DNA from: Hydrogenophaga sp.
GTDB taxonomy: Bacteria; Pseudomonadota; Gammaproteobacteria; Burkholderiales; Burkholderiaceae_C
DNA length: 64,000 nt
Assembly (NCBI RefSeq): GCF_019635465.1
Contig: NZ_JAHBZK010000005.1
Coordinates: 1-64,000, forward strand
Reading direction: 5' to 3'
In this document: piece after piece, positions 1-64,000 of the stretch
Layout of the letters: the number at the start of each line of letters is the position of its first letter
How positions within the stretch are numbered: the first letter of the stretch is position 1
The notes under the pieces: model-generated
What the model was told of the DNA's origin: nothing
What the model saw: the letters and a program-made list of their open reading frames with translations, nothing else
Databases searched by the model: none
Position numbers and translations under genes: made by a program

Positions 1-324
1 CACTACGAGATGCTCAAGCACACCGGCGAGCTGCCCATCATCGGTGTCAACACCTTCCGCAACCCGCACGGCGACCCGATCCCGCAATCGCTCGAACTCG
101 CGCGCTCGACCGAAGACGAAAAGCAAAGCCAGCTCCAGCGCCTGCAGGATTTCCACACCCGCCACGCCAGCGAAGCACCGGCCATGCTCGAGCGCCTGAA
201 GCAGGCCGTGATCGAGAACCGCAACGTCTTCGAGGTGCTGATGGACGCGGTGCGCTGCTGCTCGCTGGGTCAGATCACCAGCGCCCTGTTCGAAGTGGGC
301 GGCCAGTACCGGCGCAACATGTGA
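1..324 (+). CDS. icmF: Fused isobutyryl-CoA mutase IcmF, C-terminal end (partial)
   Basis: Only the last 107 codons are in the window; the gene begins upstream. The residues carry the small-subunit-like tail of acyl-CoA mutases (stretch GELPIIGVNTF near the start) and end in GGQYRRNM, the ending I associate with IcmF, in which a B12-binding domain, a MeaI-type G-protein chaperone and the mutase domain are fused. The enzyme interconverts isobutyryl-CoA and n-butyryl-CoA using adenosylcobalamin. The TGA stop overlaps the GTG start of the next gene. Methylmalonyl-CoA mutase is the alternative, but its large subunit ends differently. Confidence 0.82.
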   Translation, partial: HYEMLKHTGELPIIGVNTFRNPHGDPIPQSLELARSTEDEKQSQLQRLQDFHTRHASEAPAMLERLKQAVIENRNVFEVLMDAVRCCSLGQITSALFEVGGQYRRNM

Positions 325-1247
325 GGGTTGTCCTCGCCAACCCGCGCGCCCTGGGCGGGCGCGTCGCACGCTGGTTGCCCGCGTTGCAAGCGGCGTTGCC
401 GCCCGACGCACAGTTTCACGCCCCGGACCGGCTGGACGCCGCACTGGCCATCCTGCACGACTTGCCGCGTGGCACACGCGTGGTGGCCGTGGGCGGTGAT
501 GGCACCCTGCACCATTGGTTGCCAGCGCTGCTGGCCCGCGATCACGAACTCGGCGTGGTGCCGCTGGGCAGTGGCAACGACACAGCCCGGGCGATGGGCG
601 TGCGCGGTGCCACCCCTTTGCAATGGCTCACCCACGGCCTGAACGGCGCTACCAGCGCCATGGACACAGGCCTTGTGGTCTGGCACGACCACCTCGGCGA
701 ACGACGCGAGGTGCCTTTCCTGTCCAGCCTGAGCGCCGGCTTCGACGCTGCCGTGGTGGCGCGCTCGCTCAATGGACCTAGCTGGCTCAGCGGCCTGCCG
801 CGCTACTTGTGGGCCACACTCAACGAACTGGCGGCGCTGCGCACCTGGTCCATCGACATCACGGTGGATGGCAGCCACTGCCACGATGGCCCTGCCTTGT
901 TCGCCGCCTCGCTGAACACCCCCACCTTTGGCGGCGGGATGCGGGCCACACCCGCGGCACGCACCCACGATGGCTTGCTCAACCTTTTGCTGGCAGGCCC
1001 GTTCACGCGCACGGGTGCCCTGGTCATGCTGCCGCGCTTGCTACTGGGCTGGCACCTGAGCCACCCGCGCATTCATACCCAGGCGTACGAAAGGATGACC
1101 CTGCTGGCGCAAGGCGATCTGCCATTGGCTGCCGATGGCGAATGGCTGGGTCATGCACGCACGGTCACGGTCGAGGCCAGGGTCGGCTCCCTGCGGGTGG
1201 TCAGAGCGATTGGGCGTGCTCGGTCGACGCGCTCAAGGGAAGGTTGA
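321..1247 (+). CDS. Diacylglycerol/lipid kinase family protein (YegS/DagK-like)
   Basis: A 308-residue protein with the DAGK catalytic signature: GGDGT at residues 58-62 and PLGSGND at 81-87. Length fits the YegS/BmrU/DgkB family of soluble lipid kinases, which phosphorylate diacylglycerol, phosphatidylglycerol or sphingoid lipids at the membrane face. The exact lipid cannot be told from sequence. The chosen GTG start overlaps the icmF stop by three bases, which suggests coupling. The 3' end overlaps the convergent next gene by 47 bases, so the two transcripts are antisense there. Confidence 0.85.
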   Translation: MRVVLANPRALGGRVARWLPALQAALPPDAQFHAPDRLDAALAILHDLPRGTRVVAVGGDGTLHHWLPALLARDHELGVVPLGSGNDTARAMGVRGATPLQWLTHGLNGATSAMDTGLVVWHDHLGERREVPFLSSLSAGFDAAVVARSLNGPSWLSGLPRYLWATLNELAALRTWSIDITVDGSHCHDGPALFAASLNTPTFGGGMRATPAARTHDGLLNLLLAGPFTRTGALVMLPRLLLGWHLSHPRIHTQAYERMTLLAQGDLPLAADGEWLGHARTVTVEARVGSLRVVRAIGRARSTRSREG

Positions 1248-2301
1248 GCAACAGGTTCTGAGGCTTCAGTCGGAGCTGCTGCTGCGCGTTCATGGCCAGG
1301 CCGAGATAGACCGATTTGCCCCGGACGTCCTCACGCTGCTGGTCGGGGTCCGCAAACCGCAGGCGAAACAGGCTGAGCAAGCGACGCTGGCGGTCGTCGC
1401 TCAGTGTCTCGCCGTTGTAGAGGTCGTTGAGCAACAAAGTGGCTTCGGCATCCAGCCCCACGTGCCAGCGCCACGCCGGATCCTCCACGCGCGTCTGCAC
1501 CTCGATGTGCACCTGCACCCCATGCAGGTGTTGAATCCAGCGCTCCAGCACCCGCGCCAACGCGGTCAAACCCGACTGCGCCCGGTCCATGGTCAGCACC
1601 AGGCCGTGGGGAAGGTTCTGTTGCACCGTATGAGTCAGGTCGAGCAAGTGACGAGAAGGTGCATCGCGCTGCACCGACCCCATGTAGGTCTCGGCATTGT
1701 CCGCACCCAGCACCGCCACCTCGACGCCAGCCAGGTGGGCACCCGCCTGTCGCAGCAAGCTGCCGATGCTGCCCAGACCGCCCGTCTCGTTGAGCATGTC
1801 CAGCGCCTGCTCGTCGCCACACAGCACACGCCCTTCGTGCAACTGGATGCGCTGGCGGCGAAACAGCAGCTCGGCCGCACGCCACACCAGCGCGTCGCGC
1901 TCACCCTCAAGCAGCCTGGCCACCATGGCCTGAACCAGCAAGTCCAGAAACAGCGGCGGCACATCGACAGCACCGCGGGCAAAGAAGCCGGCCCAGGCCG
2001 CCTCCAGTGTGCCGGCCTTTCTCACCGCATCGCGCAGGCGCAGAAAGTGCCGCCAGTTCTCACGCACGTCGGGGTCGCGCATGGCGTCGATCTGCCCGGC
2101 CATGACGCTGCGCGACGGTTGGTCGAGCATGGCGGCGTGCAAGGCCTCTTCGGCCACACAGGACTCGGGCACCAGGGCCAGCTCGGGGCGCCGCAACCAG
2201 GCGCGCCAGTAGTCGTCACTGGGGGACAACCAGGCGCGCTCGGAAACGCTCAGATGCTGCGCGCCAACGGAGGGCCAGGGAACAAGAGATGAATCGGGCA
2301 T
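1201..2301 (-). CDS. Conserved hypothetical protein, DUF6352-like
   Basis: A 366-residue soluble protein with no signal peptide or membrane segment. The N-terminal part (roughly residues 24-60: SERAWLSPSDDYWRAWL, then a Pro/Glu/Ala-rich helix) and the overall length recall the DUF6352 family seen mostly in Burkholderiales; no biochemical role is known to me. No catalytic motif stands out. It is convergent with the lipid kinase and shares its last 47 bases. The ATG lacks a clear ribosome binding site, so the start is less certain than the gene. Confidence 0.65.
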   Translation of the reverse strand: MPDSSLVPWPSVGAQHLSVSERAWLSPSDDYWRAWLRRPELALVPESCVAEEALHAAMLDQPSRSVMAGQIDAMRDPDVRENWRHFLRLRDAVRKAGTLEAAWAGFFARGAVDVPPLFLDLLVQAMVARLLEGERDALVWRAAELLFRRQRIQLHEGRVLCGDEQALDMLNETGGLGSIGSLLRQAGAHLAGVEVAVLGADNAETYMGSVQRDAPSRHLLDLTHTVQQNLPHGLVLTMDRAQSGLTALARVLERWIQHLHGVQVHIEVQTRVEDPAWRWHVGLDAEATLLLNDLYNGETLSDDRQRRLLSLFRLRFADPDQQREDVRGKSVYLGLAMNAQQQLRLKPQNLLLNLPLSASTEHAQSL

Positions 2302-2367
2302 TTGGACAACCAGAGGAGGAGAGTTGTGCCTCCTCGGGTCGCCATTGTCGGTGTATTGCCCCAGGCT

Positions 2368-3798
2368 TCAGGGCGTCGACTGGATGGCGCCCGCGACCCG
2401 CGATGCACCCAAGGTGCGCAAGGTGTAGGGCTGCGGCGCATCGCTCACGTAGGACGCATCGGGAATCCCGCTGAGACCGATCTGGCCCTGCAAAGTGGCA
2501 TTGGGCCAGAAGTTGGGGCTGGACACACTCGATGCGCCCGGAATGTTGCTGGCCGAGCTGGTCACGTTGCCGCTCTGAATGGCGTTGCCACTCGCAAAGC
2601 CCCCGGTGATCAGCGAAGGACTGCCCGTGCCTGCAAACAGGTTGGCCGTGAGGCGCACGGTGGTGGTGCCTGACGGCGCCGCCAGGAACGCGCCGCCGGA
2701 ACGGGTGGACACCACCGTGTTGTGATAGAGCTCAAGCGTTCGCGTGCTGTTGCTGAACCCCTCCAGGGCATAGGCGATCACCGTGCCGTTCTGGCCGTTG
2801 GGTCCCTTCTGGAACAAGTTGCCGCGCAGAACGACGCGTCCGCCGTTCGGAAAGTCCGCCTGGTAGCTGGCAGTGCCGCTGCCACCATCCATGAAATAGC
2901 TGTGCTCGACGAGGTTGTCGCGCGCGCGGCTCTTCAGGTTGTGGCCGACCTTGGCTTCATGGAAGAAACTGCGTCGTACCGTCAACTGGTCGATCTGCCC
3001 AACGTAGATGTTGTGGCTGTAGCCATCGCCATAGCCATTGCGCGCGAACTCCGAGCCCTCAATGGTGATCGTGGACGAGCCGGCATTGGAGAGGATGCCG
3101 TTCTCGTTGTCGTAGAAGCCACTGTTGAGCACACGCAGCGCGCCCGTGTGCTCGGCGCGAATGCCTGCGCCGTTCTGATCGGGCACGGTGGCGTCGTGGA
3201 ATTCGATGCTGTCGACCGTGACGTTGGCGCCTGAGATGACCCAGATGCCTTTGCCCGACGCGTTGCGTCCATTGGCGTACAGGCGCGCACGCCCGCCCTC
3301 GCCGCAGATGGTCAGGTTGCTGCGACTCCAGGATGCAACGTCACCCACATAGCTGCCAGCATCGATGCGGATCACATCGCCATTCTGCGAAGCCGCCGCC
3401 GCGGCACTTGGCGTCTGGTAGGTGCGGCTGGGACCGACCCGCAGGACACGGCCAGAGGCCGAATCACAGGCGGTGGTTCCAGGTGCAGGTGCAGGTGCAG
3501 GTGCAGGTGCAGGTGCAGGTGCAGGCGCTGGTGCAGGCGCTGGCGCTGGCGCTGGCGCTGGCGCTGGTGCAGGCGCTGGCGCTGGCGCTGGCGCTGGTGC
3601 AGGCGCTGGTGCAGGCGCTGGTGCAGGCGCTGGTGCAGGCGCTGGTGCAGGCGCTGGTGCAGGCGCTGGTGCCGAACTGGTCTGGGCAACATCGGAGGCC
3701 CCGCCGCCGCCGCCACCTCCGCCGCAGGCAGCCAGGGTCGCTGCAAACAGCGTGGCCAGGGTCAGGCGGGGCAAGGACGAGGTGGACGAGGATTCCAT
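2368..3798 (-). CDS. Beta-helix lipoprotein with long Ala-Pro linker
   Basis: A 476-residue protein with a lipoprotein signal peptide: a hydrophobic stretch ends in LAAC with Cys25 as the lipidated residue, followed by eight glycines. Next comes a linker of about 32 Ala-Pro dipeptides (about residues 42-106). The C-terminal ~360 residues contain a phrase typical of right-handed parallel beta-helix (pectate-lyase-like) proteins just after the linker (VGPSRTYQTPSAAAAASQNG) and repeating short beta rungs. It is probably anchored in the outer membrane with a stiff spacer carrying a glycan-binding or glycan-degrading helix; I see no proof of lyase activity. I chose the ATG at the signal peptide; upstream codons read open only by chance. 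Nothing in its neighbours suggests a substrate. Confidence 0.8.
   Translation of the reverse strand: MESSSTSSLPRLTLATLFAATLAACGGGGGGGGASDVAQTSSAPAPAPAPAPAPAPAPAPAPAPAPAPAPAPAPAPAPAPAPAPAPAPAPAPAPAPAPAPAPAPAPGTTACDSASGRVLRVGPSRTYQTPSAAAAASQNGDVIRIDAGSYVGDVASWSRSNLTICGEGGRARLYANGRNASGKGIWVISGANVTVDSIEFHDATVPDQNGAGIRAEHTGALRVLNSGFYDNENGILSNAGSSTITIEGSEFARNGYGDGYSHNIYVGQIDQLTVRRSFFHEAKVGHNLKSRARDNLVEHSYFMDGGSGTASYQADFPNGGRVVLRGNLFQKGPNGQNGTVIAYALEGFSNSTRTLELYHNTVVSTRSGGAFLAAPSGTTTVRLTANLFAGTGSPSLITGGFASGNAIQSGNVTSSASNIPGASSVSSPNFWPNATLQGQIGLSGIPDASYVSDAPQPYTLRTLGASRVAGAIQSTP
3482..3673. repeat. Hexanucleotide tandem array, 32 units
   Basis: Thirty-two uninterrupted 6-base units, nearly all GGTGCA or GGCGCT (plus strand); the last is GGTGCC. 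On the minus strand they encode the Ala-Pro linker of the lipoprotein. The first seven units are all GGTGCA, then the two types alternate in blocks, a pattern expected from slippage or unequal exchange. Changes in unit number keep the reading frame, so linker length could vary between strains. Confidence 0.95.
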
Positions 3799-4149
3799 GG
3801 AGATTCGGGCAGGCAAAGGCGGCGAGATAAGCGATGGCGGGGAACCGTCGGCGCGAACAGCCGAGGTGCGGCGGCGTGTCAGGTCAGTTTGCTGGTAACC
3901 GCCAGCGTGATTTCCGTCACACCGATTGACGGGCAGAGGCGACGAGCGAAGCGAGTGTCGACCGCCATGCGGCCTCGAGGGGGCTACAGAAGGTTGGAAT
4001 TCGTAAGTCGCCGAGCGCATTCAGTGGAGTCCGGCAAGGTGACTCGGGCTGGCGTGGTGACAATCGATACAGCTGGATACGCTTGGCGCCGTGACGCAGG
4101 CCAGCGTCGCCCAGTGCTTACCCATACTTTTGTACTCAGGCATGCAGTC
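3799..4149. other. Intergenic region between divergent lipoprotein and arginase genes
   Basis: These 351 bases separate two divergently transcribed genes and must hold both promoters. I found no convincing sigma-70 pair, operator, RNA gene or small coding region. Reading frames open across it on the plus strand look like chance extensions of the arginase frame. Confidence 0.6.
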
Positions 4150-5079
4150 ATGACGACCTCCATCTCGCTCATTGGCGTCCCCACGGACATTGGCGCTGGC
4201 GCGCGCGGCGCCTCCATGGGCCCTGAAGCCCTGCGCGTGGCTGGCCTGGCCCAGGTGCTGAGTTCGCACGGACTCGACGTGCATGACGTTGGCAACCTGA
4301 GCGGTCCGGGCAACCCTTGGGAAGCACCCGTGCAGGGATACCGCCACCTGCCCGAGGTTGTGGCCTGGAACGTCGCACTGCACGAGGCCGTTTACACCGG
4401 ACTCTCACGCGGGCACTTGCCCATCGTCCTGGGCGGTGACCATTGCCTCGGCCTGGGCTCCATCAGTGCGGTGGCGCGCCACTGCCGGGAGCAACGTCGC
4501 AAACTGCGGGTGCTCTGGCTCGACGCACACGCCGACTTCAACACCGCCACCCTCACCCCCAGCGGCAACATCCACGGCATGCCGGTGGCCTTGCTGTGCG
4601 GCCTGGGTCCCGCGGAACTGACCGGAATTGGCGGGCACACACCCGCCATCACACCCGACGTGGTGCGACAGATCGGCATTCGAAGCGTGGACCCAGGCGA
4701 AAAGCAGCTGGTGCACGAACACGGCCTGGAGGTGTTCGACATGCGCTACATCGACGAGATGGGTATGCGCCAGACCATGGAGCGCGCGCTCGCCGGCCTG
4801 GACGACAACACCCACCTTCACGTGAGCTTCGATGTCGACTTTCTCGACCCGGAGATCGCACCCGGCGTCGGCACAACCGTGCCCGGTGGTCCGACCTATC
4901 GCGAAGCGCAGCTGTGCATGGAAATGATTGCCGACACCGGGCGCCTGGCCTCGCTCGACGTGATGGAGTTGAACCCGGCGCTCGACGTGCGCAACCGAAC
5001 GGCCGAACTCGCGGTCGACCTCATTGAAAGCCTGTTCGGCAAGTCCACCTTGATGCGCCAGCAGGCGCCGCGCGGCTGA
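4150..5079 (+). CDS. rocF: Arginase
   Basis: A 309-residue enzyme of the ureohydrolase family, the usual length for arginases. Metal ligands are visible: GGDH with His98, DAHAD at 125-129, and SFDVDFLDP with Asp228 and Asp230, which together bind the binuclear manganese centre. It hydrolyses L-arginine to ornithine and urea in the cytoplasm. Agmatinase and formimidoglutamase are relatives, but the SGNIHGMP stretch after the first metal cluster favours arginase. The ATG at 4150 is chosen because the family's N-terminus (SISLIGVPTDIGAGARG) starts right after it. Confidence 0.9.
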   Translation: MTTSISLIGVPTDIGAGARGASMGPEALRVAGLAQVLSSHGLDVHDVGNLSGPGNPWEAPVQGYRHLPEVVAWNVALHEAVYTGLSRGHLPIVLGGDHCLGLGSISAVARHCREQRRKLRVLWLDAHADFNTATLTPSGNIHGMPVALLCGLGPAELTGIGGHTPAITPDVVRQIGIRSVDPGEKQLVHEHGLEVFDMRYIDEMGMRQTMERALAGLDDNTHLHVSFDVDFLDPEIAPGVGTTVPGGPTYREAQLCMEMIADTGRLASLDVMELNPALDVRNRTAELAVDLIESLFGKSTLMRQQAPRG

Positions 5080-5082
5080 GCC

Positions 5083-5382
5083 TCAGCTCTTGCCGACCAG
5101 CTCGAGGTGTTCGACCACCGGGGCTTGCGCGAAGTACGGGCCGACGATGGCGCGCCATTCGGCAAAGGCGGGCGAGCCACGGAAACCCACGGTGTGGTCT
5201 TCCAGCGTGTCCCAGTAGATCAACAGCAGGTAGCGGCCGGGGCTTTCAATGCTGCGGTTGACCTTGAAGCCCTTGAACCCCTTGGCCTTGGAGACGACGG
5301 TGTTCACCCCGAGCAGGATGGCTTCTTCAAACGCCGAGGCCTTCGAGGGATCGATGCGGATGTCCGCGTGTTCCAGGATCAT
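5083..5382 (-). CDS. Antibiotic biosynthesis monooxygenase (ABM) domain protein
   Basis: A 99-residue single-domain protein of the dimeric alpha-beta barrel ABM type: an N-terminal beta strand (ILEHADIRID), a central FKVNRSIESPGRYLLLIYWD strand pair, and a C-terminal helix with FRGSPAFAEWRAIVGPYF. Members act as small cofactor-free monooxygenases or as stress proteins; the substrate here is unknown. A good GGAG site precedes the ATG. The first 56 bases overlap the 3' end of the GMC oxidoreductase gene in another frame, so the two are probably co-transcribed and translationally coupled. Confidence 0.8.
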   Translation of the reverse strand: MILEHADIRIDPSKASAFEEAILLGVNTVVSKAKGFKGFKVNRSIESPGRYLLLIYWDTLEDHTVGFRGSPAFAEWRAIVGPYFAQAPVVEHLELVGKS

Positions 5383-7021
5383 GGGCTGTCTCCGATGGGT
5401 TGCTTCGCTCGGCCAGGATCATATCGACGGCCTTCTCGGCCATCATGATGACGGGGGCATTGGTGTTGCCACCGACGATCTGCGGCATCACCGAGGCATC
5501 GACCACGCGCAGGCCCCGCACCCCATGCACGCGCAGACTGGCATCCACTACAGCGTTGGCGTCGGCGCCCATGCGGCAGGTGCCGACCGGGTGATAGATC
5601 GTGTCGGCATGGCCACGCACAAACTGCTCAATCTGCGCATCGGTCTGTGCATCGGCCGACGCACGCGATTCGCTGCCGCCGAAACGCGCCAGCGCTGGCT
5701 GCCCCAGCAGTGCGCGCATGCGCTTGAAGCCCAGCACCAGCCGCGCCACGTCGTCCGGGTCGCTCAAAAACGCCGGGTCGATCAGCGGCATCACCTGCGG
5801 ATTGGCGCTGGCCAGGCGCAAGCTGCCGCGACTGCGCGGGCGCAGCAGACACACGTGGCAGGAGTAGCCATGCCCGAACACCGTCTTGCGCCCATGGTCA
5901 ACCAGCTTGCCGATCACGAAGTGCAACTGCAGGTCGGGGATGGCTTCATCGGGTGCGCTCTTGATGAAGCCACCGGCCTCGGCGAAGTTGGTGGTCAGCA
6001 TGCCGGTGCGCGCGCGGCGCCATTCGCCCACGCCACGCAGCATGTTGGCCACGCCCTTGAGCGACAACCCGAACAGGTCGGTGGCGCGCGGCGCGTTGAC
6101 CACCTGCACCACGTCCACATGGTCGTGCAGGTTGCTGCCCACACCGGGCAGGTCTTTCACCACGCCAATCGCGTGCTGCTGCAAATGCTCTGCCGGGCCG
6201 ATGCCCGATAGCATCAGCAACTGTGGCGACCCGAACGCCCCCGCGCTGAGCACCACCTCCCCTGTGGCATGGCATTGCAGCCGCTGCACCTGGCCGCGCC
6301 CGCCCTGTGCACGGAACTCAACGCCCACCGCGCGCGGCGCTTCGCCGTCGCGCTGGTCCATCACCACTCGGGTCACCAGCGCGTCGGTGACGACGGTGAG
6401 ATTGGGACGCGCAAGGTGCGGCGTCAGGTAGGCCTTGGCGGCACTGAACCGCTCGCCCTGGCGGTGAGTGACCTGGTAGGCCCCCACGCCCTCTTGCTCG
6501 GCGCCGTTGAAATCGGCATTGACGGGGTAGCCGGCTTCGCGCCCCGCGGCCACGAAGTGGGCAGCGAACGGATTGGGGCTGGTGAGGTCCTGCACGTGCA
6601 GTGGCCCACCAACACCGTGGTAAGTGTCAGCACCGCGCTGGTTGTCTTCGGCGCGCTTGAAGTACGGCAGTACGTCGGCCCAGGCCCAGCCCGGGTTGCC
6701 GGCCGCGGCCCAGCCGTCGTAATCGCTGGCGTGGCCACGCGCATAGATCATGGCGTTGACCGAGCTCGATCCGCCCAGCACCTTGCCGCGAGGCTGGTAG
6801 CCACGCCGACCATTGAGCCCGGCTTGCGGCACCGTCTCCAGGCACCAGTTCGCCTGACCCGTCTTGGCCAACACCGCCAGACCGGCCGGGCAGTGGATGA
6901 GCACGCTGCGGTCGGGCGGGCCCGCTTCGATGAGGGCCACGCGCATGGCCGGGTCCTCACTCAGGCGACCCGCCAGCACACAACCGGCCGAGCCACCGCC
7001 CACAATGATCACGTCGTACAT
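5327..7021 (-). CDS. GMC-family FAD oxidoreductase (choline/alcohol dehydrogenase-like)
   Basis: A 564-residue flavoprotein starting MYDVIIVGGGSAGCVLAGRL, the FAD-binding Rossmann motif, with a second GMC signature GGSSSVNAMIYARG near residue 95 and the catalytic-histidine region YHPVGTCRMG plus GNTNAPVIMMAEKA near the end. The length fits bacterial choline dehydrogenase, AlkJ-type alcohol dehydrogenases and PEG dehydrogenases. The real substrate is unknown; without betB or betI neighbours, an aliphatic alcohol is more likely than choline. The last ~18 residues are encoded in the overlap with the ABM gene and look unconserved. The ATG at the Rossmann fold was chosen over upstream codons. Confidence 0.87.
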   Translation of the reverse strand: MYDVIIVGGGSAGCVLAGRLSEDPAMRVALIEAGPPDRSVLIHCPAGLAVLAKTGQANWCLETVPQAGLNGRRGYQPRGKVLGGSSSVNAMIYARGHASDYDGWAAAGNPGWAWADVLPYFKRAEDNQRGADTYHGVGGPLHVQDLTSPNPFAAHFVAAGREAGYPVNADFNGAEQEGVGAYQVTHRQGERFSAAKAYLTPHLARPNLTVVTDALVTRVVMDQRDGEAPRAVGVEFRAQGGRGQVQRLQCHATGEVVLSAGAFGSPQLLMLSGIGPAEHLQQHAIGVVKDLPGVGSNLHDHVDVVQVVNAPRATDLFGLSLKGVANMLRGVGEWRRARTGMLTTNFAEAGGFIKSAPDEAIPDLQLHFVIGKLVDHGRKTVFGHGYSCHVCLLRPRSRGSLRLASANPQVMPLIDPAFLSDPDDVARLVLGFKRMRALLGQPALARFGGSESRASADAQTDAQIEQFVRGHADTIYHPVGTCRMGADANAVVDASLRVHGVRGLRVVDASVMPQIVGGNTNAPVIMMAEKAVDMILAERSNPSETAHDPGTRGHPHRSLEGLGV

Positions 7022-7184
7022 GCTGTCTCCTGCGTCGCTGCAGCGCAGCACGGCTGCGCGACAATCGGCGGCCAAGTTAACAGGCGACCCGCGCAGGGTG
7101 TAGGTGGGCTCACCTAGGGGCGACACCTTCGCGACGCGGGTTTTCCCGACCCCAGCGCAACCATTCACTCAGAGGTTTCATCGC

Positions 7185-8042
7185 ATGAGCAGCAACAGCA
7201 TCCAGACCGTCGGCATCATCGGCTCGGGCACCATGGGCAACGGCATCGCCCAGGCCTGTGCGGTCAGCGGCATCCGCGTGGTCATGGTCGACATCGCCCA
7301 GGCCGCCCTCGACAAAGGCATGGCCACCGTCGCCGGCAGTCTCGATCGGCTCATCAAGAAGGAGAAGATGACCGCCGAGGGCAAGGCCCAGGCGCTGTCG
7401 CTGATCAAGGCCAGCACCAGCTACGACGACCTCAAGGGCGCGCAACTGGTGATCGAGGCGGCCACCGAGAACGAAGGCCTGAAGGTCAAGATCCTGCAAC
7501 AGCTCGATGGCTTGCTGGCGCCCGAGGTGATCGTCGCCACCAACACCAGCTCGATCAGCATCACCAAGCTGGCCGCCGCCACCCAGCGCGCCGACCGCTT
7601 CATCGGCATGCACTTCTTCAACCCGGTGCCGATGATGGCGCTGGTGGAGATCATCCGCGGCCTGCAGACCAGCGACGCCACGCACGACACCGTCAAGGCC
7701 CTGGCCGAAGCGCTGGGCAAGTCGCCCATCACGGTCAAGAACGCGCCCGGCTTCGTGGTCAACCGCATCCTGGTGCCCATGATCAACGAGGCCTTCTTCG
7801 TGCTGGCCGAAGGCCTGGCCACGCCCGAAGACATCGACGCCGGCATGAAGCTCGGCACCAACCAGCCCATTGGCCCGCTGGCGCTGGCCGACATGATCGG
7901 CCTGGACGTCTGCCTGGCAGTGATGAACGTCTACATGGCCGAGTTCAACGACAGCAAGTACCGCCCCGCGCCGCTGCTGAAAGAGATGGTGGCCGCCGGC
8001 TGGCTGGGTCGCAAAACCGGGCGCGGGGTCTACGCCTATTGA
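7185..8042 (+). CDS. 3-hydroxybutyryl-CoA dehydrogenase
   Basis: A 285-residue NAD-dependent (S)-3-hydroxyacyl-CoA dehydrogenase of the Hbd/PaaH/FadB2 type. The NAD fold has GSGTMG at residues 13-18, the catalytic His lies in MHFFNPVPMM, and NAPGFVVNRI marks the domain hinge. It oxidises 3-hydroxybutyryl-CoA to acetoacetyl-CoA, or works in the reverse direction, in fatty-acid or aromatic degradation and polyhydroxybutyrate turnover. It stands alone here and is followed by a strong hairpin. Confidence 0.92.
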   Translation: MSSNSIQTVGIIGSGTMGNGIAQACAVSGIRVVMVDIAQAALDKGMATVAGSLDRLIKKEKMTAEGKAQALSLIKASTSYDDLKGAQLVIEAATENEGLKVKILQQLDGLLAPEVIVATNTSSISITKLAAATQRADRFIGMHFFNPVPMMALVEIIRGLQTSDATHDTVKALAEALGKSPITVKNAPGFVVNRILVPMINEAFFVLAEGLATPEDIDAGMKLGTNQPIGPLALADMIGLDVCLAVMNVYMAEFNDSKYRPAPLLKEMVAAGWLGRKTGRGVYAY

Positions 8043-8052
8043 GTCCGGTCAA

Positions 8053-8081
8053 GCCGCACGGCAGATCACCAGCCGTGCGGC
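8053..8081. terminator. Hairpin after hydroxybutyryl-CoA dehydrogenase gene
   Basis: A perfect 10-base-pair stem (GCCGCACGGC with GCCGTGCGGC, 9-base loop) starts 10 bases after the stop codon. It lacks a T-run, so it may end transcription with Rho or only protect the 3' end. Confidence 0.6.
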
Positions 8082-8156
8082 CCGCGGATTTGCGCCAGAT
8101 CAAAGCCCCCTGCGCAGGGCGCCCAAAAAATGCGGGCGTCACTTCAGGAGGTCGAC

Positions 8157-8699
8157 ATGGGCAAAACCACCACCAGCGCCGCACCGGTCTTCGAGTTTCT
8201 CGATGCGGCACACCGCGAGATCCAGGTTCAGTTGGTCGCACTGCGCGATTTGGCGCTGGCCATCGTCGATGACCGCTTCGGCCCTGCCGAGCAGTTGCAG
8301 GCCAAGGCCGTGCTGGCGCATTTCAATGGCGCGGCGCGCGACCACCACCTGGACGAAGAGAAGCACATTTTCCCCGCGCTGCTGCGCAGCCACAGCCCCG
8401 ATCTGGTGCAGGCCACCGAGCAGCTGGTGCAGGACCACGGCTGGCTCGAAGCCATGTGGCTGCAGATCGAACCGTCGCTCGATGCCGCGCGCCACGGCAA
8501 CACCTGGTTCGATCCCAGCGAAATGCTGCAGGCCGTCGAGGTGTTTCAGCAGCTCTATCACGAGCACATCGAGCTGGAAGAGTCGATCGCGTACCCACAG
8601 GCCCGCAAGTTGGTGGCGCCCGGCGACGCGCTGACCATGGGACGCGAGATGGCCAAGCGCCGCGTCGTGGCGCAGACGGCGGCGTCGGCCGGCGCCTGA
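8157..8699 (+). CDS. Hemerythrin HHE-domain protein
   Basis: A 180-residue, mostly helical protein with spaced His/Glu residues of an HHE di-iron domain: AAHREI near residue 20, DHHLDEEKHIFP near 65, QDHGWLE and YHEHIELEE later. Such proteins bind O2 or NO or buffer iron and often answer redox stress; glutathione reductase follows. An ideal AGGAGG site sits six bases before the ATG, which fixes the start. Confidence 0.88.
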   Translation: MGKTTTSAAPVFEFLDAAHREIQVQLVALRDLALAIVDDRFGPAEQLQAKAVLAHFNGAARDHHLDEEKHIFPALLRSHSPDLVQATEQLVQDHGWLEAMWLQIEPSLDAARHGNTWFDPSEMLQAVEVFQQLYHEHIELEESIAYPQARKLVAPGDALTMGREMAKRRVVAQTAASAGA

Positions 8700-8713
8700 A
8701 TTCACTGACATTC

Positions 8714-8746
8714 AGGGCCCGCATGGCCCTGTGGCGTGCGGGCCCT
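8714..8746. terminator. Hairpin between hemerythrin and glutathione reductase genes
   Basis: AGGGCCCGCA pairs perfectly with TGCGGGCCCT across a 13-base loop, 15 bases after the hemerythrin stop. Only TT follows, so it is a probable but not classical intrinsic terminator. Confidence 0.6.
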
Positions 8747-8796
8747 TGCGCCGACCCATCGCACGCGCGCAGCCAGGCCTGCCTACCATCGCACCC

Positions 8797-10197
8797 ATGA
8801 GCAATTTCGACTTCGATCTCTTTGTCATCGGTGGCGGCAGTGGCGGCGTGCGCGCCGCCCGCATGGCGGCCCAACGTGGCCTGCGCGTGGCGCTGGCCGA
8901 GGTGCTGGGTACCGATGGCCTTGGCGGCACCTGCGTCAATGTGGGCTGCATTCCCAAGAAGCTCTACAGCTACGCGGCGCACTACCACGACGCGTTCAAC
9001 GAATCGCGCGGCTTTGGCTGGTCGGTCGATGGCGTGCGCTTCGACTGGGCGACGCTCAAGGCCAACCGCGCCAAAGAGATCACCCGCCTCAATGGCGTGT
9101 ACGGCAATCTGCTGCGCGGCGCAGGCGTCACCCAGCTCGATGGGTTCGCGCGCTTGGTGGGCGACCACGAGATCGAAATCGCCACGCTCAACGCCGACGG
9201 CTCGCCCGGGCATCAGCGCTTGAGCGCCGCCAACATCCTGATCGCCACTGGCGGCACGCCACACGTGCCGCATTTCACCGGTCGCGAGTTCGTGCTCACC
9301 AGCAACGACATCTTCGACATCGACCCCTTCCCGCAACGCCTGGCCATCGTGGGCGGCGGCTACATCGCCAGCGAGTTCGCCTCGATCTTCAACGGCCTGG
9401 GCTCGCGCGTGACGCAGCTCTACCGGGGCGAGCAGATCCTGCGTGGCTTCGACGACGAGGTGCGCCATTTCGTCGCCGCCGAAATGATCAAGTCGGGTGT
9501 GGACCTGCGTCTGAACGCCGGTGTGGTGGACATCCGCCGCCAGGACGATGGTCTGCATATCGAATGCGAGGGCGGCAACCGCTTGGTGGTTGACGCCGTG
9601 CTCTACGCCACGGGGCGGGTGCCCAACACGCGCGACCTGGGGCTTGACGCCGTGGGCGTGGCCACCGGGGCGCAGGGCGAGGTGCTGGTTGATGCGCACT
9701 ACCGGACCAACGTGCCACACATCTGGGCCGTGGGCGACGTGACCAACCGCGTGCAATTGACACCGGTGGCACTGGGCGAGGCCATGGTGGTGGTTGACCA
9801 GCTGTGTGGGCCGGCACCGGGCAAGGCCGCGCGCAGCATGGCCTACGACTTCATTCCCACAGCGGTGTTCACGCACCCCAACATCGGCACCGTCGGCCTC
9901 ACCGAGGCACAGGCCCGCGAACGCCATGGCGAGGTCACCGTTTTTCGCAGCGAGTTCAAGGCCCTCAAACACACTCTGTCCGGCAGCAGCGAACGCACCC
10001 TGATGAAACTGGTGGTCGACACCGCCAGCGACCGCGTGGTGGGCCTGCACATGGTCGGCGCCGACGCGGGCGAGGTGGTCCAAGGCTTTGCGGTGGCGCT
10101 CAAGGCCGGCGCCACCAAGGCGGTGTTCGACAGCACCATCGGCATCCACCCGACGGCCGCCGAAGAGTTCGTCACCATGCGCGAGCCCGCGCGCTGA
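8797..10197 (+). CDS. gor: Glutathione-disulfide reductase
   Basis: A 466-residue class I pyridine nucleotide-disulfide oxidoreductase. FAD motif VIGGGSGGVRAARMAA at residues 10-25, redox-active pair GGTCVNVGC with Cys46 and Cys51, a second dinucleotide fold VGGGYIASEFASI, and the C-terminal HPTAAEEFVTM with the catalytic His from the partner subunit. The FAD-fold wording and His segment are those of glutathione reductase rather than mercuric reductase or lipoamide dehydrogenase. It reduces GSSG to GSH with NADPH in the cytoplasm. Confidence 0.93.
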   Translation: MSNFDFDLFVIGGGSGGVRAARMAAQRGLRVALAEVLGTDGLGGTCVNVGCIPKKLYSYAAHYHDAFNESRGFGWSVDGVRFDWATLKANRAKEITRLNGVYGNLLRGAGVTQLDGFARLVGDHEIEIATLNADGSPGHQRLSAANILIATGGTPHVPHFTGREFVLTSNDIFDIDPFPQRLAIVGGGYIASEFASIFNGLGSRVTQLYRGEQILRGFDDEVRHFVAAEMIKSGVDLRLNAGVVDIRRQDDGLHIECEGGNRLVVDAVLYATGRVPNTRDLGLDAVGVATGAQGEVLVDAHYRTNVPHIWAVGDVTNRVQLTPVALGEAMVVVDQLCGPAPGKAARSMAYDFIPTAVFTHPNIGTVGLTEAQARERHGEVTVFRSEFKALKHTLSGSSERTLMKLVVDTASDRVVGLHMVGADAGEVVQGFAVALKAGATKAVFDSTIGIHPTAAEEFVTMREPAR

Positions 10198-10222
10198 GAC
10201 CGAGCAACAAGCGAACGCTGCC

Positions 10223-11494
10223 TCAGCCCAGCACCAGCCAGGCCATGGCCAGCGCCGTGTGCACCCAAAGGCCGGGTGCCAACCAACGCAGGTAGGCACC
10301 ACGCCCCGCCACATAGGCGGTAATCGACTTGCTTGCCGCATGCAGCCCCAGCGCCAGGGCCAGCGCGTGTCGGGCCACGGGCGACGGCGCCGCATCGGCA
10401 AACACGGCCGCGGCCGACGCGTGCAGGTCGGCCAGCGAACCCAGGGCCACAGCCACAGTGAGGCCGGCATCCCCCATCCACTGCTGCAGCCCATGCACCA
10501 GGGCCTGGATGCCGACCAGCAGCCCCGCCACCATGAGCGCGCCGCCCAGGCTGAACATGCGGTCCTCGTGCGCGGCGGGCAGCGCCTCGGCGCGCGGTGT
10601 GGCCCCCGACACTGCCACCGAGGCCCCGTCGCCGCGCACCAGCCAGCCACCCCACAGCAGCGCGATCAGGGCCGAGACCGACACCGGCAACCACAATGCA
10701 GCCAGCCAGGCCGGGCGAACCGCTGAGGCCACCACCACCAGCTGCAGCAAGGTGCTCACGCACGAGAGCAAACCACCCCCGGCCAGCACCCTGGCTGGCG
10801 CCTTGCCCTGCCGGGCGGCCAGACCGAGGCTGGCGATGGTCGCGGTGCTGGAAACAAAACCCGACGCCAGCGATGACAGCGCCAGGGCGTGCTGCGCCGC
10901 CAGCAGACGGCGCCCGAGATGGGCCACGGACTGCAGCGTCAACAACAGCGCCAGCAACTGGCCGATGCCGCGCGGGTTCAGCGCGTCGCCCCACAAGGGC
11001 ACATCAGGCAACAAGGGCAACCCCAGCAGCACCAACGCAGCGAGCAACAAGCCGTCGCGCATCTCGCTCGGCCGCAGCCATTGGGTCACGGCGCGGTGCG
11101 CTCGCTCGCGCAGGAACAGCACCACGGTCAGCACCACCGCCAGGCCGGCCGCCAGCGCCGTGCTGTGTGCGGCCAGCACGCCGATCAGGTAGGTCAGCAG
11201 CAGTGCCACCTCGGTGGTCACACCGGGGTCGTTCGATCGGTCCTTCGCGTAGGCCACCACGGCCAGCCCCGCCACAAAGGCCGCACCCGCGACCACCACG
11301 CCCGCCAGGCCGGTCAATGCCGCAGCGGCGCCTGTGACGCAGGTGAGCGCAAAACTGCGCAAGCCGGCCAGCGCCCGACCCGGCCCACTGCCCTTGCGGC
11401 GCTCGCGCTCCACGCCCACCAGCAAGCCACAGCCCAGTGCAACGGCCAGCACGGTGGCCGCGCGGGTAATGTCAGGTGAGGCGAGTTCGTTCAA
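10223..11494 (-). CDS. MgtC/SapB-type membrane protein with DUF4010 domain
   Basis: A 423-residue integral membrane protein. The first ~150 residues resemble the MgtC/SapB domain (ALGCGLLVGVERERRKG, the LxGxERE-type signature), and the C-terminal half is a run of hydrophobic helices typical of DUF4010. About ten membrane segments are visible. Function is unknown; MgtC relatives are linked to magnesium homeostasis or survival under stress. The first codon is TTG with no clear ribosome site, so the true start may lie within the first 15 codons. It is divergent from amn with only 34 bases between. Confidence 0.8.
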   Translation of the reverse strand: MNELASPDITRAATVLAVALGCGLLVGVERERRKGSGPGRALAGLRSFALTCVTGAAAALTGLAGVVVAGAAFVAGLAVVAYAKDRSNDPGVTTEVALLLTYLIGVLAAHSTALAAGLAVVLTVVLFLRERAHRAVTQWLRPSEMRDGLLLAALVLLGLPLLPDVPLWGDALNPRGIGQLLALLLTLQSVAHLGRRLLAAQHALALSSLASGFVSSTATIASLGLAARQGKAPARVLAGGGLLSCVSTLLQLVVVASAVRPAWLAALWLPVSVSALIALLWGGWLVRGDGASVAVSGATPRAEALPAAHEDRMFSLGGALMVAGLLVGIQALVHGLQQWMGDAGLTVAVALGSLADLHASAAAVFADAAPSPVARHALALALGLHAASKSITAYVAGRGAYLRWLAPGLWVHTALAMAWLVLG

Positions 11495-11528
11495 ACAAAG
11501 GTCCGATTTGGCGGTTCACAATAGGTGC

Positions 11529-13037
11529 ATGCAACGCTCGCCCGACTTTACCGCCCCGCAACTGTTCACCGACCCCGACGCTGCGCTGGCGCAGGTGCGA
11601 CGCATCTACGACCAGAACGTGGATTTCCTGCGCCGATCCATGCACGAGTACGTCAGTGGCGCCCCCTTCGATGGCGTGCGCGTGCGTGCGTGCTACCCCT
11701 ATGCCCGCCTGCACACACACAGCAACCTGCGCCAGGGCGATGGCCTGGACGAAACCGGCCGCAAGCGCCTGAGCTACGGCTTTGTGGCCGGCCCCGGCCG
11801 CTACGAAACCACACTGACACGCCCTGACCTGTACATCGACTACTACCGCGAGCAGTTCGCCTTGCTGCTGGCCAATCACGGCGGCGAACTCGAAATCGGC
11901 ACCAGCACGCAGCCCATTCCGATCCACTTCTCGTTTGCCGAACACGACCACGTTGAAGGTCAGATGAGCGCCGAGCGGCGCGCCTTCATGCGCGATGTGT
12001 TCGACCTGCCCGACCTCACCACCATGGATGACGGCATCGCCAACGGCACTCACGAACCCGGCCCGGGCGAAGCCCATCCGCTGTCGCTGTTCACCGCGCC
12101 CAGGGTGGACTATTCCCTGCAGCGGCTGCGCCATTACACCGGCACCTCGCCCGACTGGTTCCAGAACTTCGTGCTGTTCACCAACTACCAGTTCTACATC
12201 GACGAGTTCATTCAGCTTGGGCGTGCCGAGATGGCCAAGGCCGACAGTCCTTACGTGGCCTTTGTCGAACCGGGCAACGTCGTGACCCGGCGCGTGGGCC
12301 TGGCCAGCGAGCCCGGAGATGAACTCGGCCATGCCCCGCCGCGCTTGCCGCAAATGCCGGGCTACCACCTGATGCGAGAAGACCGCAGCGGCATCACCAT
12401 GGTCAACATCGGCGTTGGCCCGGCCAACGCCAAGAACATCACCGACCACATTGCCGTGTTGCGCCCGCACGCGTGGCTCATGCTGGGTCATTGCGCCGGT
12501 CTGCGAACCACCCAGCAGCTGGGTGACTATGTCTTGGCGCATGCGTATGTGCGCGAGGACCACGTGCTCGACGAGGAACTGCCCCTGTGGGTGCCGATCC
12601 CCGCACTGGCCGAAATCCAGCTCGCCCTGGAAGCCGCCGTGGCCGACGTGACCGGCGTGGCGCCCGGCGAGCTCAAGCGCATCATGCGCACCGGCACCGT
12701 GGCCAGCACCGACAACCGCAACTGGGAGCTGTTGCCCGACAACACGCCGCAGCGGCGCTTCTCGCAGTCGCGCGCGGTGGCGCTCGACATGGAAAGCGCC
12801 ACCATCGCCGCCAACGGCTTTCGTTTTCGGGTGCCCTACGGCACCTTGCTGTGCGTGAGCGACAAGCCACTGCATGGCGAGATCAAGCTGCCCGGCATGG
12901 CCAATCACTTCTACCGCGAACGCGTCGACCAGCACCTGCGCATCGGCATCCGCGCGGTCGAGCGGCTGCGCGAAGGCGGTGTGGATCAGCTCCACAGCCG
13001 CAAGCTGCGCAGCTTTGCCGAAGTGGCGTTCCAGTAA
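11529..13037 (+). CDS. amn: AMP nucleosidase
   Basis: A 502-residue protein, slightly longer than the E. coli enzyme, with the family N-terminal domain (YDQNVDFLRRSMHEYV) and a C-terminal nucleoside-phosphorylase-like domain ending DMESATIAANGFRFRVPYG, where the DMES stretch carries the catalytic region. It splits AMP into adenine and ribose 5-phosphate and so controls AMP levels. Only 18 bases, including a GGAGG site, separate it from the molybdenum hydroxylase gene, so the three genes 11529-15810 are probably one operon. Confidence 0.93.
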   Translation: MQRSPDFTAPQLFTDPDAALAQVRRIYDQNVDFLRRSMHEYVSGAPFDGVRVRACYPYARLHTHSNLRQGDGLDETGRKRLSYGFVAGPGRYETTLTRPDLYIDYYREQFALLLANHGGELEIGTSTQPIPIHFSFAEHDHVEGQMSAERRAFMRDVFDLPDLTTMDDGIANGTHEPGPGEAHPLSLFTAPRVDYSLQRLRHYTGTSPDWFQNFVLFTNYQFYIDEFIQLGRAEMAKADSPYVAFVEPGNVVTRRVGLASEPGDELGHAPPRLPQMPGYHLMREDRSGITMVNIGVGPANAKNITDHIAVLRPHAWLMLGHCAGLRTTQQLGDYVLAHAYVREDHVLDEELPLWVPIPALAEIQLALEAAVADVTGVAPGELKRIMRTGTVASTDNRNWELLPDNTPQRRFSQSRAVALDMESATIAANGFRFRVPYGTLLCVSDKPLHGEIKLPGMANHFYRERVDQHLRIGIRAVERLREGGVDQLHSRKLRSFAEVAFQ

Positions 13038-13055
13038 GGCAGCGGAGGCAAACAG

Positions 13056-15329
13056 ATGGGCACGCGACGCAAGTTCATTCTCGGCACGCTGGGTGTGACG
13101 GGGGCGCTGGCCATCGGCTGGGGCGTGCTGCCACCGCGCCAACGCCTCAATACCGCCACGCCTTTGCCCACCGATGAAGGCGAGGTGGCATTCAACGGCT
13201 GGGTGAAGATTGCGCGCGACGGCACTGTCACGGTCACGCTGGCCAAGAGCGAGATGGGGCAAGGCGTCGTCACCGCACTGTGCATGCTGCTGGCCGACGA
13301 ACTCGATGCCGACTGGTCGCGCGTGCGATGGCAGCAGTCGCCCATCGACAAGATCTACAACAACATCGCCACGGTGATCGACGGCCTGCCCGTGCACCCC
13401 GACACACACAACCTGGCACTGGACGTGGTGCGCTGGCTTGCGGCCAAGACCATGCGCGAAGTCGGCGTCATGATGACCGGGGGTTCGTCCAGCGTGAAGG
13501 ACCTGTGGCTGCCGATGCGCCAGGCGGGCGCCGCCGCCCGGCAGATGCTGGTGGCAGCAGCTGCTGCGCAATGGGGCGTTGAGGCCGCCAGCTGCAGCGC
13601 CGAGAACGGCGAGGTGATTGCCCCCGATGGTCGTCGCATGGCCTATGGCGCGCTGGCCGCTGCGGCGGCTCAGCAGCCGATGCCCTCCACGCCCGCCCTC
13701 AAGTCGCCCGAGCAATTCAAGCTGATCGGGCAAGCCACGCGCCGCATCGACACGCCGGGCAAGATCGATGGCAGCGCACGCTTTGGCATCGACGCCCTGC
13801 CCGACAAACTGCACTACGCCAGCGTGCGGATGTGCCCCACCCTGCGCGGCCAGGCAATGCACCACGACGATGCCGCGGCGCGCCAGCATCGCGGCGTGAA
13901 AGCCGTGGTGGTGGTGCCACCGCTCAACGGCGGCACCGGTGGCGTGGCGGTGATCGCCGACCACCCGTGGCGCGCGCGCCAGGCGGCCGACACCCTGGAT
14001 GTGACCTGGGACCACGGTGAACTCGCCACCTTCAGCAGTGCCGCCGCGCTGGCGCAAATTGCCCAGGCCACGCGCAGCGACAAGGGCTTCGCTTTCTATG
14101 AGACCGGTGAGGTGGACGCCGCGCTGGCGGCTGCCAGCCAACGCATCGAGGCCGAGTACCGTGCCCCCTGGCTCGCCCACGCTGCACTCGAACCCATCAA
14201 CTGCACCGTGCTGTTCGAAGGCAACAAGGCCACGGTGTGGGTCTCCACCCAGGTGCCCGGCCTGGCGCGCAGCGCTGCCGCAGACGCGCTGCGCCTGCCT
14301 GCCGAAGCGGTGACCGTGAACGTGATGCTCCTGGGTGGAGGCTTTGGTCGCCGACTGGAAGTGGATTTCGTTGCCCAGGCCGCCGCGATAGCCAAGGCCT
14401 TGCCAGGCCTGCCGGTGCAGACGATCTGGAGCCGGGAGCAGGACACGAAGCACGACCTCTACCGCCCGGCCTGCGTGGCGCGATTCGAGGCCGGGTTTGA
14501 CGCCGCCCAGCGACTGGTGGCCTGGAAGAACACCAGCGCCGGTCAGGCCATCGTGCCGCAAGTCCTCAAGCGCATCTTCGGCCTGCCCGGCGGCGGGCCC
14601 GACAAAACCACCAGCGAGGGCGCGTTCGACCAGGCATACGAATGGCCCGCCGCGCGCATCGCACACGTGGCGGTCGACCTCCCGCTGCAGGTGGGCTTCT
14701 GGCGCTCGGTGGGTCACTCGCACCAGGCCTTCTTCAAGGAGAGCTTCGTGGACGAGTGCGCGCACGCCGTCGGCGCGGACCCACTGGTGTTTCGTGAAGC
14801 GCTGCTCCAGCAACACCCGAAGCAGCTGGCCGTGTTGCGTGCCGTGGCCAAAGCGGCCGACTGGGGCACCCCGTCGCCTCCCGCTGCCGATGGCGCGAAG
14901 ACCGCGCGCGGCATTGCGCTGCACGACTCCTTCGGCACCAGCGTGGCGCAAGTGGTCGAGGTATCCATCGGATCCGACAAAAGCATTCGCGTGCACCGCG
15001 TGTGGTGTGCCGTCGATTGCGGCCTGGCGGTCAATCCGGCCGGCATTCGCCAACAAATGGAGAGCGCCGTGATCTTCGGCCTGTCGGCGGCGCTGCACGG
15101 CGGCGTAGAGATCGTCGACGGCCAGGTTCAGCAGGGCAACTTCCACGATCAACCGGTTGTGCGGCTGAACGAAGCGCCGCTGGTGCACACCGTGATCATG
15201 CCCAGCGCAGAGCACCCCGAAGGCGTTGGGGAGCCGGGCCTGCCGCCCCTGGCGCCCGCGGTCGCCAACGCGCTGTTTGCACTGACCGGCCAACGTCTGC
15301 GCAGCCTGCCCCTCAAACTTGCGGCATGA
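13056..15329 (+). CDS. Molybdenum hydroxylase large subunit (IorB-like)
   Basis: A 757-residue molybdopterin-binding subunit of the xanthine oxidase superfamily, isoquinoline 1-oxidoreductase beta type. It starts with a twin-arginine signal (TRRKFILGTLG), so the enzyme is probably exported folded to the periplasm. GGGFGRR lies around residue 428 and the cofactor-side glutamate region EGVGEPGLPPLAP near the end. Partner electron carriers would be the 2Fe-2S subunit downstream and a cytochrome c; no FAD subunit is present, as usual for this type. Substrate could be an aldehyde or N-heterocycle. A GGAGG site precedes the ATG. Confidence 0.87.
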   Translation: MGTRRKFILGTLGVTGALAIGWGVLPPRQRLNTATPLPTDEGEVAFNGWVKIARDGTVTVTLAKSEMGQGVVTALCMLLADELDADWSRVRWQQSPIDKIYNNIATVIDGLPVHPDTHNLALDVVRWLAAKTMREVGVMMTGGSSSVKDLWLPMRQAGAAARQMLVAAAAAQWGVEAASCSAENGEVIAPDGRRMAYGALAAAAAQQPMPSTPALKSPEQFKLIGQATRRIDTPGKIDGSARFGIDALPDKLHYASVRMCPTLRGQAMHHDDAAARQHRGVKAVVVVPPLNGGTGGVAVIADHPWRARQAADTLDVTWDHGELATFSSAAALAQIAQATRSDKGFAFYETGEVDAALAAASQRIEAEYRAPWLAHAALEPINCTVLFEGNKATVWVSTQVPGLARSAAADALRLPAEAVTVNVMLLGGGFGRRLEVDFVAQAAAIAKALPGLPVQTIWSREQDTKHDLYRPACVARFEAGFDAAQRLVAWKNTSAGQAIVPQVLKRIFGLPGGGPDKTTSEGAFDQAYEWPAARIAHVAVDLPLQVGFWRSVGHSHQAFFKESFVDECAHAVGADPLVFREALLQQHPKQLAVLRAVAKAADWGTPSPPAADGAKTARGIALHDSFGTSVAQVVEVSIGSDKSIRVHRVWCAVDCGLAVNPAGIRQQMESAVIFGLSAALHGGVEIVDGQVQQGNFHDQPVVRLNEAPLVHTVIMPSAEHPEGVGEPGLPPLAPAVANALFALTGQRLRSLPLKLAA

Positions 15330-15339
15330 GGATCACGCC

Positions 15340-15810
15340 ATGACCACCACGCTCAACATCAACGGTCGCGCGGTCACCCTGGACGTGGCCCCCGACACGC
15401 CCCTGCTGTGGGTGCTGCGCGCCGATCTGAAGCTCACCGGCACCAAGTTCGGCTGCGGCATGGCCCTGTGCGGCGCGTGCACGGTGCATGCCGACGGGCA
15501 AGCCATTCGGTCCTGCGTCACGCCGGTCTCTGCCGTGTCACAACAGACGATCACCACCATTGAAGGTCTTGAAGGCCCTGAGATCACCGCCTTGCGTGCG
15601 GCCTGGACAGACCGGGACGTGGTGCAGTGCGGCTATTGCCAAAGCGGGCAACTGATGAGCGCTTGTGCGCTGCTCAAGGCCAACCCGAAACCGGACACGA
15701 ACGCTGTCGAGGCGGCCATGGCCGGCAATGTGTGCCGCTGCGGCACGTATCAGCGCATTCGGGAGGCCGTGGTGGCCGCGGCAGACCAGTTGGCGGCGCA
15801 GGGCCGCTGA
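15340..15810 (+). CDS. 2Fe-2S subunit of molybdenum hydroxylase (IorA-like)
   Basis: A 156-residue small subunit with two 2Fe-2S clusters: a plant-ferredoxin-like N-terminal set (FGCGMALCGACTVH plus a later Cys) and the C-terminal set QCGYCQSGQ with NVCRCGTY. It relays electrons from the molybdenum centre of the preceding gene product, whose stop lies 10 bases upstream. The ATG after GAGGATCACGCC was preferred to a TTG 21 bases earlier. Length matches IorA/CoxS-type subunits. Confidence 0.9.
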   Translation: MTTTLNINGRAVTLDVAPDTPLLWVLRADLKLTGTKFGCGMALCGACTVHADGQAIRSCVTPVSAVSQQTITTIEGLEGPEITALRAAWTDRDVVQCGYCQSGQLMSACALLKANPKPDTNAVEAAMAGNVCRCGTYQRIREAVVAAADQLAAQGR

Positions 15811-15830
15811 ACGACGCCCGGCTCAACTGA

Positions 15831-16973
15831 TCAACGCATCAGTCGACCATCGTCGCCCATTGTTGCCAGATCGGTGTAGGTGCTGCCCTCTCGCGGATTC
15901 TGGCTGGCGAGCTGGAATCCGCCGACCTGGGTGATTCCTTCCAGCGCCTGGACGAACTGTTCCCGCGTAGCCAAAGGGCCGGCGGCCCGCAAGGCCTGAA
16001 CGATCAGACGCGCCGAGATGTAGCCTTCCAGCCCGAACCCGGACGTGGCGACGTTGTGACCAATGGCCGCATCGCGGTAGTCCCGAACCACGGGAAGCAC
16101 GCTCGATCGCACATCGGGGAACACTTGCGCCATCGTGATGCCTGCACACAGCGGGCCAAGCTCCCTGAACATGCGCGAAGCGTCCGTCACCGACAGGCCG
16201 AAGAGCCTCGACCGCCCGCCGGCGCCGAGAAAGGCACGAATGAACTTCTCCACCGTCGGGCCGGCGCTGCCAATGATGATGGCCTGAGGCCTGGCCGAAA
16301 CCAGCGCCCGCACTGCGGGCATCACCGCGTCAACGGTAGGCTGGTTGGGTGGCAATGAGCAGGTCTCCTGCAGGGAGAGCCCGCGGCAAGCGAGAGATGC
16401 TCTCATACCGGCCATCACACTGTGTCCGCAAGGCTCGTCTTCGTAGAAGGCGGCAATCCGCTGTATGCCCAATGCGTCCAGATGCGCCACGATCCGATCC
16501 ATCTCGAGTCCATAGCTGGCCCTGAGGAAAAATGCCTGTCGTGAGCTCCTCGCCGGTGGACGCAGAAAATCAGCGCCTGTGATGGGATGGACAAGCGCAA
16601 TGCCTGCCCTGTCGGCAAAGGGCAGCACGCGCGCGGTGACGTCGGTTCCCACAAGGTGGATCAGAGCCAGGGCGTGGTGCTTTTCGACCAGGTGCCTCGC
16701 ATTCGCTTCAGCCCGATCGGTGTCGTAGCCGTCGTCCAACTGAGCAATTCGGATGGGCCGCCCCTGAACGCCCCCTTCGGCGTTGGCCTGTGCAAACCCC
16801 AAAGCGGCACCCTCCGAGTAGGCTCGGCTGATGGCCGCTCGCGTGGAAGAGAAGTCCGCAGTCTGTCCCAGAACGATGGGCTCCAGGGTGCGATGCGTGT
16901 GCTGATTCATGGCGTTGGCAACCGGCGACAAGGCTGCGCCGGCGAACGCTTCAATGATCCGTCTGCGATGCAT
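15831..16973 (-). CDS. Orphan branched-chain amino acid-type ABC substrate-binding protein
   Basis: A 380-residue type I periplasmic binding protein (LivJ/LivK class) with a short export signal ending near AFAGAALSPVANA. Core features include the ligand-lobe start PIVLGQTADFSSTRAA and GYDTDRAEANARHLV. No permease or ATPase gene adjoins it, so it must borrow a transporter or act as a sensor. Its start has a GAGGTG ribosome site. A LysR regulator gene lies upstream on the same strand and may control it. Confidence 0.82.
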   Translation of the reverse strand: MHRRRIIEAFAGAALSPVANAMNQHTHRTLEPIVLGQTADFSSTRAAISRAYSEGAALGFAQANAEGGVQGRPIRIAQLDDGYDTDRAEANARHLVEKHHALALIHLVGTDVTARVLPFADRAGIALVHPITGADFLRPPARSSRQAFFLRASYGLEMDRIVAHLDALGIQRIAAFYEDEPCGHSVMAGMRASLACRGLSLQETCSLPPNQPTVDAVMPAVRALVSARPQAIIIGSAGPTVEKFIRAFLGAGGRSRLFGLSVTDASRMFRELGPLCAGITMAQVFPDVRSSVLPVVRDYRDAAIGHNVATSGFGLEGYISARLIVQALRAAGPLATREQFVQALEGITQVGGFQLASQNPREGSTYTDLATMGDDGRLMR

Positions 16974-17167
16974 GCTTCACCTCGGCGTTGGTTCTGATGG
17001 CCGCGATGGGCGGCGGCCCAGGAACGCCGGGACCTGTCGCCTTCCTCTGTGAGGCCGTCGCCGACGGGGTGTTGTCGGGCGGAGCCGGGAAGAGCATGCT
17101 GCGGCCCTGGGTAAGGGCTATGGAGCGGGTGTGGCGAAAGTCTACGGACTGAGCGCATGTCAGAGAA

Positions 17168-17182
17168 ATATCGAATCCCTAT
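17168..17182. promoter_or_regulatory. Possible LysR/NAC-type site, ATA-N9-TAT
   Basis: The 15 bases read ATA, nine bases, TAT, which equals the published binding consensus of the LysR regulator NAC. The site lies between the LysR gene and the binding-protein gene, 195 bases upstream of the latter's ATG. The motif is short and could occur by chance. Confidence 0.3.
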
Positions 17183-17259
17183 CCGGCGATAAGTGAAAGC
17201 GATGGCCTTGTCGGTTCCACCCTGGCGATCAATGCAGGCCGCCGATTCAGGTTCTCAAG

Positions 17260-18180
17260 TCAGAGCGGACTGACGCCCTGCCATTTCCCGCTCTTCACCT
17301 GGTCGCGCGTGAGATGGATCAGCAAGTCGCGAACGGCCTCAGCAGCCATTGACGTTGCCGCCGACTTCGCGGTGCACAGCGATACCCGTCGCGTGAGTCG
17401 TGGATGCAAGGGCGTGAGCTTGATCCGCCTGGCCGCCACCGAGTCACTCACGCTGGCCCAGGTCAGAACGCTGCAAACAGTGCCTGACTCAACCAGCCGC
17501 CGCATGATGCCCAGGGAATTTGCAACGATGGACGGCGCCAGCGGCAACATGCCATGCGCACGCACAGCGGCGTCGACCATGGCGCGAACCCCGTGTCGCT
17601 GACCAGGCAATGTCAGCGGCAAGGTACCAAGCTGCTGAATGCCAACACAATCGCCCAGCACCCGCTCGGGTGTCGAAGCCAGAAACAGCTCCTCCTGCAT
17701 CAGCATCACGGCATCCACCACCTCAAGGTCCTGATCGTTGACCAGAATCGCCAGATCAAGCTGCCCGGCGTTGAGCTGGCGCAACAGGTTGCCGCTGAGC
17801 TCCTCATAGATCTCGAGACTGATCGATGGATGGTGGCGCTGCAACGCTTCGATCAGCGGCGCAGCAAACTGCATGGCCGAGCTTTGTGGCAACCCCAACG
17901 ACACCGACCCTCGCAATTCGTCTCGGCATCGCGTCACGGCGTTCGGCAGGTCGTCCACCAGTTTGACCACCCGCTGCGCATGGGCAAAGAAGGCCTCGCC
18001 ATGCTCCGTCATCTGCACGCCGTTGTGCCGTCGATGAAACAAGGCGCAACCCAGTTCACCTTCCAGTTGCGCCATGCGCTGGCTCAAAGCCGGCTGGGCA
18101 ATGTGCAGCGCGAGCGAGGCTTTGGAGAAGCTGCCCAACTCGGCAATTTTCAGGAAGTACTTCAGCTGTCGGAGTTCCAT
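17260..18180 (-). CDS. LysR-family regulator, NAC-like
   Basis: A 306-residue LysR protein with the N-terminal winged helix (MELRQLKYFLKIAELGSFSKAS, recognition helix AQPALSQRMAQLEGELG) and a ligand-binding domain from about residue 90. The N-terminal wording is close to the NAC/Cbl branch, in which the helix reads HIAQPALSQ. Its 3' end is 286 bases from the binding-protein gene, its likely target. Inducer unknown. Confidence 0.88.
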   Translation of the reverse strand: MELRQLKYFLKIAELGSFSKASLALHIAQPALSQRMAQLEGELGCALFHRRHNGVQMTEHGEAFFAHAQRVVKLVDDLPNAVTRCRDELRGSVSLGLPQSSAMQFAAPLIEALQRHHPSISLEIYEELSGNLLRQLNAGQLDLAILVNDQDLEVVDAVMLMQEELFLASTPERVLGDCVGIQQLGTLPLTLPGQRHGVRAMVDAAVRAHGMLPLAPSIVANSLGIMRRLVESGTVCSVLTWASVSDSVAARRIKLTPLHPRLTRRVSLCTAKSAATSMAAEAVRDLLIHLTRDQVKSGKWQGVSPL

Positions 18181-18366
18181 GGGCGATCCCGTCAGACCAC
18201 GGAATGGCCCGCGGATGGCACCACCGCCGGGCGGTGTGCGACGAAGTCTAGGCGCGCCATGCCCGAGCCGCCATGGGGTGAAAAGCCTAGGACATGCCCT
18301 TACCGGGATAGGTAGATCCTGTTCACACCACCATTTCAGGATGCGTTGTGAATCAAGACGGGCACT

Positions 18367-19095
18367 TCAACCCAACCTCACCGAGCGCCCGATATAGAGC
18401 ACGGGCCCCGTCGGCCTGCCAGTGGGAGAGCCGTTGTAGGGCTCCAGCGTGATCTCGAACAACTGGTTGGGCACCAGCGGTGGCAGTCGGTCGATCGGCA
18501 CCTCCAGCGCCTGGCCGGGCTGCACCAGCCCCAGGGACACCGGCGCGTCCCAGGTGTCCGCCTTGGTCCAGAACTGCAGCGAGCGCTGCGCCGGCAAGTT
18601 CGTCGTCCCCAGTGGTTCAAGACGCAGGGAATGGGGGCCGCTGGTGCGTACCACCCACCCGGGCGCCGTGCTGTTGGGCGCCACCAACACCACCATGTAC
18701 TGGGGCTCGGCGGGCGCAAACAGCCCGGTGACCGGCACCAGCGCCACCAGCGAGGCGGTGGCAAAACCCGTGACCGCCACCGCACGCCAGAACCACAGGC
18801 TGCGCCACCAGTCTTGCCAGCCGCGCTGGGTGACTGACCTTGCCCGCCTAGCTGTCGCGACCGGGGACGGTCCAATGGACGCGTCAATGCGCGCCCACAC
18901 GGCCGGAGACGGTGCCACGGGTTCGGTCAGGGCGGTCAATGGCATCAGGCGCTCCTCCCATGCCTGCACCCTGGCGCGCAGTTCGGCATCGGTGATCAGG
19001 CGTTGCTGCACCTCGGTGCGGCGTGCCGCCGACAAGGTGCCCAGCACATAAGCAGACGCCAGGGCGTCGTCGCGGTCGCGGGCGTCGGGTGTCAT
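18367..19095 (-). CDS. Anti-sigma factor, RskA-type
   Basis: A 242-residue membrane protein: an N-terminal cytoplasmic anti-sigma domain (ALASAYVLGTLSAARRTEVQ, wording typical of anti-sigma-K factors), one transmembrane helix about residues 105-125 (AVAVTGFATASLVALVP), and a periplasmic RskA domain. It would hold the cognate ECF sigma factor inactive until a signal from outside releases it. The ATG overlaps the sigma gene's TGA by four bases. A GTG nine bases upstream is possible but the overlap favours ATG. Confidence 0.87.
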   Translation of the reverse strand: MTPDARDRDDALASAYVLGTLSAARRTEVQQRLITDAELRARVQAWEERLMPLTALTEPVAPSPAVWARIDASIGPSPVATARRARSVTQRGWQDWWRSLWFWRAVAVTGFATASLVALVPVTGLFAPAEPQYMVVLVAPNSTAPGWVVRTSGPHSLRLEPLGTTNLPAQRSLQFWTKADTWDAPVSLGLVQPGQALEVPIDRLPPLVPNQLFEITLEPYNGSPTGRPTGPVLYIGRSVRLG

Positions 19096-19664
19096 GCGAG
19101 GCACTCCCGCAACGCCAGCAGACCACGGCGGATCCAGGCTTTCACGGAACCCAGCGGCGCTCCCAGGCGTTCGGCAATCTCGCCGTGGGTGCAGCCGTCG
19201 ACATAGGCGTAGAGCACGCAGTTGCGCTTGGCGCTGTCAAGCCGCGCCAGACAGTCGTCCAGGCGACCAAGGCCGGCACTCAACGCGAACGCTTCGGCCA
19301 TGTCCGGGGTCGCCACCGCGGCCGCGTCGGCGTCGAGCAAGGCGTCCAGACCGTCGTCATCCACCGCCACCTGGCGCGCACCGGCCCGAACCACATCCAA
19401 CGCGCGATGCCGCACGATGGACGTGATCCAGCCCCGCGCATCGCCGCGCGCCGGGTCAAAGCTGGCCGCGCGCGTCCAGATGCTGACGAAGGCGTCGTGC
19501 AACACGTCCTCGGCAGCCGCCCGGTCTCGCACGATGCGCAGCGCCACCCCCAGCAAAAACCGCCCTTCCCGCTCGTACAGCGCACGCAGCGCCGACCGAT
19601 CGCCCCGTGCGCAATCGGCCAGGGCGGCGGCGTGATCGAAGTCGCTGGTGGGTGGTGGCTGCAA
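19092..19664 (-). CDS. ECF-type RNA polymerase sigma factor (SigK/RpoE-like)
   Basis: A 190-residue sigma-70 family protein with region 2 (LYEREGRFLLGVALRIVRDR to AEDVLHDAFVSIW) and region 4 ending in the helix-turn-helix HGEIAERLGAPLGSVKAWIRR. It pairs with the overlapping anti-sigma gene. The first codon is TTG, and no good ribosome site is seen, so the N-terminus may differ by a few residues. It follows the DUF3455 gene by 21 bases, which suggests one operon under its own control. Confidence 0.9.
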   Translation of the reverse strand: MQPPPTSDFDHAAALADCARGDRSALRALYEREGRFLLGVALRIVRDRAAAEDVLHDAFVSIWTRAASFDPARGDARGWITSIVRHRALDVVRAGARQVAVDDDGLDALLDADAAAVATPDMAEAFALSAGLGRLDDCLARLDSAKRNCVLYAYVDGCTHGEIAERLGAPLGSVKAWIRRGLLALRECLA

Positions 19665-19685
19665 GGTGGTGCGTTGCGGTGGGTC

Positions 19686-20234
19686 TCAGGACGCCTTATA
19701 GAACACGTAGTCCGCTTGGTACTGCACGATTTCCCTTGCTCCCTGGTTGCCGGCAGCGCAAGGCAGCGCAGGTGCCACGCCGCCTTTGGTGGCCGAGCGT
19801 TGCACATAGGTCACGCCGGTCATGGCGCCACTGCCCATGGCGGGGTTGGACTTGACCAGCTGGAACGGGATGTTGCCCGTGCCGCCCGGAGCCACCGCCA
19901 ACTGGGTGCCGGTGAACTTCGAGCCATCCATGGCTTCCCAGGTGGCGGGCGGGCCGTAGTACTTGCCCACCTGCTTGCCGCTGCGGTCCAGCAGCCGGGC
20001 GTCCGGGCCGGCAAACACCCACTCGAACTGACCCGCCATGTCTTTCTTGGCGCGGCATTCGTAGGTGATCTGGCCAACGCCCACGGTTTCCATGGCGACC
20101 TGGTGCCCGGCCGGCACCTTCACGGCGTCGGGCAGACCGGCCTGGGAAAAGGCCATGGCCGGCGCACCCATGTTGGCGGCGCAGGCGGTGAGGGACAGGG
20201 CGGCCGTGGCGGCCAGGGTGGATTTCAGCAACAT
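19686..20234 (-). CDS. DUF3455 lipoprotein
   Basis: A 182-residue exported protein; the signal peptide ends in LSLTAC with Cys18, a lipobox, so it is probably membrane-anchored. The rest fits DUF3455: GHQVAMETVGVGQITYEC early, FEWVFAGPDARLLD in the middle, and GAREIVQYQADYVFYK at the end. Function is unknown, but the family commonly lies beside ECF sigma/anti-sigma pairs, as here. GAGGAG precedes the ATG by a normal distance. Confidence 0.87.
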   Translation of the reverse strand: MLLKSTLAATAALSLTACAANMGAPAMAFSQAGLPDAVKVPAGHQVAMETVGVGQITYECRAKKDMAGQFEWVFAGPDARLLDRSGKQVGKYYGPPATWEAMDGSKFTGTQLAVAPGGTGNIPFQLVKSNPAMGSGAMTGVTYVQRSATKGGVAPALPCAAGNQGAREIVQYQADYVFYKAS

Positions 20235-20288
20235 CAGAAGCTCCTCGGTTGGGTTGCAATCAACAGCGCCCATTGCGCTGCTGTCTGC

Positions 20289-20317
20289 ACTACGGCCGAG
20301 ACGGGCTTCTGGATGCA
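20289..20317 (-). promoter_or_regulatory. Candidate ECF promoter of the DUF3455-sigma-anti-sigma operon
   Basis: On the minus strand TGCATCC (20317-20311) and CGTAGT (20294-20289) are separated by 16 bases, the layout of ECF-dependent promoters, and lie 55 bases upstream of the DUF3455 start. It would let the sigma factor drive its own operon. The assignment is by pattern only. Confidence 0.5.
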
Positions 20318-20357
20318 GTGACCTGAAAAAAATCCGGAAAAACCGCGAAACCGCCGA

Positions 20358-21560
20358 TCAAGCGGCGCGCGGACGCACCTTGGCGGCCGCCAGCTTGGCA
20401 TTGGCGCGGGCCTGCTCCACGTCGCCGTGGCGGGCCAGCGCAACGCCCATGCGGCGCTTGACGAAGCTCTCGGGCTTGCCGAACAAGCGCAGCTCGGTGC
20501 CGGGCACGCGCAGGGCCTCGTCGACCCCGTCAAAGGCGATGCCGGTGGCGTCCACCCCGCCGTAGATCACGGCGCTGGCCCCCGGGCTCTTGAGCGAGGC
20601 ATCGACCGGCAAGCCAAGGATGGCGCGCGCGTGCAGCTCGAATTCGTTTTGCCACTGGGTGGCCATGGTCACCATGCCGGTGTCGTGCGGGCGGGGGCTG
20701 ACCTCGCTGAACCACACCTGGTCGCCCGCCACGAACAGCTCCACGCCAAACAGCCCCAGACCGCCCAGGTTGTCGGTGATGGCCTTGGCGATGTCGCGGC
20801 TCTTTTGCAGGGCCACCGCGCTCATGGGGTGCGGCTGCCAGCTTTCCACGTAGTCGCCGCTGACCTGCACGTGGCCGATCGGGTCGCAGAAGTGGGTCTC
20901 GATCTGGCCGTCGGCGCCACGGGCGCGCACCGTGAGCTGGGTGATTTCGTAGTCGAAGCGGATGAAGCCCTCGACGATGATGCGGCCGTGGCTCACACGG
21001 CCACCTGCCATGGCGTAGTCCCAGGCCTTCTGCACGTCGGCCGGTCCGTCGATCTTGCTCTGGCCCTTGCCACTGCTGCTCATGACCGGCTTGACGATAC
21101 AGGGGTAGCCGATCCCGTTGTCGATGGCCGCCTGCAGCTCGGCCAGCGAGTCGCAGAACCGGTAGGGACTGGTCGGCAGGCCCAGCGTTTCGGCGGCCAG
21201 GCGGCGAATGCCCTCGCGGTCCATGGTCAGGCGCGCTGCACGCGCGGTCGGGATCACCGTGACCACCCCGGCCGCCTCCAGCTCCTGCAGCATGGGCGTG
21301 GCGATGGCTTCGATCTCGGGCACCACCAGGTGCGGTCGCTCCTGCTCGATCAGTGCCTTGAGCTGCGCCGGATCGCTCATGGCGATGGTGTGGGCGCGGT
21401 GCGCCACCTGGTGGCCAGGCGCGTTGGCGTAGCGATCGACCGCGATGGTTTCGACACCCAGGCGCTGCAAGGCGATCAGCACCTCCTTGCCGAGCTCGCC
21501 GCTGCCCAGCAGCATGACTTTGGTGGCCGAAGGGGACAGCGGGGTACCGAGCGTGGTCAT
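20358..21560 (-). CDS. purT: Formate-dependent phosphoribosylglycinamide formyltransferase PurT
   Basis: A 400-residue ATP-grasp enzyme: N-terminal fold [21 protein letters not shown], central ATP-grasp domain with [14 protein letters not shown], and metal-binding [25 protein letters not shown] split across residues ~285-310. It makes formyl-GAR from formate, ATP and GAR in purine synthesis, an alternative to PurN. The ATG at [10 protein letters not shown] was chosen because the Rossmann-like start follows at once. It is 22 bases after psd on the same strand, so the two may share a transcript. Confidence 0.94.
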
Positions 21561-21582
21561 GGACAGGTCCTGAAACGAAAAT

Positions 21583-22446
21583 TCAAACGGCGCCGCCGAT
21601 GGCCTCGCCCATTGCCTCACCCATGCACACAGGTCGAGCGGGCGCCCAGTCGGCGTTGAAGCGGATCGAGCCTTTGGGCCACAGCAGCACCACGGTGGAG
21701 CCAAGCAGAAAGCGCCCCATCTCGGCGCCGCGCGCCAGGGCCACCGGCGCGTCGTCGTAGCGCCATTCGCGCAGCACGCCCGGGCGCGGTGGGTTGACCA
21801 CGCCGTGCCAGGTGGTGGCCATGCTGCCGACGATGGTGGCGCCCACCAGCACCAGCGCAAACGGCTGGCTGCGCCCCTGGTGCGGCATGTCGAACACGCA
21901 CACCACGCGCTCGTTGCGCGCAAACAGGCCAGGCACGCCCGCCGCCGTGGCCGGGTTCACCGAGAACAGGTCGCCCGGCACATGAACCATGCGCTTGAGC
22001 GTGGCGGCCGCCGGCATGTGGATGCGGTGGTAGTCGCGTGGGCTGAGGTAGATGGTGGCGAAGTCACCGTCCTCGAAGGCCGATGCCAGCGTGGCGTCGC
22101 CGCCCAGCAGCGCGCGGGTGCTGTAGTGGTGCCCCTTGGCCTGGAAGATCTGGTCGCGCTCGATGCGCCCGAACTGGCTGATGGCCCCGTCGACCGGGCA
22201 GACAAATGCCGCGTCGCTCAGCGGTCGGGCGTCGGCGCGCAACGCACGGGTGAAGAAGTCATTGAAGCTGGCGTAGGCCGTGGGGTCGGGGGTGGCCGCC
22301 TCGGCCATGTTCACGCCGTAGCGCCGGATGAATCGGCGAATGGCCCATTGCGTGACCGCCCCGCCCTGCCAGCTGGCAAAACGACCCGCGAGCTGCGTGA
22401 GGGCCTGCTTGGGCAGCAGGTACTGGAGTTGAACGGCCAACGACAT
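21583..22446 (-). CDS. psd: Phosphatidylserine decarboxylase proenzyme
   Basis: A 287-residue membrane-associated proenzyme. The self-cleavage motif LGST is at residues 248-251, where Ser250 becomes the pyruvoyl group; the conserved YHRIHMP lies at about 139-145. It converts phosphatidylserine to phosphatidylethanolamine at the inner membrane. Length is normal for the short bacterial type. Its start is only 69 bases from the divergent ABC transporter gene, so both promoters lie in that gap. Confidence 0.95.
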
Positions 22447-22515
22447 GGGAGCCGGATTGTAGGAGGCGCCATGGCCGCCGACGGGGGTATGGCGGCGCGG
22501 GCACAATCCACCGCC

Positions 22516-23451
22516 ATGACGCCACCCTTGTTCGAGGTCACCGACCTGGTCAAGCGCTATGGGGAGTCCACCGTCGTCGACGGTCTCGGCTTTGCCATCC
22601 ACCCGGGCGAATGCCTGGGTGTGATCGGCCCCAACGGTGCGGGCAAGACCACCACCATCCGCATGTGCCTGGGCCTGACCGCCCCCGACGCCGGGCGCAT
22701 CACCGCCTTCGGGCTGGACATGCCGCGCGACGCACTGGCCATCAAGGAGCGCCTCGGTGTGGTCGCGCAGATGGACACGCTCGACCCCGACTTCACCGCC
22801 GAAGAGAACCTGCTGGTCTATGGCCGCTACTTTGGCCTGAGCGACGCAGTCATCCGCCCGCGCATTCCGCGCCTGCTCGAGTTCGCCGCGCTCACACACA
22901 AGGCCAAGGCCCGTCCGGGTGAGCTCTCCGGTGGCATGAAGCGGCGCCTGTCGCTGGCGCGTGCGCTCGTCAATGACCCGCAGCTGCTCATGCTGGACGA
23001 ACCCACGACCGGGCTGGACCCGCAGGCACGCCACCTGATGTGGGAGCGGCTGCAGCTGCTGTTGCAGCAGGGCAAGAGCATCCTGCTCACCACCCATTTC
23101 ATGGATGAGGCCGAGCGCTTGTGCTCGCGCCTGCTGGTGCTCGACCACGGCCGCAAGATCGCCGAAGGCCGGCCCCGCGCCCTGATTGCCGAACACCTGG
23201 AGCCCGACGTGGTGGAGGTCTACGGCCCGGGCGCGCTCGACATCGCACAGCGCGACGAACACGCGCCACTGCGGGCACTGGCAGCACGCGTCGAAGTCAG
23301 TGGCGAGACGGTGTTCCTCTACACCGCGCAGGCCCAGCCCATCCTGGCTGCGCTGGCCGAGCAGCATGCCTGGCGCACGCTGCACCGCCCGGCCAACCTG
23401 GAGGACCTGTTCCTCAAACTCACGGGCCGACAGATTCGGGAGGACGGCTGA
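22516..23451 (+). CDS. ABC transporter ATP-binding protein, NodI-like
   Basis: A 311-residue ABC ATPase: Walker [11 protein letters not shown], signature [15 protein letters not shown], Walker [15 protein letters not shown], and a long C-terminal region as in the DrrA/NodI group. It pairs with the next gene, whose start overlaps its stop by one base (TGATG). Rhizobial NodI exports Nod factor lipochitooligosaccharides, but Burkholderiales carry many NodI relatives with no link to nodulation. A lipid or glycolipid cargo is likely, in keeping with psd nearby; this is inference. Confidence 0.88.
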
Positions 23452-24272
23452 TGCAGAGCACCGCACCCAACCCCTGGGCACCGCCGCGCCTGTCGTCGCG
23501 CTGGTGGCCGGTGTTCCTGCGCAACCTGCTGGTGTGGCGCAAGCTGGCCATTCCCAGCGTGGTGGCCAACATCGCCGAACCGCTGATCTGGCTGGTGGCC
23601 TTTGGCTACGGGCTGGGCGCGCTGGTCGGCACGGTGAACCTGCCGGTGGCGGGCGGCACCACGGTGGCGGTGCCCTACATCCTGTTCCTGGCCAGCGGCA
23701 GCATCTGCATGAGCGCCATGAACGCCGCCACCTTCGAGGCGCTGTACTCGGCGTTCTCGCGCATGCACGTGCAAAAGACCTGGGACGGCATCATGAACGC
23801 GCCGGTGCGCCTGGACGACGTGGTGCTGGCCGAGATGTTGTGGGCGGGCTTCAAGGCCTTGTTCACCGTGACGGTGATCCTGCTGGTGATGCTGGGTCTG
23901 GGCATCACGCATTCGCCCAAGTTGCTGGTGGCCTGGCCGGTGCTGTGGGCCACGGGCATCACCTTCTCGTGCATCGCGCTGGTGTTCAACGCGCTGGCCA
24001 AGGGCTACGACTTCTTCAGCTACTACTTCACGCTGGTGCTCACGCCCATGATGTTTCTCTCGGGCGTCTTCTTTCCCCGCGAACAGCTACCGGCACCGGT
24101 GCTGCTGCTGTCTGACCTGTTGCCGCTGACCCATGCGGTGCAGCTGGTGCGTCCGCTGTTTCTGGACCAGTGGCCTACCCACATCGCGCTGCATTTTGGG
24201 GTGCTGGTCTTCTACGCGGTGGCCGGTTTCTGGCTGGCCCTGGCGCTGACCCGCAAGCGCTTCGCACGGTAG
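23451..24272 (+). CDS. ABC transporter permease, NodJ-like
   Basis: A 273-residue ABC-2 type permease with six hydrophobic segments, the first around WLVAFGYGLGALVG, and a GVFFPREQLPAPVLLLSDLLPLTH region near the C-terminus typical of the NodJ/DrrB family. It forms the membrane part of the exporter with the preceding ATPase. Overlap by one base suggests translational coupling. The ATG at 23451 is the only sensible start. Confidence 0.88.
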   Translation: MQSTAPNPWAPPRLSSRWWPVFLRNLLVWRKLAIPSVVANIAEPLIWLVAFGYGLGALVGTVNLPVAGGTTVAVPYILFLASGSICMSAMNAATFEALYSAFSRMHVQKTWDGIMNAPVRLDDVVLAEMLWAGFKALFTVTVILLVMLGLGITHSPKLLVAWPVLWATGITFSCIALVFNALAKGYDFFSYYFTLVLTPMMFLSGVFFPREQLPAPVLLLSDLLPLTHAVQLVRPLFLDQWPTHIALHFGVLVFYAVAGFWLALALTRKRFAR

Positions 24273-24312
24273 CCAGGGTGGTGGTGCGGCGCAGGGCGCC
24301 GGCGCCACCCGC

Positions 24313-24570
24313 TCAGTGCACCGACGACAGACCAGGCTGGGCTTCGAGGTAGGCGTCCATGCCGGTGTCCATGAAGGTCTCGGCATCGATGGCGGCGTCG
24401 AATTCGTGCACCGTGGTGTTGAACAGCTTGGGAATCAGCGGCTTGTCCAGCGGGCGGCAGACCCGGCCACCCAGACCCTGCAGGGGGCGGCTGGCTTCCA
24501 TGGCGCTGATGACGGACTCGGGGTCGAGCATGAGCACGAAGGGGTTGGTGCGGTCGGCGATCGGTTTCAT
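24313..24570 (-). CDS. Small conserved-looking protein of unknown function
   Basis: An 85-residue protein with no signal peptide or membrane helix. It contains DPESVISAMEASRPLQGL and a VCRPLDKPLIPKLFN stretch, and an acidic C-terminal half. I do not recognise a characterised family. It looks real because codon use matches its neighbours, the ATG is followed by good coding bias, and the protein is compact and helical. It lies alone between nodJ-like and ybdK genes, and two overlapping inverted repeats sit about 100-130 bases upstream. Confidence 0.6.
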   Translation of the reverse strand: MKPIADRTNPFVLMLDPESVISAMEASRPLQGLGGRVCRPLDKPLIPKLFNTTVHEFDAAIDAETFMDTGMDAYLEAQPGLSSVH

Positions 24571-24673
24571 GGCGGCGTCCTGTTCAAAACGGGTGAGACA
24601 AAGGGTGTGTCGATGGAAACAAACTGTATCGATGCCCTTTTCGACCGTTAAGTCGGCGCACGGCCATTCGCCA

Positions 24674-24700
24674 TGTAGGAAGTTGTCCGACAGGTGTCGG
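24674..24700. repeat. Overlapping short inverted repeats upstream of small gene
   Basis: TGTAGGA (24674-24680) faces TCCGACA (24686-24692) with one mismatch, and CCGACA (24687-24692) faces TGTCGG (24695-24700) perfectly. The site lies in the spacer between ybdK and the 85-residue gene and could be an operator or a dispersed palindrome. Confidence 0.45.
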
Positions 24701-24731
24701 GATTGCCCCGGCAAGCCGATCGTGACGGAAA

Positions 24732-25856
24732 TCACGGTCCGTGCCGCAGAGCCTCCACGCTCGACCGCACAACCGCTTCCACGCTCCGGCTGTCCCGATA
24801 GCGGTTGCGCAGGAAGCTCGCGTGGTTGCCGGCGCGCGCGGCCGTGCGCTCGATTTCATCGAGCGCGGCGAGGCTGCCCAGGGCCTGCGCATGCGGCACC
24901 AGATGGCGCACCGTGGCCAGCACGTCCTCGCGGATGCTGATCTGCTCGCGCGTCTTGGGGTTGACCATCATCCCGTCCAGGCCAAAGCGGCAGGCCTGGA
25001 AGCGGTTGTAGGTGTAGACGAGGTAGTCGTCCTCCTCGGGCGGCGCCTCGGTGCGCTCGAGCAGGTGCCGGCACAGGGCCTGCAGGTAGCAGGCCAGGGC
25101 GGCTGCACGCTCCACCGTCAGCGGTGTGTCGCACACGCGCAGTTCGATGGTGCCGTACTCGGGCTTGGGCCGGATGTCCCAGTAGAAGTCCTTCATGGAC
25201 TGCACCACGCCCGTGCTTTCCATCTTGGTGAAGTAGCCGCTGGTGAAGTCGTCCCAACTCAACACGAAAGGCGCGCGCCCGCTGAGCGGGAAGGCGAACA
25301 CCGAATTCAGGCGCGCCGAATCGAACAGGGTGTCGACCCCCTGCGAAAACGGCGACGACGCTGACAGGGCGATGAAGTGCGGCACGTAGCGGTTGAGCGA
25401 GTGCAGCAGAAACAGGGCTTCGTCGGGCGAGGCGCAGCCGATGTGCACGTGCTGACCGAACACGGTGAACTGCTTGGCCAGGTAGCCGTAGAGCCCCGAG
25501 AGCTGCTTGAAGCGCGGCTTGGAGAAGATGCGCTGCTCGAACCAGCGCTGAAACGGGTGCGTGCCACCACCCGCAAGTTCGATGTTGAGCCGGTCGCCCG
25601 CGGTCACCAGCGTGTCGCGGATCTGCTGCAGCTGCTGGAGCAAGGGGCCGTGCTCGGTGTGAATACCGGTGGCCACCTCGATCATGCTCTGGGTCATTTC
25701 GGGTGTGACCACACCCGGAAACGGCTTGCGGCCCAGCAACTCGAGCAGGTCGTTCGAGCTGCTGGACAAGTCGTGGTCGTAGCTGTTGACAAGCTGCAGC
25801 TCCAGCTCGACGCCCATGGTCAGCGACGCGGACGGCTTGAAGGGTTCCAACGGCAT
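24732..25856 (-). CDS. ybdK: YbdK-family carboxylate-amine ligase (glutamate-cysteine ligase type 2)
   Basis: A 374-residue protein of the GCS2 family. Typical features are [17 protein letters not shown] at the start, [10 protein letters not shown], and [14 protein letters not shown] in the catalytic region. E. coli YbdK has weak gamma-glutamylcysteine ligase activity; the natural reaction is uncertain. The gene follows a cation/proton antiporter gene with a 4-base gap, so both are probably made from one transcript. Confidence 0.9.
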
Positions 25857-25860
25857 GGGC

Positions 25861-27081
25861 TCAGCCCTCCTTGGTGACGTGGGTTTCGCGCGCCGCCATG
25901 AGCGCGCGTTGTGTGACCACCGGGCCCAGCAGCTCCTGCAGCAGCATCATGCCGGCCATGGCCGCCAGCACCTGCACCGCTGGCTCGAAGCCATAGAGGC
26001 GCGTCTGCTCGATCAAGAGGATGGCGAACGCCGACATCGGCGTGAGCGCCAGACCGGTGAGCGCGCCCTTGCGCTCAGTGATGCCCGACAGGCGCGCCAG
26101 GGCCACGTTGCACGCCACCTTGGAAGCTGTGCGCACCGCGATGAAGACAACGCCCATGAGGATGGTCGCGCGCACGTCTGTCCAGGTGAGCAGGGACGCG
26201 ATGTAGATGAAGAGGAACGCCGACAGCAGATCGCCCGCGGTGCCGAAATCACGCTGCGCGCTGGTGAGGGCCACCCGACGCTCCCGCGCCACGATGCCGA
26301 AGGTCAACGCGGCCAGCAGAGGCGAAAGCTTGAGGCCATAGGCTGCGGTGGTGAGCAACAACACCGACAGCGCAAACACCACGGTCACGCCGCGCTCGTG
26401 CGTGTTGCGCAAGCGAAGCAACCAGGGCACCACCATGCCCAGCAAGGCGCCGACCGCGATCGAGGTGCCCACCACGTGCACGCTGCCATAGGCTGCCAGC
26501 GCCAGATCACCTGACGTGGACAAGGTCCAGTAGGCCACCACCAGCTTGAGCGCAAACACCGACATCAGGCAGTTGATGGCGCACAGGTGCAGCACACGCT
26601 CGGTGGCCTGCCCAGTGCTGCGCAGCTCGTTGGCCACACGCAGCACACCAGCGGGCGACGCCGACATCGACAGCGCCGCGATGATCAGCCGTTGGTCAAG
26701 CGGCAACGGAAACAGACCCGAGGCCCAGTAAACAACCCCGAAGGTGATCAGCGATTCCAGGACGCCCAGCAACAGCACCCAGGGGTTGTGCCGGAACCAG
26801 CGCAGGTTGATGCGGTAGCCCAGTTCGAACAGCACCAGCGCCAGCGCGATGTTGGCCAGAAATGCCAGGCCGGGAATGTCGTTGGTGAGGCCGGGCAGGT
26901 TGATCAGGCTGCCCACCAGGCCCACGGCCACATAGCTGGTCACGCGCGGCACGTGCCAGCGCTCCTGAAGCCATTCGGCCAGAAACCAGGCGATCAGCAG
27001 GGCCAGTGGCCAGGCGACGGCCTGCAGCAAAAAGTTGAAGTCAGCGATGACCACGTGGGATGCCTCCAGGATGGCAGCCAT
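25861..27081 (-). CDS. Cation:proton antiporter (CPA2/Kef-like, membrane domain only)
   Basis: A 406-residue membrane protein with about 11-12 hydrophobic helices, of the Na+/H+ exchanger/Kef class. It contains [19 protein letters not shown] and, in helix 5-6, [20 protein letters not shown], the region that carries the ion-binding residues. There is no C-terminal TrkA-N/RCK regulatory domain, unlike KefB/KefC. It may move K+ or Na+ out against protons. It lies upstream of ybdK in the same orientation. Confidence 0.82.
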
Positions 27082-27162
27082 CGGTGCCCACCCGACGCGG
27101 GGTGAACTCGATCGCTGCTTCAGCGGTTCTCGGGGTCGGCGCGCGTGCCGCTGCGCCGGCGC

Positions 27163-28047
27163 TCAGACCGCAAAGCGGGTCTGCATCGCTTGCAGGCCGA
27201 ACGCGTCGAGCACCTGCAGCAATCGCTCGCGGGCGCGTTCGCGCTGGCCGTGGCGATCGTCCGGCATTTTACGGGCGAGGATCAGCTCGTTCTTCATCGA
27301 ATGCTCCCAGCCGACGAGCTCCGTGACCGTCACCTGGTAGCCATGCGCTTCCAGGCGCAGGCAGCGCAACACGTTGGTGATCTGGCTGCCCATCTCGCGC
27401 GTGTGCAAAGGGTGGCGCCACAGTTCGGCCAGCGGCGTGCGCTTGAGCGCCAGCGCCTTGTGCTGGCGCATCACGCCCGCGGCCTCGGCCTGACAGCAGG
27501 GCACCAGCACCATGTGCTGCGCCCCGTGCGCCAGACCGAAGTCGATCGCATCGTCGGTGGCGGTATCGCAGGCATGCAATGCCGTGACCACGTCGATGCG
27601 CTCGGGCATGTCGGGGTGGTCCATGGACTGTTGCACCGTGGTGGCCAGAAACCGCATGCGCTCGAAACCGAGCTCGGTCGCCAATGCGCGCGAACGGATG
27701 ACCAGCTCCTCGCGTGTTTCCACGCCGATCACCTGCCCCGCCGGGCGCGGTCGCAGCACCAGGTCGTACAGGATGAAGCCCAGGTAAGACTTGCCCGCCC
27801 CGTGATCGGCCAGCACCACGTCACCGCGCGCATCAAGCACCTCGGTCAGCAAAGGCTCGATGAACTGCACCAGGTGATTGACCTGCTTGAGCTTGCGCCG
27901 GGTGTCCTGGTTGAGCTTGCCTTCGCGCGTGAGGATGTGCAGCGCCTGCAGCAACGCCACCGACTGGCCTTCGCGCAATTCGGGCAACTGCTGCTGAAGA
28001 CTGGGCGCGGGCTGACGCGAAGGGCGGTGTCGGGCGGCGGAAGGCAT
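27163..28047 (-). CDS. Class I SAM-dependent methyltransferase, target unknown
   Basis: A 294-residue protein with a Rossmann-like methyltransferase core: DVVLADHGAGKSYLGFILYDL, where DHGAGKSYL replaces the usual E/DxGxGxG, followed by IGVETREELV and VVTALHACDTATDDAIDFG. HACDTATD resembles a group of rRNA/tRNA-type methyltransferases sometimes annotated Methyltransf_32. A Pro/Gln-rich N-terminus and an Arg-rich helix near the C-terminus suggest RNA contact, but the substrate is not known. The start was set at the ATG before PSAARHRP. Confidence 0.75.
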   Translation of the reverse strand: MPSAARHRPSRQPAPSLQQQLPELREGQSVALLQALHILTREGKLNQDTRRKLKQVNHLVQFIEPLLTEVLDARGDVVLADHGAGKSYLGFILYDLVLRPRPAGQVIGVETREELVIRSRALATELGFERMRFLATTVQQSMDHPDMPERIDVVTALHACDTATDDAIDFGLAHGAQHMVLVPCCQAEAAGVMRQHKALALKRTPLAELWRHPLHTREMGSQITNVLRCLRLEAHGYQVTVTELVGWEHSMKNELILARKMPDDRHGQRERARERLLQVLDAFGLQAMQTRFAV

Positions 28048-28111
28048 GGGTGCGAATGATAGGAGACGCGATAGAAGGTCCGACAGGAGAGGCGGCGCGG
28101 GACAATCGGGC

Positions 28112-29140
28112 ATGTCCACCGAAACCCCGCACCCGTTCGATGCCCTGACGCCCGACGTCGTGCTCGACGCACTCGATGCCGCCGGCCTGTATGGCGACGG
28201 CCGCCTCATCACCCTTAACAGCTACGAAAACCGCGTCTACCAGATCCCGCTGGAGACGCCGTACGAGGGGCACGATGTCGTTGTTGCCAAGTTCTACCGG
28301 CCGCAACGCTGGCACCGCGCGCAGATCGAAGAGGAACACGTCTTTGCGGCCGAATTGGCGGCCGCCGAAGTGCCCGCGGTGGCGCCGCTTTGCCCTCAAG
28401 GTCGAAGCCTGCACGAGCACCGGGGCTTTCTGTGGAGTGCGAGCCCGCGTCGCGGCGGACGCCGCCCCGAGTTGGACGATGTTGAGGTGCTGGAATGGAT
28501 CGGCCGCTTTCTGGCGCGCCTTCACACCGTGGGCGAGGCCAGACCCTTCGAACACCGCCACCGGCTGGACGTCCAGCGCTACGCACGCGAGCCGCTTCAG
28601 TGGCTGAACGACCACGACACCGTGCCCATCGAAGTGGCACGCGAATGGCGCGAAATCAGCGCCGAGGCGGTGGCCTGCGTCGAACAGCATGGCGTGCTCT
28701 CGGGAGTGCCGACGCCGGAGGGGCCGGCGTGCATCCGGCTGCATGGCGACTGCCACCCGGGCAACATCCTCTGGACGCCGGAAGGCATGCCGGGCGCGGG
28801 GCCCCACTTCGTGGATCTCGACGACGCCTGCATGGGCCCCGCGGTGCAGGACCTGTGGATGCTGCTCAGCGGTGATCGCGCGCAGCAGATCCGCCAGCTC
28901 GGGGCGCTGGTGGACGGCTACGAGCAGTTCCGTCCCTTCGATCGGCGCGAGCTGGCGCTGATCGAGCCGCTGCGCACGCTGCGTCTGATCCACTACAACG
29001 CCTGGATCGCGCGCCGCTGGGACGACCCCAGCTTTCCCCCCAGCTTTCCCTGGTTCGCCCACCCCGACCATTGGCGTGGCCAGATCCGCTTGTTGCGCGA
29101 ACAGATCGACGCCATGCAGCTGCCGCCCCTGGTGGCCTGA
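28112..29140 (+). CDS. srkA: Stress response kinase A (RdoA/YihE)
   Basis: A 342-residue protein kinase-like enzyme of the aminoglycoside phosphotransferase fold, close in length to E. coli SrkA. Motifs: NSYENRVYQI near residue 35 (glycine-loop replacement), VVAKFYRPQRW with the ATP-binding lysine, the catalytic RLHGDCHPGNILW, and the metal site FVDLDDACMGP. In E. coli it phosphorylates Ser/Thr, opposes MazEF-linked death and aids survival under envelope or oxidative stress. The ATG is 64 bases from the divergent methyltransferase gene. Confidence 0.92.
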   Translation: MSTETPHPFDALTPDVVLDALDAAGLYGDGRLITLNSYENRVYQIPLETPYEGHDVVVAKFYRPQRWHRAQIEEEHVFAAELAAAEVPAVAPLCPQGRSLHEHRGFLWSASPRRGGRRPELDDVEVLEWIGRFLARLHTVGEARPFEHRHRLDVQRYAREPLQWLNDHDTVPIEVAREWREISAEAVACVEQHGVLSGVPTPEGPACIRLHGDCHPGNILWTPEGMPGAGPHFVDLDDACMGPAVQDLWMLLSGDRAQQIRQLGALVDGYEQFRPFDRRELALIEPLRTLRLIHYNAWIARRWDDPSFPPSFPWFAHPDHWRGQIRLLREQIDAMQLPPLVA

Positions 29141-29276
29141 GCGCCGGCAATAGCCCCACCCCCATCCGGTTCTGGGGGTGGGCAGAATCGCTGGCGTGCT
29201 CCTCTCCGCACTAGCCGAGAACCTTTGGCGAGCGCACGCCCGATCGCCACAACCACAGCGGCTCAAAGGTTTCTCT

Positions 29277-29302
29277 CAATTCAATTGCACGCAATTTAAT
29301 TG
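29277..29302. promoter_or_regulatory. Two tandem OhrR operator-like boxes
   Basis: CAATT-C-AATTG (29277-29287) and CAATT-T-AATTG (29292-29302) are each perfect inverted repeats; their centres are 15 bases apart, and they end 17 bases before the ohrR ATG. The region is strongly AT-rich for this genome. AATT-rich dyads are the known binding sites of OhrR. Confidence 0.75.
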
Positions 29303-29319
29303 CTCGAAATAATACCGCC

Positions 29320-29769
29320 ATGGCTTCACCACGCCCCACCGCCGACGACCTGCTCAAGCTTGATCACCAGCTCTGCTTCGCGCTGTATTCCGCGTCGCTG
29401 GCCATGACCAAGCTCTACAAGCCCTGGCTGGAGGAACTCGGCCTCACCTACCCGCAGTACATCGCCATGCTGGCGCTGTGGGAGGAAGACGGCATGACGG
29501 TGTCCACCCTGGGCGAGCGCCTGCATCTCGACTCCGGTACGCTGACGCCCCTGCTCAAGCGCCTGGAAGCCGCCGACTACGTGGTCCGCCTGCGTGACGT
29601 CGACGACGAGCGCCGCGTGCGCATCCGCCTGACCACGGCGGGGCGACGCCTGCGCACACGCGCCGCACGCATCCCGGCCTGTGTGCTCGAAGCCACCCAA
29701 TGTTCACCGGGCGATGCCATCGCCCTGACCCAGCAGGTCCGCGCGCTGCGCGATCGGCTGGGCGAATGA
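29320..29769 (+). CDS. ohrR: Organic hydroperoxide-sensing MarR-family repressor OhrR
   Basis: A 149-residue winged-helix protein. The redox-sensing Cys is in [11 protein letters not shown] (Cys19), with Tyr36/Tyr47-type partners in [12 protein letters not shown]; Cys121 and Cys128 near the C-terminus make it the two-cysteine (Xanthomonas) class. Winged-helix segment: [20 protein letters not shown]. Oxidation by organic peroxides would lift repression of its own gene and ohr, which lies 47 bases downstream. Two inverted repeats lie just before its start. Confidence 0.93.
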
Positions 29770-29816
29770 GTTCATACCCACCCGCTGCCCCGCAGCCCAC
29801 AACCCCAGGAGGCCCC

Positions 29817-30245
29817 ATGCCCACCACCCTCGACAAAGTTCTGTACACCGCCCACGCACACACCACCGGTGGCCGCGACGGCGCTTCGCGCTCCGATGAC
29901 GGCCTGCTCGAGGTCAAGCTCTCGCCGCCGAAGGCCATGGGTGGCGCCGGCACCGGCACCAACCCGGAACAACTCTTCGCATCGGGCTACTCGGCCTGCT
30001 TCATGGGCGCGCTCAAGCATGTGGCGGGCATGAAGAAAGTGCCCGTGCCGGCGACCGCCGCCATTGACGCGGAAGTCGACATCGGCCCGGTTCCCCAGGG
30101 TTTCGGCATCGCCGTGCGCATGACCATCCACCTGCCGGGCATGGACCGCGCCGTCGCGCAGGACCTGATCGACACCGCCCACCAGGTGTGCCCCTACTCG
30201 AATGCCACCCGCGGCAACATTCCGGTCACGCTGACCCTGGGCTGA
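29817..30245 (+). CDS. ohr: Organic hydroperoxide reductase Ohr
   Basis: A 142-residue thiol peroxidase of the Ohr/OsmC family. The two catalytic cysteines are Cys61 in YSACFMGAL and Cys125 in QVCPYSNATRGN. It reduces organic and lipid hydroperoxides, using lipoylated proteins as electron donors in known cases. AGGAGG stands before the ATG and fixes the start. An intrinsic terminator follows the gene, closing the ohrR-ohr unit. Confidence 0.96.
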   Translation: MPTTLDKVLYTAHAHTTGGRDGASRSDDGLLEVKLSPPKAMGGAGTGTNPEQLFASGYSACFMGALKHVAGMKKVPVPATAAIDAEVDIGPVPQGFGIAVRMTIHLPGMDRAVAQDLIDTAHQVCPYSNATRGNIPVTLTLG

Positions 30246-30263
30246 GCAACCGGCGCCCAGGCA

Positions 30264-30287
30264 AAAGCCCGCCAGATGGCGGGCTTT
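30264..30287 (+). terminator. Intrinsic terminator after ohr
   Basis: A perfect 10-base-pair stem, AAAGCCCGCC with GGCGGGCTTT, and a 4-base loop, 19 bases after the ohr stop. The stem itself ends in TTT followed by GTTG. It may also serve the convergent lipoprotein gene, as the A/T ends are symmetrical. Confidence 0.85.
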
Positions 30288-30305
30288 GTTGCATCTGGCG
30301 GCGCT

Positions 30306-30653
30306 CTATTTGTTCTTGGGTTCGTGAATCACCGTGCTGGTGCCCACGCCAACGCCAGCGCGCACGCCGCTGTTGCCAATTTCGGTGCTGGCGCCCACGC
30401 CGGCCCCCGCGGTGACGCGCCCGGACTGGTTGACCCCCACCCCCACGCCGACCGGCCCGACGCTGGTGCCCACACCCAGGTTCACCCCATGGTTGCTGGC
30501 CCCCACACCGATCGTCACCGGCCCGACCGGTATGCCGATGCCCACGCCGACGCCCATGCTGCCGCAGCCGCTGAGCAGCAGCGCCACCAGCGCCAACAGT
30601 GCCGCCGGGGCGGCCAGGCGGCGCTGGTTGGCCACAAGGCGTGAGAGGAACAT
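30306..30653 (-). CDS. Glycine/valine-rich repeat lipoprotein, unknown function
   Basis: A 115-residue lipoprotein with hydrophobic signal and LLLSGC lipobox (Cys30). The mature part is made of short G-V/I-G repeats (GVGVGIGIPVGPVTIGVG and similar, about every 8-16 residues), then a Lys-rich end. Such alternating Gly/Val strands could form a beta structure. No functional family is recognised. It is convergent with ohr and lies 77 bases downstream of the response regulator operon on the same strand. Confidence 0.75.
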   Translation of the reverse strand: MFLSRLVANQRRLAAPAALLALVALLLSGCGSMGVGVGIGIPVGPVTIGVGASNHGVNLGVGTSVGPVGVGVGVNQSGRVTAGAGVGASTEIGNSGVRAGVGVGTSTVIHEPKNK

Positions 30654-30730
30654 GGTCAGGCTCGAGAGATCAAGAGATGCCGATTGTGAGGCCTCACATC
30701 GTCCGCAGGTTCCCGGCGCCGGGCAGGCAG

Positions 30731-31690
30731 TTACACGCCCTGCGGCTCGGCGGCCTCGATGGCGGTACTGAGCCAATCCGCGGGCGGCGCCAGCGCATCG
30801 GCGGTGCGCACCGAACACACGGCGCCATCGACGCTCAGGCGCGCCGCACCCCCCACCCAGAGCAACCAGGCCAGGCCCGCCGCGTCACCGTCGTTGACCA
30901 GAGAGCCCGGAGCGCCGCCCAGCACCTCGGTGAACGGGGTGCAATCGACCAGACGGCAGGCGCCGTCCACGACCGCGCCGCCAAGCGCTTGCGCCAGCAG
31001 CGACAGACGCTGATCGGCCGAGGGCGCCGCGGTGTTCCATCGATCCCACCAGCTGCGAACAGAGCGCACCAGGCGCACGGCCCGATCGGCCTCGGCACGC
31101 TGCAAATCGACGTGGTCCCAGTGGCGCCAGTCGACGGCCGGTGACGCGACCCCGGCGGCCAGCGCCGCGCGCACATAGGTGTGCAGCGCCGCCTCGTACC
31201 CGTCGCCGCCGAGGGATGCACCCATCAGGCACAGCTGGCCCAGGCGCTGGCCGAGCAAGCGACCCTGCTCGACCATGAGCTTCTGCCGCAGCAGGCTGTC
31301 GCGCTCGGCGCGCAACTCGGCCAGATCGAGCGCATTGCGCAGGTCGGCCCGCAGGTGCTCCAGCGTCCAGGGCTTGCTGATGTACCGATAGATTTCGCCG
31401 CTGTTGATGGCCTCGATCGCTTCGCCGATGTCGGAATAGGCCGTGGTCAGCATGCGCACCACCGTCGGGTGGTGGTCGCGCGCATGGCGCAGCAGCTCGT
31501 TGCCGCGCGCGCCGGGCATGCGCTGATCGCACACCAGCACGGCGATATCGGCACCGTTGGCATCGAGCACCGATCGCCCTTCGTCCACCGACGAGGCAGT
31601 CAGCACGGGTGCCAGCGGCCCCACCAGGCGCTCGAAGTACTTGAGCGCCATGGCCTCGTCGTCCACGTACAGGATCTTCTTGGGGTTCAC
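30731..31690 (-). CDS. phcQ: Response regulator, PhcQ-like
   Basis: A 319-residue protein. Residues 1-125 are a receiver domain: VDDE at 9-12, phospho-acceptor Asp55 in VLVCDQRMP, and Lys106 in YISKPW. A short coiled linker (LRAERDSLLRQKLMVEQGRLLGQ) joins a C-terminal domain of about 170 residues that I cannot assign; it has no helix-turn-helix that I can see. It is last in a four-gene operon that matches phcBSRQ in order. The GTG start overlaps the previous stop by four bases. In Ralstonia, PhcQ works with PhcR to control PhcA. Confidence 0.8.
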   Translation of the reverse strand: MNPKKILYVDDEAMALKYFERLVGPLAPVLTASSVDEGRSVLDANGADIAVLVCDQRMPGARGNELLRHARDHHPTVVRMLTTAYSDIGEAIEAINSGEIYRYISKPWTLEHLRADLRNALDLAELRAERDSLLRQKLMVEQGRLLGQRLGQLCLMGASLGGDGYEAALHTYVRAALAAGVASPAVDWRHWDHVDLQRAEADRAVRLVRSVRSWWDRWNTAAPSADQRLSLLAQALGGAVVDGACRLVDCTPFTEVLGGAPGSLVNDGDAAGLAWLLWVGGAARLSVDGAVCSVRTADALAPPADWLSTAIEAAEPQGV

Positions 31691-32868
31691 TTGTCGTCCT
31701 CCTGACTTATGTCGGGGAAATGCAGCACCACCGTGGCGCCTCCCCCCGGTGTGTCGCGTACCGATATGTCGCCGCCGACCGAGACCATCACCCGGCGGCA
31801 GAACAGCAAGCCCATGCCGCTGCCGCCCGACCCAGGCCGGCTGTTGACGGGCTCGCGCGTGAGGCGGTGGATGAGCTCGGGTGGGATGCCGGGCCCGTTG
31901 TCGGCCACCACCAGCGCCGGGCGCTCGGCCGAGCCGTCGGGCGACGCCAGTCGACACAGGGAGATGTCGATGGCGGGCGCGGGGTCGTTCTGCGCGGCCT
32001 GTGCCTGCAGGGCGTTCTTCACCAGCGTGCACAGCACCAGATACAACAGGTCGCGCTGGCGTGCCGGCAGCGCGAAATCGGCGCCGAGGCTGGACCGCAG
32101 CCGCTGGCGCTCGTGCTCGTGCTCGTCGAAGGGATAGTCCTGCTCGACGGCGCGCACAAGATCGCTGGCACTCAATGCCTCGACCGCTTCGGGCCGATAG
32201 GCCTCGCGGGCGGTGTTCACGAAACTGGTGACCAGCGACTGCGCGTAGTCGGCCCGCCGCTGGGCGGCCTCGATCATGCGCAAGGTATCGCCCGGCGCGG
32301 CTTGCAAGGTGTCAGCACCGGGCGCATCACCACCCGCATGCCGGTCGCGCAAGGCGGTGAGGTAGCCGCTGACGGTGGCCAAGGGCGTGCGGACCTCGTG
32401 CGCCAGAAAGCCCAGGGTCTCGCGCAGCATGGCCGCGCGGCGCTCGCCGAGCGCGCGGTCGTTGGCACGGCGGCGCGATTCGTCGCAGGCCGTACGCAGC
32501 ACCTGCCGCGTCAATGGTTCATCCAGCGGCTTTTCCAGGATGTGTTCCACGCGGCCGTGGTTGACCGCCTGCATGGCCACGTCCTTGTCGGCATAGGCCG
32601 ACATCAGCACGCGCACCACGTGCGGATGGGCCTCGCAGACCGCGGCCAGCAGATCGACGCCGTTGCGCTCGGGCATGCGGTAGTCGGTGAGCAGCACCGC
32701 CACCTCGTCGCTGCGTTCAGCCAACGAGGCCAGCGCCTCGACCACACCGCCGGCCACATGCACCGTGAACTCGTCACCGTAGCGGCGCGCGAACCACTTG
32801 CAGGCCTGCGGTTCGTCGTCGACGAAGAGCACCGCGTGCGGTCCGGAAGAAAGCGGGGGCTGGCTCAT
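31687..32868 (-). CDS. phcR: Receiver domain-histidine kinase hybrid, PhcR-like
   Basis: A 393-residue soluble protein with a reversed hybrid layout. The receiver is first (VDDE 17-19, Asp62 in LLTDYRMP, Lys113 in LEKPL), then a kinase module with His157 in LGFLAHEVRTPL, Asn285 in LVKNALQAQ, DNGPGI at 323-328 and a G2 box GSGGSGMGLL. An output made of a kinase domain is unusual and is the hallmark of PhcR. It overlaps both neighbours by four bases. Probable role: pass phosphate from the membrane sensor and alter PhcA-type regulator activity. Confidence 0.85.
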   Translation of the reverse strand: MSQPPLSSGPHAVLFVDDEPQACKWFARRYGDEFTVHVAGGVVEALASLAERSDEVAVLLTDYRMPERNGVDLLAAVCEAHPHVVRVLMSAYADKDVAMQAVNHGRVEHILEKPLDEPLTRQVLRTACDESRRRANDRALGERRAAMLRETLGFLAHEVRTPLATVSGYLTALRDRHAGGDAPGADTLQAAPGDTLRMIEAAQRRADYAQSLVTSFVNTAREAYRPEAVEALSASDLVRAVEQDYPFDEHEHERQRLRSSLGADFALPARQRDLLYLVLCTLVKNALQAQAAQNDPAPAIDISLCRLASPDGSAERPALVVADNGPGIPPELIHRLTREPVNSRPGSGGSGMGLLFCRRVMVSVGGDISVRDTPGGGATVVLHFPDISQEDDK

Positions 32869-34190
32869 ACGGGACGGGGAAGGTCGAAGCGGAATTCGGT
32901 CCAGGCGCCGGGCTGGCTGTCCACCGACAGCGTGCCACCGTGGCGCTGAATGATGCCGTAGCTGATGCTCAGGCCCAGTCCCAGGCCGCTGCCCACGTCG
33001 CGGGTGGTGAAGAAGGGTTCGAACACGCGCGCCAGGTTCTGCTCGCTGATGCCGGTGCCGTTGTCACGCACGCTCACCACCAGCCGGCTGCCTTCGATGA
33101 CCGCCTTGACCCGGATCTCGGCTTGGTCGCGACCGGCCTGGCGCACGGCATGGGCGGCATTGCTCAGCAGGTTGATGACCACGCCGATCAGCGCCGGCTC
33201 ATCGCCCAGGACGTGGGTGTCCTGGGGCAGATCCAGGTTCACCTCGACCCCTTTCAGATCGAAGCCCGCCAGCCGGATGGCCGAACGCACGGCGTTCTCC
33301 AGCAGGAAGGGCCGCAGGCTTTCGTCGCCCGGTTTCTGGTAGGCGAAGGTCTTGAGGTCGGTGACGATGTTCTGGATGCGCACCAGACCTTCACGCGCGT
33401 CATCCAGGCTTTCCTTGAGCAAGGCGTCCTGTTGCGCGGGCGGCAGTTGCCGCCCCATGTCGATGGCCATCAGGCTGAAGTTCACCGGGTTGTTGAGTTC
33501 GTGCAGCAGACCCGCCGACAGCGTGCCGATGGCCGCCATCTTCTCGCGATGTACCAGTTGCCCCTTGACCTCGGTCAGTGTCTGGTTGATGTCCACCAGC
33601 GACGCGTTCTTGACACGCACCTCGCGCTGAAGCGCGAACAGGCGCAAACGCGCCCGCTCGTTGAACCAGGTGCACACGGCCGCCGCAGCGGCCGAGAAGC
33701 CGATGAACAAGGCGTTGGTGACCACCATGCCCGTGGGCGCCAGCCCGTTGGCGTTGAGCGCGCAGGCCAGCAGGTACATGCCCAGCGTGATGACGCCGAA
33801 GCTGACCGACTCGAAAAAGCTGATCGGCAGGATGATGCCCACGGCATAGAGCGCCAGGTGCAGACCCACGAAATAGATCGACGCCGCGCCATCGGTCTGC
33901 TGGATCATCCAGGCGATCATGGCCTGCGGCAGCAGCAGCCAGATCATGGTCAGTCCGCGCACATGGCGTCGCCCGCCCGGGAAGAACAGCCAAACCAGGA
34001 TCATGGCCGTCAGCAGCGAGACCACCACCCGGGCGGCCAGAAACTGCACCCAACGATCCGGGTAGCTCGACAAGTCCAGCCCGACGCCACCGAGCACCAG
34101 GACGATGGAGGTGATGCTGCCCGCGCGGCTGTAGGTGACACGAAAGTCGGCCAGCTCCTCCTCGTAGTCCTGGGCAACCGGCGGCTTCAT
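32865..34190 (-). CDS. phcS: Membrane sensor histidine kinase, PhcS-like
   Basis: A 441-residue sensor kinase. Six hydrophobic helices fill residues ~24-176 with almost no periplasmic loop, the layout of lipid-like-signal sensors (PhcS, LqsS, CqsS types). The kinase follows: His230 in SAGLLHELNNP, Asn344 in LLSNAAHAV, DNGTGI at 376-381, GSGLGLGLS at 400-408. It would detect a membrane-permeable hydroxy-fatty-acid ester. Overlaps the methyltransferase gene by four bases, so synthase and sensor are coupled in translation. Confidence 0.87.
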   Translation of the reverse strand: MKPPVAQDYEEELADFRVTYSRAGSITSIVLVLGGVGLDLSSYPDRWVQFLAARVVVSLLTAMILVWLFFPGGRRHVRGLTMIWLLLPQAMIAWMIQQTDGAASIYFVGLHLALYAVGIILPISFFESVSFGVITLGMYLLACALNANGLAPTGMVVTNALFIGFSAAAAAVCTWFNERARLRLFALQREVRVKNASLVDINQTLTEVKGQLVHREKMAAIGTLSAGLLHELNNPVNFSLMAIDMGRQLPPAQQDALLKESLDDAREGLVRIQNIVTDLKTFAYQKPGDESLRPFLLENAVRSAIRLAGFDLKGVEVNLDLPQDTHVLGDEPALIGVVINLLSNAAHAVRQAGRDQAEIRVKAVIEGSRLVVSVRDNGTGISEQNLARVFEPFFTTRDVGSGLGLGLSISYGIIQRHGGTLSVDSQPGAWTEFRFDLPRPV

Positions 34191-35623
34191 GGGCTGCGCT
34201 CGGCAACGCTGGTCACGGGGCTGGCCACCGGTGCGCCGAACTCGGCGAACAGGTTGACGCCGGTGTCATCGGTGTAGAGCCGGATCGGCCCCCGCGTCTC
34301 GGGCACGATGGCACGCATCTGCGCCTCGTCGCGGTAGATGAGGTGCCACTCCAGCAAATGCTCCATGCCGAAACGCTCGGGGTTGCCGGCGTGCACGTTG
34401 GTCACCATGACGCGCGCGCCCGGGTTGCAGCGAAACAGGAAGTAGCGCATCAGCCGGTTGCACACCCTATCCGACAGGTAGTCGAACAGCCCGGCGCAAT
34501 AGACGATGTCCTCGCCCTCGCCCGGCGCCGGTGGGTCCTGGCGCGCGGGGCGCTTGAGCAGGTCGTGCACCGACTCGTGCACGTACTCGACCGACACGCT
34601 GCGCCCGTGTTGCCGCGAGGTTTCCTCGATCCGGGCACGGGTGTAGTCGAGCGTCTCCCGGCTGAAGTCGACCAGGGTGATGTGCAGGCGAGACAGGTCA
34701 CGCCCGCTCTCGATGAGCCGTTGCAGTTCGACCGCCGGGCCGCAGCCGACATTGAGCACCCGCACGACGCGCCCGTCCTGCTCGGCGGCGTCGATCGCCT
34801 TGGTGAGGAAGTCCACCAGGATGTCGATGCGGTTGCGGTGCGCCTGCGCCACCGCAGCGCGCAGGAACATGGCGTTGACGATCTGGAAGTAAGTGCTGTT
34901 GCCTTGGCGCGGGTCGCCCAGGATCTGGTTGACCATCTCGTAGTCACCGGCGTAGCCCAGGGGTTTGGCAAAGGTGCGCCAGACAAACGGCGCGCGCAAC
35001 AGCAGGGGGTGCAAGGCACCTTGCGCGAAGGCACGGTGCAAGGGTGCGTCCTCTTCGGGCAGGCCGGCGGCCTCGGCCTCAAGGCGCACCAGAAACTCCT
35101 TGCCCTTGACCATCAAGGGCTCGGCCATGGCCACGAAGACCTCATCGGAGAGCCGGCCGTCCGGCCCTTTGGGCAGCGACTCGATCAGATCGGCCTGGTC
35201 CACCCAGCGCGCCGTCTCGGCCAGAAAGGCGCGGAACTCGCTGATGGCCACCTGGTAGCTGTGGCGCACCTTGAAGCGCTCTTGCCAATCCTCAACGAAA
35301 CGCTGGGCTTCGTCGCGCACCTGCTCGACATGGCCACGCACCGCATTGAGGTCGGACCACTCGTCGATGAGGGCCACCGACACCACAGCCATGAGGCCGG
35401 TGTTGACCATGCCGACCACCACCGCCTTGCCCTTGTACAGCGCCTGCTCGCCCGAGCGGATGGTCAGCTCGTTGAGCACCTCGCTGACCTGCACGATGGA
35501 GTACGGGTTGTAGATCTCCATCACCAGTGAGCGCCGCTGCACACTGGTCAGCGTGCCGCGAGCGGACTCTCCCTGGCTGTTGCGAAACGAGACGGCAGGA
35601 TCGTAGGGGCGCTGGAAGTGCAC
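34187..35623 (-). CDS. phcB: Methyltransferase, PhcB-like hydroxy-fatty-acid methyl ester synthase
   Basis: A 478-residue protein. Residues ~10-90 resemble a degenerate PilZ-like barrel (MEIYNPYSIVQVSEVL, YKGKAVVVGMVNTGL). A helical middle follows, then a SAM-dependent methyltransferase domain with motif I VLNVGCGPAVEL at 289-300 and VDFSRETLDYTRARI. In Ralstonia, PhcB methylates 3-hydroxy fatty acids to form the signals 3-OH PAME or 3-OH MAME. Homology to the EF synthesis protein family is by recognition. The first codon is GTG and its ribosome site is weak. Gene lies 100 bases downstream of htpG. Confidence 0.8.
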   Translation of the reverse strand: MHFQRPYDPAVSFRNSQGESARGTLTSVQRRSLVMEIYNPYSIVQVSEVLNELTIRSGEQALYKGKAVVVGMVNTGLMAVVSVALIDEWSDLNAVRGHVEQVRDEAQRFVEDWQERFKVRHSYQVAISEFRAFLAETARWVDQADLIESLPKGPDGRLSDEVFVAMAEPLMVKGKEFLVRLEAEAAGLPEEDAPLHRAFAQGALHPLLLRAPFVWRTFAKPLGYAGDYEMVNQILGDPRQGNSTYFQIVNAMFLRAAVAQAHRNRIDILVDFLTKAIDAAEQDGRVVRVLNVGCGPAVELQRLIESGRDLSRLHITLVDFSRETLDYTRARIEETSRQHGRSVSVEYVHESVHDLLKRPARQDPPAPGEGEDIVYCAGLFDYLSDRVCNRLMRYFLFRCNPGARVMVTNVHAGNPERFGMEHLLEWHLIYRDEAQMRAIVPETRGPIRLYTDDTGVNLFAEFGAPVASPVTSVAERSP

Positions 35624-35643
35624 GGCGAATGGTGGTGATCGGC

Positions 35644-35660
35644 GTCTTCAGGCGGAAGAC
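35644..35660. promoter_or_regulatory. Inverted repeat just upstream of the phcB-like gene
   Basis: GTCTTC (35644-35649), five bases, GAAGAC (35655-35660): a perfect 6-5-6 dyad 21 bases before the start codon on the minus strand. It may be an operator or an mRNA hairpin near the ribosome site. No other known motif was seen in the 100-base spacer; TGAACA and TACACT 18 bases apart could be a weak promoter. Confidence 0.4.
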
Positions 35661-35723
35661 CCCGCACTGGACTTATCCGCCGAGTGTAGTGAAGGCTCTG
35701 GACATTTGTTCAGGGTTCAACAG

Positions 35724-37586
35724 TCAGACCAGCAGACTATTGATCCGCCGTACATATGCCGCGGGGTCCTCAGGCAGGCCACCCTCGGCCAGCAAGGCCT
35801 GGTCGAACAGCACCTGGGCCAGGTCGTCGAAGCGCTCGCTGGTCTCCAGTTTCTTCACCAGGGCGTGGCCGGAATTGACCTCCAGGATGGGTTTGACCTC
35901 GGGCGCCTGCTGGCCGGCCTGCTTGAGCAGGCGGGCCAGCTGCATCGAATAGTCGCCGTCCTCGACCACGAGGCAAGCGGGTGAGTCGACCAGGCGCGAG
36001 GTCACGCGCACGTCCTTGGCCTTGTCCTTGAGGCTCTCCTTCAGGCGCTCCAGCACCGGCTTGAAGGTTTCGGCGGCGGCTTCGGCGGCCTTCTTTTCGG
36101 CCTCGTCCTGCAGGTCGCCCAGATCGACCGCGCCCTTGGCCACGCTTTGCAGCGGCGTGCCGTCGAACTCGGGCAGGAAGGACAGTGCCCATTCGTCCAC
36201 CCGGTCCACCATCAGCAGCACCTCGATGCCCTTCTGGCGGAACACCTCCAGCTGCGGGCTGTTGCGCGCCGCGGCCAGCGTGTCGGCCGTGAGGTAGTAG
36301 ATGGCCTTCTGCCCCTCCTTCATGCGCGCCTTGTAGTCGGCCAGCGCCGTCGGCGCGTCCTGCGTGGTGCTGGCAAAGCGCAGCAGTTTGGCGAGGCGGT
36401 CGCGGTTGGCAAAGTCCTCGCCCAGGCCTTCCTTGAGGACAGACCCGAACTCGGCGTAGAACCGGCCGTACTTGTCGGCGTCCTTGGCCAGGTCGTCGAG
36501 CAGGCCCAGCACGCGGCGGGCGTTGCCTTCGCGGATGGCCTTGACGTCCCGGCTTTCCTGCAGCAGCTCGCGGCTGACGTTGAGCGGCAGGTCGCTGGAA
36601 TCGACCACGCCCTTGACCCAGCGCAGGTAGGCCGGCATGAGGCTCTCGGCCTCGTCCATGATGAATACACGCTTGACGTAGAGCTTGATGCCGGCCTTGC
36701 GCTCACGGTTCCAGAGGTCTTGCGGCGCCTTGGACGGGATGTAGAGCAGTTGCGTGTACTCGGTGCTGCCCTCCACCCGGTTGTGGCTCCAGGCCAGCGG
36801 CGCTTCGCTGTCGTAGCTGATGTTCTTGTAGAACTCGACGTACTGCTCGTCGCTGATGTCCTTCTTGGGGCGCGACCACAGCGCGTTGGCCGAGTTGACC
36901 GCCTCCCATTCGTCCTTGAGCACGTACTCGCTCTTGTCGGCGTCCCAATCCTCTTTCTGCATGCGGATGGGCAGGCTGATGTGGTCGCTGTACTTACCGA
37001 TGATGGACTTGAGCTTCCAGTGGTTGAGGTACTCGGTCTTGTCCTCGCGCAGGTGCAGCGTCACGCTGGTGCCGCGGGCCGCGCGCTCGATGGTCTCGAC
37101 CTCGAAGTCGCCACTGCCGCCACTGGTCCAGCGCACGCCTTCGGCCGCCGGCAGGCCGGCGCGGCGGCTCTCGACGACGATGCGGTCGGCCACGATGAAG
37201 CCCGAATAAAACCCCACGCCGAACTGGCCGATGAGCTGGGCGTCGGACTTCTGTTCGCCCGTCAGGCGGCTCACGAAGTCGCGCGTGCCGCTCTTGGCGA
37301 TGGTGCCCAGGTGGTCGATCGCCTCCTGCGCGCTCATGCCGATGCCGTTGTCGGTGATCGTGATGGTGCGCGCGTCCTTGTCGAAGGCGACACGCACTTC
37401 GAGATCGGGCGCGTCTTCATACAACCCGGCGTTGTTGAGGGCTTCGAAGCGCAGCTTGTCGCAGGCGTCCGACGCGTTGGAGACCAGCTCGCGCAGGAAG
37501 ATGTCGGGGTTGGAGTACAGCGAGTGCGTGACCAGGTGCAGCAGCTGGGCCACTTCGGCCTGGAAGGAATGGGTCTGTTTGCTCAT
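35724..37586 (-). CDS. htpG: Chaperone HtpG (Hsp90)
   Basis: A 620-residue Hsp90, normal for bacteria. The GHKL ATPase N-terminus has [25 protein letters not shown] and [11 protein letters not shown]; the middle domain carries the catalytic-arginine loop [13 protein letters not shown]; the C-terminus is the dimer domain. The protein remodels client proteins with ATP under heat stress. A heat-shock promoter is visible 82-110 bases upstream. The start at [16 protein letters not shown] is the family's usual N-terminus. Confidence 0.97.
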
Positions 37587-37667
37587 GACAGGTTCAAGGT
37601 ATGACTGGAATGGATGCCCGCGCGGACGGCGCGTGCCGGCCCAGCGGCAGGCGACAACCCGCTGCCG

Positions 37668-37695
37668 ACTTGGGGATGCATGGGTCGTTTTCAAG
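37668..37695 (-). promoter_or_regulatory. Sigma-32 heat-shock promoter of htpG
   Basis: On the minus strand CTTGAAA (37695-37689) is followed after 13 bases by CCCCAAGT (37675-37668). The sigma-32 consensus is CTTGAAA, 12-14 bases, CCCCATNT, so the -35 is perfect and the -10 has CCCCA. Expected RNA start is near 37661, leaving a 5' leader of about 75 bases. The -35 lies only 9 bases after the upstream gene's stop. Confidence 0.8.
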
Positions 37696-37703
37696 GGGCC
37701 GCA

Positions 37704-38978
37704 TCAATCCGCGGCACCCAGGGTTGTCGAGGGCGGGCTCAGCCACAGGCGCAGCTGATCGGCCACGGCCGGGCTGGAGAGCAATTCAAGGTGGCCCGTC
37801 CGGTAGACGGTACGCAAGCTCTCGCGCGCGAACCGCAGGCGCCGCGCCGGGTCGTCGTGCTCCCCCCTCGCGCTGCGCAAGGGCACCAGCCCATCGCCAA
37901 CCAGGCGCTCGGCCAGCAGACCGCGAGCCGGTGCCAGGCAGGCCGCCACACCGAAGCACGCCACGCCGGGCGGCAAACCCACGGGCGCATCGGACGGCCC
38001 GTCGTCGGGTGAGCGCAGATGCCCATATCGCAGATCGGTAATGCCCGCACTGCGCAAACGCCCCAGGCGCGCCAGCGGCGCCGAAAACGGCGACGACGCC
38101 AGCAGCAGATCGGCACCATGGCCGGCACGCTCCAGCGGCGCACCGTGATGCGGTGTCCCCAGAAACACCAGGTGTTTGAGCAATCCGGGCCACCCGTGGC
38201 CGGCCCGCAGGCCCTCGTGCACCGCACTGCGCGCCACCAGCCCGCCCATGCTGTGACCCACCAGGGTGATGCCCTCAAGGGCGGCGGGCCATTGCCGCGA
38301 CAACGCCTGCAACAGCGCCGCCAGGGACCGACCGTTGGTGGCGATGTGCAGACCGCTGTTGTAGCGCAGGTAGAGCGGCTGCGTGTGCAGCGCGGCCCCC
38401 AGCCACTCACCGTGATCGTGGCCGTCGCGGCGCCATTGCAGGTCGTTCATGCACAGACCGTGCACCATCACCAGCGCGTGCGAGCCCACGGCTTTCGCCA
38501 GCGCTGGGTTTCGATCAAAGGGTGCCGGCCGATGGGGCGCGCCGATCGCCAGCGGTTGTCCGGCGGCGCACAGAACCATCGGCTGCGCCAGCGGATTGCC
38601 CAGGGCAGCGAGCCGGTCGCCCAGCACGCCGTTGAGCGCGGCCACCACCGCCGCGCGAGCGGGCGAGTCGGCATCGTCGTCGGGCGCGGTGTCCAGCAGC
38701 GGTTGCAGGCTTCGCAGCACCCCGTCAATGCCACCACCAATGCCCTGTGCCACTCCCCGCACGGCGGCGTAGATGCGCCCGGTCAGACCACCGGCACGCT
38801 CAGGCAGGGCGCCGGCCGGCAGGCCAATGCGCCTGCGCACCGCCTGGTGCACCCCCTCGGTGATCCCGATCACGCCCAGCGTGGCCTGCGTCGCCAGCTG
38901 CGCACCCGCTTGCAGGTCGCTGGCGCGCAGGTGCCGGCCGGACGGCCTGCGCGGTGGGGAAGGGGGCGAGGCGCTCAT
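37704..38978 (-). CDS. Alpha/beta hydrolase, esterase/lipase type
   Basis: A 424-residue soluble protein. After a 160-residue N-terminal helical region, the hydrolase fold starts at LVMVHGLCMNDLQW (oxyanion loop), with the nucleophile Ser243 in GHSMGGL and downstream FLGTPHHGAPLERAGH; the acid and His are expected in the last 80 residues (VGDGLVPLRSA, TGHLELLS). The pattern suits a PGAP1-like/triacylglycerol lipase group. The substrate is unknown. It shares the strand with htpG but htpG has its own promoter. Confidence 0.8.
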   Translation of the reverse strand: MSASPPSPPRRPSGRHLRASDLQAGAQLATQATLGVIGITEGVHQAVRRRIGLPAGALPERAGGLTGRIYAAVRGVAQGIGGGIDGVLRSLQPLLDTAPDDDADSPARAAVVAALNGVLGDRLAALGNPLAQPMVLCAAGQPLAIGAPHRPAPFDRNPALAKAVGSHALVMVHGLCMNDLQWRRDGHDHGEWLGAALHTQPLYLRYNSGLHIATNGRSLAALLQALSRQWPAALEGITLVGHSMGGLVARSAVHEGLRAGHGWPGLLKHLVFLGTPHHGAPLERAGHGADLLLASSPFSAPLARLGRLRSAGITDLRYGHLRSPDDGPSDAPVGLPPGVACFGVAACLAPARGLLAERLVGDGLVPLRSARGEHDDPARRLRFARESLRTVYRTGHLELLSSPAVADQLRLWLSPPSTTLGAAD

Positions 38979-39054
38979 GGGGCATTGTGGCCATCGCCAA
39001 GACCACGCCGCCGTCGGCCGGACCGAAGGCGGCGTGTGCGGTCCCCGGATGGGA

Positions 39055-40545
39055 TCAGAAGTGCTCGTCAGCGCCCAGGTAGCGCCACTGCCCGGGCGGC
39101 AGCTTGCCCAGCAACACCCGACCAATGCGCACCCGCTTGAGGCCGACCACATGCAGGCCCACGGCCTCGCACATACGGCGGATCTGGCGCTTCTTGCCTT
39201 CGGTGAGCACAAAGCGCAGCTGCTCGGGGTTGAGCCACTCCACCACGGCGGGCTTGAGCGGCGCCCCGTCCAGCGACAGCCCATGGCGCAGCAAGGCCAG
39301 CTTGTCCGCCGGAAACACGGCCTGCACGTCCTGCGCGACCACGCCCGGCCCCTGCGGGCCCTGTGGCGCCCACTGCACCCGCACCATGTATTCCTTCTCG
39401 ACGCCGCTGTCCTCGCCGATCAGCGTGCGGGCGATGCGCCCGTCCTGCGTCAGCACCAGCAAGCCGGTGGAGTCGATGTCGAGCCGCCCGGCGGGCGCCA
39501 GGCCCTTGAGCTGGACGGGCGAGAAACGGCGGTGGCTGTGGTCGTCGCGCCAATGGCTGCGCGACTGCACCAGGCTGACCGCCGCCGCGTGCCCGTCCTC
39601 GGGCTGGCCGCTGACGTAACCCACGGTCTTGTGCAACAGGATGGTCACGCGCTCTTCCTGCGACTGGTAAGCCTCGGGCTGCACCTCGATGTGCGCATCG
39701 GACGCCACCGGCTGTCCCATGCGGGCCACCTCGCCGTCGACCAGCACCCAGCCGCGCGCGATCCAGTCGTCGGCCTCGCGCCGTGAGCACAGGCCGAGCT
39801 CGGCCAGGCGCTTGTTCAGGCGCACACCGTCGCGGGGCGTGGTGACGGGCGCCTCTCGCTGCGGGGGCGGCAGGGGCGCCGTGGCAGGGACTGGCGTCGG
39901 TGCGACCCTGGCTGGCGGGGACGCCGGCCGGCTGCGCGACGGCGGTGCCGTGCCGGTGGGCGGCGCAGGCCGGCTGCGCGACGGCGGTGCCGTGCCGGTG
40001 GGCGGCGCAGGCCGTCTCGGGCGTTCGCCCCAGGGCGCCGGCGCTTCACGCCCCGGGCGGGTGGGCGCGTCGCGTCCTGCACCGGCACGGGCTTCCCCGG
40101 TCGTGGCATCTCTTCGGCCATGGCTTCTGGCATCGCTTCGGGTGTCACCCCGGGCATCCCGCGCGGGTGCGGGGCCTCGGTTGTCGCGCGCGTCGCGGCC
40201 ATCCCGCGACGCCCAGGCATCGCGTTGGGATGAAGCCGGCTTGCCGCGCCCGGCTGCCGCAGGCGGTCGCCCAGGATCGCCCGGCTCGCGCCGGCGGTTG
40301 CCTGCAGGCTCGCCACGGTCAAAGGTCCGCTCGGCTGGCGCCCGGCGTGGACGCTCGCTGGGCGCCGCCTCGGGATTCGATGGCTCCGGGGCACGGGCCG
40401 CGCGCGGCGGCGCAGCGCTCATGGGTTTGGCGCGCGCCGGGCCGGGGGGCCGCACGGGGGCCCGACGGGGTGCGCGCGGATCGGCAGGGGGTTTGGGCGC
40501 CGCGGGCTTGAGCTTGAGCGTGCGCTTGGTGGAATCGGAAGACAT
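39055..40545 (-). CDS. RluF-type 23S rRNA pseudouridine synthase with long disordered N-terminus
   Basis: A 496-residue protein. The last ~255 residues are an RsuA/RluF-family enzyme: S4 domain (VRLNKRLAELGLCSRREADD), catalytic GRLDIDSTGLLVLTQDG with the active Asp, and the late motif GKKRQIRRMCEAVG. It isomerises a uridine in 23S rRNA. The first ~240 residues are Arg/Pro/Ala-rich and unstructured, probably for RNA binding, with a duplicated 14-residue unit. The gene follows the Crp/Fnr gene with a 7-base gap. Confidence 0.87.
   Translation of the reverse strand: MSSDSTKRTLKLKPAAPKPPADPRAPRRAPVRPPGPARAKPMSAAPPRAARAPEPSNPEAAPSERPRRAPAERTFDRGEPAGNRRREPGDPGRPPAAAGRGKPASSQRDAWASRDGRDARDNRGPAPARDARGDTRSDARSHGRRDATTGEARAGAGRDAPTRPGREAPAPWGERPRRPAPPTGTAPPSRSRPAPPTGTAPPSRSRPASPPARVAPTPVPATAPLPPPQREAPVTTPRDGVRLNKRLAELGLCSRREADDWIARGWVLVDGEVARMGQPVASDAHIEVQPEAYQSQEERVTILLHKTVGYVSGQPEDGHAAAVSLVQSRSHWRDDHSHRRFSPVQLKGLAPAGRLDIDSTGLLVLTQDGRIARTLIGEDSGVEKEYMVRVQWAPQGPQGPGVVAQDVQAVFPADKLALLRHGLSLDGAPLKPAVVEWLNPEQLRFVLTEGKKRQIRRMCEAVGLHVVGLKRVRIGRVLLGKLPPGQWRYLGADEHF
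39926..40009. repeat. Tandem 42-base duplication in the pseudouridine synthase tail
   Basis: Two copies of a 42-base unit (39926-39967 and 39968-40009) encode the repeated RPAPPTGTAPPSRS segment in the disordered tail. They look identical in the bases I compared, so the duplication is recent or kept by exchange. Confidence 0.85.
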
Positions 40546-40552
40546 GGCTCGA

Positions 40553-41269
40553 TCATCCCAGATCACTGCTGCGCAGGGCCTGCAGATCCAGCACCCGCAG
40601 CCCGCCGTACTCGATGCGAATCCAGCCCTTGTCCTGCAGCGTGCGCAGTGCCTCGTTCACGCGCTGGCGCGACAGGCCCACCAGATAGGCCAGCTCCTGC
40701 TGGGTGATGCGCAGCACGCCACCCACGTTGGGTGAGAGCAGCGGGTGGAACAGCGCCGCCAGGTTGCGCGCCACGCGCAGGTCGGGGCTGGTGATGCGGT
40801 CGATCTCGCGCGCGGCGATGAACTGGCCCAGCCGTTCGTTGAGCTGCAGCATCACGAAGCGGTTGAAGGCAATCGAGTGGTCAAGCAACCAGTCGAAAGT
40901 GGTCACCGGCAAGCCGGCGATCAGGCTGCTGCGCAAGGCCTGGATGTTGTAGCGGTAGTGCTCGTGCTTGAGCACCGTGCCTTCGCCGAACCAACCGCCC
41001 GGTGCCACGCCGGTGAAGGTGATGGCCGGGCCCTGCGAATCGTCGTTGCCCATCTTGAGCAGGCCGTCGACCAGGCCGAACCAGTAGGTCACCGGGCGGC
41101 CGAAGCGACAGACGTAGTCGCCCACCTCGGCCTCGCCCACCACCAGCGCTTCCAGCGCCCGTTCGCGCGCTTCACCGTCGAGTTGCGTCAGCCAGGGGAT
41201 GCCCGCGAGCTCCGTCTCGGTGGGGCGTCGCGCGCGTTCGCGGATCGGGCTGCGCCGGGCAATGAACAT
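40553..41269 (-). CDS. Crp/Fnr-family transcriptional regulator
   Basis: A 238-residue regulator: cyclic-nucleotide-like effector domain (about residues 20-140: GEAEVGDYVCRFGRPVTYWF, GGWFGEGTVLKHEHYRYN) and a C-terminal winged helix ITQQELAYLVGLSRQRVNEALRTLQ. The Fnr-type Cys cluster is absent, so it is not an oxygen-sensing iron-sulfur regulator; an effector ligand is unknown. It is divergent from the acyl-CoA ligase/liv operon with 141 bases between, and is a good candidate to regulate that operon. Confidence 0.87.
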   Translation of the reverse strand: MFIARRSPIRERARRPTETELAGIPWLTQLDGEARERALEALVVGEAEVGDYVCRFGRPVTYWFGLVDGLLKMGNDDSQGPAITFTGVAPGGWFGEGTVLKHEHYRYNIQALRSSLIAGLPVTTFDWLLDHSIAFNRFVMLQLNERLGQFIAAREIDRITSPDLRVARNLAALFHPLLSPNVGGVLRITQQELAYLVGLSRQRVNEALRTLQDKGWIRIEYGGLRVLDLQALRSSDLG

Positions 41270-41300
41270 GCGGGTAAGTCCTAGGAGGGATGACCCGCAA

Positions 41301-41318
41301 TTGTCGTCGGACCGACAA
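41301..41318. promoter_or_regulatory. Dyad TTGTCG-N6-CGACAA in divergent promoter region
   Basis: A perfect 6-6-6 inverted repeat between the Crp/Fnr gene (start 41269) and the acyl-CoA ligase gene (start 41411). Crp/Fnr proteins bind dyads of about this size (FNR half-site TTGAT, CRP TGTGA), so it may be this regulator's own site. Inference from position and symmetry only. Confidence 0.5.
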
Positions 41319-41410
41319 CACGACGTCAAACCGAGTCCTACCATGCGCAGCAACGGATCCGGGGGCGTGTGTGCACGCTGCCTTCGAGAACCGGGCACAG
41401 GAGACAAGGC

Positions 41411-43353
<1,943 letters not shown>

Positions 43354-43357
<4 letters not shown>

Positions 43358-44211
43358 GAAGCATCACCATGAACAACAACGAATCGGGCAGCGCAGGCGC
43401 CCCGGATACCGCCACCGGGCAAAAGAAGATCGGCGACGTGATCCTCGAGGTCAGGAACATCAGCCTGCGCTTTGGCGGCGTGAAGGCACTGACCGATATC
43501 AGCTTCGACGTCCGCGAGCACGAGATCCGCGCCATCATCGGCCCCAACGGCGCTGGCAAGAGCTCCATGCTCAACTGCATCAACGGTGTCTACGCGCCGC
43601 AGGAAGGCTCCATCACCTTTCGGGGCCAGACCTTCAAGCACATGAACAGCCGCCAGGTCGCCGAGATGGGCATCGCGCGCACCTTCCAGAACCTGGCGCT
43701 GTTCAAGGGCATGAGCGTGATCGACAACATCATGACCGGGCGCAACCTGCGCATCAAAAGCGGTCTGCTGTCGCAAGCGTTTCGCAACCCCTTCGGCCTG
43801 GGTGGCGCACAGAAGGAAGAAGAGCAGCACCGCGAATTCGTCGAACACATCATCGACTTCCTCGAGATCCAGGCCTACCGCAAGACGCCTGTCGGCACCC
43901 TGCCCTACGGCCTGCAAAAGCGCGTCGACCTGGGCCGCGCACTCGCCATGGAGCCGCAGATGCTGCTGCTTGACGAGCCCATGGCCGGAATGAACCTCGA
44001 AGAGAAGCAGGACATGAGCCGCTTCATCCTCGACGTCAACGACGAGTTCGGCACCACCATCGTGCTCATCGAGCACGACATGGGCGTGGTGATGGACATC
44101 TCCGACCGCGTGGTCGTGCTCGACTACGGCAAGAAGATCGGCGACGGCACCCCCGACGAGGTGCGCAGCAACGAGGAGGTGATCAGTGCCTATCTCGGAA
44201 CGTCTCACTGA
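43354..44211 (+). CDS. livG: Branched-chain amino acid-type ABC transporter ATP-binding protein LivG
   Basis: A 285-residue LivG-type ATPase: Walker A GPNGAGKSS, the family phrase GIARTFQNLALFKGMSVIDN, a signature-helix region LPYGLQKRVDLGRALA, and Walker B LLLDEPMAGMN. The long insertion after residue 120 is typical of LivG. It overlaps the ligase gene by four bases. It works with LivH, LivM, LivK and LivF below in the inner membrane. Confidence 0.95.
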
Positions 44212-44213
44212 GG

Positions 44214-44232
44214 ATGACGAATGACGAATGAC
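44214..44232. repeat. ATGACGA tandem 7-mers in the livG-livH spacer
   Basis: ATGACGA, ATGACGA and ATGAC in tandem start three bases after the livG stop. An inverted copy, GTCATTCGTCAT, lies directly before livF at 47990-48001, and related ATGAC/GTCAT words fill the rest of both spacers (to about 44327 and from 47872). Confidence 0.7.
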
Positions 44233-44337
44233 TTCGCCTTCGGCGGCAATGACCAACGCCAACGCCCATCCTCCAGTCATCTGTCACGCGCCGGCGCTGC
44301 CGCGCAGTCATTTGCCATCAAGCGCTGAGCAACCACC

Positions 44338-45267
44338 ATGGCCTTCTTCCTCGAAACCCTCATCGGCGGCCTCATGGCCGGCATGCTCTATTCCCTGGTG
44401 GCGCTGGGCTTCGTGCTCATCTTCAAGGCGTCCGGGGTGTTCAACTTTGCGCAGGGCGCCATGGTGCTCTTTGCCGCTCTGGCCATGGCGCGCTTCTCGC
44501 AATGGGTGCCGGGCTGGCTGGGCATCGAGAGCAAGCTGCTGGGCAACATCGCCGCGTTCGCACTGGCCGGCGCCTTGATGCTGGCCATCGCCTGGGTGGT
44601 GGAGCGGTTGGTGCTGCGCCATCTGGTGAACCAGGAAGGTGTGACCTTGCTGATGGCCACACTGGGCATCACCTACTTCCTCGATGGTCTGGGTCAGACC
44701 CTGTTCGGCTCGGACATCTACCAGATCGACATCGGCATGCCCAAGGACCCGGTGTTCCTGCTCGAGAACGTGTTCGAAGGCGGCGTGCTGGTGAACCTGG
44801 AGGACGTCTATGCCGCCTGCGTGGCCGCCCTGCTGGTGGCCGCCCTGTCGCTGTTCTTCCAGAAGACCGCCACCGGCCGCGCGCTGCGCGCCGTGGCCGA
44901 CGATCACCAGGCCGCCCAGTCGATCGGCATTCCGCTCAACCGCATCTGGGTGATCGTGTGGTTCGTCGCCGGCATCACCGCACTGGTGGCCGGCATGATC
45001 TGGGGCTCCAAGCTGGGCGTGCAGTTCTCGCTCACCACCGTGGCCCTGCGGGCGCTGCCCGTGATCATCCTCGGCGGCCTGACCTCGGTGCCCGGCGCCA
45101 TCATCGGCGGACTGATCATCGGCGTGGGCGAAAAGCTCTCCGAGGTCTACCTCGGCCCCTTCGTCGGCGGCGGCATCGAAATCTGGTTTGCCTACGTGCT
45201 GGCGCTCGTCTTCCTCCTCTTCCGTCCCCAGGGCCTGTTCGGGGAAAAGATCATCGATCGCGTGTGA
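44338..45267 (+). CDS. livH: Branched-chain amino acid-type ABC permease LivH
   Basis: A 309-residue inner-membrane permease with about eight helices, opening with the LivH phrase GLMAGMLYSLVALGFVLIFK and containing GVFNFAQGAMVLFAA and VIILGGLTSVPGAIIGGL. Together with LivM it forms the pore. The 126-base gap to livG is filled by short repeats. Likely substrate is the carboxylic acid activated by the neighbouring ligases, not necessarily an amino acid. Confidence 0.94.
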   Translation: MAFFLETLIGGLMAGMLYSLVALGFVLIFKASGVFNFAQGAMVLFAALAMARFSQWVPGWLGIESKLLGNIAAFALAGALMLAIAWVVERLVLRHLVNQEGVTLLMATLGITYFLDGLGQTLFGSDIYQIDIGMPKDPVFLLENVFEGGVLVNLEDVYAACVAALLVAALSLFFQKTATGRALRAVADDHQAAQSIGIPLNRIWVIVWFVAGITALVAGMIWGSKLGVQFSLTTVALRALPVIILGGLTSVPGAIIGGLIIGVGEKLSEVYLGPFVGGGIEIWFAYVLALVFLLFRPQGLFGEKIIDRV

Positions 45268-45276
45268 TGCGCAGCC

Positions 45277-45301
45277 ACGCCCAACGCTGAACGCCCAACG
45301 C
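45277..45301. repeat. AACGC-type repeat in the livH-livM spacer
   Basis: The 25 bases contain CCCAACGC twice with a TGAACGC between. The same words return in a larger inverted form after livF (48824-48900), so both belong to one family of spacer repeats. Confidence 0.6.
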
Positions 45302-45314
45302 AGGACTCCACACC

Positions 45315-46391
45315 ATGTTCTACAGAGAAAACGGTCAGTTCAAGACCTCCTACCGCGCCGATCAGCAGATCTTTCCGATCGCGCAGGACCGCTGGGCGGT
45401 GCTGGCCATCATTGCCTTTGCCTTCGTCGGTGTGCCGCTGCTGGCCGACGAATATCTGTTCCGCGCCATCTTCATTCCCTTCCTCATCCTGGCGCTGGCC
45501 GCCATCGGTGTGAATGTGCTGGTGGGCTACTGCGGCCAGATCAGTCTGGGATCGGGCGCCTTCATGGCGGTGGGGGCCTACATGGCCTACAACGCCTTCG
45601 TTCGCATCGAGGGCATGCCTCTGATCGTGGCGCTGCTCATCGGTGGCTTCTTCGCCACCATCGTCGGCATCTTCTTCGGCATCCCGAGCCTGCGGGTCAA
45701 GGGCCTGTACCTGGCCGTGGCCACGCTGGCGGCGCAGTTCTTCTGCGACTGGATGTTCCTGCGCATTGGCTGGTTCACCCACAACACGGCCTCAGGCTCG
45801 GTGTCGGTGTCGAACCTGCAGGTGCTGGGCTGGCGCATCGACACGCCGCACGAGAAGTACCTGTTCTGCCTGGGCTTCGTGGTGGTGTTCGCCCTGCTGA
45901 CCAAGAACCTGGTGCGCTCGGCCATCGGGCGCGAGTGGATGGCCATTCGCGACATGGACGTGGCCGCCTCGGTGATCGGCATCCGCCCCATGTACGCCAA
46001 GCTCAGCGCGTTCGCGGTCAGCAGTTTCATCATCGGCGTGGCCGGTGGCCTGTGGGGCTTCGTGCACCTGGGCTCGTGGGAGCCGGCCGCGTTCTCGATC
46101 GACCGCAGCTTCCAGCTGCTGTTCATGGTGATCATCGGTGGCATGGGCTCCGTCATGGGCAGCTTCTTCGGCGCCGCCTTCATCGTGGTGCTGCCCATCT
46201 TCCTCAACCAGTTCCTGCCCTGGGCGGGCTCACTGGTGGGCATCTCGATTTCCACCGCCGCGGTCTCGCACACCGAATTCATGATCTTCGGCGCCCTGAT
46301 CGTCTGGTTCCTCATCGTGGAGCCGCACGGCCTGGCGCGCCTGTGGAGCATCGGCAAACAGAAGTTGCGGCTCTGGCCCTTTCCGCACTGA
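45315..46391 (+). CDS. livM: Branched-chain amino acid-type ABC permease LivM
   Basis: A 358-residue permease with about nine helices; ALAAIGVNVLVGYCGQISLG is the LivM signature (AxGxNLxxGYAGQxSLG), and the C-terminal region has LLFMVIIGGMGSVMGSFFG. It is the partner of LivH. It starts 47 bases after livH and has a longer cytoplasmic N-terminus than LivH. Confidence 0.94.
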   Translation: MFYRENGQFKTSYRADQQIFPIAQDRWAVLAIIAFAFVGVPLLADEYLFRAIFIPFLILALAAIGVNVLVGYCGQISLGSGAFMAVGAYMAYNAFVRIEGMPLIVALLIGGFFATIVGIFFGIPSLRVKGLYLAVATLAAQFFCDWMFLRIGWFTHNTASGSVSVSNLQVLGWRIDTPHEKYLFCLGFVVVFALLTKNLVRSAIGREWMAIRDMDVAASVIGIRPMYAKLSAFAVSSFIIGVAGGLWGFVHLGSWEPAAFSIDRSFQLLFMVIIGGMGSVMGSFFGAAFIVVLPIFLNQFLPWAGSLVGISISTAAVSHTEFMIFGALIVWFLIVEPHGLARLWSIGKQKLRLWPFPH

Positions 46392-46533
46392 CGAGGCTCG
46401 ATGCGCCGCGGCCCGCGCGGCCACCGGGACAACCCGCATGGGGACAGTCCCGATGACCAACGGACCGCGACGCATTGAACTCAAGGGCCCACCAAATGGT
46501 GTTCGTGTTGTTGGTTCATATAGGAGACATCTG

Positions 46534-47871
46534 ATGAAGCTGCGCAATCTCGTCCTGGCTGCCGCCGTGGTCGCCACCGGTCTGTCCTCCGCGCTGGTCG
46601 CTCCCAGTGCGATGGCGCAGGCCAAGGAACAGTTCTTCCCCGCCCTGGTGTACCGCACCGGTCCCTACGCCCCCAACGGTGTGCCGTTTGCCAATGGCTA
46701 CATCGACTACCTCAAGCTCACGAATGCCCGCGGTGGCATCAACGGCGTGAAGGTCAGCTGGGAAGAGTGCGAGACCGGCTACGCCACCGACCGCGGCGTG
46801 GAGTGCTATGAGCGCCTGAAAGGCAAGAACGGCGGCGCCACGGTGTTCCAGCCGCTGTCCACCGGCATCACCTTCGCGCTGACCGAGAAGGCCCCCAACG
46901 ACAAGATCCCGCTGATCACCGCCGGCTATGGCCGCAGCGAGTCGGCCGACGGTGGCGTCTTCAAGTGGAACTTCCCCATCGCCGGCACCTACTGGGTCGC
47001 CGCCGACGTGTTGATCCAGCACATCGCCAAGAAGGAAGGCGGCCTGGACAAGCTCAAGGGCAAGAAGATCGCGCTGGTCTACCACGACAGCCCGTTCGGC
47101 AAAGAGCCGATCCCGCTGCTGCAGGAACGCGCCGCCATGCACGGCTTCCAGCTGATCCTGTTGCCGGTCACCCACCCGGGTGTGGAACAGAAGGCCACCT
47201 GGCTGCAGATACGCCGCGACCGCCCCGACTACGTGCTCAACTGGGGCTGGGGCGTGATGAACTCCACCGCCCTGAAGGAGGCGCAAGCCACTGGCTACCC
47301 GCGCGAGAAGATGTACGGCGTGTGGTGGGCCGGCGCCGAGCCTGACGTCAAGGACGTCGGCATGGGTGCCAAGGGCTACAACGCCGTGACCATGCAGCAC
47401 GGTACCGAGCGCAATGCCGCCGTCGTCAAGGAAATCCTCGAGAAGGTGCACGGCAAAGGCCAGGGCACCGGGCCGAAGGAAGAAGTGGGCGAAGTGCTGT
47501 ACATGCGCGGCCTCATGAGCGCGATGTTCGCCGTCGAAGGCGTGCGTGCTGCGCAGGACCGCTATGGCAAGGGCAAGGTCATGACCGGCGAACAGGCTCG
47601 CTGGGGTTACGAGAACCTCAACCTGACCCAGGCCAAGCTGGACTCGCTCGGCTTCAAGGGCGTGATGCGCCCGGTCTCCACCAGCTGCCAGGACCACATG
47701 GGCGCCAACTGGGCCCGCGTGCACACCTGGGACGGCACCAAGTGGGAATTCAGCAGCGACTGGCTGCAGGCCGATGAACAAATCATCAAGCCGATGGTCA
47801 AGGCCGCCGCTGACAAATACGCCGGCGAGAAGAAGCTGACGCGCCGCACTGGCGCCGACTGCCAGAGCTGA
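46534..47871 (+). CDS. livK: ABC transporter substrate-binding protein (LivK-type)
   Basis: A 445-residue periplasmic protein with a clear signal peptide (KLRNLVLAAAVVATGL, cleavage after SAMAQA). The type I binding-protein fold shows in YRTGPYAPNGVPFANGYIDY and FGKEPIPLLQERAAMHGF. The C-terminal region has an extra Cys pair (SCQDHMG, TGADCQS). AGGAGA precedes the ATG. It is longer than E. coli LivK and closer to those serving aromatic or fatty acids in Burkholderiales. Confidence 0.92.
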   Translation: MKLRNLVLAAAVVATGLSSALVAPSAMAQAKEQFFPALVYRTGPYAPNGVPFANGYIDYLKLTNARGGINGVKVSWEECETGYATDRGVECYERLKGKNGGATVFQPLSTGITFALTEKAPNDKIPLITAGYGRSESADGGVFKWNFPIAGTYWVAADVLIQHIAKKEGGLDKLKGKKIALVYHDSPFGKEPIPLLQERAAMHGFQLILLPVTHPGVEQKATWLQIRRDRPDYVLNWGWGVMNSTALKEAQATGYPREKMYGVWWAGAEPDVKDVGMGAKGYNAVTMQHGTERNAAVVKEILEKVHGKGQGTGPKEEVGEVLYMRGLMSAMFAVEGVRAAQDRYGKGKVMTGEQARWGYENLNLTQAKLDSLGFKGVMRPVSTSCQDHMGANWARVHTWDGTKWEFSSDWLQADEQIIKPMVKAAADKYAGEKKLTRRTGADCQS

Positions 47872-47946
47872 TGGCATGACGGATGACGCGCGCTGCGCGC
47901 TGCATGACAAATGACCTTGTCATGCGCCGCAGGCGTGTCATCCGCC

Positions 47947-47984
47947 ATCAAAGCTCAGCGCCGCGCGCGGCGCTGAGCTTTGAT
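47947..47984. repeat. 38-base perfect palindrome in the livK-livF spacer
   Basis: The two 19-base halves are exact reverse complements: ATCAAAGCTCAGCGCCGCG and CGCGGCGCTGAGCTTTGAT. It has no loop, so it would form a hairpin with an unpaired centre or a cruciform. It lies 15 bases before livF, inside a spacer of further inverted repeats (CATGACAA/TTGTCATG at 47903-47924). Confidence 0.9.
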
Positions 47985-47998
47985 AAGGGTCATTCGTC

Positions 47999-48808
47999 AT
48001 GAGCAATCCCACTCCCGTTCTCAACGTCAACGGCATTGAGGTCATCTACAACCACGTGATCCTGGTGCTCAAGGGCGTCTCGCTCACCGTGGCCGAAGGC
48101 CAGATCGCAGCCATCCTGGGTGGCAACGGCGCTGGCAAGACCACCACGCTGCGCGCCGTGTCCAACCTGCTCAAGGGCGAGCGAGGTGAGGTCACCAAGG
48201 GCAGCATCGAATTGCGTGGCGAGCGCATCGAGAACCTCACGCCAGCCGACCTGGTGCAGCGCGGCGTGGTGCAGGTGATGGAAGGGCGCCACTGTTTTGC
48301 GCACCTGACCATCGAAGAAAACCTGATGACGGGCTCCTACACGCGCACCGACAAGGCCGAGGTGGCGCGCAACCTGGAGAAGGTCTACACCTACTTCCCG
48401 CGTCTGAAGACGCGGCGCACCAGCCAGGCCGCGTACACCAGCGGTGGCGAACAACAGATGTGCGCCATTGGCCGCGCACTGATGGCCAACCCCAGCGTCG
48501 TGTTGCTTGACGAGCCGTCGATGGGCCTGGCACCGCAGATCGTGGAAGAGGTGTTCGAGATCGTGAAGGACCTCAACCACAAGGAGCGCGTGACCTTCCT
48601 GCTGGCCGAGCAGAACACCAACATGGCGCTGCGCTACGCCGACTATGGCTACATCATGGAAAGCGGGCGCATCGTGATGGACGGACCGGCCGCCGATCTG
48701 CGCAACAACGAAGACGTCAAGGAGTTCTACCTCGGCATGGGGGGTGGCGAACGCAAGAGCTTCAAGGACGTTAAGAGCTACAAGCGACGCAAGCGCTGGC
48801 TTGCCTAG
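47999..48808 (+). CDS. livF: Branched-chain amino acid-type ABC transporter ATP-binding protein LivF
   Basis: A 269-residue LivF-type ATPase: Walker A GGNGAGKTT, the LivF phrase VQVMEGRHCFAHLTIEENL, signature TSGGEQQMCAIGRALM, Walker B VVLLDEPSMGLAP. It completes the five-part transporter. The C-terminal tail is Lys/Arg-rich (DVKSYKRRKRWLA), longer than usual. The ATG sits right behind a GTCATTCGTC repeat, so the ribosome site is unusual or weak. Confidence 0.95.
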   Translation: MSNPTPVLNVNGIEVIYNHVILVLKGVSLTVAEGQIAAILGGNGAGKTTTLRAVSNLLKGERGEVTKGSIELRGERIENLTPADLVQRGVVQVMEGRHCFAHLTIEENLMTGSYTRTDKAEVARNLEKVYTYFPRLKTRRTSQAAYTSGGEQQMCAIGRALMANPSVVLLDEPSMGLAPQIVEEVFEIVKDLNHKERVTFLLAEQNTNMALRYADYGYIMESGRIVMDGPAADLRNNEDVKEFYLGMGGGERKSFKDVKSYKRRKRWLA

Positions 48809-48823
48809 ATGCATCGCCGTTGA

Positions 48824-48891
48824 GCGTTGGGGGTTGTGCGTTGAGCGCGCCCAACCACCTTCGCTGACGCTCAACGCCACACGCCCAACGC
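48824..48891. repeat. Imperfect inverted repeat of AACGC words after livF
   Basis: GCGTTGGGGGTTGTGCGTTGAGCG (48824-48847) faces CGCTCAACGCCACACGCCC and AACGC (48868-48891), an imperfect dyad with a 20-base centre. It fills the 99-base spacer between livF and the PaaK-like gene. It might weaken read-through or be a mobile palindrome. Confidence 0.6.
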
Positions 48892-48907
48892 ACAACGCAC
48901 CAAGCCC

Positions 48908-50155
48908 ATGACCGAACACTTCGATGCGCTGGAGACGCGAACACCCGCCCAGCGCGAATCCGATCAAATGCTGGCGCTGTCGCGCCAGGTGGCCCATGCC
49001 CAGGCGGCCAGCACCGCGTTCGCCGAGATTCTTGGTGGCGTGAATGCCGCCGGCGTCAACAGCCGCGCAGCACTGGCCCAATTGCCCGTCACCCGCAAGA
49101 GCGAGTTGCTGGAGCGGCAGAAGGCGCAGCGTGCGCAGGACCCCTTTGGCGGCTTTTCGGCGCTCACCCGCGGCCCGCAGATGACCCGCATCTACGCCTC
49201 GCCCGGCCCCATCTACGAACCCGAAGGCGCGACCCGCGACTACTGGCGCACCGGACGCGCGCTCTACGCCGCCGGCTTTCGGGCCGGCGATCTGGTGCAC
49301 AACGCTTTCAGCTACCACATGACGCCCGGCGCCTTCATTCTCGAAGCCGGCGCGCACGCGGTGGGCTGCACGGTGTTCCCGGCCGGCACCGGCCAGACCG
49401 AGCAGCAATTACAGGCGATCGCCGAGCTGCGGCCCGACGCCTACACCGGCACGCCGAGCTTTCTGCGCATCCTGATCGAAAAGGCCGCCGAGGCCGGCGT
49501 CGATGTGTCGACCATCCGCAAGGCATCGGTGGGCGGCGAGGCCTGCCCCCCCAGCCTGACCGCGTGGTTCGCCGAGCAAGGCGTTGCTGTGTACCAGACC
49601 TACGCCACCGCCGACCTCGGGCTGGTGGCCTACGAAACCACGGCCCGCCAGGGCCTGGTGGTGGAAGAAGACGTCATCGTCGAGATTGTTCGCCCGGGTA
49701 CCGGCGAGCCGGTCCCCGACGGCGAAGTGGGCGAACTGGTGATCACCACGCTCAACCCAGCCTACCCATTGATCCGTTTTGGCACCGGCGACCTGTCGGC
49801 GGTGTTGACCGGCCAATGCCCCACCGGACGAACGGCGCCCCGGATCAAGGGCTGGATGGGGCGTGCCGACCAGACCACCAAGGTGCGCGGCATGTTCGTG
49901 CACCCGGCCCAGGTGGCCGACATCGCCAGGCGCTTTCCGCAGATCCGCAAGGCGCGCCTGGTGGTCAGCGGCGAGATGGCCAACGACCAGATGTGCCTGC
50001 GCGTCGAGGCCAGCGAAGGCGATAACGCCCTGCGCGAGCTCATTGCCGCGGCGGTGCGCGACGTCACCAAGCTGCGCGCCGATGTGGAGCTGCTGGCCCC
50101 CGGTTCGCTGCCCAACGACGGCAAGGTGATCGAGGACGCGCGCAGCTACCAGTAG
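48908..50155 (+). CDS. PaaK-like phenylacetate-CoA ligase family protein
   Basis: A 415-residue short-form adenylate-forming ligase of the PaaK type. The P-loop-like stretch reads IYASPGPIYEPEGATRDYW, where PaaK has a Ser/Thr-rich loop, and GEACPPSLTAWFAEQGVAVYQTYATADLGLVAYE is the second core region. An aryl acid is the likely substrate. The altered loop (PGPIYEPEG) may weaken or change activity. It closes the liv transcription unit. Confidence 0.83.
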   Translation: MTEHFDALETRTPAQRESDQMLALSRQVAHAQAASTAFAEILGGVNAAGVNSRAALAQLPVTRKSELLERQKAQRAQDPFGGFSALTRGPQMTRIYASPGPIYEPEGATRDYWRTGRALYAAGFRAGDLVHNAFSYHMTPGAFILEAGAHAVGCTVFPAGTGQTEQQLQAIAELRPDAYTGTPSFLRILIEKAAEAGVDVSTIRKASVGGEACPPSLTAWFAEQGVAVYQTYATADLGLVAYETTARQGLVVEEDVIVEIVRPGTGEPVPDGEVGELVITTLNPAYPLIRFGTGDLSAVLTGQCPTGRTAPRIKGWMGRADQTTKVRGMFVHPAQVADIARRFPQIRKARLVVSGEMANDQMCLRVEASEGDNALRELIAAAVRDVTKLRADVELLAPGSLPNDGKVIEDARSYQ

Positions 50156-50232
50156 TCTGAATCGGGCCGCGTGCGGGTTATTACTGACGTGGACATCACT
50201 ATGCGCGAAGCCCCCACAAGGGGGTACGCTGA

Positions 50233-51243
<1,011 letters not shown>

Positions 51244-51267
51244 GCGCGCACCGCCGCACGCCCACCG

Positions 51268-51297
51268 ATCCCCCCGGCTTGCCCGGGGATTTTTTTG
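51268..51297 (+). terminator. Terminator-like hairpin between dctP and dctQ
   Basis: ATCCCCCCGG pairs imperfectly with CCGGGGAT around CTTG/CC, followed by a run of T (51290-51296) before dctQ's ribosome site. It should stop part of the transcripts and let the binding protein be made in excess over the membrane subunits. Confidence 0.65.
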
Positions 51298-51308
51298 GGA
51301 AGCCCGTC

Positions 51309-51836
51309 ATGAAACTCCTGGATCACCTCGAAGAGTGGATCATGTCCCTCATGCTGCTGGCCATGACCTCGCTGGCCTTCATGCAGGTCGTCAACCGCTA
51401 CGTCTTCAACTCCGGCTTCTCCTGGACGCTGGAGCTGACCACGATCTGCTTCGCCATCATGATCTTCGTGGGCATTTCGTACGGCGTGCGCGTCGGTTCG
51501 CACATCGGCGTGGACGCCCTGGTCAAGCTGCTGCCCTCGCGCGGCCAGCGCATCGCCGGCGCCATCGTGGTGGTGCTGTGCCTGGTGTACGTGGGCTTCG
51601 TGATGACCGGTGCCACGCAGTACGTGAGCAAGATGTACGACGTCGGCATCGAGTTCGAAGACCTGCCCATCGAGCGCTGGAAGGTGCTCATCGTGATGCC
51701 GATCGGCTATGCGCTGGTGGCCTACCGCTTCCTGCAGATACTGTGGAACCTGATCACCGGCAAGACCTCCAGCCTGCACCTGGCCGATGAGGCCGCCGAT
51801 GCGCTCAAGCTCAAAGCCGAGGGGGATGCACCATGA
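51309..51836 (+). CDS. dctQ: TRAP transporter small permease DctQ
   Basis: A 175-residue membrane protein with four helices, the DctQ pattern: MSLMLLAMTSLAFMQVVNRYVF then FSWTLELTTICFAIMIFVG, GVRVGSHIGVDALVK and the last helices. The segment NRYVFNSGFSW is typical. It joins DctM in one complex. Stop overlaps the dctM ATG (ATGA). A Leu/Lys-rich tail follows. Confidence 0.93.
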   Translation: MKLLDHLEEWIMSLMLLAMTSLAFMQVVNRYVFNSGFSWTLELTTICFAIMIFVGISYGVRVGSHIGVDALVKLLPSRGQRIAGAIVVVLCLVYVGFVMTGATQYVSKMYDVGIEFEDLPIERWKVLIVMPIGYALVAYRFLQILWNLITGKTSSLHLADEAADALKLKAEGDAP

Positions 51837-53116
51837 ACACCATCGTCCTGTTCGCCTGCCTGTTCCTGTTCATGGCGCTGGGCATGCCAGTGGCCATCAG
51901 CCTCGGTCTCTCAAGCCTGCTGACCATCTTCTTCTTCTCGCAGGACTCGCTGGCTTCGATGTCGATCAAGCTGTTCGAGACCAGCGAGCACTACACGCTG
52001 CTGGCCATTCCGTTCTTCGTGCTGGCGGGCAACCTCATGTCCACCGGTGGCGTGGCGCGGCGCATGGTCAAGTTCGCCATCGCGGCCGTGGGTCACCTGC
52101 GCGGCGGCCTGGCCATCGCCTCCATCCTGGCCTGCATGCTGTTTGCCGCGGTGTCGGGTTCGAGCCCAGCCACGGTGGTGGCCATCGGCTCCATCGTGAT
52201 CGCCGGCATGGTCAAGAACGGCTACACCAAGGAGTTCGCCGCGGGCGTCATCTGCAATGCCGGCACCCTGGGCATCCTGATCCCGCCGTCCATCGTGATG
52301 GTGGTCTACGCCGCGGTGACCGAGGTGTCGGTGGGGCGCCTGTTCATGGCCGGCGTGGTGCCGGGCATCCTGCTGGGCCTGATGCTGATGGTGGCCGTGT
52401 GGTGGCGGGCCGGACGGCTGCAGCTCACACCACCGCCCAAGGCCAGCCTGGGCGAGGTGCTGCGCGCGCTGCGAGAGTCCATGTGGGGCCTGGCCCTGCT
52501 GGTGATCATCATGGGCGGCATCTACGGTGGCGTATTCACCCCCACCGAGGCGGCCGCCGTATCGGCGGTCTACGCCCTGTTCGTGGCCCTGTTCATCTAC
52601 CGCGACCTGGGCTTCAAGGACCTGCCGGAGGTGTTCCTGGAATCGTCCAAGACCACGGTGATGCTGATGTTCATCGTGGCCAACGCGCTGCTGTTCGCTC
52701 ACGTGCTGACCACCGAACGCATTCCGCAAACGATCGCCGAGCACATTCTGGCCGTGGGCATGGAGCCCTGGATGTTCCTGCTGGTGGTCAACGTGATCCT
52801 GCTGGTGGCGGGCAATTTCATGGAGCCCACGGGCATCATCCTGATCCTTGCGCCCATCCTGTTTCCGATCGCCAGCCAGCTCGGCATCGACCCGATCCAT
52901 CTGGGCGTGATCATGGTGGTGAACATGGAGATCGGCATGGTCACGCCGCCGGTGGGGCTGAACCTGTTCGTCACCAGTGGCGTCACCGGCATGAACCTGG
53001 TGCAGGTCACCAAGGCAGCCCTGCCCTGGCTGGGCGTGCTGCTGATCTTCCTTCTGCTGGTGACCTACCTCCCGTTCATCAGCCTGGCATTGCCCAACGC
53101 GATCTTTGGCCCCTGA
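51833..53116 (+). CDS. dctM: TRAP transporter large permease DctM
   Basis: A 427-residue permease of the DctM family with about 12 helices, containing AVSGSSPATVVAIGSIVI and GTLGILIPPSIVMVVYAAVTEVSVG, the DctM signature, and MEIGMVTPPVGLNLFVTSG near the end. It carries organic acids into the cell with sodium. ATGA overlap with dctQ. Followed by a symmetrical hairpin. Confidence 0.96.
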   Translation: MNTIVLFACLFLFMALGMPVAISLGLSSLLTIFFFSQDSLASMSIKLFETSEHYTLLAIPFFVLAGNLMSTGGVARRMVKFAIAAVGHLRGGLAIASILACMLFAAVSGSSPATVVAIGSIVIAGMVKNGYTKEFAAGVICNAGTLGILIPPSIVMVVYAAVTEVSVGRLFMAGVVPGILLGLMLMVAVWWRAGRLQLTPPPKASLGEVLRALRESMWGLALLVIIMGGIYGGVFTPTEAAAVSAVYALFVALFIYRDLGFKDLPEVFLESSKTTVMLMFIVANALLFAHVLTTERIPQTIAEHILAVGMEPWMFLLVVNVILLVAGNFMEPTGIILILAPILFPIASQLGIDPIHLGVIMVVNMEIGMVTPPVGLNLFVTSGVTGMNLVQVTKAALPWLGVLLIFLLLVTYLPFISLALPNAIFGP

Positions 53117-53122
53117 GCGCCC

Positions 53123-53142
53123 CACCCGGGCTTGCCCGGGTG
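53123..53142. terminator. Hairpin after dctM
   Basis: CACCCGGG-CTTG-CCCGGGTG, a perfect 8-base-pair stem with 4-base loop, 6 bases behind the dctM stop. No T-run follows; it may mark the end of the TRAP transcript. Confidence 0.6.
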
Positions 53143-53243
53143 AGGGTTGGTCCCAGGGTGGGGCTACGTACTTTCCGCGATGGCCGCCCCGAGCGGCCCA
53201 TCTAGCATTCGCGGGCACTCAACCCCCCCTCAGGAGGCTTTCC

Positions 53244-54227
53244 ATGAAGAAGCTCGTCGCCCTGGCGCTGGCCACGGCTGTGTCGGCCACTGCGTTTGCG
53301 CAGGACTATCCCAACAAGCCCGTCACCTTTGTGGTGCCCTTTGCGGCCGGCGGCCCGACCGACCTGGTCGCGCGCCAGCTGGCCGAGGCCATGCGCAAGC
53401 CGCTCGGCGGCGCCAACATCGTGGTGGAAAACACCGCCGGCGCAGGCGGCACCATTGCCGCCACCCGCGTGGCCCGTGCCCCCAAGGACGGCTACACCCT
53501 GCTGGTCTGGCACATCGGCATGGCCTCGACCGATTCGCTCTACAAGAAGAAGCAGTTCAACGCGCTCGAAGACTTCGAGTACCTGGGCATGATCAACGAC
53601 GTGCCCATGACGCTGCTGGGCTCGAACAAGCTCAACGCCAACACCTACCGCGATTTCGAGGCCCACATCCGCGCCAACGGCGGCAAGCTCAACCTGGCCC
53701 ACGCGGGTCTGGGTTCGGCCTCGCACCTGTGCGGCCTGATGTGGCAATACGCCGTGAAGCTGGACAAGTCGATGACCACCATCGCCTACCGCGGCACCGG
53801 CCCGGCCATGAACGACCTCATCGGCGGCCAGGTCGACGTGATGTGCGACCAGACCACCAACACCACCGCCCAGATCGAAGGCGGCCGCGTGAAGGCCTTC
53901 GCCGTGACCACGGCCCAGCCGCTGAGCACCCACCCGGTCCTCAAGCACTACCCGACGTTGCAGGAGATGGGCCTCAAGGACTTCAACCTGTCCATCTGGC
54001 ATGGCCTGTACGCGCCCAAGGGCACTCCGCCCGACGTGCTCAAGAAACTCAACGACGCCCTCAAGGTCGCGCTGAAGGACCCTGAGTTCGTCAAGCGCCA
54101 GGCCGATCTGGGCGCCCTGGTGGTGACCGACAGCCGCGTCACCCCGGAAGGTCACAAGAAGTTCGTGGCCGACCAGATCGCCAAGCTCAAGACGGTGATC
54201 GACGCCGCCGGCCAGTACGCCGATTGA
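53244..54227 (+). CDS. Tripartite tricarboxylate transporter-type binding protein (TctC/Bug) 1
   Basis: A 327-residue periplasmic binding protein with a signal peptide (KKLVALALATAVSATAFA). The TctC/Bug phrases YPNKPVTFVVPFAAGGPTD and IAYRGTGPAMNDLIGGQ are present. No TctA/TctB permease lies nearby, so it must share one elsewhere or act as a sensor. It stands behind the TRAP operon with its own AGGAGG site. The ligand pocket probably takes a small carboxylate. Confidence 0.93.
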   Translation: MKKLVALALATAVSATAFAQDYPNKPVTFVVPFAAGGPTDLVARQLAEAMRKPLGGANIVVENTAGAGGTIAATRVARAPKDGYTLLVWHIGMASTDSLYKKKQFNALEDFEYLGMINDVPMTLLGSNKLNANTYRDFEAHIRANGGKLNLAHAGLGSASHLCGLMWQYAVKLDKSMTTIAYRGTGPAMNDLIGGQVDVMCDQTTNTTAQIEGGRVKAFAVTTAQPLSTHPVLKHYPTLQEMGLKDFNLSIWHGLYAPKGTPPDVLKKLNDALKVALKDPEFVKRQADLGALVVTDSRVTPEGHKKFVADQIAKLKTVIDAAGQYAD

Positions 54228-54236
54228 CCAGGCATC

Positions 54237-54273
54237 CCCCCGGCGGCACTTCGCGCCTTCCCCCCGCCGGGGG
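54237..54273. terminator. GC-rich hairpin after the first TctC gene
   Basis: CCCCCGGCGG (54237-54246) pairs perfectly with CCGCCGGGGG (54264-54273) across 17 bases, just behind the stop. No T-run. It could separate the first TctC gene from the two coupled genes that follow. Confidence 0.55.
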
Positions 54274-54330
54274 ACGACACCAGCGGCCCGGCCGAGCCGG
54301 CGCCGCGGTGTCACTGGATGGAGAACAGCC

Positions 54331-54702
54331 TTGCTGTCCCTGCGCATCATCGACTCCATCACCGAGCTGCAGCCCGCCGACGCGGGCTGCATTGCTTTGA
54401 GCGGCTCGCACGGAGGGCTGAGCTCGGCCCGCTACGCGATCGCCGCCCGGCCGCTGCTGTCGGTGTTCAACGACGCCGGCGTGGGTCTGGACGGTGCCGG
54501 CATCGCCGGGCTCGCGCTCATGCAGGCCAGCGGGCTGGCGGCCTGCGCGGTGTCGCACATGAGCGCACGCATCGGTCAGGCCGCCAGTACATTCGAGCAA
54601 GGCGTGGTCAGCCACGCCAACGAAGCCGCCCGCGCACTGGGCATCGAAGCCGGCCGCCCGCTGCGGCCGCAGATAGAAGACCTCAGCAGGAGACACACAT
54701 GA
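54331..54702 (+). CDS. Small protein of unknown function coupled to TctC 2
   Basis: A 123-residue soluble protein I do not recognise as a named family. Striking stretches are [32 protein letters not shown] and [10 protein letters not shown]; Ser-His-Gly-Gly and the repeated His/Ser/Asp suggest an enzyme-like pocket. I take the TTG start at 54331, since GGAG lies seven bases before it. The stop overlaps the next ATG by four bases (ATGA), strong evidence that it is translated. Context suggests a helper for the transported acid. Confidence 0.72.
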
Positions 54703-55688
54703 GCCTGAACCGCCGCACCCTCGTCACCCTCGCCGCCACCTTGGCCTTGCCCGCCGCTGTGCTGGCGCAGGACGCATGGCCCAGCAAACCGATCCGCATC
54801 GTGGTGCCTTTCGCCCCTGGCGGCACCACCGACCTGCTGGCGCGCACCATCGCGCCCGAACTCACCAAGGCGCTGGGCCAACCCGTGGTGGTGGACAACC
54901 GCGGTGGCGCTGGCGGCAACATCGGTGCCGAAGCGGTCGCCAAGTCGCCCAACGACGGCTACACCTTTCTGATGGGCACGGTGGGCACGCACGGCATCAA
55001 CAAGTCGCTCTACAGCAAGCTGCCCTACGACCCGCAGAAAGACTTTGCCCCCGTGACCCTGGTGGCCGGCGTGCCCAACGTGATGGTGATGAACACCAAG
55101 CGCGCGCAAGAGCTGGGCATCAAGTCGGTGGCCGACTTCGTCAAATACGCCAAGGCGCACCCGGGCCAGCTGAACATGGCCTCCAGCGGCAACGGCACCT
55201 CGATCCACCTGGCAGGCGAGCTGTTCAAGGTCCGCAACGGTATCTTCATGACGCACATCCCCTATCGCGGGTCCGGCCCGGCCATGACCGACATGCTGGC
55301 CGGCGCCATGGACGTGATGTTCGACAACCTGCCCTCGGCCATGCCGCACATCAAGGCCGGCTACCTGACCGCCTTCGCGGTAACCAGTGGCGTGCGCTCC
55401 GACGCCCTGCCCGATGTGCCCACCGTGGCCGAGGCCGGCAAGCTGCCTGGCTTCGAGGCCAGCTCCTGGTTCGGCCTGCTGGCGCCCGCCGGCACACCGG
55501 CCGACATCGTCAAGCGCGTGCAGCAAGAGACTGCCAAGGCACTGAGCTCGCCGGCCGTGAAGGAACGACTGCTGGCACAGGGTGCCATCCCGGGCGGCAA
55601 CACGCCCGAGCAGTTCGCCGCCATGATCGACGCCGAGATCAAGAAGTGGGCCCCCGTGGTGAAGGCCTCCGGCGCCAAGGTGGACTGA
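54699..55688 (+). CDS. Tripartite tricarboxylate transporter-type binding protein (TctC/Bug) 2
   Basis: A 329-residue Bug-type binding protein with signal peptide ([17 protein letters not shown]) and phrases [39 protein letters not shown] and [17 protein letters not shown]. It overlaps the small gene by four bases, so the two are one unit. Sequence differs clearly from the first TctC, so it is not a recent tandem copy. No membrane subunits are next to it. Confidence 0.93.
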
Positions 55689-55721
55689 AGCCAGCTCACC
55701 ACCCCGAGGTGGTGGCGGGGA

Positions 55722-56048
55722 TCAGACGCCCCACACCACCTCGACCTTTTCCTTCATGCATCGCTGCAGCATCTCGATGAAAGGGGCGCTGCGCATGCGC
55801 AGGCTCACCGAGTCGAACTGAGGTTCGGGCTCGCCCCGAGCCCGCGCTTCTTCCACCAGTTGCTTCTGGTGCGCCTCGTCGGCCACCACCGCGGCGCGAA
55901 TGGCGTCGATCGCACGCGGCATGTCCTCGGCCAACAGCACCCCAGGCGTCTCGGGGTCCTTGCCGATGATCTCCAGCAGACGCTTGCCGTGCGGGCGCAG
56001 CATCACCAGATCGCCCGTTTCGCGGGACTTGAAGCGATAGACCGTCAT
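55722..56048 (-). CDS. DUF1840 family protein
   Basis: A 108-residue protein with the DUF1840 look: MTVYRFKSRETGDLVMLRPHGKRLLEIIGKDPE at the start and a Met/Arg-rich C-terminus. Function is unknown; the family is common in Burkholderiales and is encoded as a single gene. It is convergent with the TctC gene and divergent from the monooxygenase/reductase gene, 129 bases away. Confidence 0.87.
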   Translation of the reverse strand: MTVYRFKSRETGDLVMLRPHGKRLLEIIGKDPETPGVLLAEDMPRAIDAIRAAVVADEAHQKQLVEEARARGEPEPQFDSVSLRMRSAPFIEMLQRCMKEKVEVVWGV

Positions 56049-56160
56049 TGGACTGGAACAGGCGCCATGGGTTGAACGCGCAAGATACGCCGATCCGCCC
56101 CCCGGTGCCACAGTTGCCGACTGTGATGCGGGTTTACCCGGTTGTGGGTGAATATTTCAG

Positions 56161-56177
56161 GTCTAAACTAATTAGAC
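56161..56177. promoter_or_regulatory. MarR-type operator touching the start codon
   Basis: GTCTAA (56161-56166), five bases, TTAGAC (56172-56177): a perfect 6-5-6 dyad ending at the base before the ATG at 56178. No ribosome binding site is present. The MarR gene of the same operon is the likely ligand. Confidence 0.65.
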
Positions 56178-58535
56178 ATGAATACCTCCCTGCAGCGCAT
56201 CCTGTGTATCGGCGGCGGACCGGCCGGTCTCTACTTCGCCCTGCTGATGAAGCAGCGTCAGCCCTCGCTGCAGGTGACCGTGGTCGAGCGCAACCGCCCC
56301 TTCGACACCTTTGGCTGGGGCGTTGTGCTGTCCGACCAGACGCTGGGCAATCTGCGCCAGGCCGACGCCGCCACCGCCAAGGAAATCGGCGACGCCTTCA
56401 ACCACTGGGACGACATCGAGGTGTTCTACAAGGGCCGCAGCGTGCGCAGCACCGGCCATGGCTTCTGTGGCATCGGGCGCAAGCGGTTGCTCAACGTGCT
56501 GCAGGCACGCTGCCAGCAGCTGGGCGTGGACCTGGTGTTCGAGACCGACGTCACCGACGACCAGGCCCTGGCCGCGCAGTACAACGCCGATCTGGTGATC
56601 GCCAGCGACGGCCTCAACAGCCGCGTGCGCACGCGCTACCAGGACACCTTCCAGCCCGACATCGACACCCGCCAGTGCCGCTTCGTGTGGCTTGGCACCA
56701 AGAAGAAGTTCGACGCCTTCACCTTCGCCTTCGTCGAGACCGAGCACGGCTGGTTTCAGGCCCACGCCTACCAGTTCGACGCCGACACCTCGACCTTCAT
56801 CGTCGAGACGCCCGAGGCCGTGTGGCAGGCGCATGGCATCGACCAGATGGAGCAGACCGAAGCGATTGCCTTCTGCGAGAAGCTGTTTGCACCCTACCTC
56901 GATGGTCATCCGCTCATCAGCAACGCAGCGCACCTGCGCGGCTCGGCCATCTGGATCCGGTTCCCACGCGTGATCTGCAACACCTGGGTGCACACGCAAG
57001 ACATCGCCGGCAAGCCCACGCCCATCGTGCTCATGGGCGACGCCGCCCACACCGCGCATTTCTCCATCGGCAGCGGCACCAAGCTCGCGCTTGAAGACGC
57101 GATCGACCTCGCCGTTGAATTCGAACGCCACCCCGAAGCCGATGTGGCCACCGTGCTGCAGGCTTATGAGGCACGCCGTAGCGTGGAGGTGCTCAAGATC
57201 CAGAACGCGGCGCGCAACTCCACCGAGTGGTTCGAGCACGTGGACCGCTACACCGGCATGGAGATCGAGCAGTTCGCGTATTCGTTGCTCACGCGCAGCC
57301 AGCGCATCAGTCACGAGAACCTGCGCCTGCGCGATGCGAAGTGGCTCGAAGGCTATGAAAATTGGCTCGCGCAGAAGGCGGGAACCCAGGCCGCGAAGCA
57401 CCCCACGCCGCCGATGCTGCTGCCGCTCAAGGTGCGCAGCGTCGAACTCAAGAACCGCATCGTCGTCTCGCCCATGGCGCAGTACAAGGCGGTCGACGGC
57501 GTGGTCGGCGACTGGCACTTCATGCACCTGGGTGCGCGCGCCGCGGGTGGTGCGGCGCTGGTGATGGTGGAGATGACCAGCCCCGCGCCCGAAGGCCGCA
57601 TCACCCCCGGCTGCCCCGGGCTGTGGAACGACGAACAGCAGGCCGCCTTCGCGCGCATCGTGCGCTTCGCGCATGCCAACGGCGACGGCGCGAAGATCGG
57701 CATCCAGTTGGGCCACAGCGGGCCCAAGGGCTCCACACAACTCGGCTGGGACGACATCGACGAGCCCTTGCCGAGCGGCAACTGGCCGCTGCTGTCGGCC
57801 AGCGCCGTGGCCTATGGCGCGCAGAACCAGGTGCCGCGCGCCATGACCCGCGCCGACATGGACGCGATGACCGCCGCCTTCGTCGAATCCACGAAGCGCG
57901 CCGCCGCTGCGGGCTTCGACTGGCTGGAGCTGCACTGCGCACACGGCTACCTGCTCTCGGCCTTCATCTGCCCGCTCACCAACCAGCGCACCGACGACTA
58001 CGGCGGCTCGCTGGAGAACCGCTGTCGCTACCCGTTGGAGGTCTTCAAGGCCATGCGCGCCGTGTGGCCGGCCGACAAACCCTTCAGCGTGCGCATCTCG
58101 GCGCACGACTGGGCGCCGGGCGGCAACACACCCGACGACGCGGTGGCGATCGCGCGCCTGTTCAAGGCCGCGGGCTGCGACGTGATCGATGTCTCGTCGG
58201 GGCAGACCACACGCCAGGCCAAACCGGTCTACGGCCGCATGTACCAGACCCCGTTTGCCGACCGCGTGCGCAACGAGGTCGACATCCTCACCATGGCAGT
58301 GGGCGCCATCAGCGAGGCCGACCACGCCAACAGCATCGTCGCCGCGGGTCGCGCCGACCTGTGTGCGGTGGCCCGCCCTCACCTGGCCAACCCGGCATGG
58401 ACCCTGCACGAGGCCGCCAAGCTGCAGACACGCGCCATCCAGTGGCCCGCTCCCTACCTGAGCGGGCGCGACCAGCTCTACCGCGAGATTGCACGGCAAC
58501 AGGCCATGAACGCGAAGGGGTCTGCTGATGCATAA
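56178..58535 (+). CDS. 2-aminobenzoyl-CoA (or salicylyl-CoA) monooxygenase/reductase
   Basis: A 785-residue fusion. Residues 1-395 are a group A flavin monooxygenase (GGGPAGLYF at 12-20; [21 protein letters not shown] as FAD-ribityl region). Residues ~405-775 are an old-yellow-enzyme-like reductase ([22 protein letters not shown]). This is the layout of the bifunctional enzyme that hydroxylates and reduces 2-aminobenzoyl-CoA in the aerobic CoA pathway of Azoarcus; automatic annotation calls it salicylyl-CoA 5-hydroxylase/oxidoreductase. A RidA at the operon end favours the amino substrate. The start has no Shine-Dalgarno. Confidence 0.88.
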
Positions 58536-58784
58536 ATCGCCACTGCGTAGCCCCCCAGAACGCTCGCTCTCTAGGCGCCAAGCGCAGTCAGGCTGGAGGC
58601 CTGGCGAGCATTGGCAACGACGAGAGCGAGCGTTCTGGGGGACTACCCGAAGGGCCGGGGCTGCGAGCCAGGCATCGTGTTGTTGCAACCCTTGGCCGGG
58701 CAGCCAGCCCTGCCAGCGGGTCGCGCCGAACGCTGCCTGGCTCGCAGCGCCGGCGCAGCGGCGATTTGTGCATCAGCAGACCCC
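58517..58784. repeat. 268-base cloverleaf-like nested inverted repeat
   Basis: Outer arms 58517-58547 and 58754-58784 match in 29 of 31 positions when one is reversed. Within them are two hairpins: 58547-58571 with 58622-58646 (24 of 25) and 58660-58674 with 58734-58748 (15 of 15). The left arm covers the last codons and stop of the monooxygenase gene; the right arm ends 22 bases before the MarR start. No coding sequence is inside. Confidence 0.9.
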
Positions 58785-58805
58785 AAAAGAAGAGGAGGCA
58801 AGCAA

Positions 58806-59291
58806 GTGAGCGAACTGCAAGAAACGCTGGACATGGAGGCGCGTGCCCACAGCGAGCACGCCCAGGAATTGCGCCTGTGGCTGCGCCTGCTGACCTGCTC
58901 GCAACTGATCGAAAAGCGCGTGCGCGCCGGCCTGCGCGAGCACTTCGACACCACCCTGCCGCGCTTTGACCTGATGGCCCAGCTGGAGCGTCACCCCGAG
59001 GGTCTGAAGATGAAGGACCTGTCGCACCGGCTGATGGTCACCGGTGGCAACGTCACCGGCATCACCGATCAGCTGGTGGCCGAGGGCCTGGTCGAGCGCA
59101 CCGGCGTCGAGGGCGATCGCCGCGTCTTTCGTGTGCGGCTGACCGAGCTGGGCCGCCGCAGTTTTGCCGACATGGCCGAGCAGCACGAGCACTGGATCGT
59201 CGAAGCCTTCGAAGGCCTGACCCCGCGCGAACTCGAACAACTTCACCGCCTGCTTGGCAAGGTCAAGCAGTACCAGAAAGAACTCGAATGA
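58806..59291 (+). CDS. MarR-family regulator of the operon
   Basis: A 161-residue winged-helix protein: helices [26 protein letters not shown], recognition part [22 protein letters not shown], and wing [16 protein letters not shown]. MarR members that respond to aryl-CoA thioesters regulate similar catabolic operons, so the CoA ester is a likely inducer (inference). I chose the GTG after AGAGGAGG because upstream codons lie in the repeat. It overlaps the next ATG by four bases. Confidence 0.9.
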
Positions 59292-60139
59292 AGCACCCGA
59301 TCCCCGACCACAACCCGATGCGCGGCCAGTACGGCCCCGCACCTGCAGCGCCCAGGCATTTTGCGCTCGCCATCGCAGACGGCGTGGCCACCGTGACACT
59401 GAACCGGCCCGACCGCAAGAACCCGCTCACCTTCGACTCCTACGCCGAGCTGCGCGACTGGTTCACCGGCCTGCAACGCGCCACCGACGTGAAAGCCGTG
59501 GTGCTGACAGGCGCGGGTGGCAACTTCTGCTCCGGTGGCGACGTGCACGAAATCATCGGCCCGCTCACCACCATGACCATGCCCGAGCTGCTGGCCTTCA
59601 CCCGCATGACCGGCGCCCTGGTGAGCGCCATGCGCGCCTGCCCGCAGCCCATCGTCGCGGCCATCGACGGCGTGTGCGCGGGCGCGGGCGCCATGATGGC
59701 GCTGGCGTCCGACCTGCGCCTGGGCACGGCGCGCGCCACCACCGCCTTCCTGTTCACGCGCGTGGGCCTGGCCGGCGCCGACATGGGCGCCTGCGCGCTG
59801 TTGCCGCGCCTCATCGGCCAGGGCCGCGCCAGCGAGCTGCTGTTCACCGGCCGCGCCATGAAGGCCGACGAAGGCCTGGCCTGGGGCTTCTTCAACGCAC
59901 TGCACGAACCCGATGCACTGCCCGATGCCGCCCAGAAGCTGGCGCGTTCGCTGGCCGAGGGCCCGACCTTCGCGCACGGCATGACCAAGACCATGCTGCA
60001 CCAGGAGTGGGCCATGACGCTGGACCAGGCCATCGAGGCCGAGGCCCAGGCGCAAGCGATCTGCATGCAGACGCAGGACTTCCGCCGCGCGTACGAGGCC
60101 TTCGCGGCCAAGCAGCGCCCGGTGTTCGAAGGCGACTGA
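59288..60139 (+). CDS. Enoyl-CoA hydratase/isomerase family protein
   Basis: A 283-residue crotonase-fold protein: [18 protein letters not shown], oxyanion part [19 protein letters not shown], and [30 protein letters not shown]. One acid residue of classic hydratases (GxGxE after the second loop) is replaced by the ADMGA region, so it may be a ring-opening or isomerase enzyme. It should act on the reduced ring CoA ester. ATGA overlap with the MarR gene. Confidence 0.9.
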
Positions 60140-60151
60140 TCGATCGAGAAA

Positions 60152-61363
60152 GTGAACCCACCCATGGTTGCCTTCGACCGTCCCCACGGCATGACCCCAC
60201 CGCAATCGCAATGGGCCCTGCCCTTCTTCGGCGAACACCACCGCACACTCGCGCTGGGCCTGGCCGACTGGGCCGGGGCGCAGCAGGTCGATGAGACGGA
60301 CGACCGGTGCGCCTGCCGCGACTGGGTGGCCCGCCTGGGCCATGCGGGCTGGTTGCGCTATTGCGTGCCCGCCGCGCACGGTGGTGCCCTGGACAAACTC
60401 GATTCGCGCGCCCTGGTGATCCTGCGCGAGACGCTGGCCTTTCATTCGCCACTGGCCGATTTCGCCTTCGCGATGCAGGGGCTGGGCAGCGGCAGCATCA
60501 CGCTGGGCGGCACAGCTGCGCAGCGCGACCAGCGCCTGCCCGCAGTGGCCGAAGGTCGTCAGATCGCAGCCTTTGCGCTCAGCGAGCCCGACGCCGGCTC
60601 CGACGTGGCCGGCATGCAGACGCGCGCCCAGCCCATGGACGGCGGCTGGGTGATCGATGGCTGCAAGACCTGGATCAGCAACGGCGGCCTGGCCGACTTC
60701 TACGTGGTTTTTGCCAAGACCACGGCCGACGCCGGCGCACGTGGCATCAGTGCCTTCGTGGTGCCTGCCGACGCGCCGGGGCTGGACACCTCAGAGCACA
60801 TCGACGTGATGGCCCCGCACCCGCTGGCCACCCTGCGCTTCAATCAATGCCGCGTGGGCGCCGACGCCTTGCTGGGCACGGTCGACACCGGCTTCAAGCT
60901 GGCCATGCAGACGCTGGACATCTTCCGCGCCTCGGTGGCCGCCGCCGCGCTGGGCATGGCGCGGCGCGCCTTTGCCGAGGCCGTGGCGCACGCCCGGCAG
61001 CGCAAGATGTTTGGCCAGCACCTGGCCGACTTCCAGCTCACACAGGCCAGGCTGGGCGAGATGAGCGCGCTGATCGATGCCGCTGCCATGCTGACCTACC
61101 GCGCCGCCTGGATGCGCGACGAGAGCACCACCGAGGGCGCCGGCACACCCGCCTACACAGCCGCGGCCGCGGCGGCCAAGCTCACCGCCACCGAGAACGC
61201 GCAGCGCGTGATCGACATGGCGCTGCAGATGTTTGGCGGCCGCGGTGTCCGGGTGGGCGAAGTGATCGAACACCTTTATCGCGACATCCGCTCGCTGCGC
61301 ATCTACGAGGGCGCCAGCGAAGTGCAGTTGCTCATTCTCGGCAAGGCCGCATTGAAGACATGA
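60152..61363 (+). CDS. Acyl-CoA dehydrogenase
   Basis: A 403-residue flavoenzyme of the acyl-CoA dehydrogenase family. [15 protein letters not shown] and [17 protein letters not shown] are the FAD-binding parts; [17 protein letters not shown] ends it. The catalytic Glu cannot be fixed without alignment. It would desaturate a CoA intermediate after ring reduction or opening. The GTG at 60152 is chosen; an ATG 12 bases later is also possible. It overlaps the ligase gene by four bases. Confidence 0.9.
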
Positions 61364-62979
61364 ACTCCGCGCAAACCGACCGCTTCGTGCACGACCGCCT
61401 GCCGCCACGCGATCAGTGGCCCGAGCTGCGCTACGACACGCCCGAGTTGCAGGCCATTCCCGAGCAGGTGAACCTGGTGCAGGCGCTGTTCGACCGCGCC
61501 TTCGTCAATGGCCACGCCGATCGCCCGTTTCTGCGCAGCGATGCGCGCACACTGACCTACGCCCAGGCACGCGAAAGCGTCAACCGCATCGTGGGCGTGC
61601 TGGTGAACGAGCGTGGTCTGGTGCCCGGCAACCGCGTGCTGCTGCGCGGCGGCAACTCGGTGGCCATGTCACTGGCCTGGCTGGCCATCGTCAAGGCGGG
61701 CCTGATCGTCGTGGCCACCATGCCCTTGCTGCGGGCCAAGGAGCTCACGGCCATCATCGACAAGGCCCAGCCCGCCTTGCTGCTGTGCGATGACGCGCTC
61801 ACCGCCGAACTCGAAGCCACCGACAGCGGCCTGCCCATGCTGCGCTTCAACTGCGACGGCGCCGACAGCCTGGAGGCCCTGGCCGCCCGGCAGCCCGCGC
61901 GCGCCGCGCCCTGCCCCACCTCGGGCGACGACATCGCGCTGCTGGCCTTCACCTCGGGCACCACCGGTGTGCCCAAGGCCGCCGTGCACACGCACCGCGA
62001 CGTGCTGGCCGCCTGTGAGTGCTGGCCACGCCACGTGCTGCGCGCCACGCCCGACGACATCGTCATGGGCTCGCCGCCGCTGGCCTTCACCTTCGGCCTG
62101 GGCGGCTTGCTGATCTTTCCGATGTGGGCCGGCTGCTCGGTCTACTTCCCCTCGATTCCGTACACACCCGAGGCCATGGTCAAGCTGCTGATCGCACAGG
62201 GCGCGACCATTTGCTACACCGCGCCCACCTTCTACCGGCAAATGGCCGCTTTCGCGCAGCAGCAGCACGCGACACAGGGTGGCGTGGGCCGCCTGCGCAT
62301 CTGCGTGAGTGCGGGTGAGGGCCTGCCCGATGCGACCCGGCAGTTGTGGAAGCAGGCCACGGGCATTGAAATGCTCGACGGCATCGGCGCCACCGAGATG
62401 TTCCACATCTTCATCTCCGCGGCCCCCGAGGCTGTGCGCCGCGGCGCCATCGGCACGGTGGTGCCCGGCTACACCGCGCGCGTGGTCAACGCAGACGGTC
62501 AGGACGTCGCCGATGGCGAGATCGGTCGACTCGCCGTGGTGGGCCCCACCGGCTGCCGCTACCTCGACGATGCCCGCCAGACGCAGTACGTGCGCGACGG
62601 CTGGAACTTCCCCGGCGACGCCTTCACGCGCGACGCCGATGGCTACTACCACTACCAGGCGCGCACCGACGACATGATCATCACCGCCGGCTACAACGTG
62701 GCCGGTCCGGAGGTGGAGTCCGCCTTGCTGAGCCACCCGGCCGTGGCCGAGTGCGGCGTGATCGGCCGCCCCGACGAGGACCGAGGGCAGGTGATCGTGG
62801 CCTACGTGGTACTCAAGTCGGGCCACAGCGCCGACGCCGCCATGGTCAAGGCCCTGCAGGACCACGCCAAGGCCAGCATGGCACCGTACAAGTACCCGCG
62901 CGAGGTGGTGTTCGTCGAACGCCTGCCGCGCACCGAAACCGGCAAGCTGCAACGCTTTGCGCTGCGCCAGTCGACGTAA
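61360..62979 (+). CDS. Benzoate/2-aminobenzoate-CoA ligase family enzyme
   Basis: A 539-residue adenylate-forming ligase with TSGTTG at 198-203, [17 protein letters not shown] and the hinge/lysine end [20 protein letters not shown] in the acid-binding site is characteristic of 2-aminobenzoate/benzoate-CoA ligases. It activates the aromatic acid to the CoA ester in the cytoplasm, the first step of the pathway. ATGA overlap upstream, 8-base gap to the RidA gene. Assigned to 2-aminobenzoate with caution; salicylate is the alternative. Confidence 0.87.
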
Positions 62980-62987
62980 GAGGACTC

Positions 62988-63380
62988 ATGCAGACACTTC
63001 ACCCTCAGGGCTGGACGCCCCCCAAGGGCTACGCCAATGGCGTGGCCGCCCGCGGCACGCAGATCTTCGTCGGCGGCCAGATCGGCTGGAACGGCCAGCA
63101 GCAGTTCGAGAGCGACGACTTCATTCACCAGACACGCCAGGCCTTGCAGAACGTGCGGGACGTGCTGGCCTGCGCCGGCGCGGGCCCCGAGCACATGGTG
63201 CGCATGACCTGGTACATCCTCGATCGCGACGAATACAACGCCCGCCTGCGCGAACTGGGTGATGCGTACCGCAGTGTGATGGGCCGAGAGTTTCCGGCCA
63301 TGACCTGCGTCGAGGTGCGCCGGCTGGTGGAGGCACGGGCCAAGGTGGAGATCGAGGTCACGGCGGTGCTGCCGGACTGA
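62988..63380 (+). CDS. RidA (YjgF/YER057c/UK114) family enamine/imine deaminase
   Basis: A 130-residue trimeric-type RidA protein. FVGGQIGWNGQQQF is the core strand pair and ARAKVEIEVTAV carries the active-site Arg (ARxKVEIE). RidA proteins hydrolyse reactive enamines and imines to release ammonia. Here it is the last gene of the operon, so it could remove the amino group from the dearomatised 2-amino ring; that is inference. AGAGGA precedes the ATG. Confidence 0.92.
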   Translation: MQTLHPQGWTPPKGYANGVAARGTQIFVGGQIGWNGQQQFESDDFIHQTRQALQNVRDVLACAGAGPEHMVRMTWYILDRDEYNARLRELGDAYRSVMGREFPAMTCVEVRRLVEARAKVEIEVTAVLPD

Positions 63381-63394
63381 GGCGCTGAGCCCGC

Positions 63395-64000
63395 TCAGTA
63401 CTCGCGAAGCAGTACGCCTTCGCTGACCAGATCGGGCAGTGTGAAGCGGACCTGACAACCCCCACCCGGTGTGGCGTCGCAATGGATGCTGCCCCCATGG
63501 TGCTCGACGATGCGCGCCGCCATGGCCAGTCCGACACCCAGGCCTTCGAAGTCCTGCGAATGGTGCTGCCGCTGGAACAACAGGAACAACCTGCTCGCGC
63601 GCTGGCGATCGAAACCCGTGCCGTTATCGCGCACGAAGAAGGTGAAGGTGCCGTCCGAGCCGCGCTCATGGCCCACCGTCACCCTCGGCTGCGCCGCATC
63701 GCGCGAGAACTTCACGGCGTTGTCGAGCAAATGGCGAAACACCTGCGCCAGCAGCATGGGGTCGGCTTGCACCGAGGGCAGGTCGGGCGCGATATCCCAT
63801 TGCACGCGCACGTCCTGAGCGGCACTGGGCAGGTGCGCCTTCACCTCCTGCACCAGCGCGCCGAGCGGCACCTCCTGCAGGGCCGGCCGGGCACGGCAGA
63901 GGTACAGGTAGTCCTGCAAGGCCTCGACCATGGCGGTCATCCGGCTCAAACCCGCTTGCGCCTGCTCGGCATACGCCGCGAGCACGTCGTCGCTGATTTC
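63395..64000 (-). CDS. Sensor histidine kinase, C-terminal part (partial)
   Basis: The window ends inside this gene; 201 residues of its C-terminal end are seen. Present are the end of the dimerisation helix (LSRMTAMVEALQDYLYL), the N-box LLDNAVKFSRDA, DNGTGFDRQRASRLF and EGLGVGLAMAARIVEHHGGSI. The H-box and sensor lie outside. The wording (FQRQHHSQDFEGLGVGLA) recalls bacteriophytochrome-like kinases. It is convergent with the ridA gene, 14 bases away. Confidence 0.87.
   Translation of the reverse strand, partial: EISDDVLAAYAEQAQAGLSRMTAMVEALQDYLYLCRARPALQEVPLGALVQEVKAHLPSAAQDVRVQWDIAPDLPSVQADPMLLAQVFRHLLDNAVKFSRDAAQPRVTVGHERGSDGTFTFFVRDNGTGFDRQRASRLFLLFQRQHHSQDFEGLGVGLAMAARIVEHHGGSIHCDATPGGGCQVRFTLPDLVSEGVLLREY

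What the first reader, a model, noticed from the sequence alone, without database searches (positions are those of the whole stretch)
30731..35623. A complete PhcBSRQ-like quorum-sensing operon
Four minus-strand genes, each overlapping the next by four bases, follow the order synthase, membrane sensor, receiver-kinase, regulator. The reversed hybrid (receiver first, kinase as output, Asp62 and His157) and the six-helix sensor with no periplasmic domain are distinctive of Ralstonia PhcR and PhcS. A methyltransferase at the head is expected to make a 3-hydroxy fatty acid methyl ester. The organism suggested is not a plant pathogen, so the system may control surface, motility or catabolic behaviour. 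No phcA-type LysR gene lies within the window, so the output is elsewhere.
Basis: partly seen in the sequence, partly recalled or inferred. Interest (0 to 1): 0.8.

Follow-up and report, generated by a model that had tools for sequence, protein, structure and literature searches.

The report
PhcBSRQ signalling operon without PhcA
A bacterium of the Hydrogenophaga group carries the same four-gene cell-density signalling operon that the plant pathogen Ralstonia uses, but its genome shows no clear copy of PhcA, the master regulator that the operon controls in Ralstonia, so the signal probably acts through another, still unknown, output.

Summary
Four minus-strand genes (35623 to 30731), each overlapping the next by 4 bases, encode PhcB, PhcS, PhcR and PhcQ. 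PhcB is the only such protein in the genome and is 60-61% identical to Cupriavidus and Ralstonia sp. PhcB. Matches to all four in the order B-S-R-Q occur in 75 of 80 related loci; the other 5 run off contig ends. PhcS His230, PhcR Asp62 and His157, and PhcQ Asp55 are unchanged in every aligned row. Such operons are known: a 2023 paper already lists Hydrogenophaga. What departs from the Ralstonia model is the output. PhcA is intact in 7 Cupriavidus/Ralstonia genomes and split in an eighth; none of 24 other phcB-bearing genomes tested (13 of them Hydrogenophaga) has a clear orthologue, and no PhcA-like gene lies beside fur in 6 genomes inspected. Against this, one LysR here, only 31% identical and patchily distributed, is PhcA's reciprocal best hit and sister clade. 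The genome also carries an Lqs (alpha-hydroxyketone) cluster. Most likely this is a working 3-hydroxy fatty acid methyl ester system whose PhcQ/PhcR act on something other than PhcA. Signal and output are inferred, not shown.

The parts
34187..35623 (-). phcB: class I SAM-dependent methyltransferase, predicted 3-hydroxy fatty acid methyl ester synthase
   Evidence: Methyltransf_25 hit; 60-61% identical to Cupriavidus and Ralstonia sp. proteins, 85% to the nearest Hydrogenophaga; one match in the genome
32865..34190 (-). phcS: membrane sensor histidine kinase, six hydrophobic segments, His230
   Evidence: 51-73% identical in the loci
31687..32868 (-). phcR: receiver (Asp62) followed by a histidine kinase (His157)
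   Evidence: best match of Cupriavidus PhcR in this genome
30731..31690 (-). phcQ: receiver (Asp55) with a C-terminal half without a Pfam family
30306..30653 (-). small Gly/Val-rich predicted lipoprotein directly downstream of phcQ, possibly co-transcribed
   Evidence: a similar gene follows phcQ on the same strand within 25-154 bases in 13 of 76 loci examined; no Pfam family
35724..37694 (-). htpG-type chaperone gene upstream of phcB (neighbour, not part of the system; name from recalled resemblance, no family search made)
   Evidence: this gene cluster is found in 32 of 81 stretches (80 loci plus the window)

Best explanation
This is a complete, intact phcBSRQ operon of a Hydrogenophaga-type betaproteobacterium. 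PhcB methylates a 3-hydroxy fatty acid to a diffusible methyl ester; PhcS senses it in the membrane and autophosphorylates on His230; phosphate and contacts pass to PhcR (Asp62, with its own kinase part) and PhcQ (Asp55). In Ralstonia PhcQ then binds and stabilises the LysR regulator PhcA. Here there is no clear PhcA orthologue, so the output of PhcQ/PhcR is most likely another partner. Shown here: gene content and order, conserved phosphorylation residues, kinship of PhcB and PhcR, and no clear PhcA in 24 of 24 tested phcB-bearing genomes outside Ralstonia/Cupriavidus. Inferred: signal chemistry, phosphorelay, and the other partner.
For: Family and operon. One strong PhcB match per genome. 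PhcR best match. PhcA, N-terminal piece: 88-98% in 4 of 4 Cupriavidus/Ralstonia genomes; in the other 11 of 15 genomes at most 48% (10 genomes) or nothing at E<=1e-12 (1 genome), while unrelated LysRs of Cupriavidus reach 49%. Full-length PhcA: 92-94%, E<1e-205, in 3 of 3 Cupriavidus; in the other 17 of 20 genomes best match 26-32%, E>=2.9e-36, against 3.3e-37 for a non-PhcA LysR of Cupriavidus itself. Four genomes are in both lists of misses, hence 24. No PhcA-like match within about 1.5 kb of fur in 6 of 6 genomes. Between Hydrogenophaga and Cupriavidus/Ralstonia the PhcQ receiver is 62% and the C-terminal half 31% identical.
Against: A LysR on contig C9 is a reciprocal best hit of PhcA and its family is sister to PhcA with support 0.991 in a sampled tree, so a fast-diverged counterpart is not excluded. 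The assembly is 88% complete, though single-contig relatives of 99-100% completeness (G022, G024, G025, G007, G005) gave no PhcA either. Whole-genome reciprocal searches for PhcS and PhcQ were not made. No sigma-70-like promoter was found. The C-terminal half of PhcQ is also the more variable half within groups (0.54 and 0.59 within Hydrogenophaga and Cupriavidus/Ralstonia), so its divergence alone does not show a new partner.
Confidence: 0.8

Rival explanations
1. The operon acts through a diverged PhcA counterpart, the C9-family LysR (G000:C9:92341-93276).
For: Reciprocal best hit in 2 of 2 Cupriavidus genomes, with a clear margin (2.3e-31 and 2.2e-28 against 3.4e-19 and 7.4e-20); sister clade to PhcA with support 0.991 among at most 67 selected LysR sequences.
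Against: 31% identical while PhcB is about 60% identical. Near relatives (E<1e-60) in 9 of 28 phcB-bearing and 1 of 8 phcB-lacking genomes of the genus, Fisher p=0.40. No match at E<=1e-25 in the single-contig phcB-bearing genomes G022, G025, G007 and G005 (in three of these four only 57 of 63-69 candidates were scored). Two further paralogues in this genome.
Confidence: 0.15
2. The operon feeds into the Lqs (alpha-hydroxyketone) system of the same genome, for example through LqsR.
For: lqsS-lqsR-lqsA cluster on contig C13 (LqsA passes its NCBIfam cut-off; lqsS and lqsR named by position and weak matches). In 7 of 8 other Hydrogenophaga genomes searched the lqsR-like gene was placed about 40-63 kb from phcB (three of the seven assume that contig numbers match). 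PMC10653808 reports phcX/lqsR beside phc genes in Hydrogenophaga, Cupriavidus and Ralstonia.
Against: Loose linkage, no direct evidence of cross-talk. The LqsR here matches Ralstonia sp. PhcX at only 34% over residues 95-248 of 345.
Confidence: 0.15
3. The operon is a relic, or serves only signal interference without a regulon of its own.
For: No clear PhcA; among the recurring neighbour clusters the only regulator that I recognised is a MarR gene beside an OsmC-type gene.
Against: Catalytic and phosphorylation residues are conserved; phcB is present in 28 of 36 genomes of the genus sample.
Confidence: 0.07

Closest known systems
phcBSRQ operon of Ralstonia pseudosolanacearum / R. solanacearum (PMC8578825, PMC11960443, PMC13320629)
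   Same: Gene order, domain architecture, receiver-plus-kinase PhcR, receiver-only PhcQ; the PhcS histidine is residue 230 as in strain OE1-1 (in Ralstonia sp. A12 and ASV6 it is 235 with the starts that my script chose).
   Different: There the output is PhcA, which PhcQ binds; here no clear PhcA. PhcR 38% and PhcQ 43% identical to Ralstonia sp. A12 and ASV6; the species complex itself was not compared.
phcBSRQ + phcA of Cupriavidus metallidurans CH34 (PMC2864759, passages)
   Same: Same operon outside the plant pathogens; there PhcA activation stimulates motility and the signal may be a variant of 3-OH PAME.
   Different: CH34 has phcA next to fur; here no PhcA-like gene near fur.
phc genes in Hydrogenophaga noted in PMC10653808, Fig. 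7 legend
   Same: Same genus, already listed with phcX/lqsR adjacent to the phc genes.
   Different: The parts that I read do not say whether phcA is present there; the figure itself and the tables could not be read.
Lqs system of Legionella and many Proteobacteria (PMC10653808)
   Same: Membrane kinase plus response regulator; occurs in this genome too.
   Different: PLP-dependent synthase and a different signal.

Membership tests
Phc quorum-sensing system | PhcB-family methyltransferase | tested here: met
   60-61% identity to Cupriavidus and Ralstonia sp. PhcB, one match in the genome
Phc quorum-sensing system | Operon order phcB-phcS-phcR-phcQ | tested here: met
   matches to all four in order in 75 of 80 loci, the 5 others cut by contig ends
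Phc quorum-sensing system | PhcS membrane kinase with autophosphorylated His230 | tested here: met
   Sequence feature only: His at 230, H in 78 of 79 rows, 1 gap; six hydrophobic segments. Role of H230 from the abstract of PMC11960443
Phc quorum-sensing system | PhcR = receiver + histidine kinase; PhcQ = receiver without DNA-binding domain | tested here: met
   PhcR Asp62 in 76 of 78 (2 gaps), His157 in 77 of 78 (1 gap); PhcQ Asp55 in 77 of 77, one of which (L056) is a PhcR receiver picked by mistake
Phc quorum-sensing system | PhcA LysR regulator as output | tested here: not met
   No clear orthologue in this genome; a 31% relative is, however, a reciprocal best hit
Phc quorum-sensing system | 3-hydroxy fatty acid methyl ester made by PhcB and sensed by PhcS | not testable with these tools
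   Needs chemistry
Phc quorum-sensing system | PhcX beside the operon (as in Ralstonia) | tested here: not met
   The only PhcX match in this genome at E<=1e-10 is on contig C13, 34% identical over part of its length, beside lqsA
Lqs system (lqsA-lqsS-lqsR) | PLP-dependent alpha-hydroxyketone synthase with a kinase and a regulator beside it | tested here: met
   For G000:C13, not for the window operon: NF005526 549 bits against a cut-off of 428; neighbours

The most novel reading that the evidence does not exclude
PhcBSRQ is an older, self-contained signalling module of the Burkholderiales that works without PhcA. PhcA is a later, Ralstonia/Cupriavidus-specific output joined to it, and Paraburkholderia took the operon from the Cupriavidus side without PhcA. 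Hydrogenophaga, Polaromonas and Variovorax then hold an undiscovered, possibly ancestral, output reached through the fast-evolving C-terminal half of PhcQ. (Probability lowered from 0.5 to 0.4 on checking: Janthinobacterium, which lacks PhcA, branches between Ralstonia and Cupriavidus, so loss of PhcA is a fair alternative.)
Probability: 0.4. Interest if true: 0.6.

Novelty: new variant of a known kind. Interest (0 to 1): 0.42.

Why it matters
How PhcS, PhcR and PhcQ pass the signal to PhcA is not settled in Ralstonia (PMC8578825, PMC13320629). Genomes that keep the whole sensor module but show no PhcA let one ask what the module does by itself and which part of PhcQ meets PhcA, in harmless type strains. 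It also widens a system mostly studied as a virulence switch to common environmental bacteria.

Tried and rejected
PilZ-like N-terminal domain of PhcB: suspected by eye, not supported by Pfam on 41 members or by a PDB profile search; dropped. PDB profile search of PhcQ: the 40 chains listed match its receiver part only; Pfam gives no credible family for the C-terminal half. E. coli LrhA as a proxy for PhcA gave no clear PhcA candidate; replaced by PhcA found through its place between gapA and fur in Ralstonia sp. A12, which agrees with PMC2864759 (phcA next to fur). The first region fetched from that genome was the wrong contig. A regex for LysR genes in three fetched stretches printed nothing, although one of them holds phcA, so it was useless. 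The C9 LysR as PhcA orthologue: kept only as a rival. Promoter scan: none found; terminator-like sites 2 against 2.2 expected. One search used a wrong reading frame for the small lipoprotein; one search replaces it.

Not tested: whole-genome reciprocal searches for PhcS and PhcQ; any R. solanacearum species complex genome; signal chemistry; the figure and supplements of PMC10653808, which may already show where phcA is absent. Nine searches of the held library showed me no statement of that absence, but I read only parts: PMC10653808 passages and section 17; PMC8578825 abstract and sections 4 and 16; PMC13320629 abstract and section 2.6; PMC11960443 abstract; PMC2864759 and PMC6989110 passages; all other papers as search listings only.
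Full report
Setting. The window is part of a 241-kb contig of a 3.9-Mb genome, 88% complete.

What is there. Four minus-strand genes fill 30731-35623 with three 4-base overlaps. Pfam gives a SAM methyltransferase, a histidine kinase, a receiver followed by a histidine kinase, and a receiver with an unassigned C-terminal half. None of the NCBIfam models listed reaches its cut-off (the best 25 shown for three of the proteins). In other loci the neighbours overlap by 4 or 1 bases in 12 of 78 (B-S), 19 of 77 (S-R) and 49 of 76 (R-Q) cases, with starts chosen by script.

Family. The methyltransferase has a strong match in 28 of 36 genomes of the genus sample, this one included. In an order-wide sample 8 of 300 genomes hold a near full-length homologue of 55% identity or more, and 3 more only weak partial hits. 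A scan of named genomes found 249 relatives, the best 80 kept, among them Hydrogenophaga, Polaromonas, Variovorax, Pseudorhodoferax, Ramlibacter, Cupriavidus, Ralstonia spp., Paraburkholderia and Janthinobacterium. In 75 of 80 there are matches to all four genes in the order B-S-R-Q; the 5 others (L056, L058, L062, L068, L092) end with their contigs. Residues expected to carry phosphate are unchanged in every row without a gap: PhcS His230 in 78 of 79, PhcR Asp62 in 76 of 78, PhcR His157 in 77 of 78, PhcQ Asp55 in 77 of 77 (the row L056 of PhcQ is a PhcR receiver picked by mistake). Residue 230 is the number reported for PhcS of R. pseudosolanacearum OE1-1 (abstract of PMC11960443). Cupriavidus PhcR finds the window PhcR as best match in this genome; in the close relative G022 a lone second PhcR scores slightly above the operon copy (271.8 against 259 bits).

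The missing output. In Ralstonia the operon acts through PhcA, and PhcQ binds PhcA (PMC13320629). I found PhcA in Ralstonia sp. A12 between gapA and fur, split between two frames in that assembly, and intact in Cupriavidus; the place next to fur agrees with PMC2864759. A 114-aa N-terminal piece matched 4 of 4 other Cupriavidus/Ralstonia genomes at 88-98%; the other 11 of the 15 genomes gave at most 48% (10 genomes) or nothing at E<=1e-12 (G072), while non-PhcA LysRs of Cupriavidus reach 49%. Full-length Cupriavidus PhcA matched 3 of 3 further Cupriavidus genomes (92-94%, E<1e-205); in the other 17 of 20 the best match was 26-32%, E>=2.9e-36, no better than Cupriavidus' own other LysRs (3.3e-37). 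Four genomes are in both lists of misses (G000, G022, and two reached under different handles, G035=G341 and G328=G345, judged from contig and position), so 24 phcB-bearing genomes outside Ralstonia/Cupriavidus show no clear PhcA, 13 of them Hydrogenophaga, and 8 inside have it, one as the split copy. Intact copies are 76-94% identical to that of C. pinatubonensis. A PhcA query finds nothing (E<=0.01) within about 1.5 kb of fur in 6 of 6 genomes inspected, and the neighbours there look by eye like other genes.

Evidence the other way. The best PhcA match in this genome, a LysR on contig C9, finds PhcA as its own best match in 2 of 2 Cupriavidus genomes, and its family is sister to PhcA (support 0.991) in a tree of at most 67 selected LysRs. 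But it is 31% identical and has paralogues; among 36 genomes of the genus its near relatives occur in 9 of 28 with phcB and 1 of 8 without (p=0.40; in several genomes only 57 candidates were scored). I hold it as a rival.

Evolution. In a midpoint-rooted FastTree of the four joined alignments (66 operons) six Paraburkholderia/Burkholderia operons lie inside the Cupriavidus group, and Janthinobacterium lies between Ralstonia and Cupriavidus; I did not print the inner supports. 3 of 3 Paraburkholderia genomes and the 1 Janthinobacterium genome tested lack a clear PhcA. So the operon can move and persist without PhcA, but loss of PhcA explains the pattern as well as late gain. The PhcQ receiver is 62% identical between 24 Hydrogenophaga-type and 12 Cupriavidus/Ralstonia-type rows, the C-terminal half 31%; within these groups the half is 54% and 59% identical.

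Second system. The genome also carries an lqsS-lqsR-lqsA cluster on contig C13. In 7 of 8 other Hydrogenophaga genomes searched the lqsR-like gene was placed about 40-63 kb from phcB (the eighth was not placed, and three of the seven assume that contig numbers match). PMC10653808 already reports such proximity.

Mechanism. Most likely PhcB makes a 3-hydroxy fatty acid methyl ester, PhcS senses it, and PhcR and PhcQ relay it to a partner other than PhcA. The family and the missing PhcA rest on results here; chemistry, phosphorelay and partner are inferred. Cupriavidus metallidurans shows that signal and phenotype can differ from Ralstonia's (PMC2864759).

Verdict. A further phcBSRQ operon, in a genus where phc genes were already noted. 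What earns attention is that the complete sensor module is widely kept without a clear PhcA. I did not see this stated in what I read, but the figure and tables most likely to show it could not be read.

Noticed in passing
30306-30653 (-): A small Gly/Val-rich predicted lipoprotein follows phcQ on the same strand; a similar gene follows phcQ within 25-154 bases in 13 of 76 loci examined, all placed with Hydrogenophaga in the tree or by name. Could be an output of the system or a passenger.
   Followed up: partly
L220:7343-11667 (G000:C13): lqsS-lqsR-lqsA cluster; LqsA passes the NCBIfam cut-off for alpha-hydroxyketone autoinducer synthases. If C13's right end abutted C25's left end, it would lie about 48 kb from phcB, as in relatives.
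   Followed up: partly
L243:12856-14022 (G022): A lone second PhcR, 49% identical to the window PhcR, with no PhcB, PhcS or PhcQ match beside it in the 19 kb fetched; about 10 kb off, a gene that looks by eye like an acyl-transfer type synthase next to a membrane kinase-like gene (no family search).
   Followed up: partly
L199:1501-2436 (G000:C9): LysR family that is sister to PhcA in the sampled tree, with two further paralogues on contig C11.
   Followed up: partly
29320-30245 (+): MarR regulator and OsmC-type protein side by side, perhaps an organic peroxide pair; the MarR cluster recurs in 25 of 81 stretches.
   Followed up: no
L158:2424-3532 (Ralstonia sp. A12): phcA is split between two reading frames in this assembly; sequencing error or real mutation is unknown.
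   Followed up: no
17260-18180 (-): LysR gene nearest to NAC and CynR models, below their cut-offs; no match to PhcA.
   Followed up: partly
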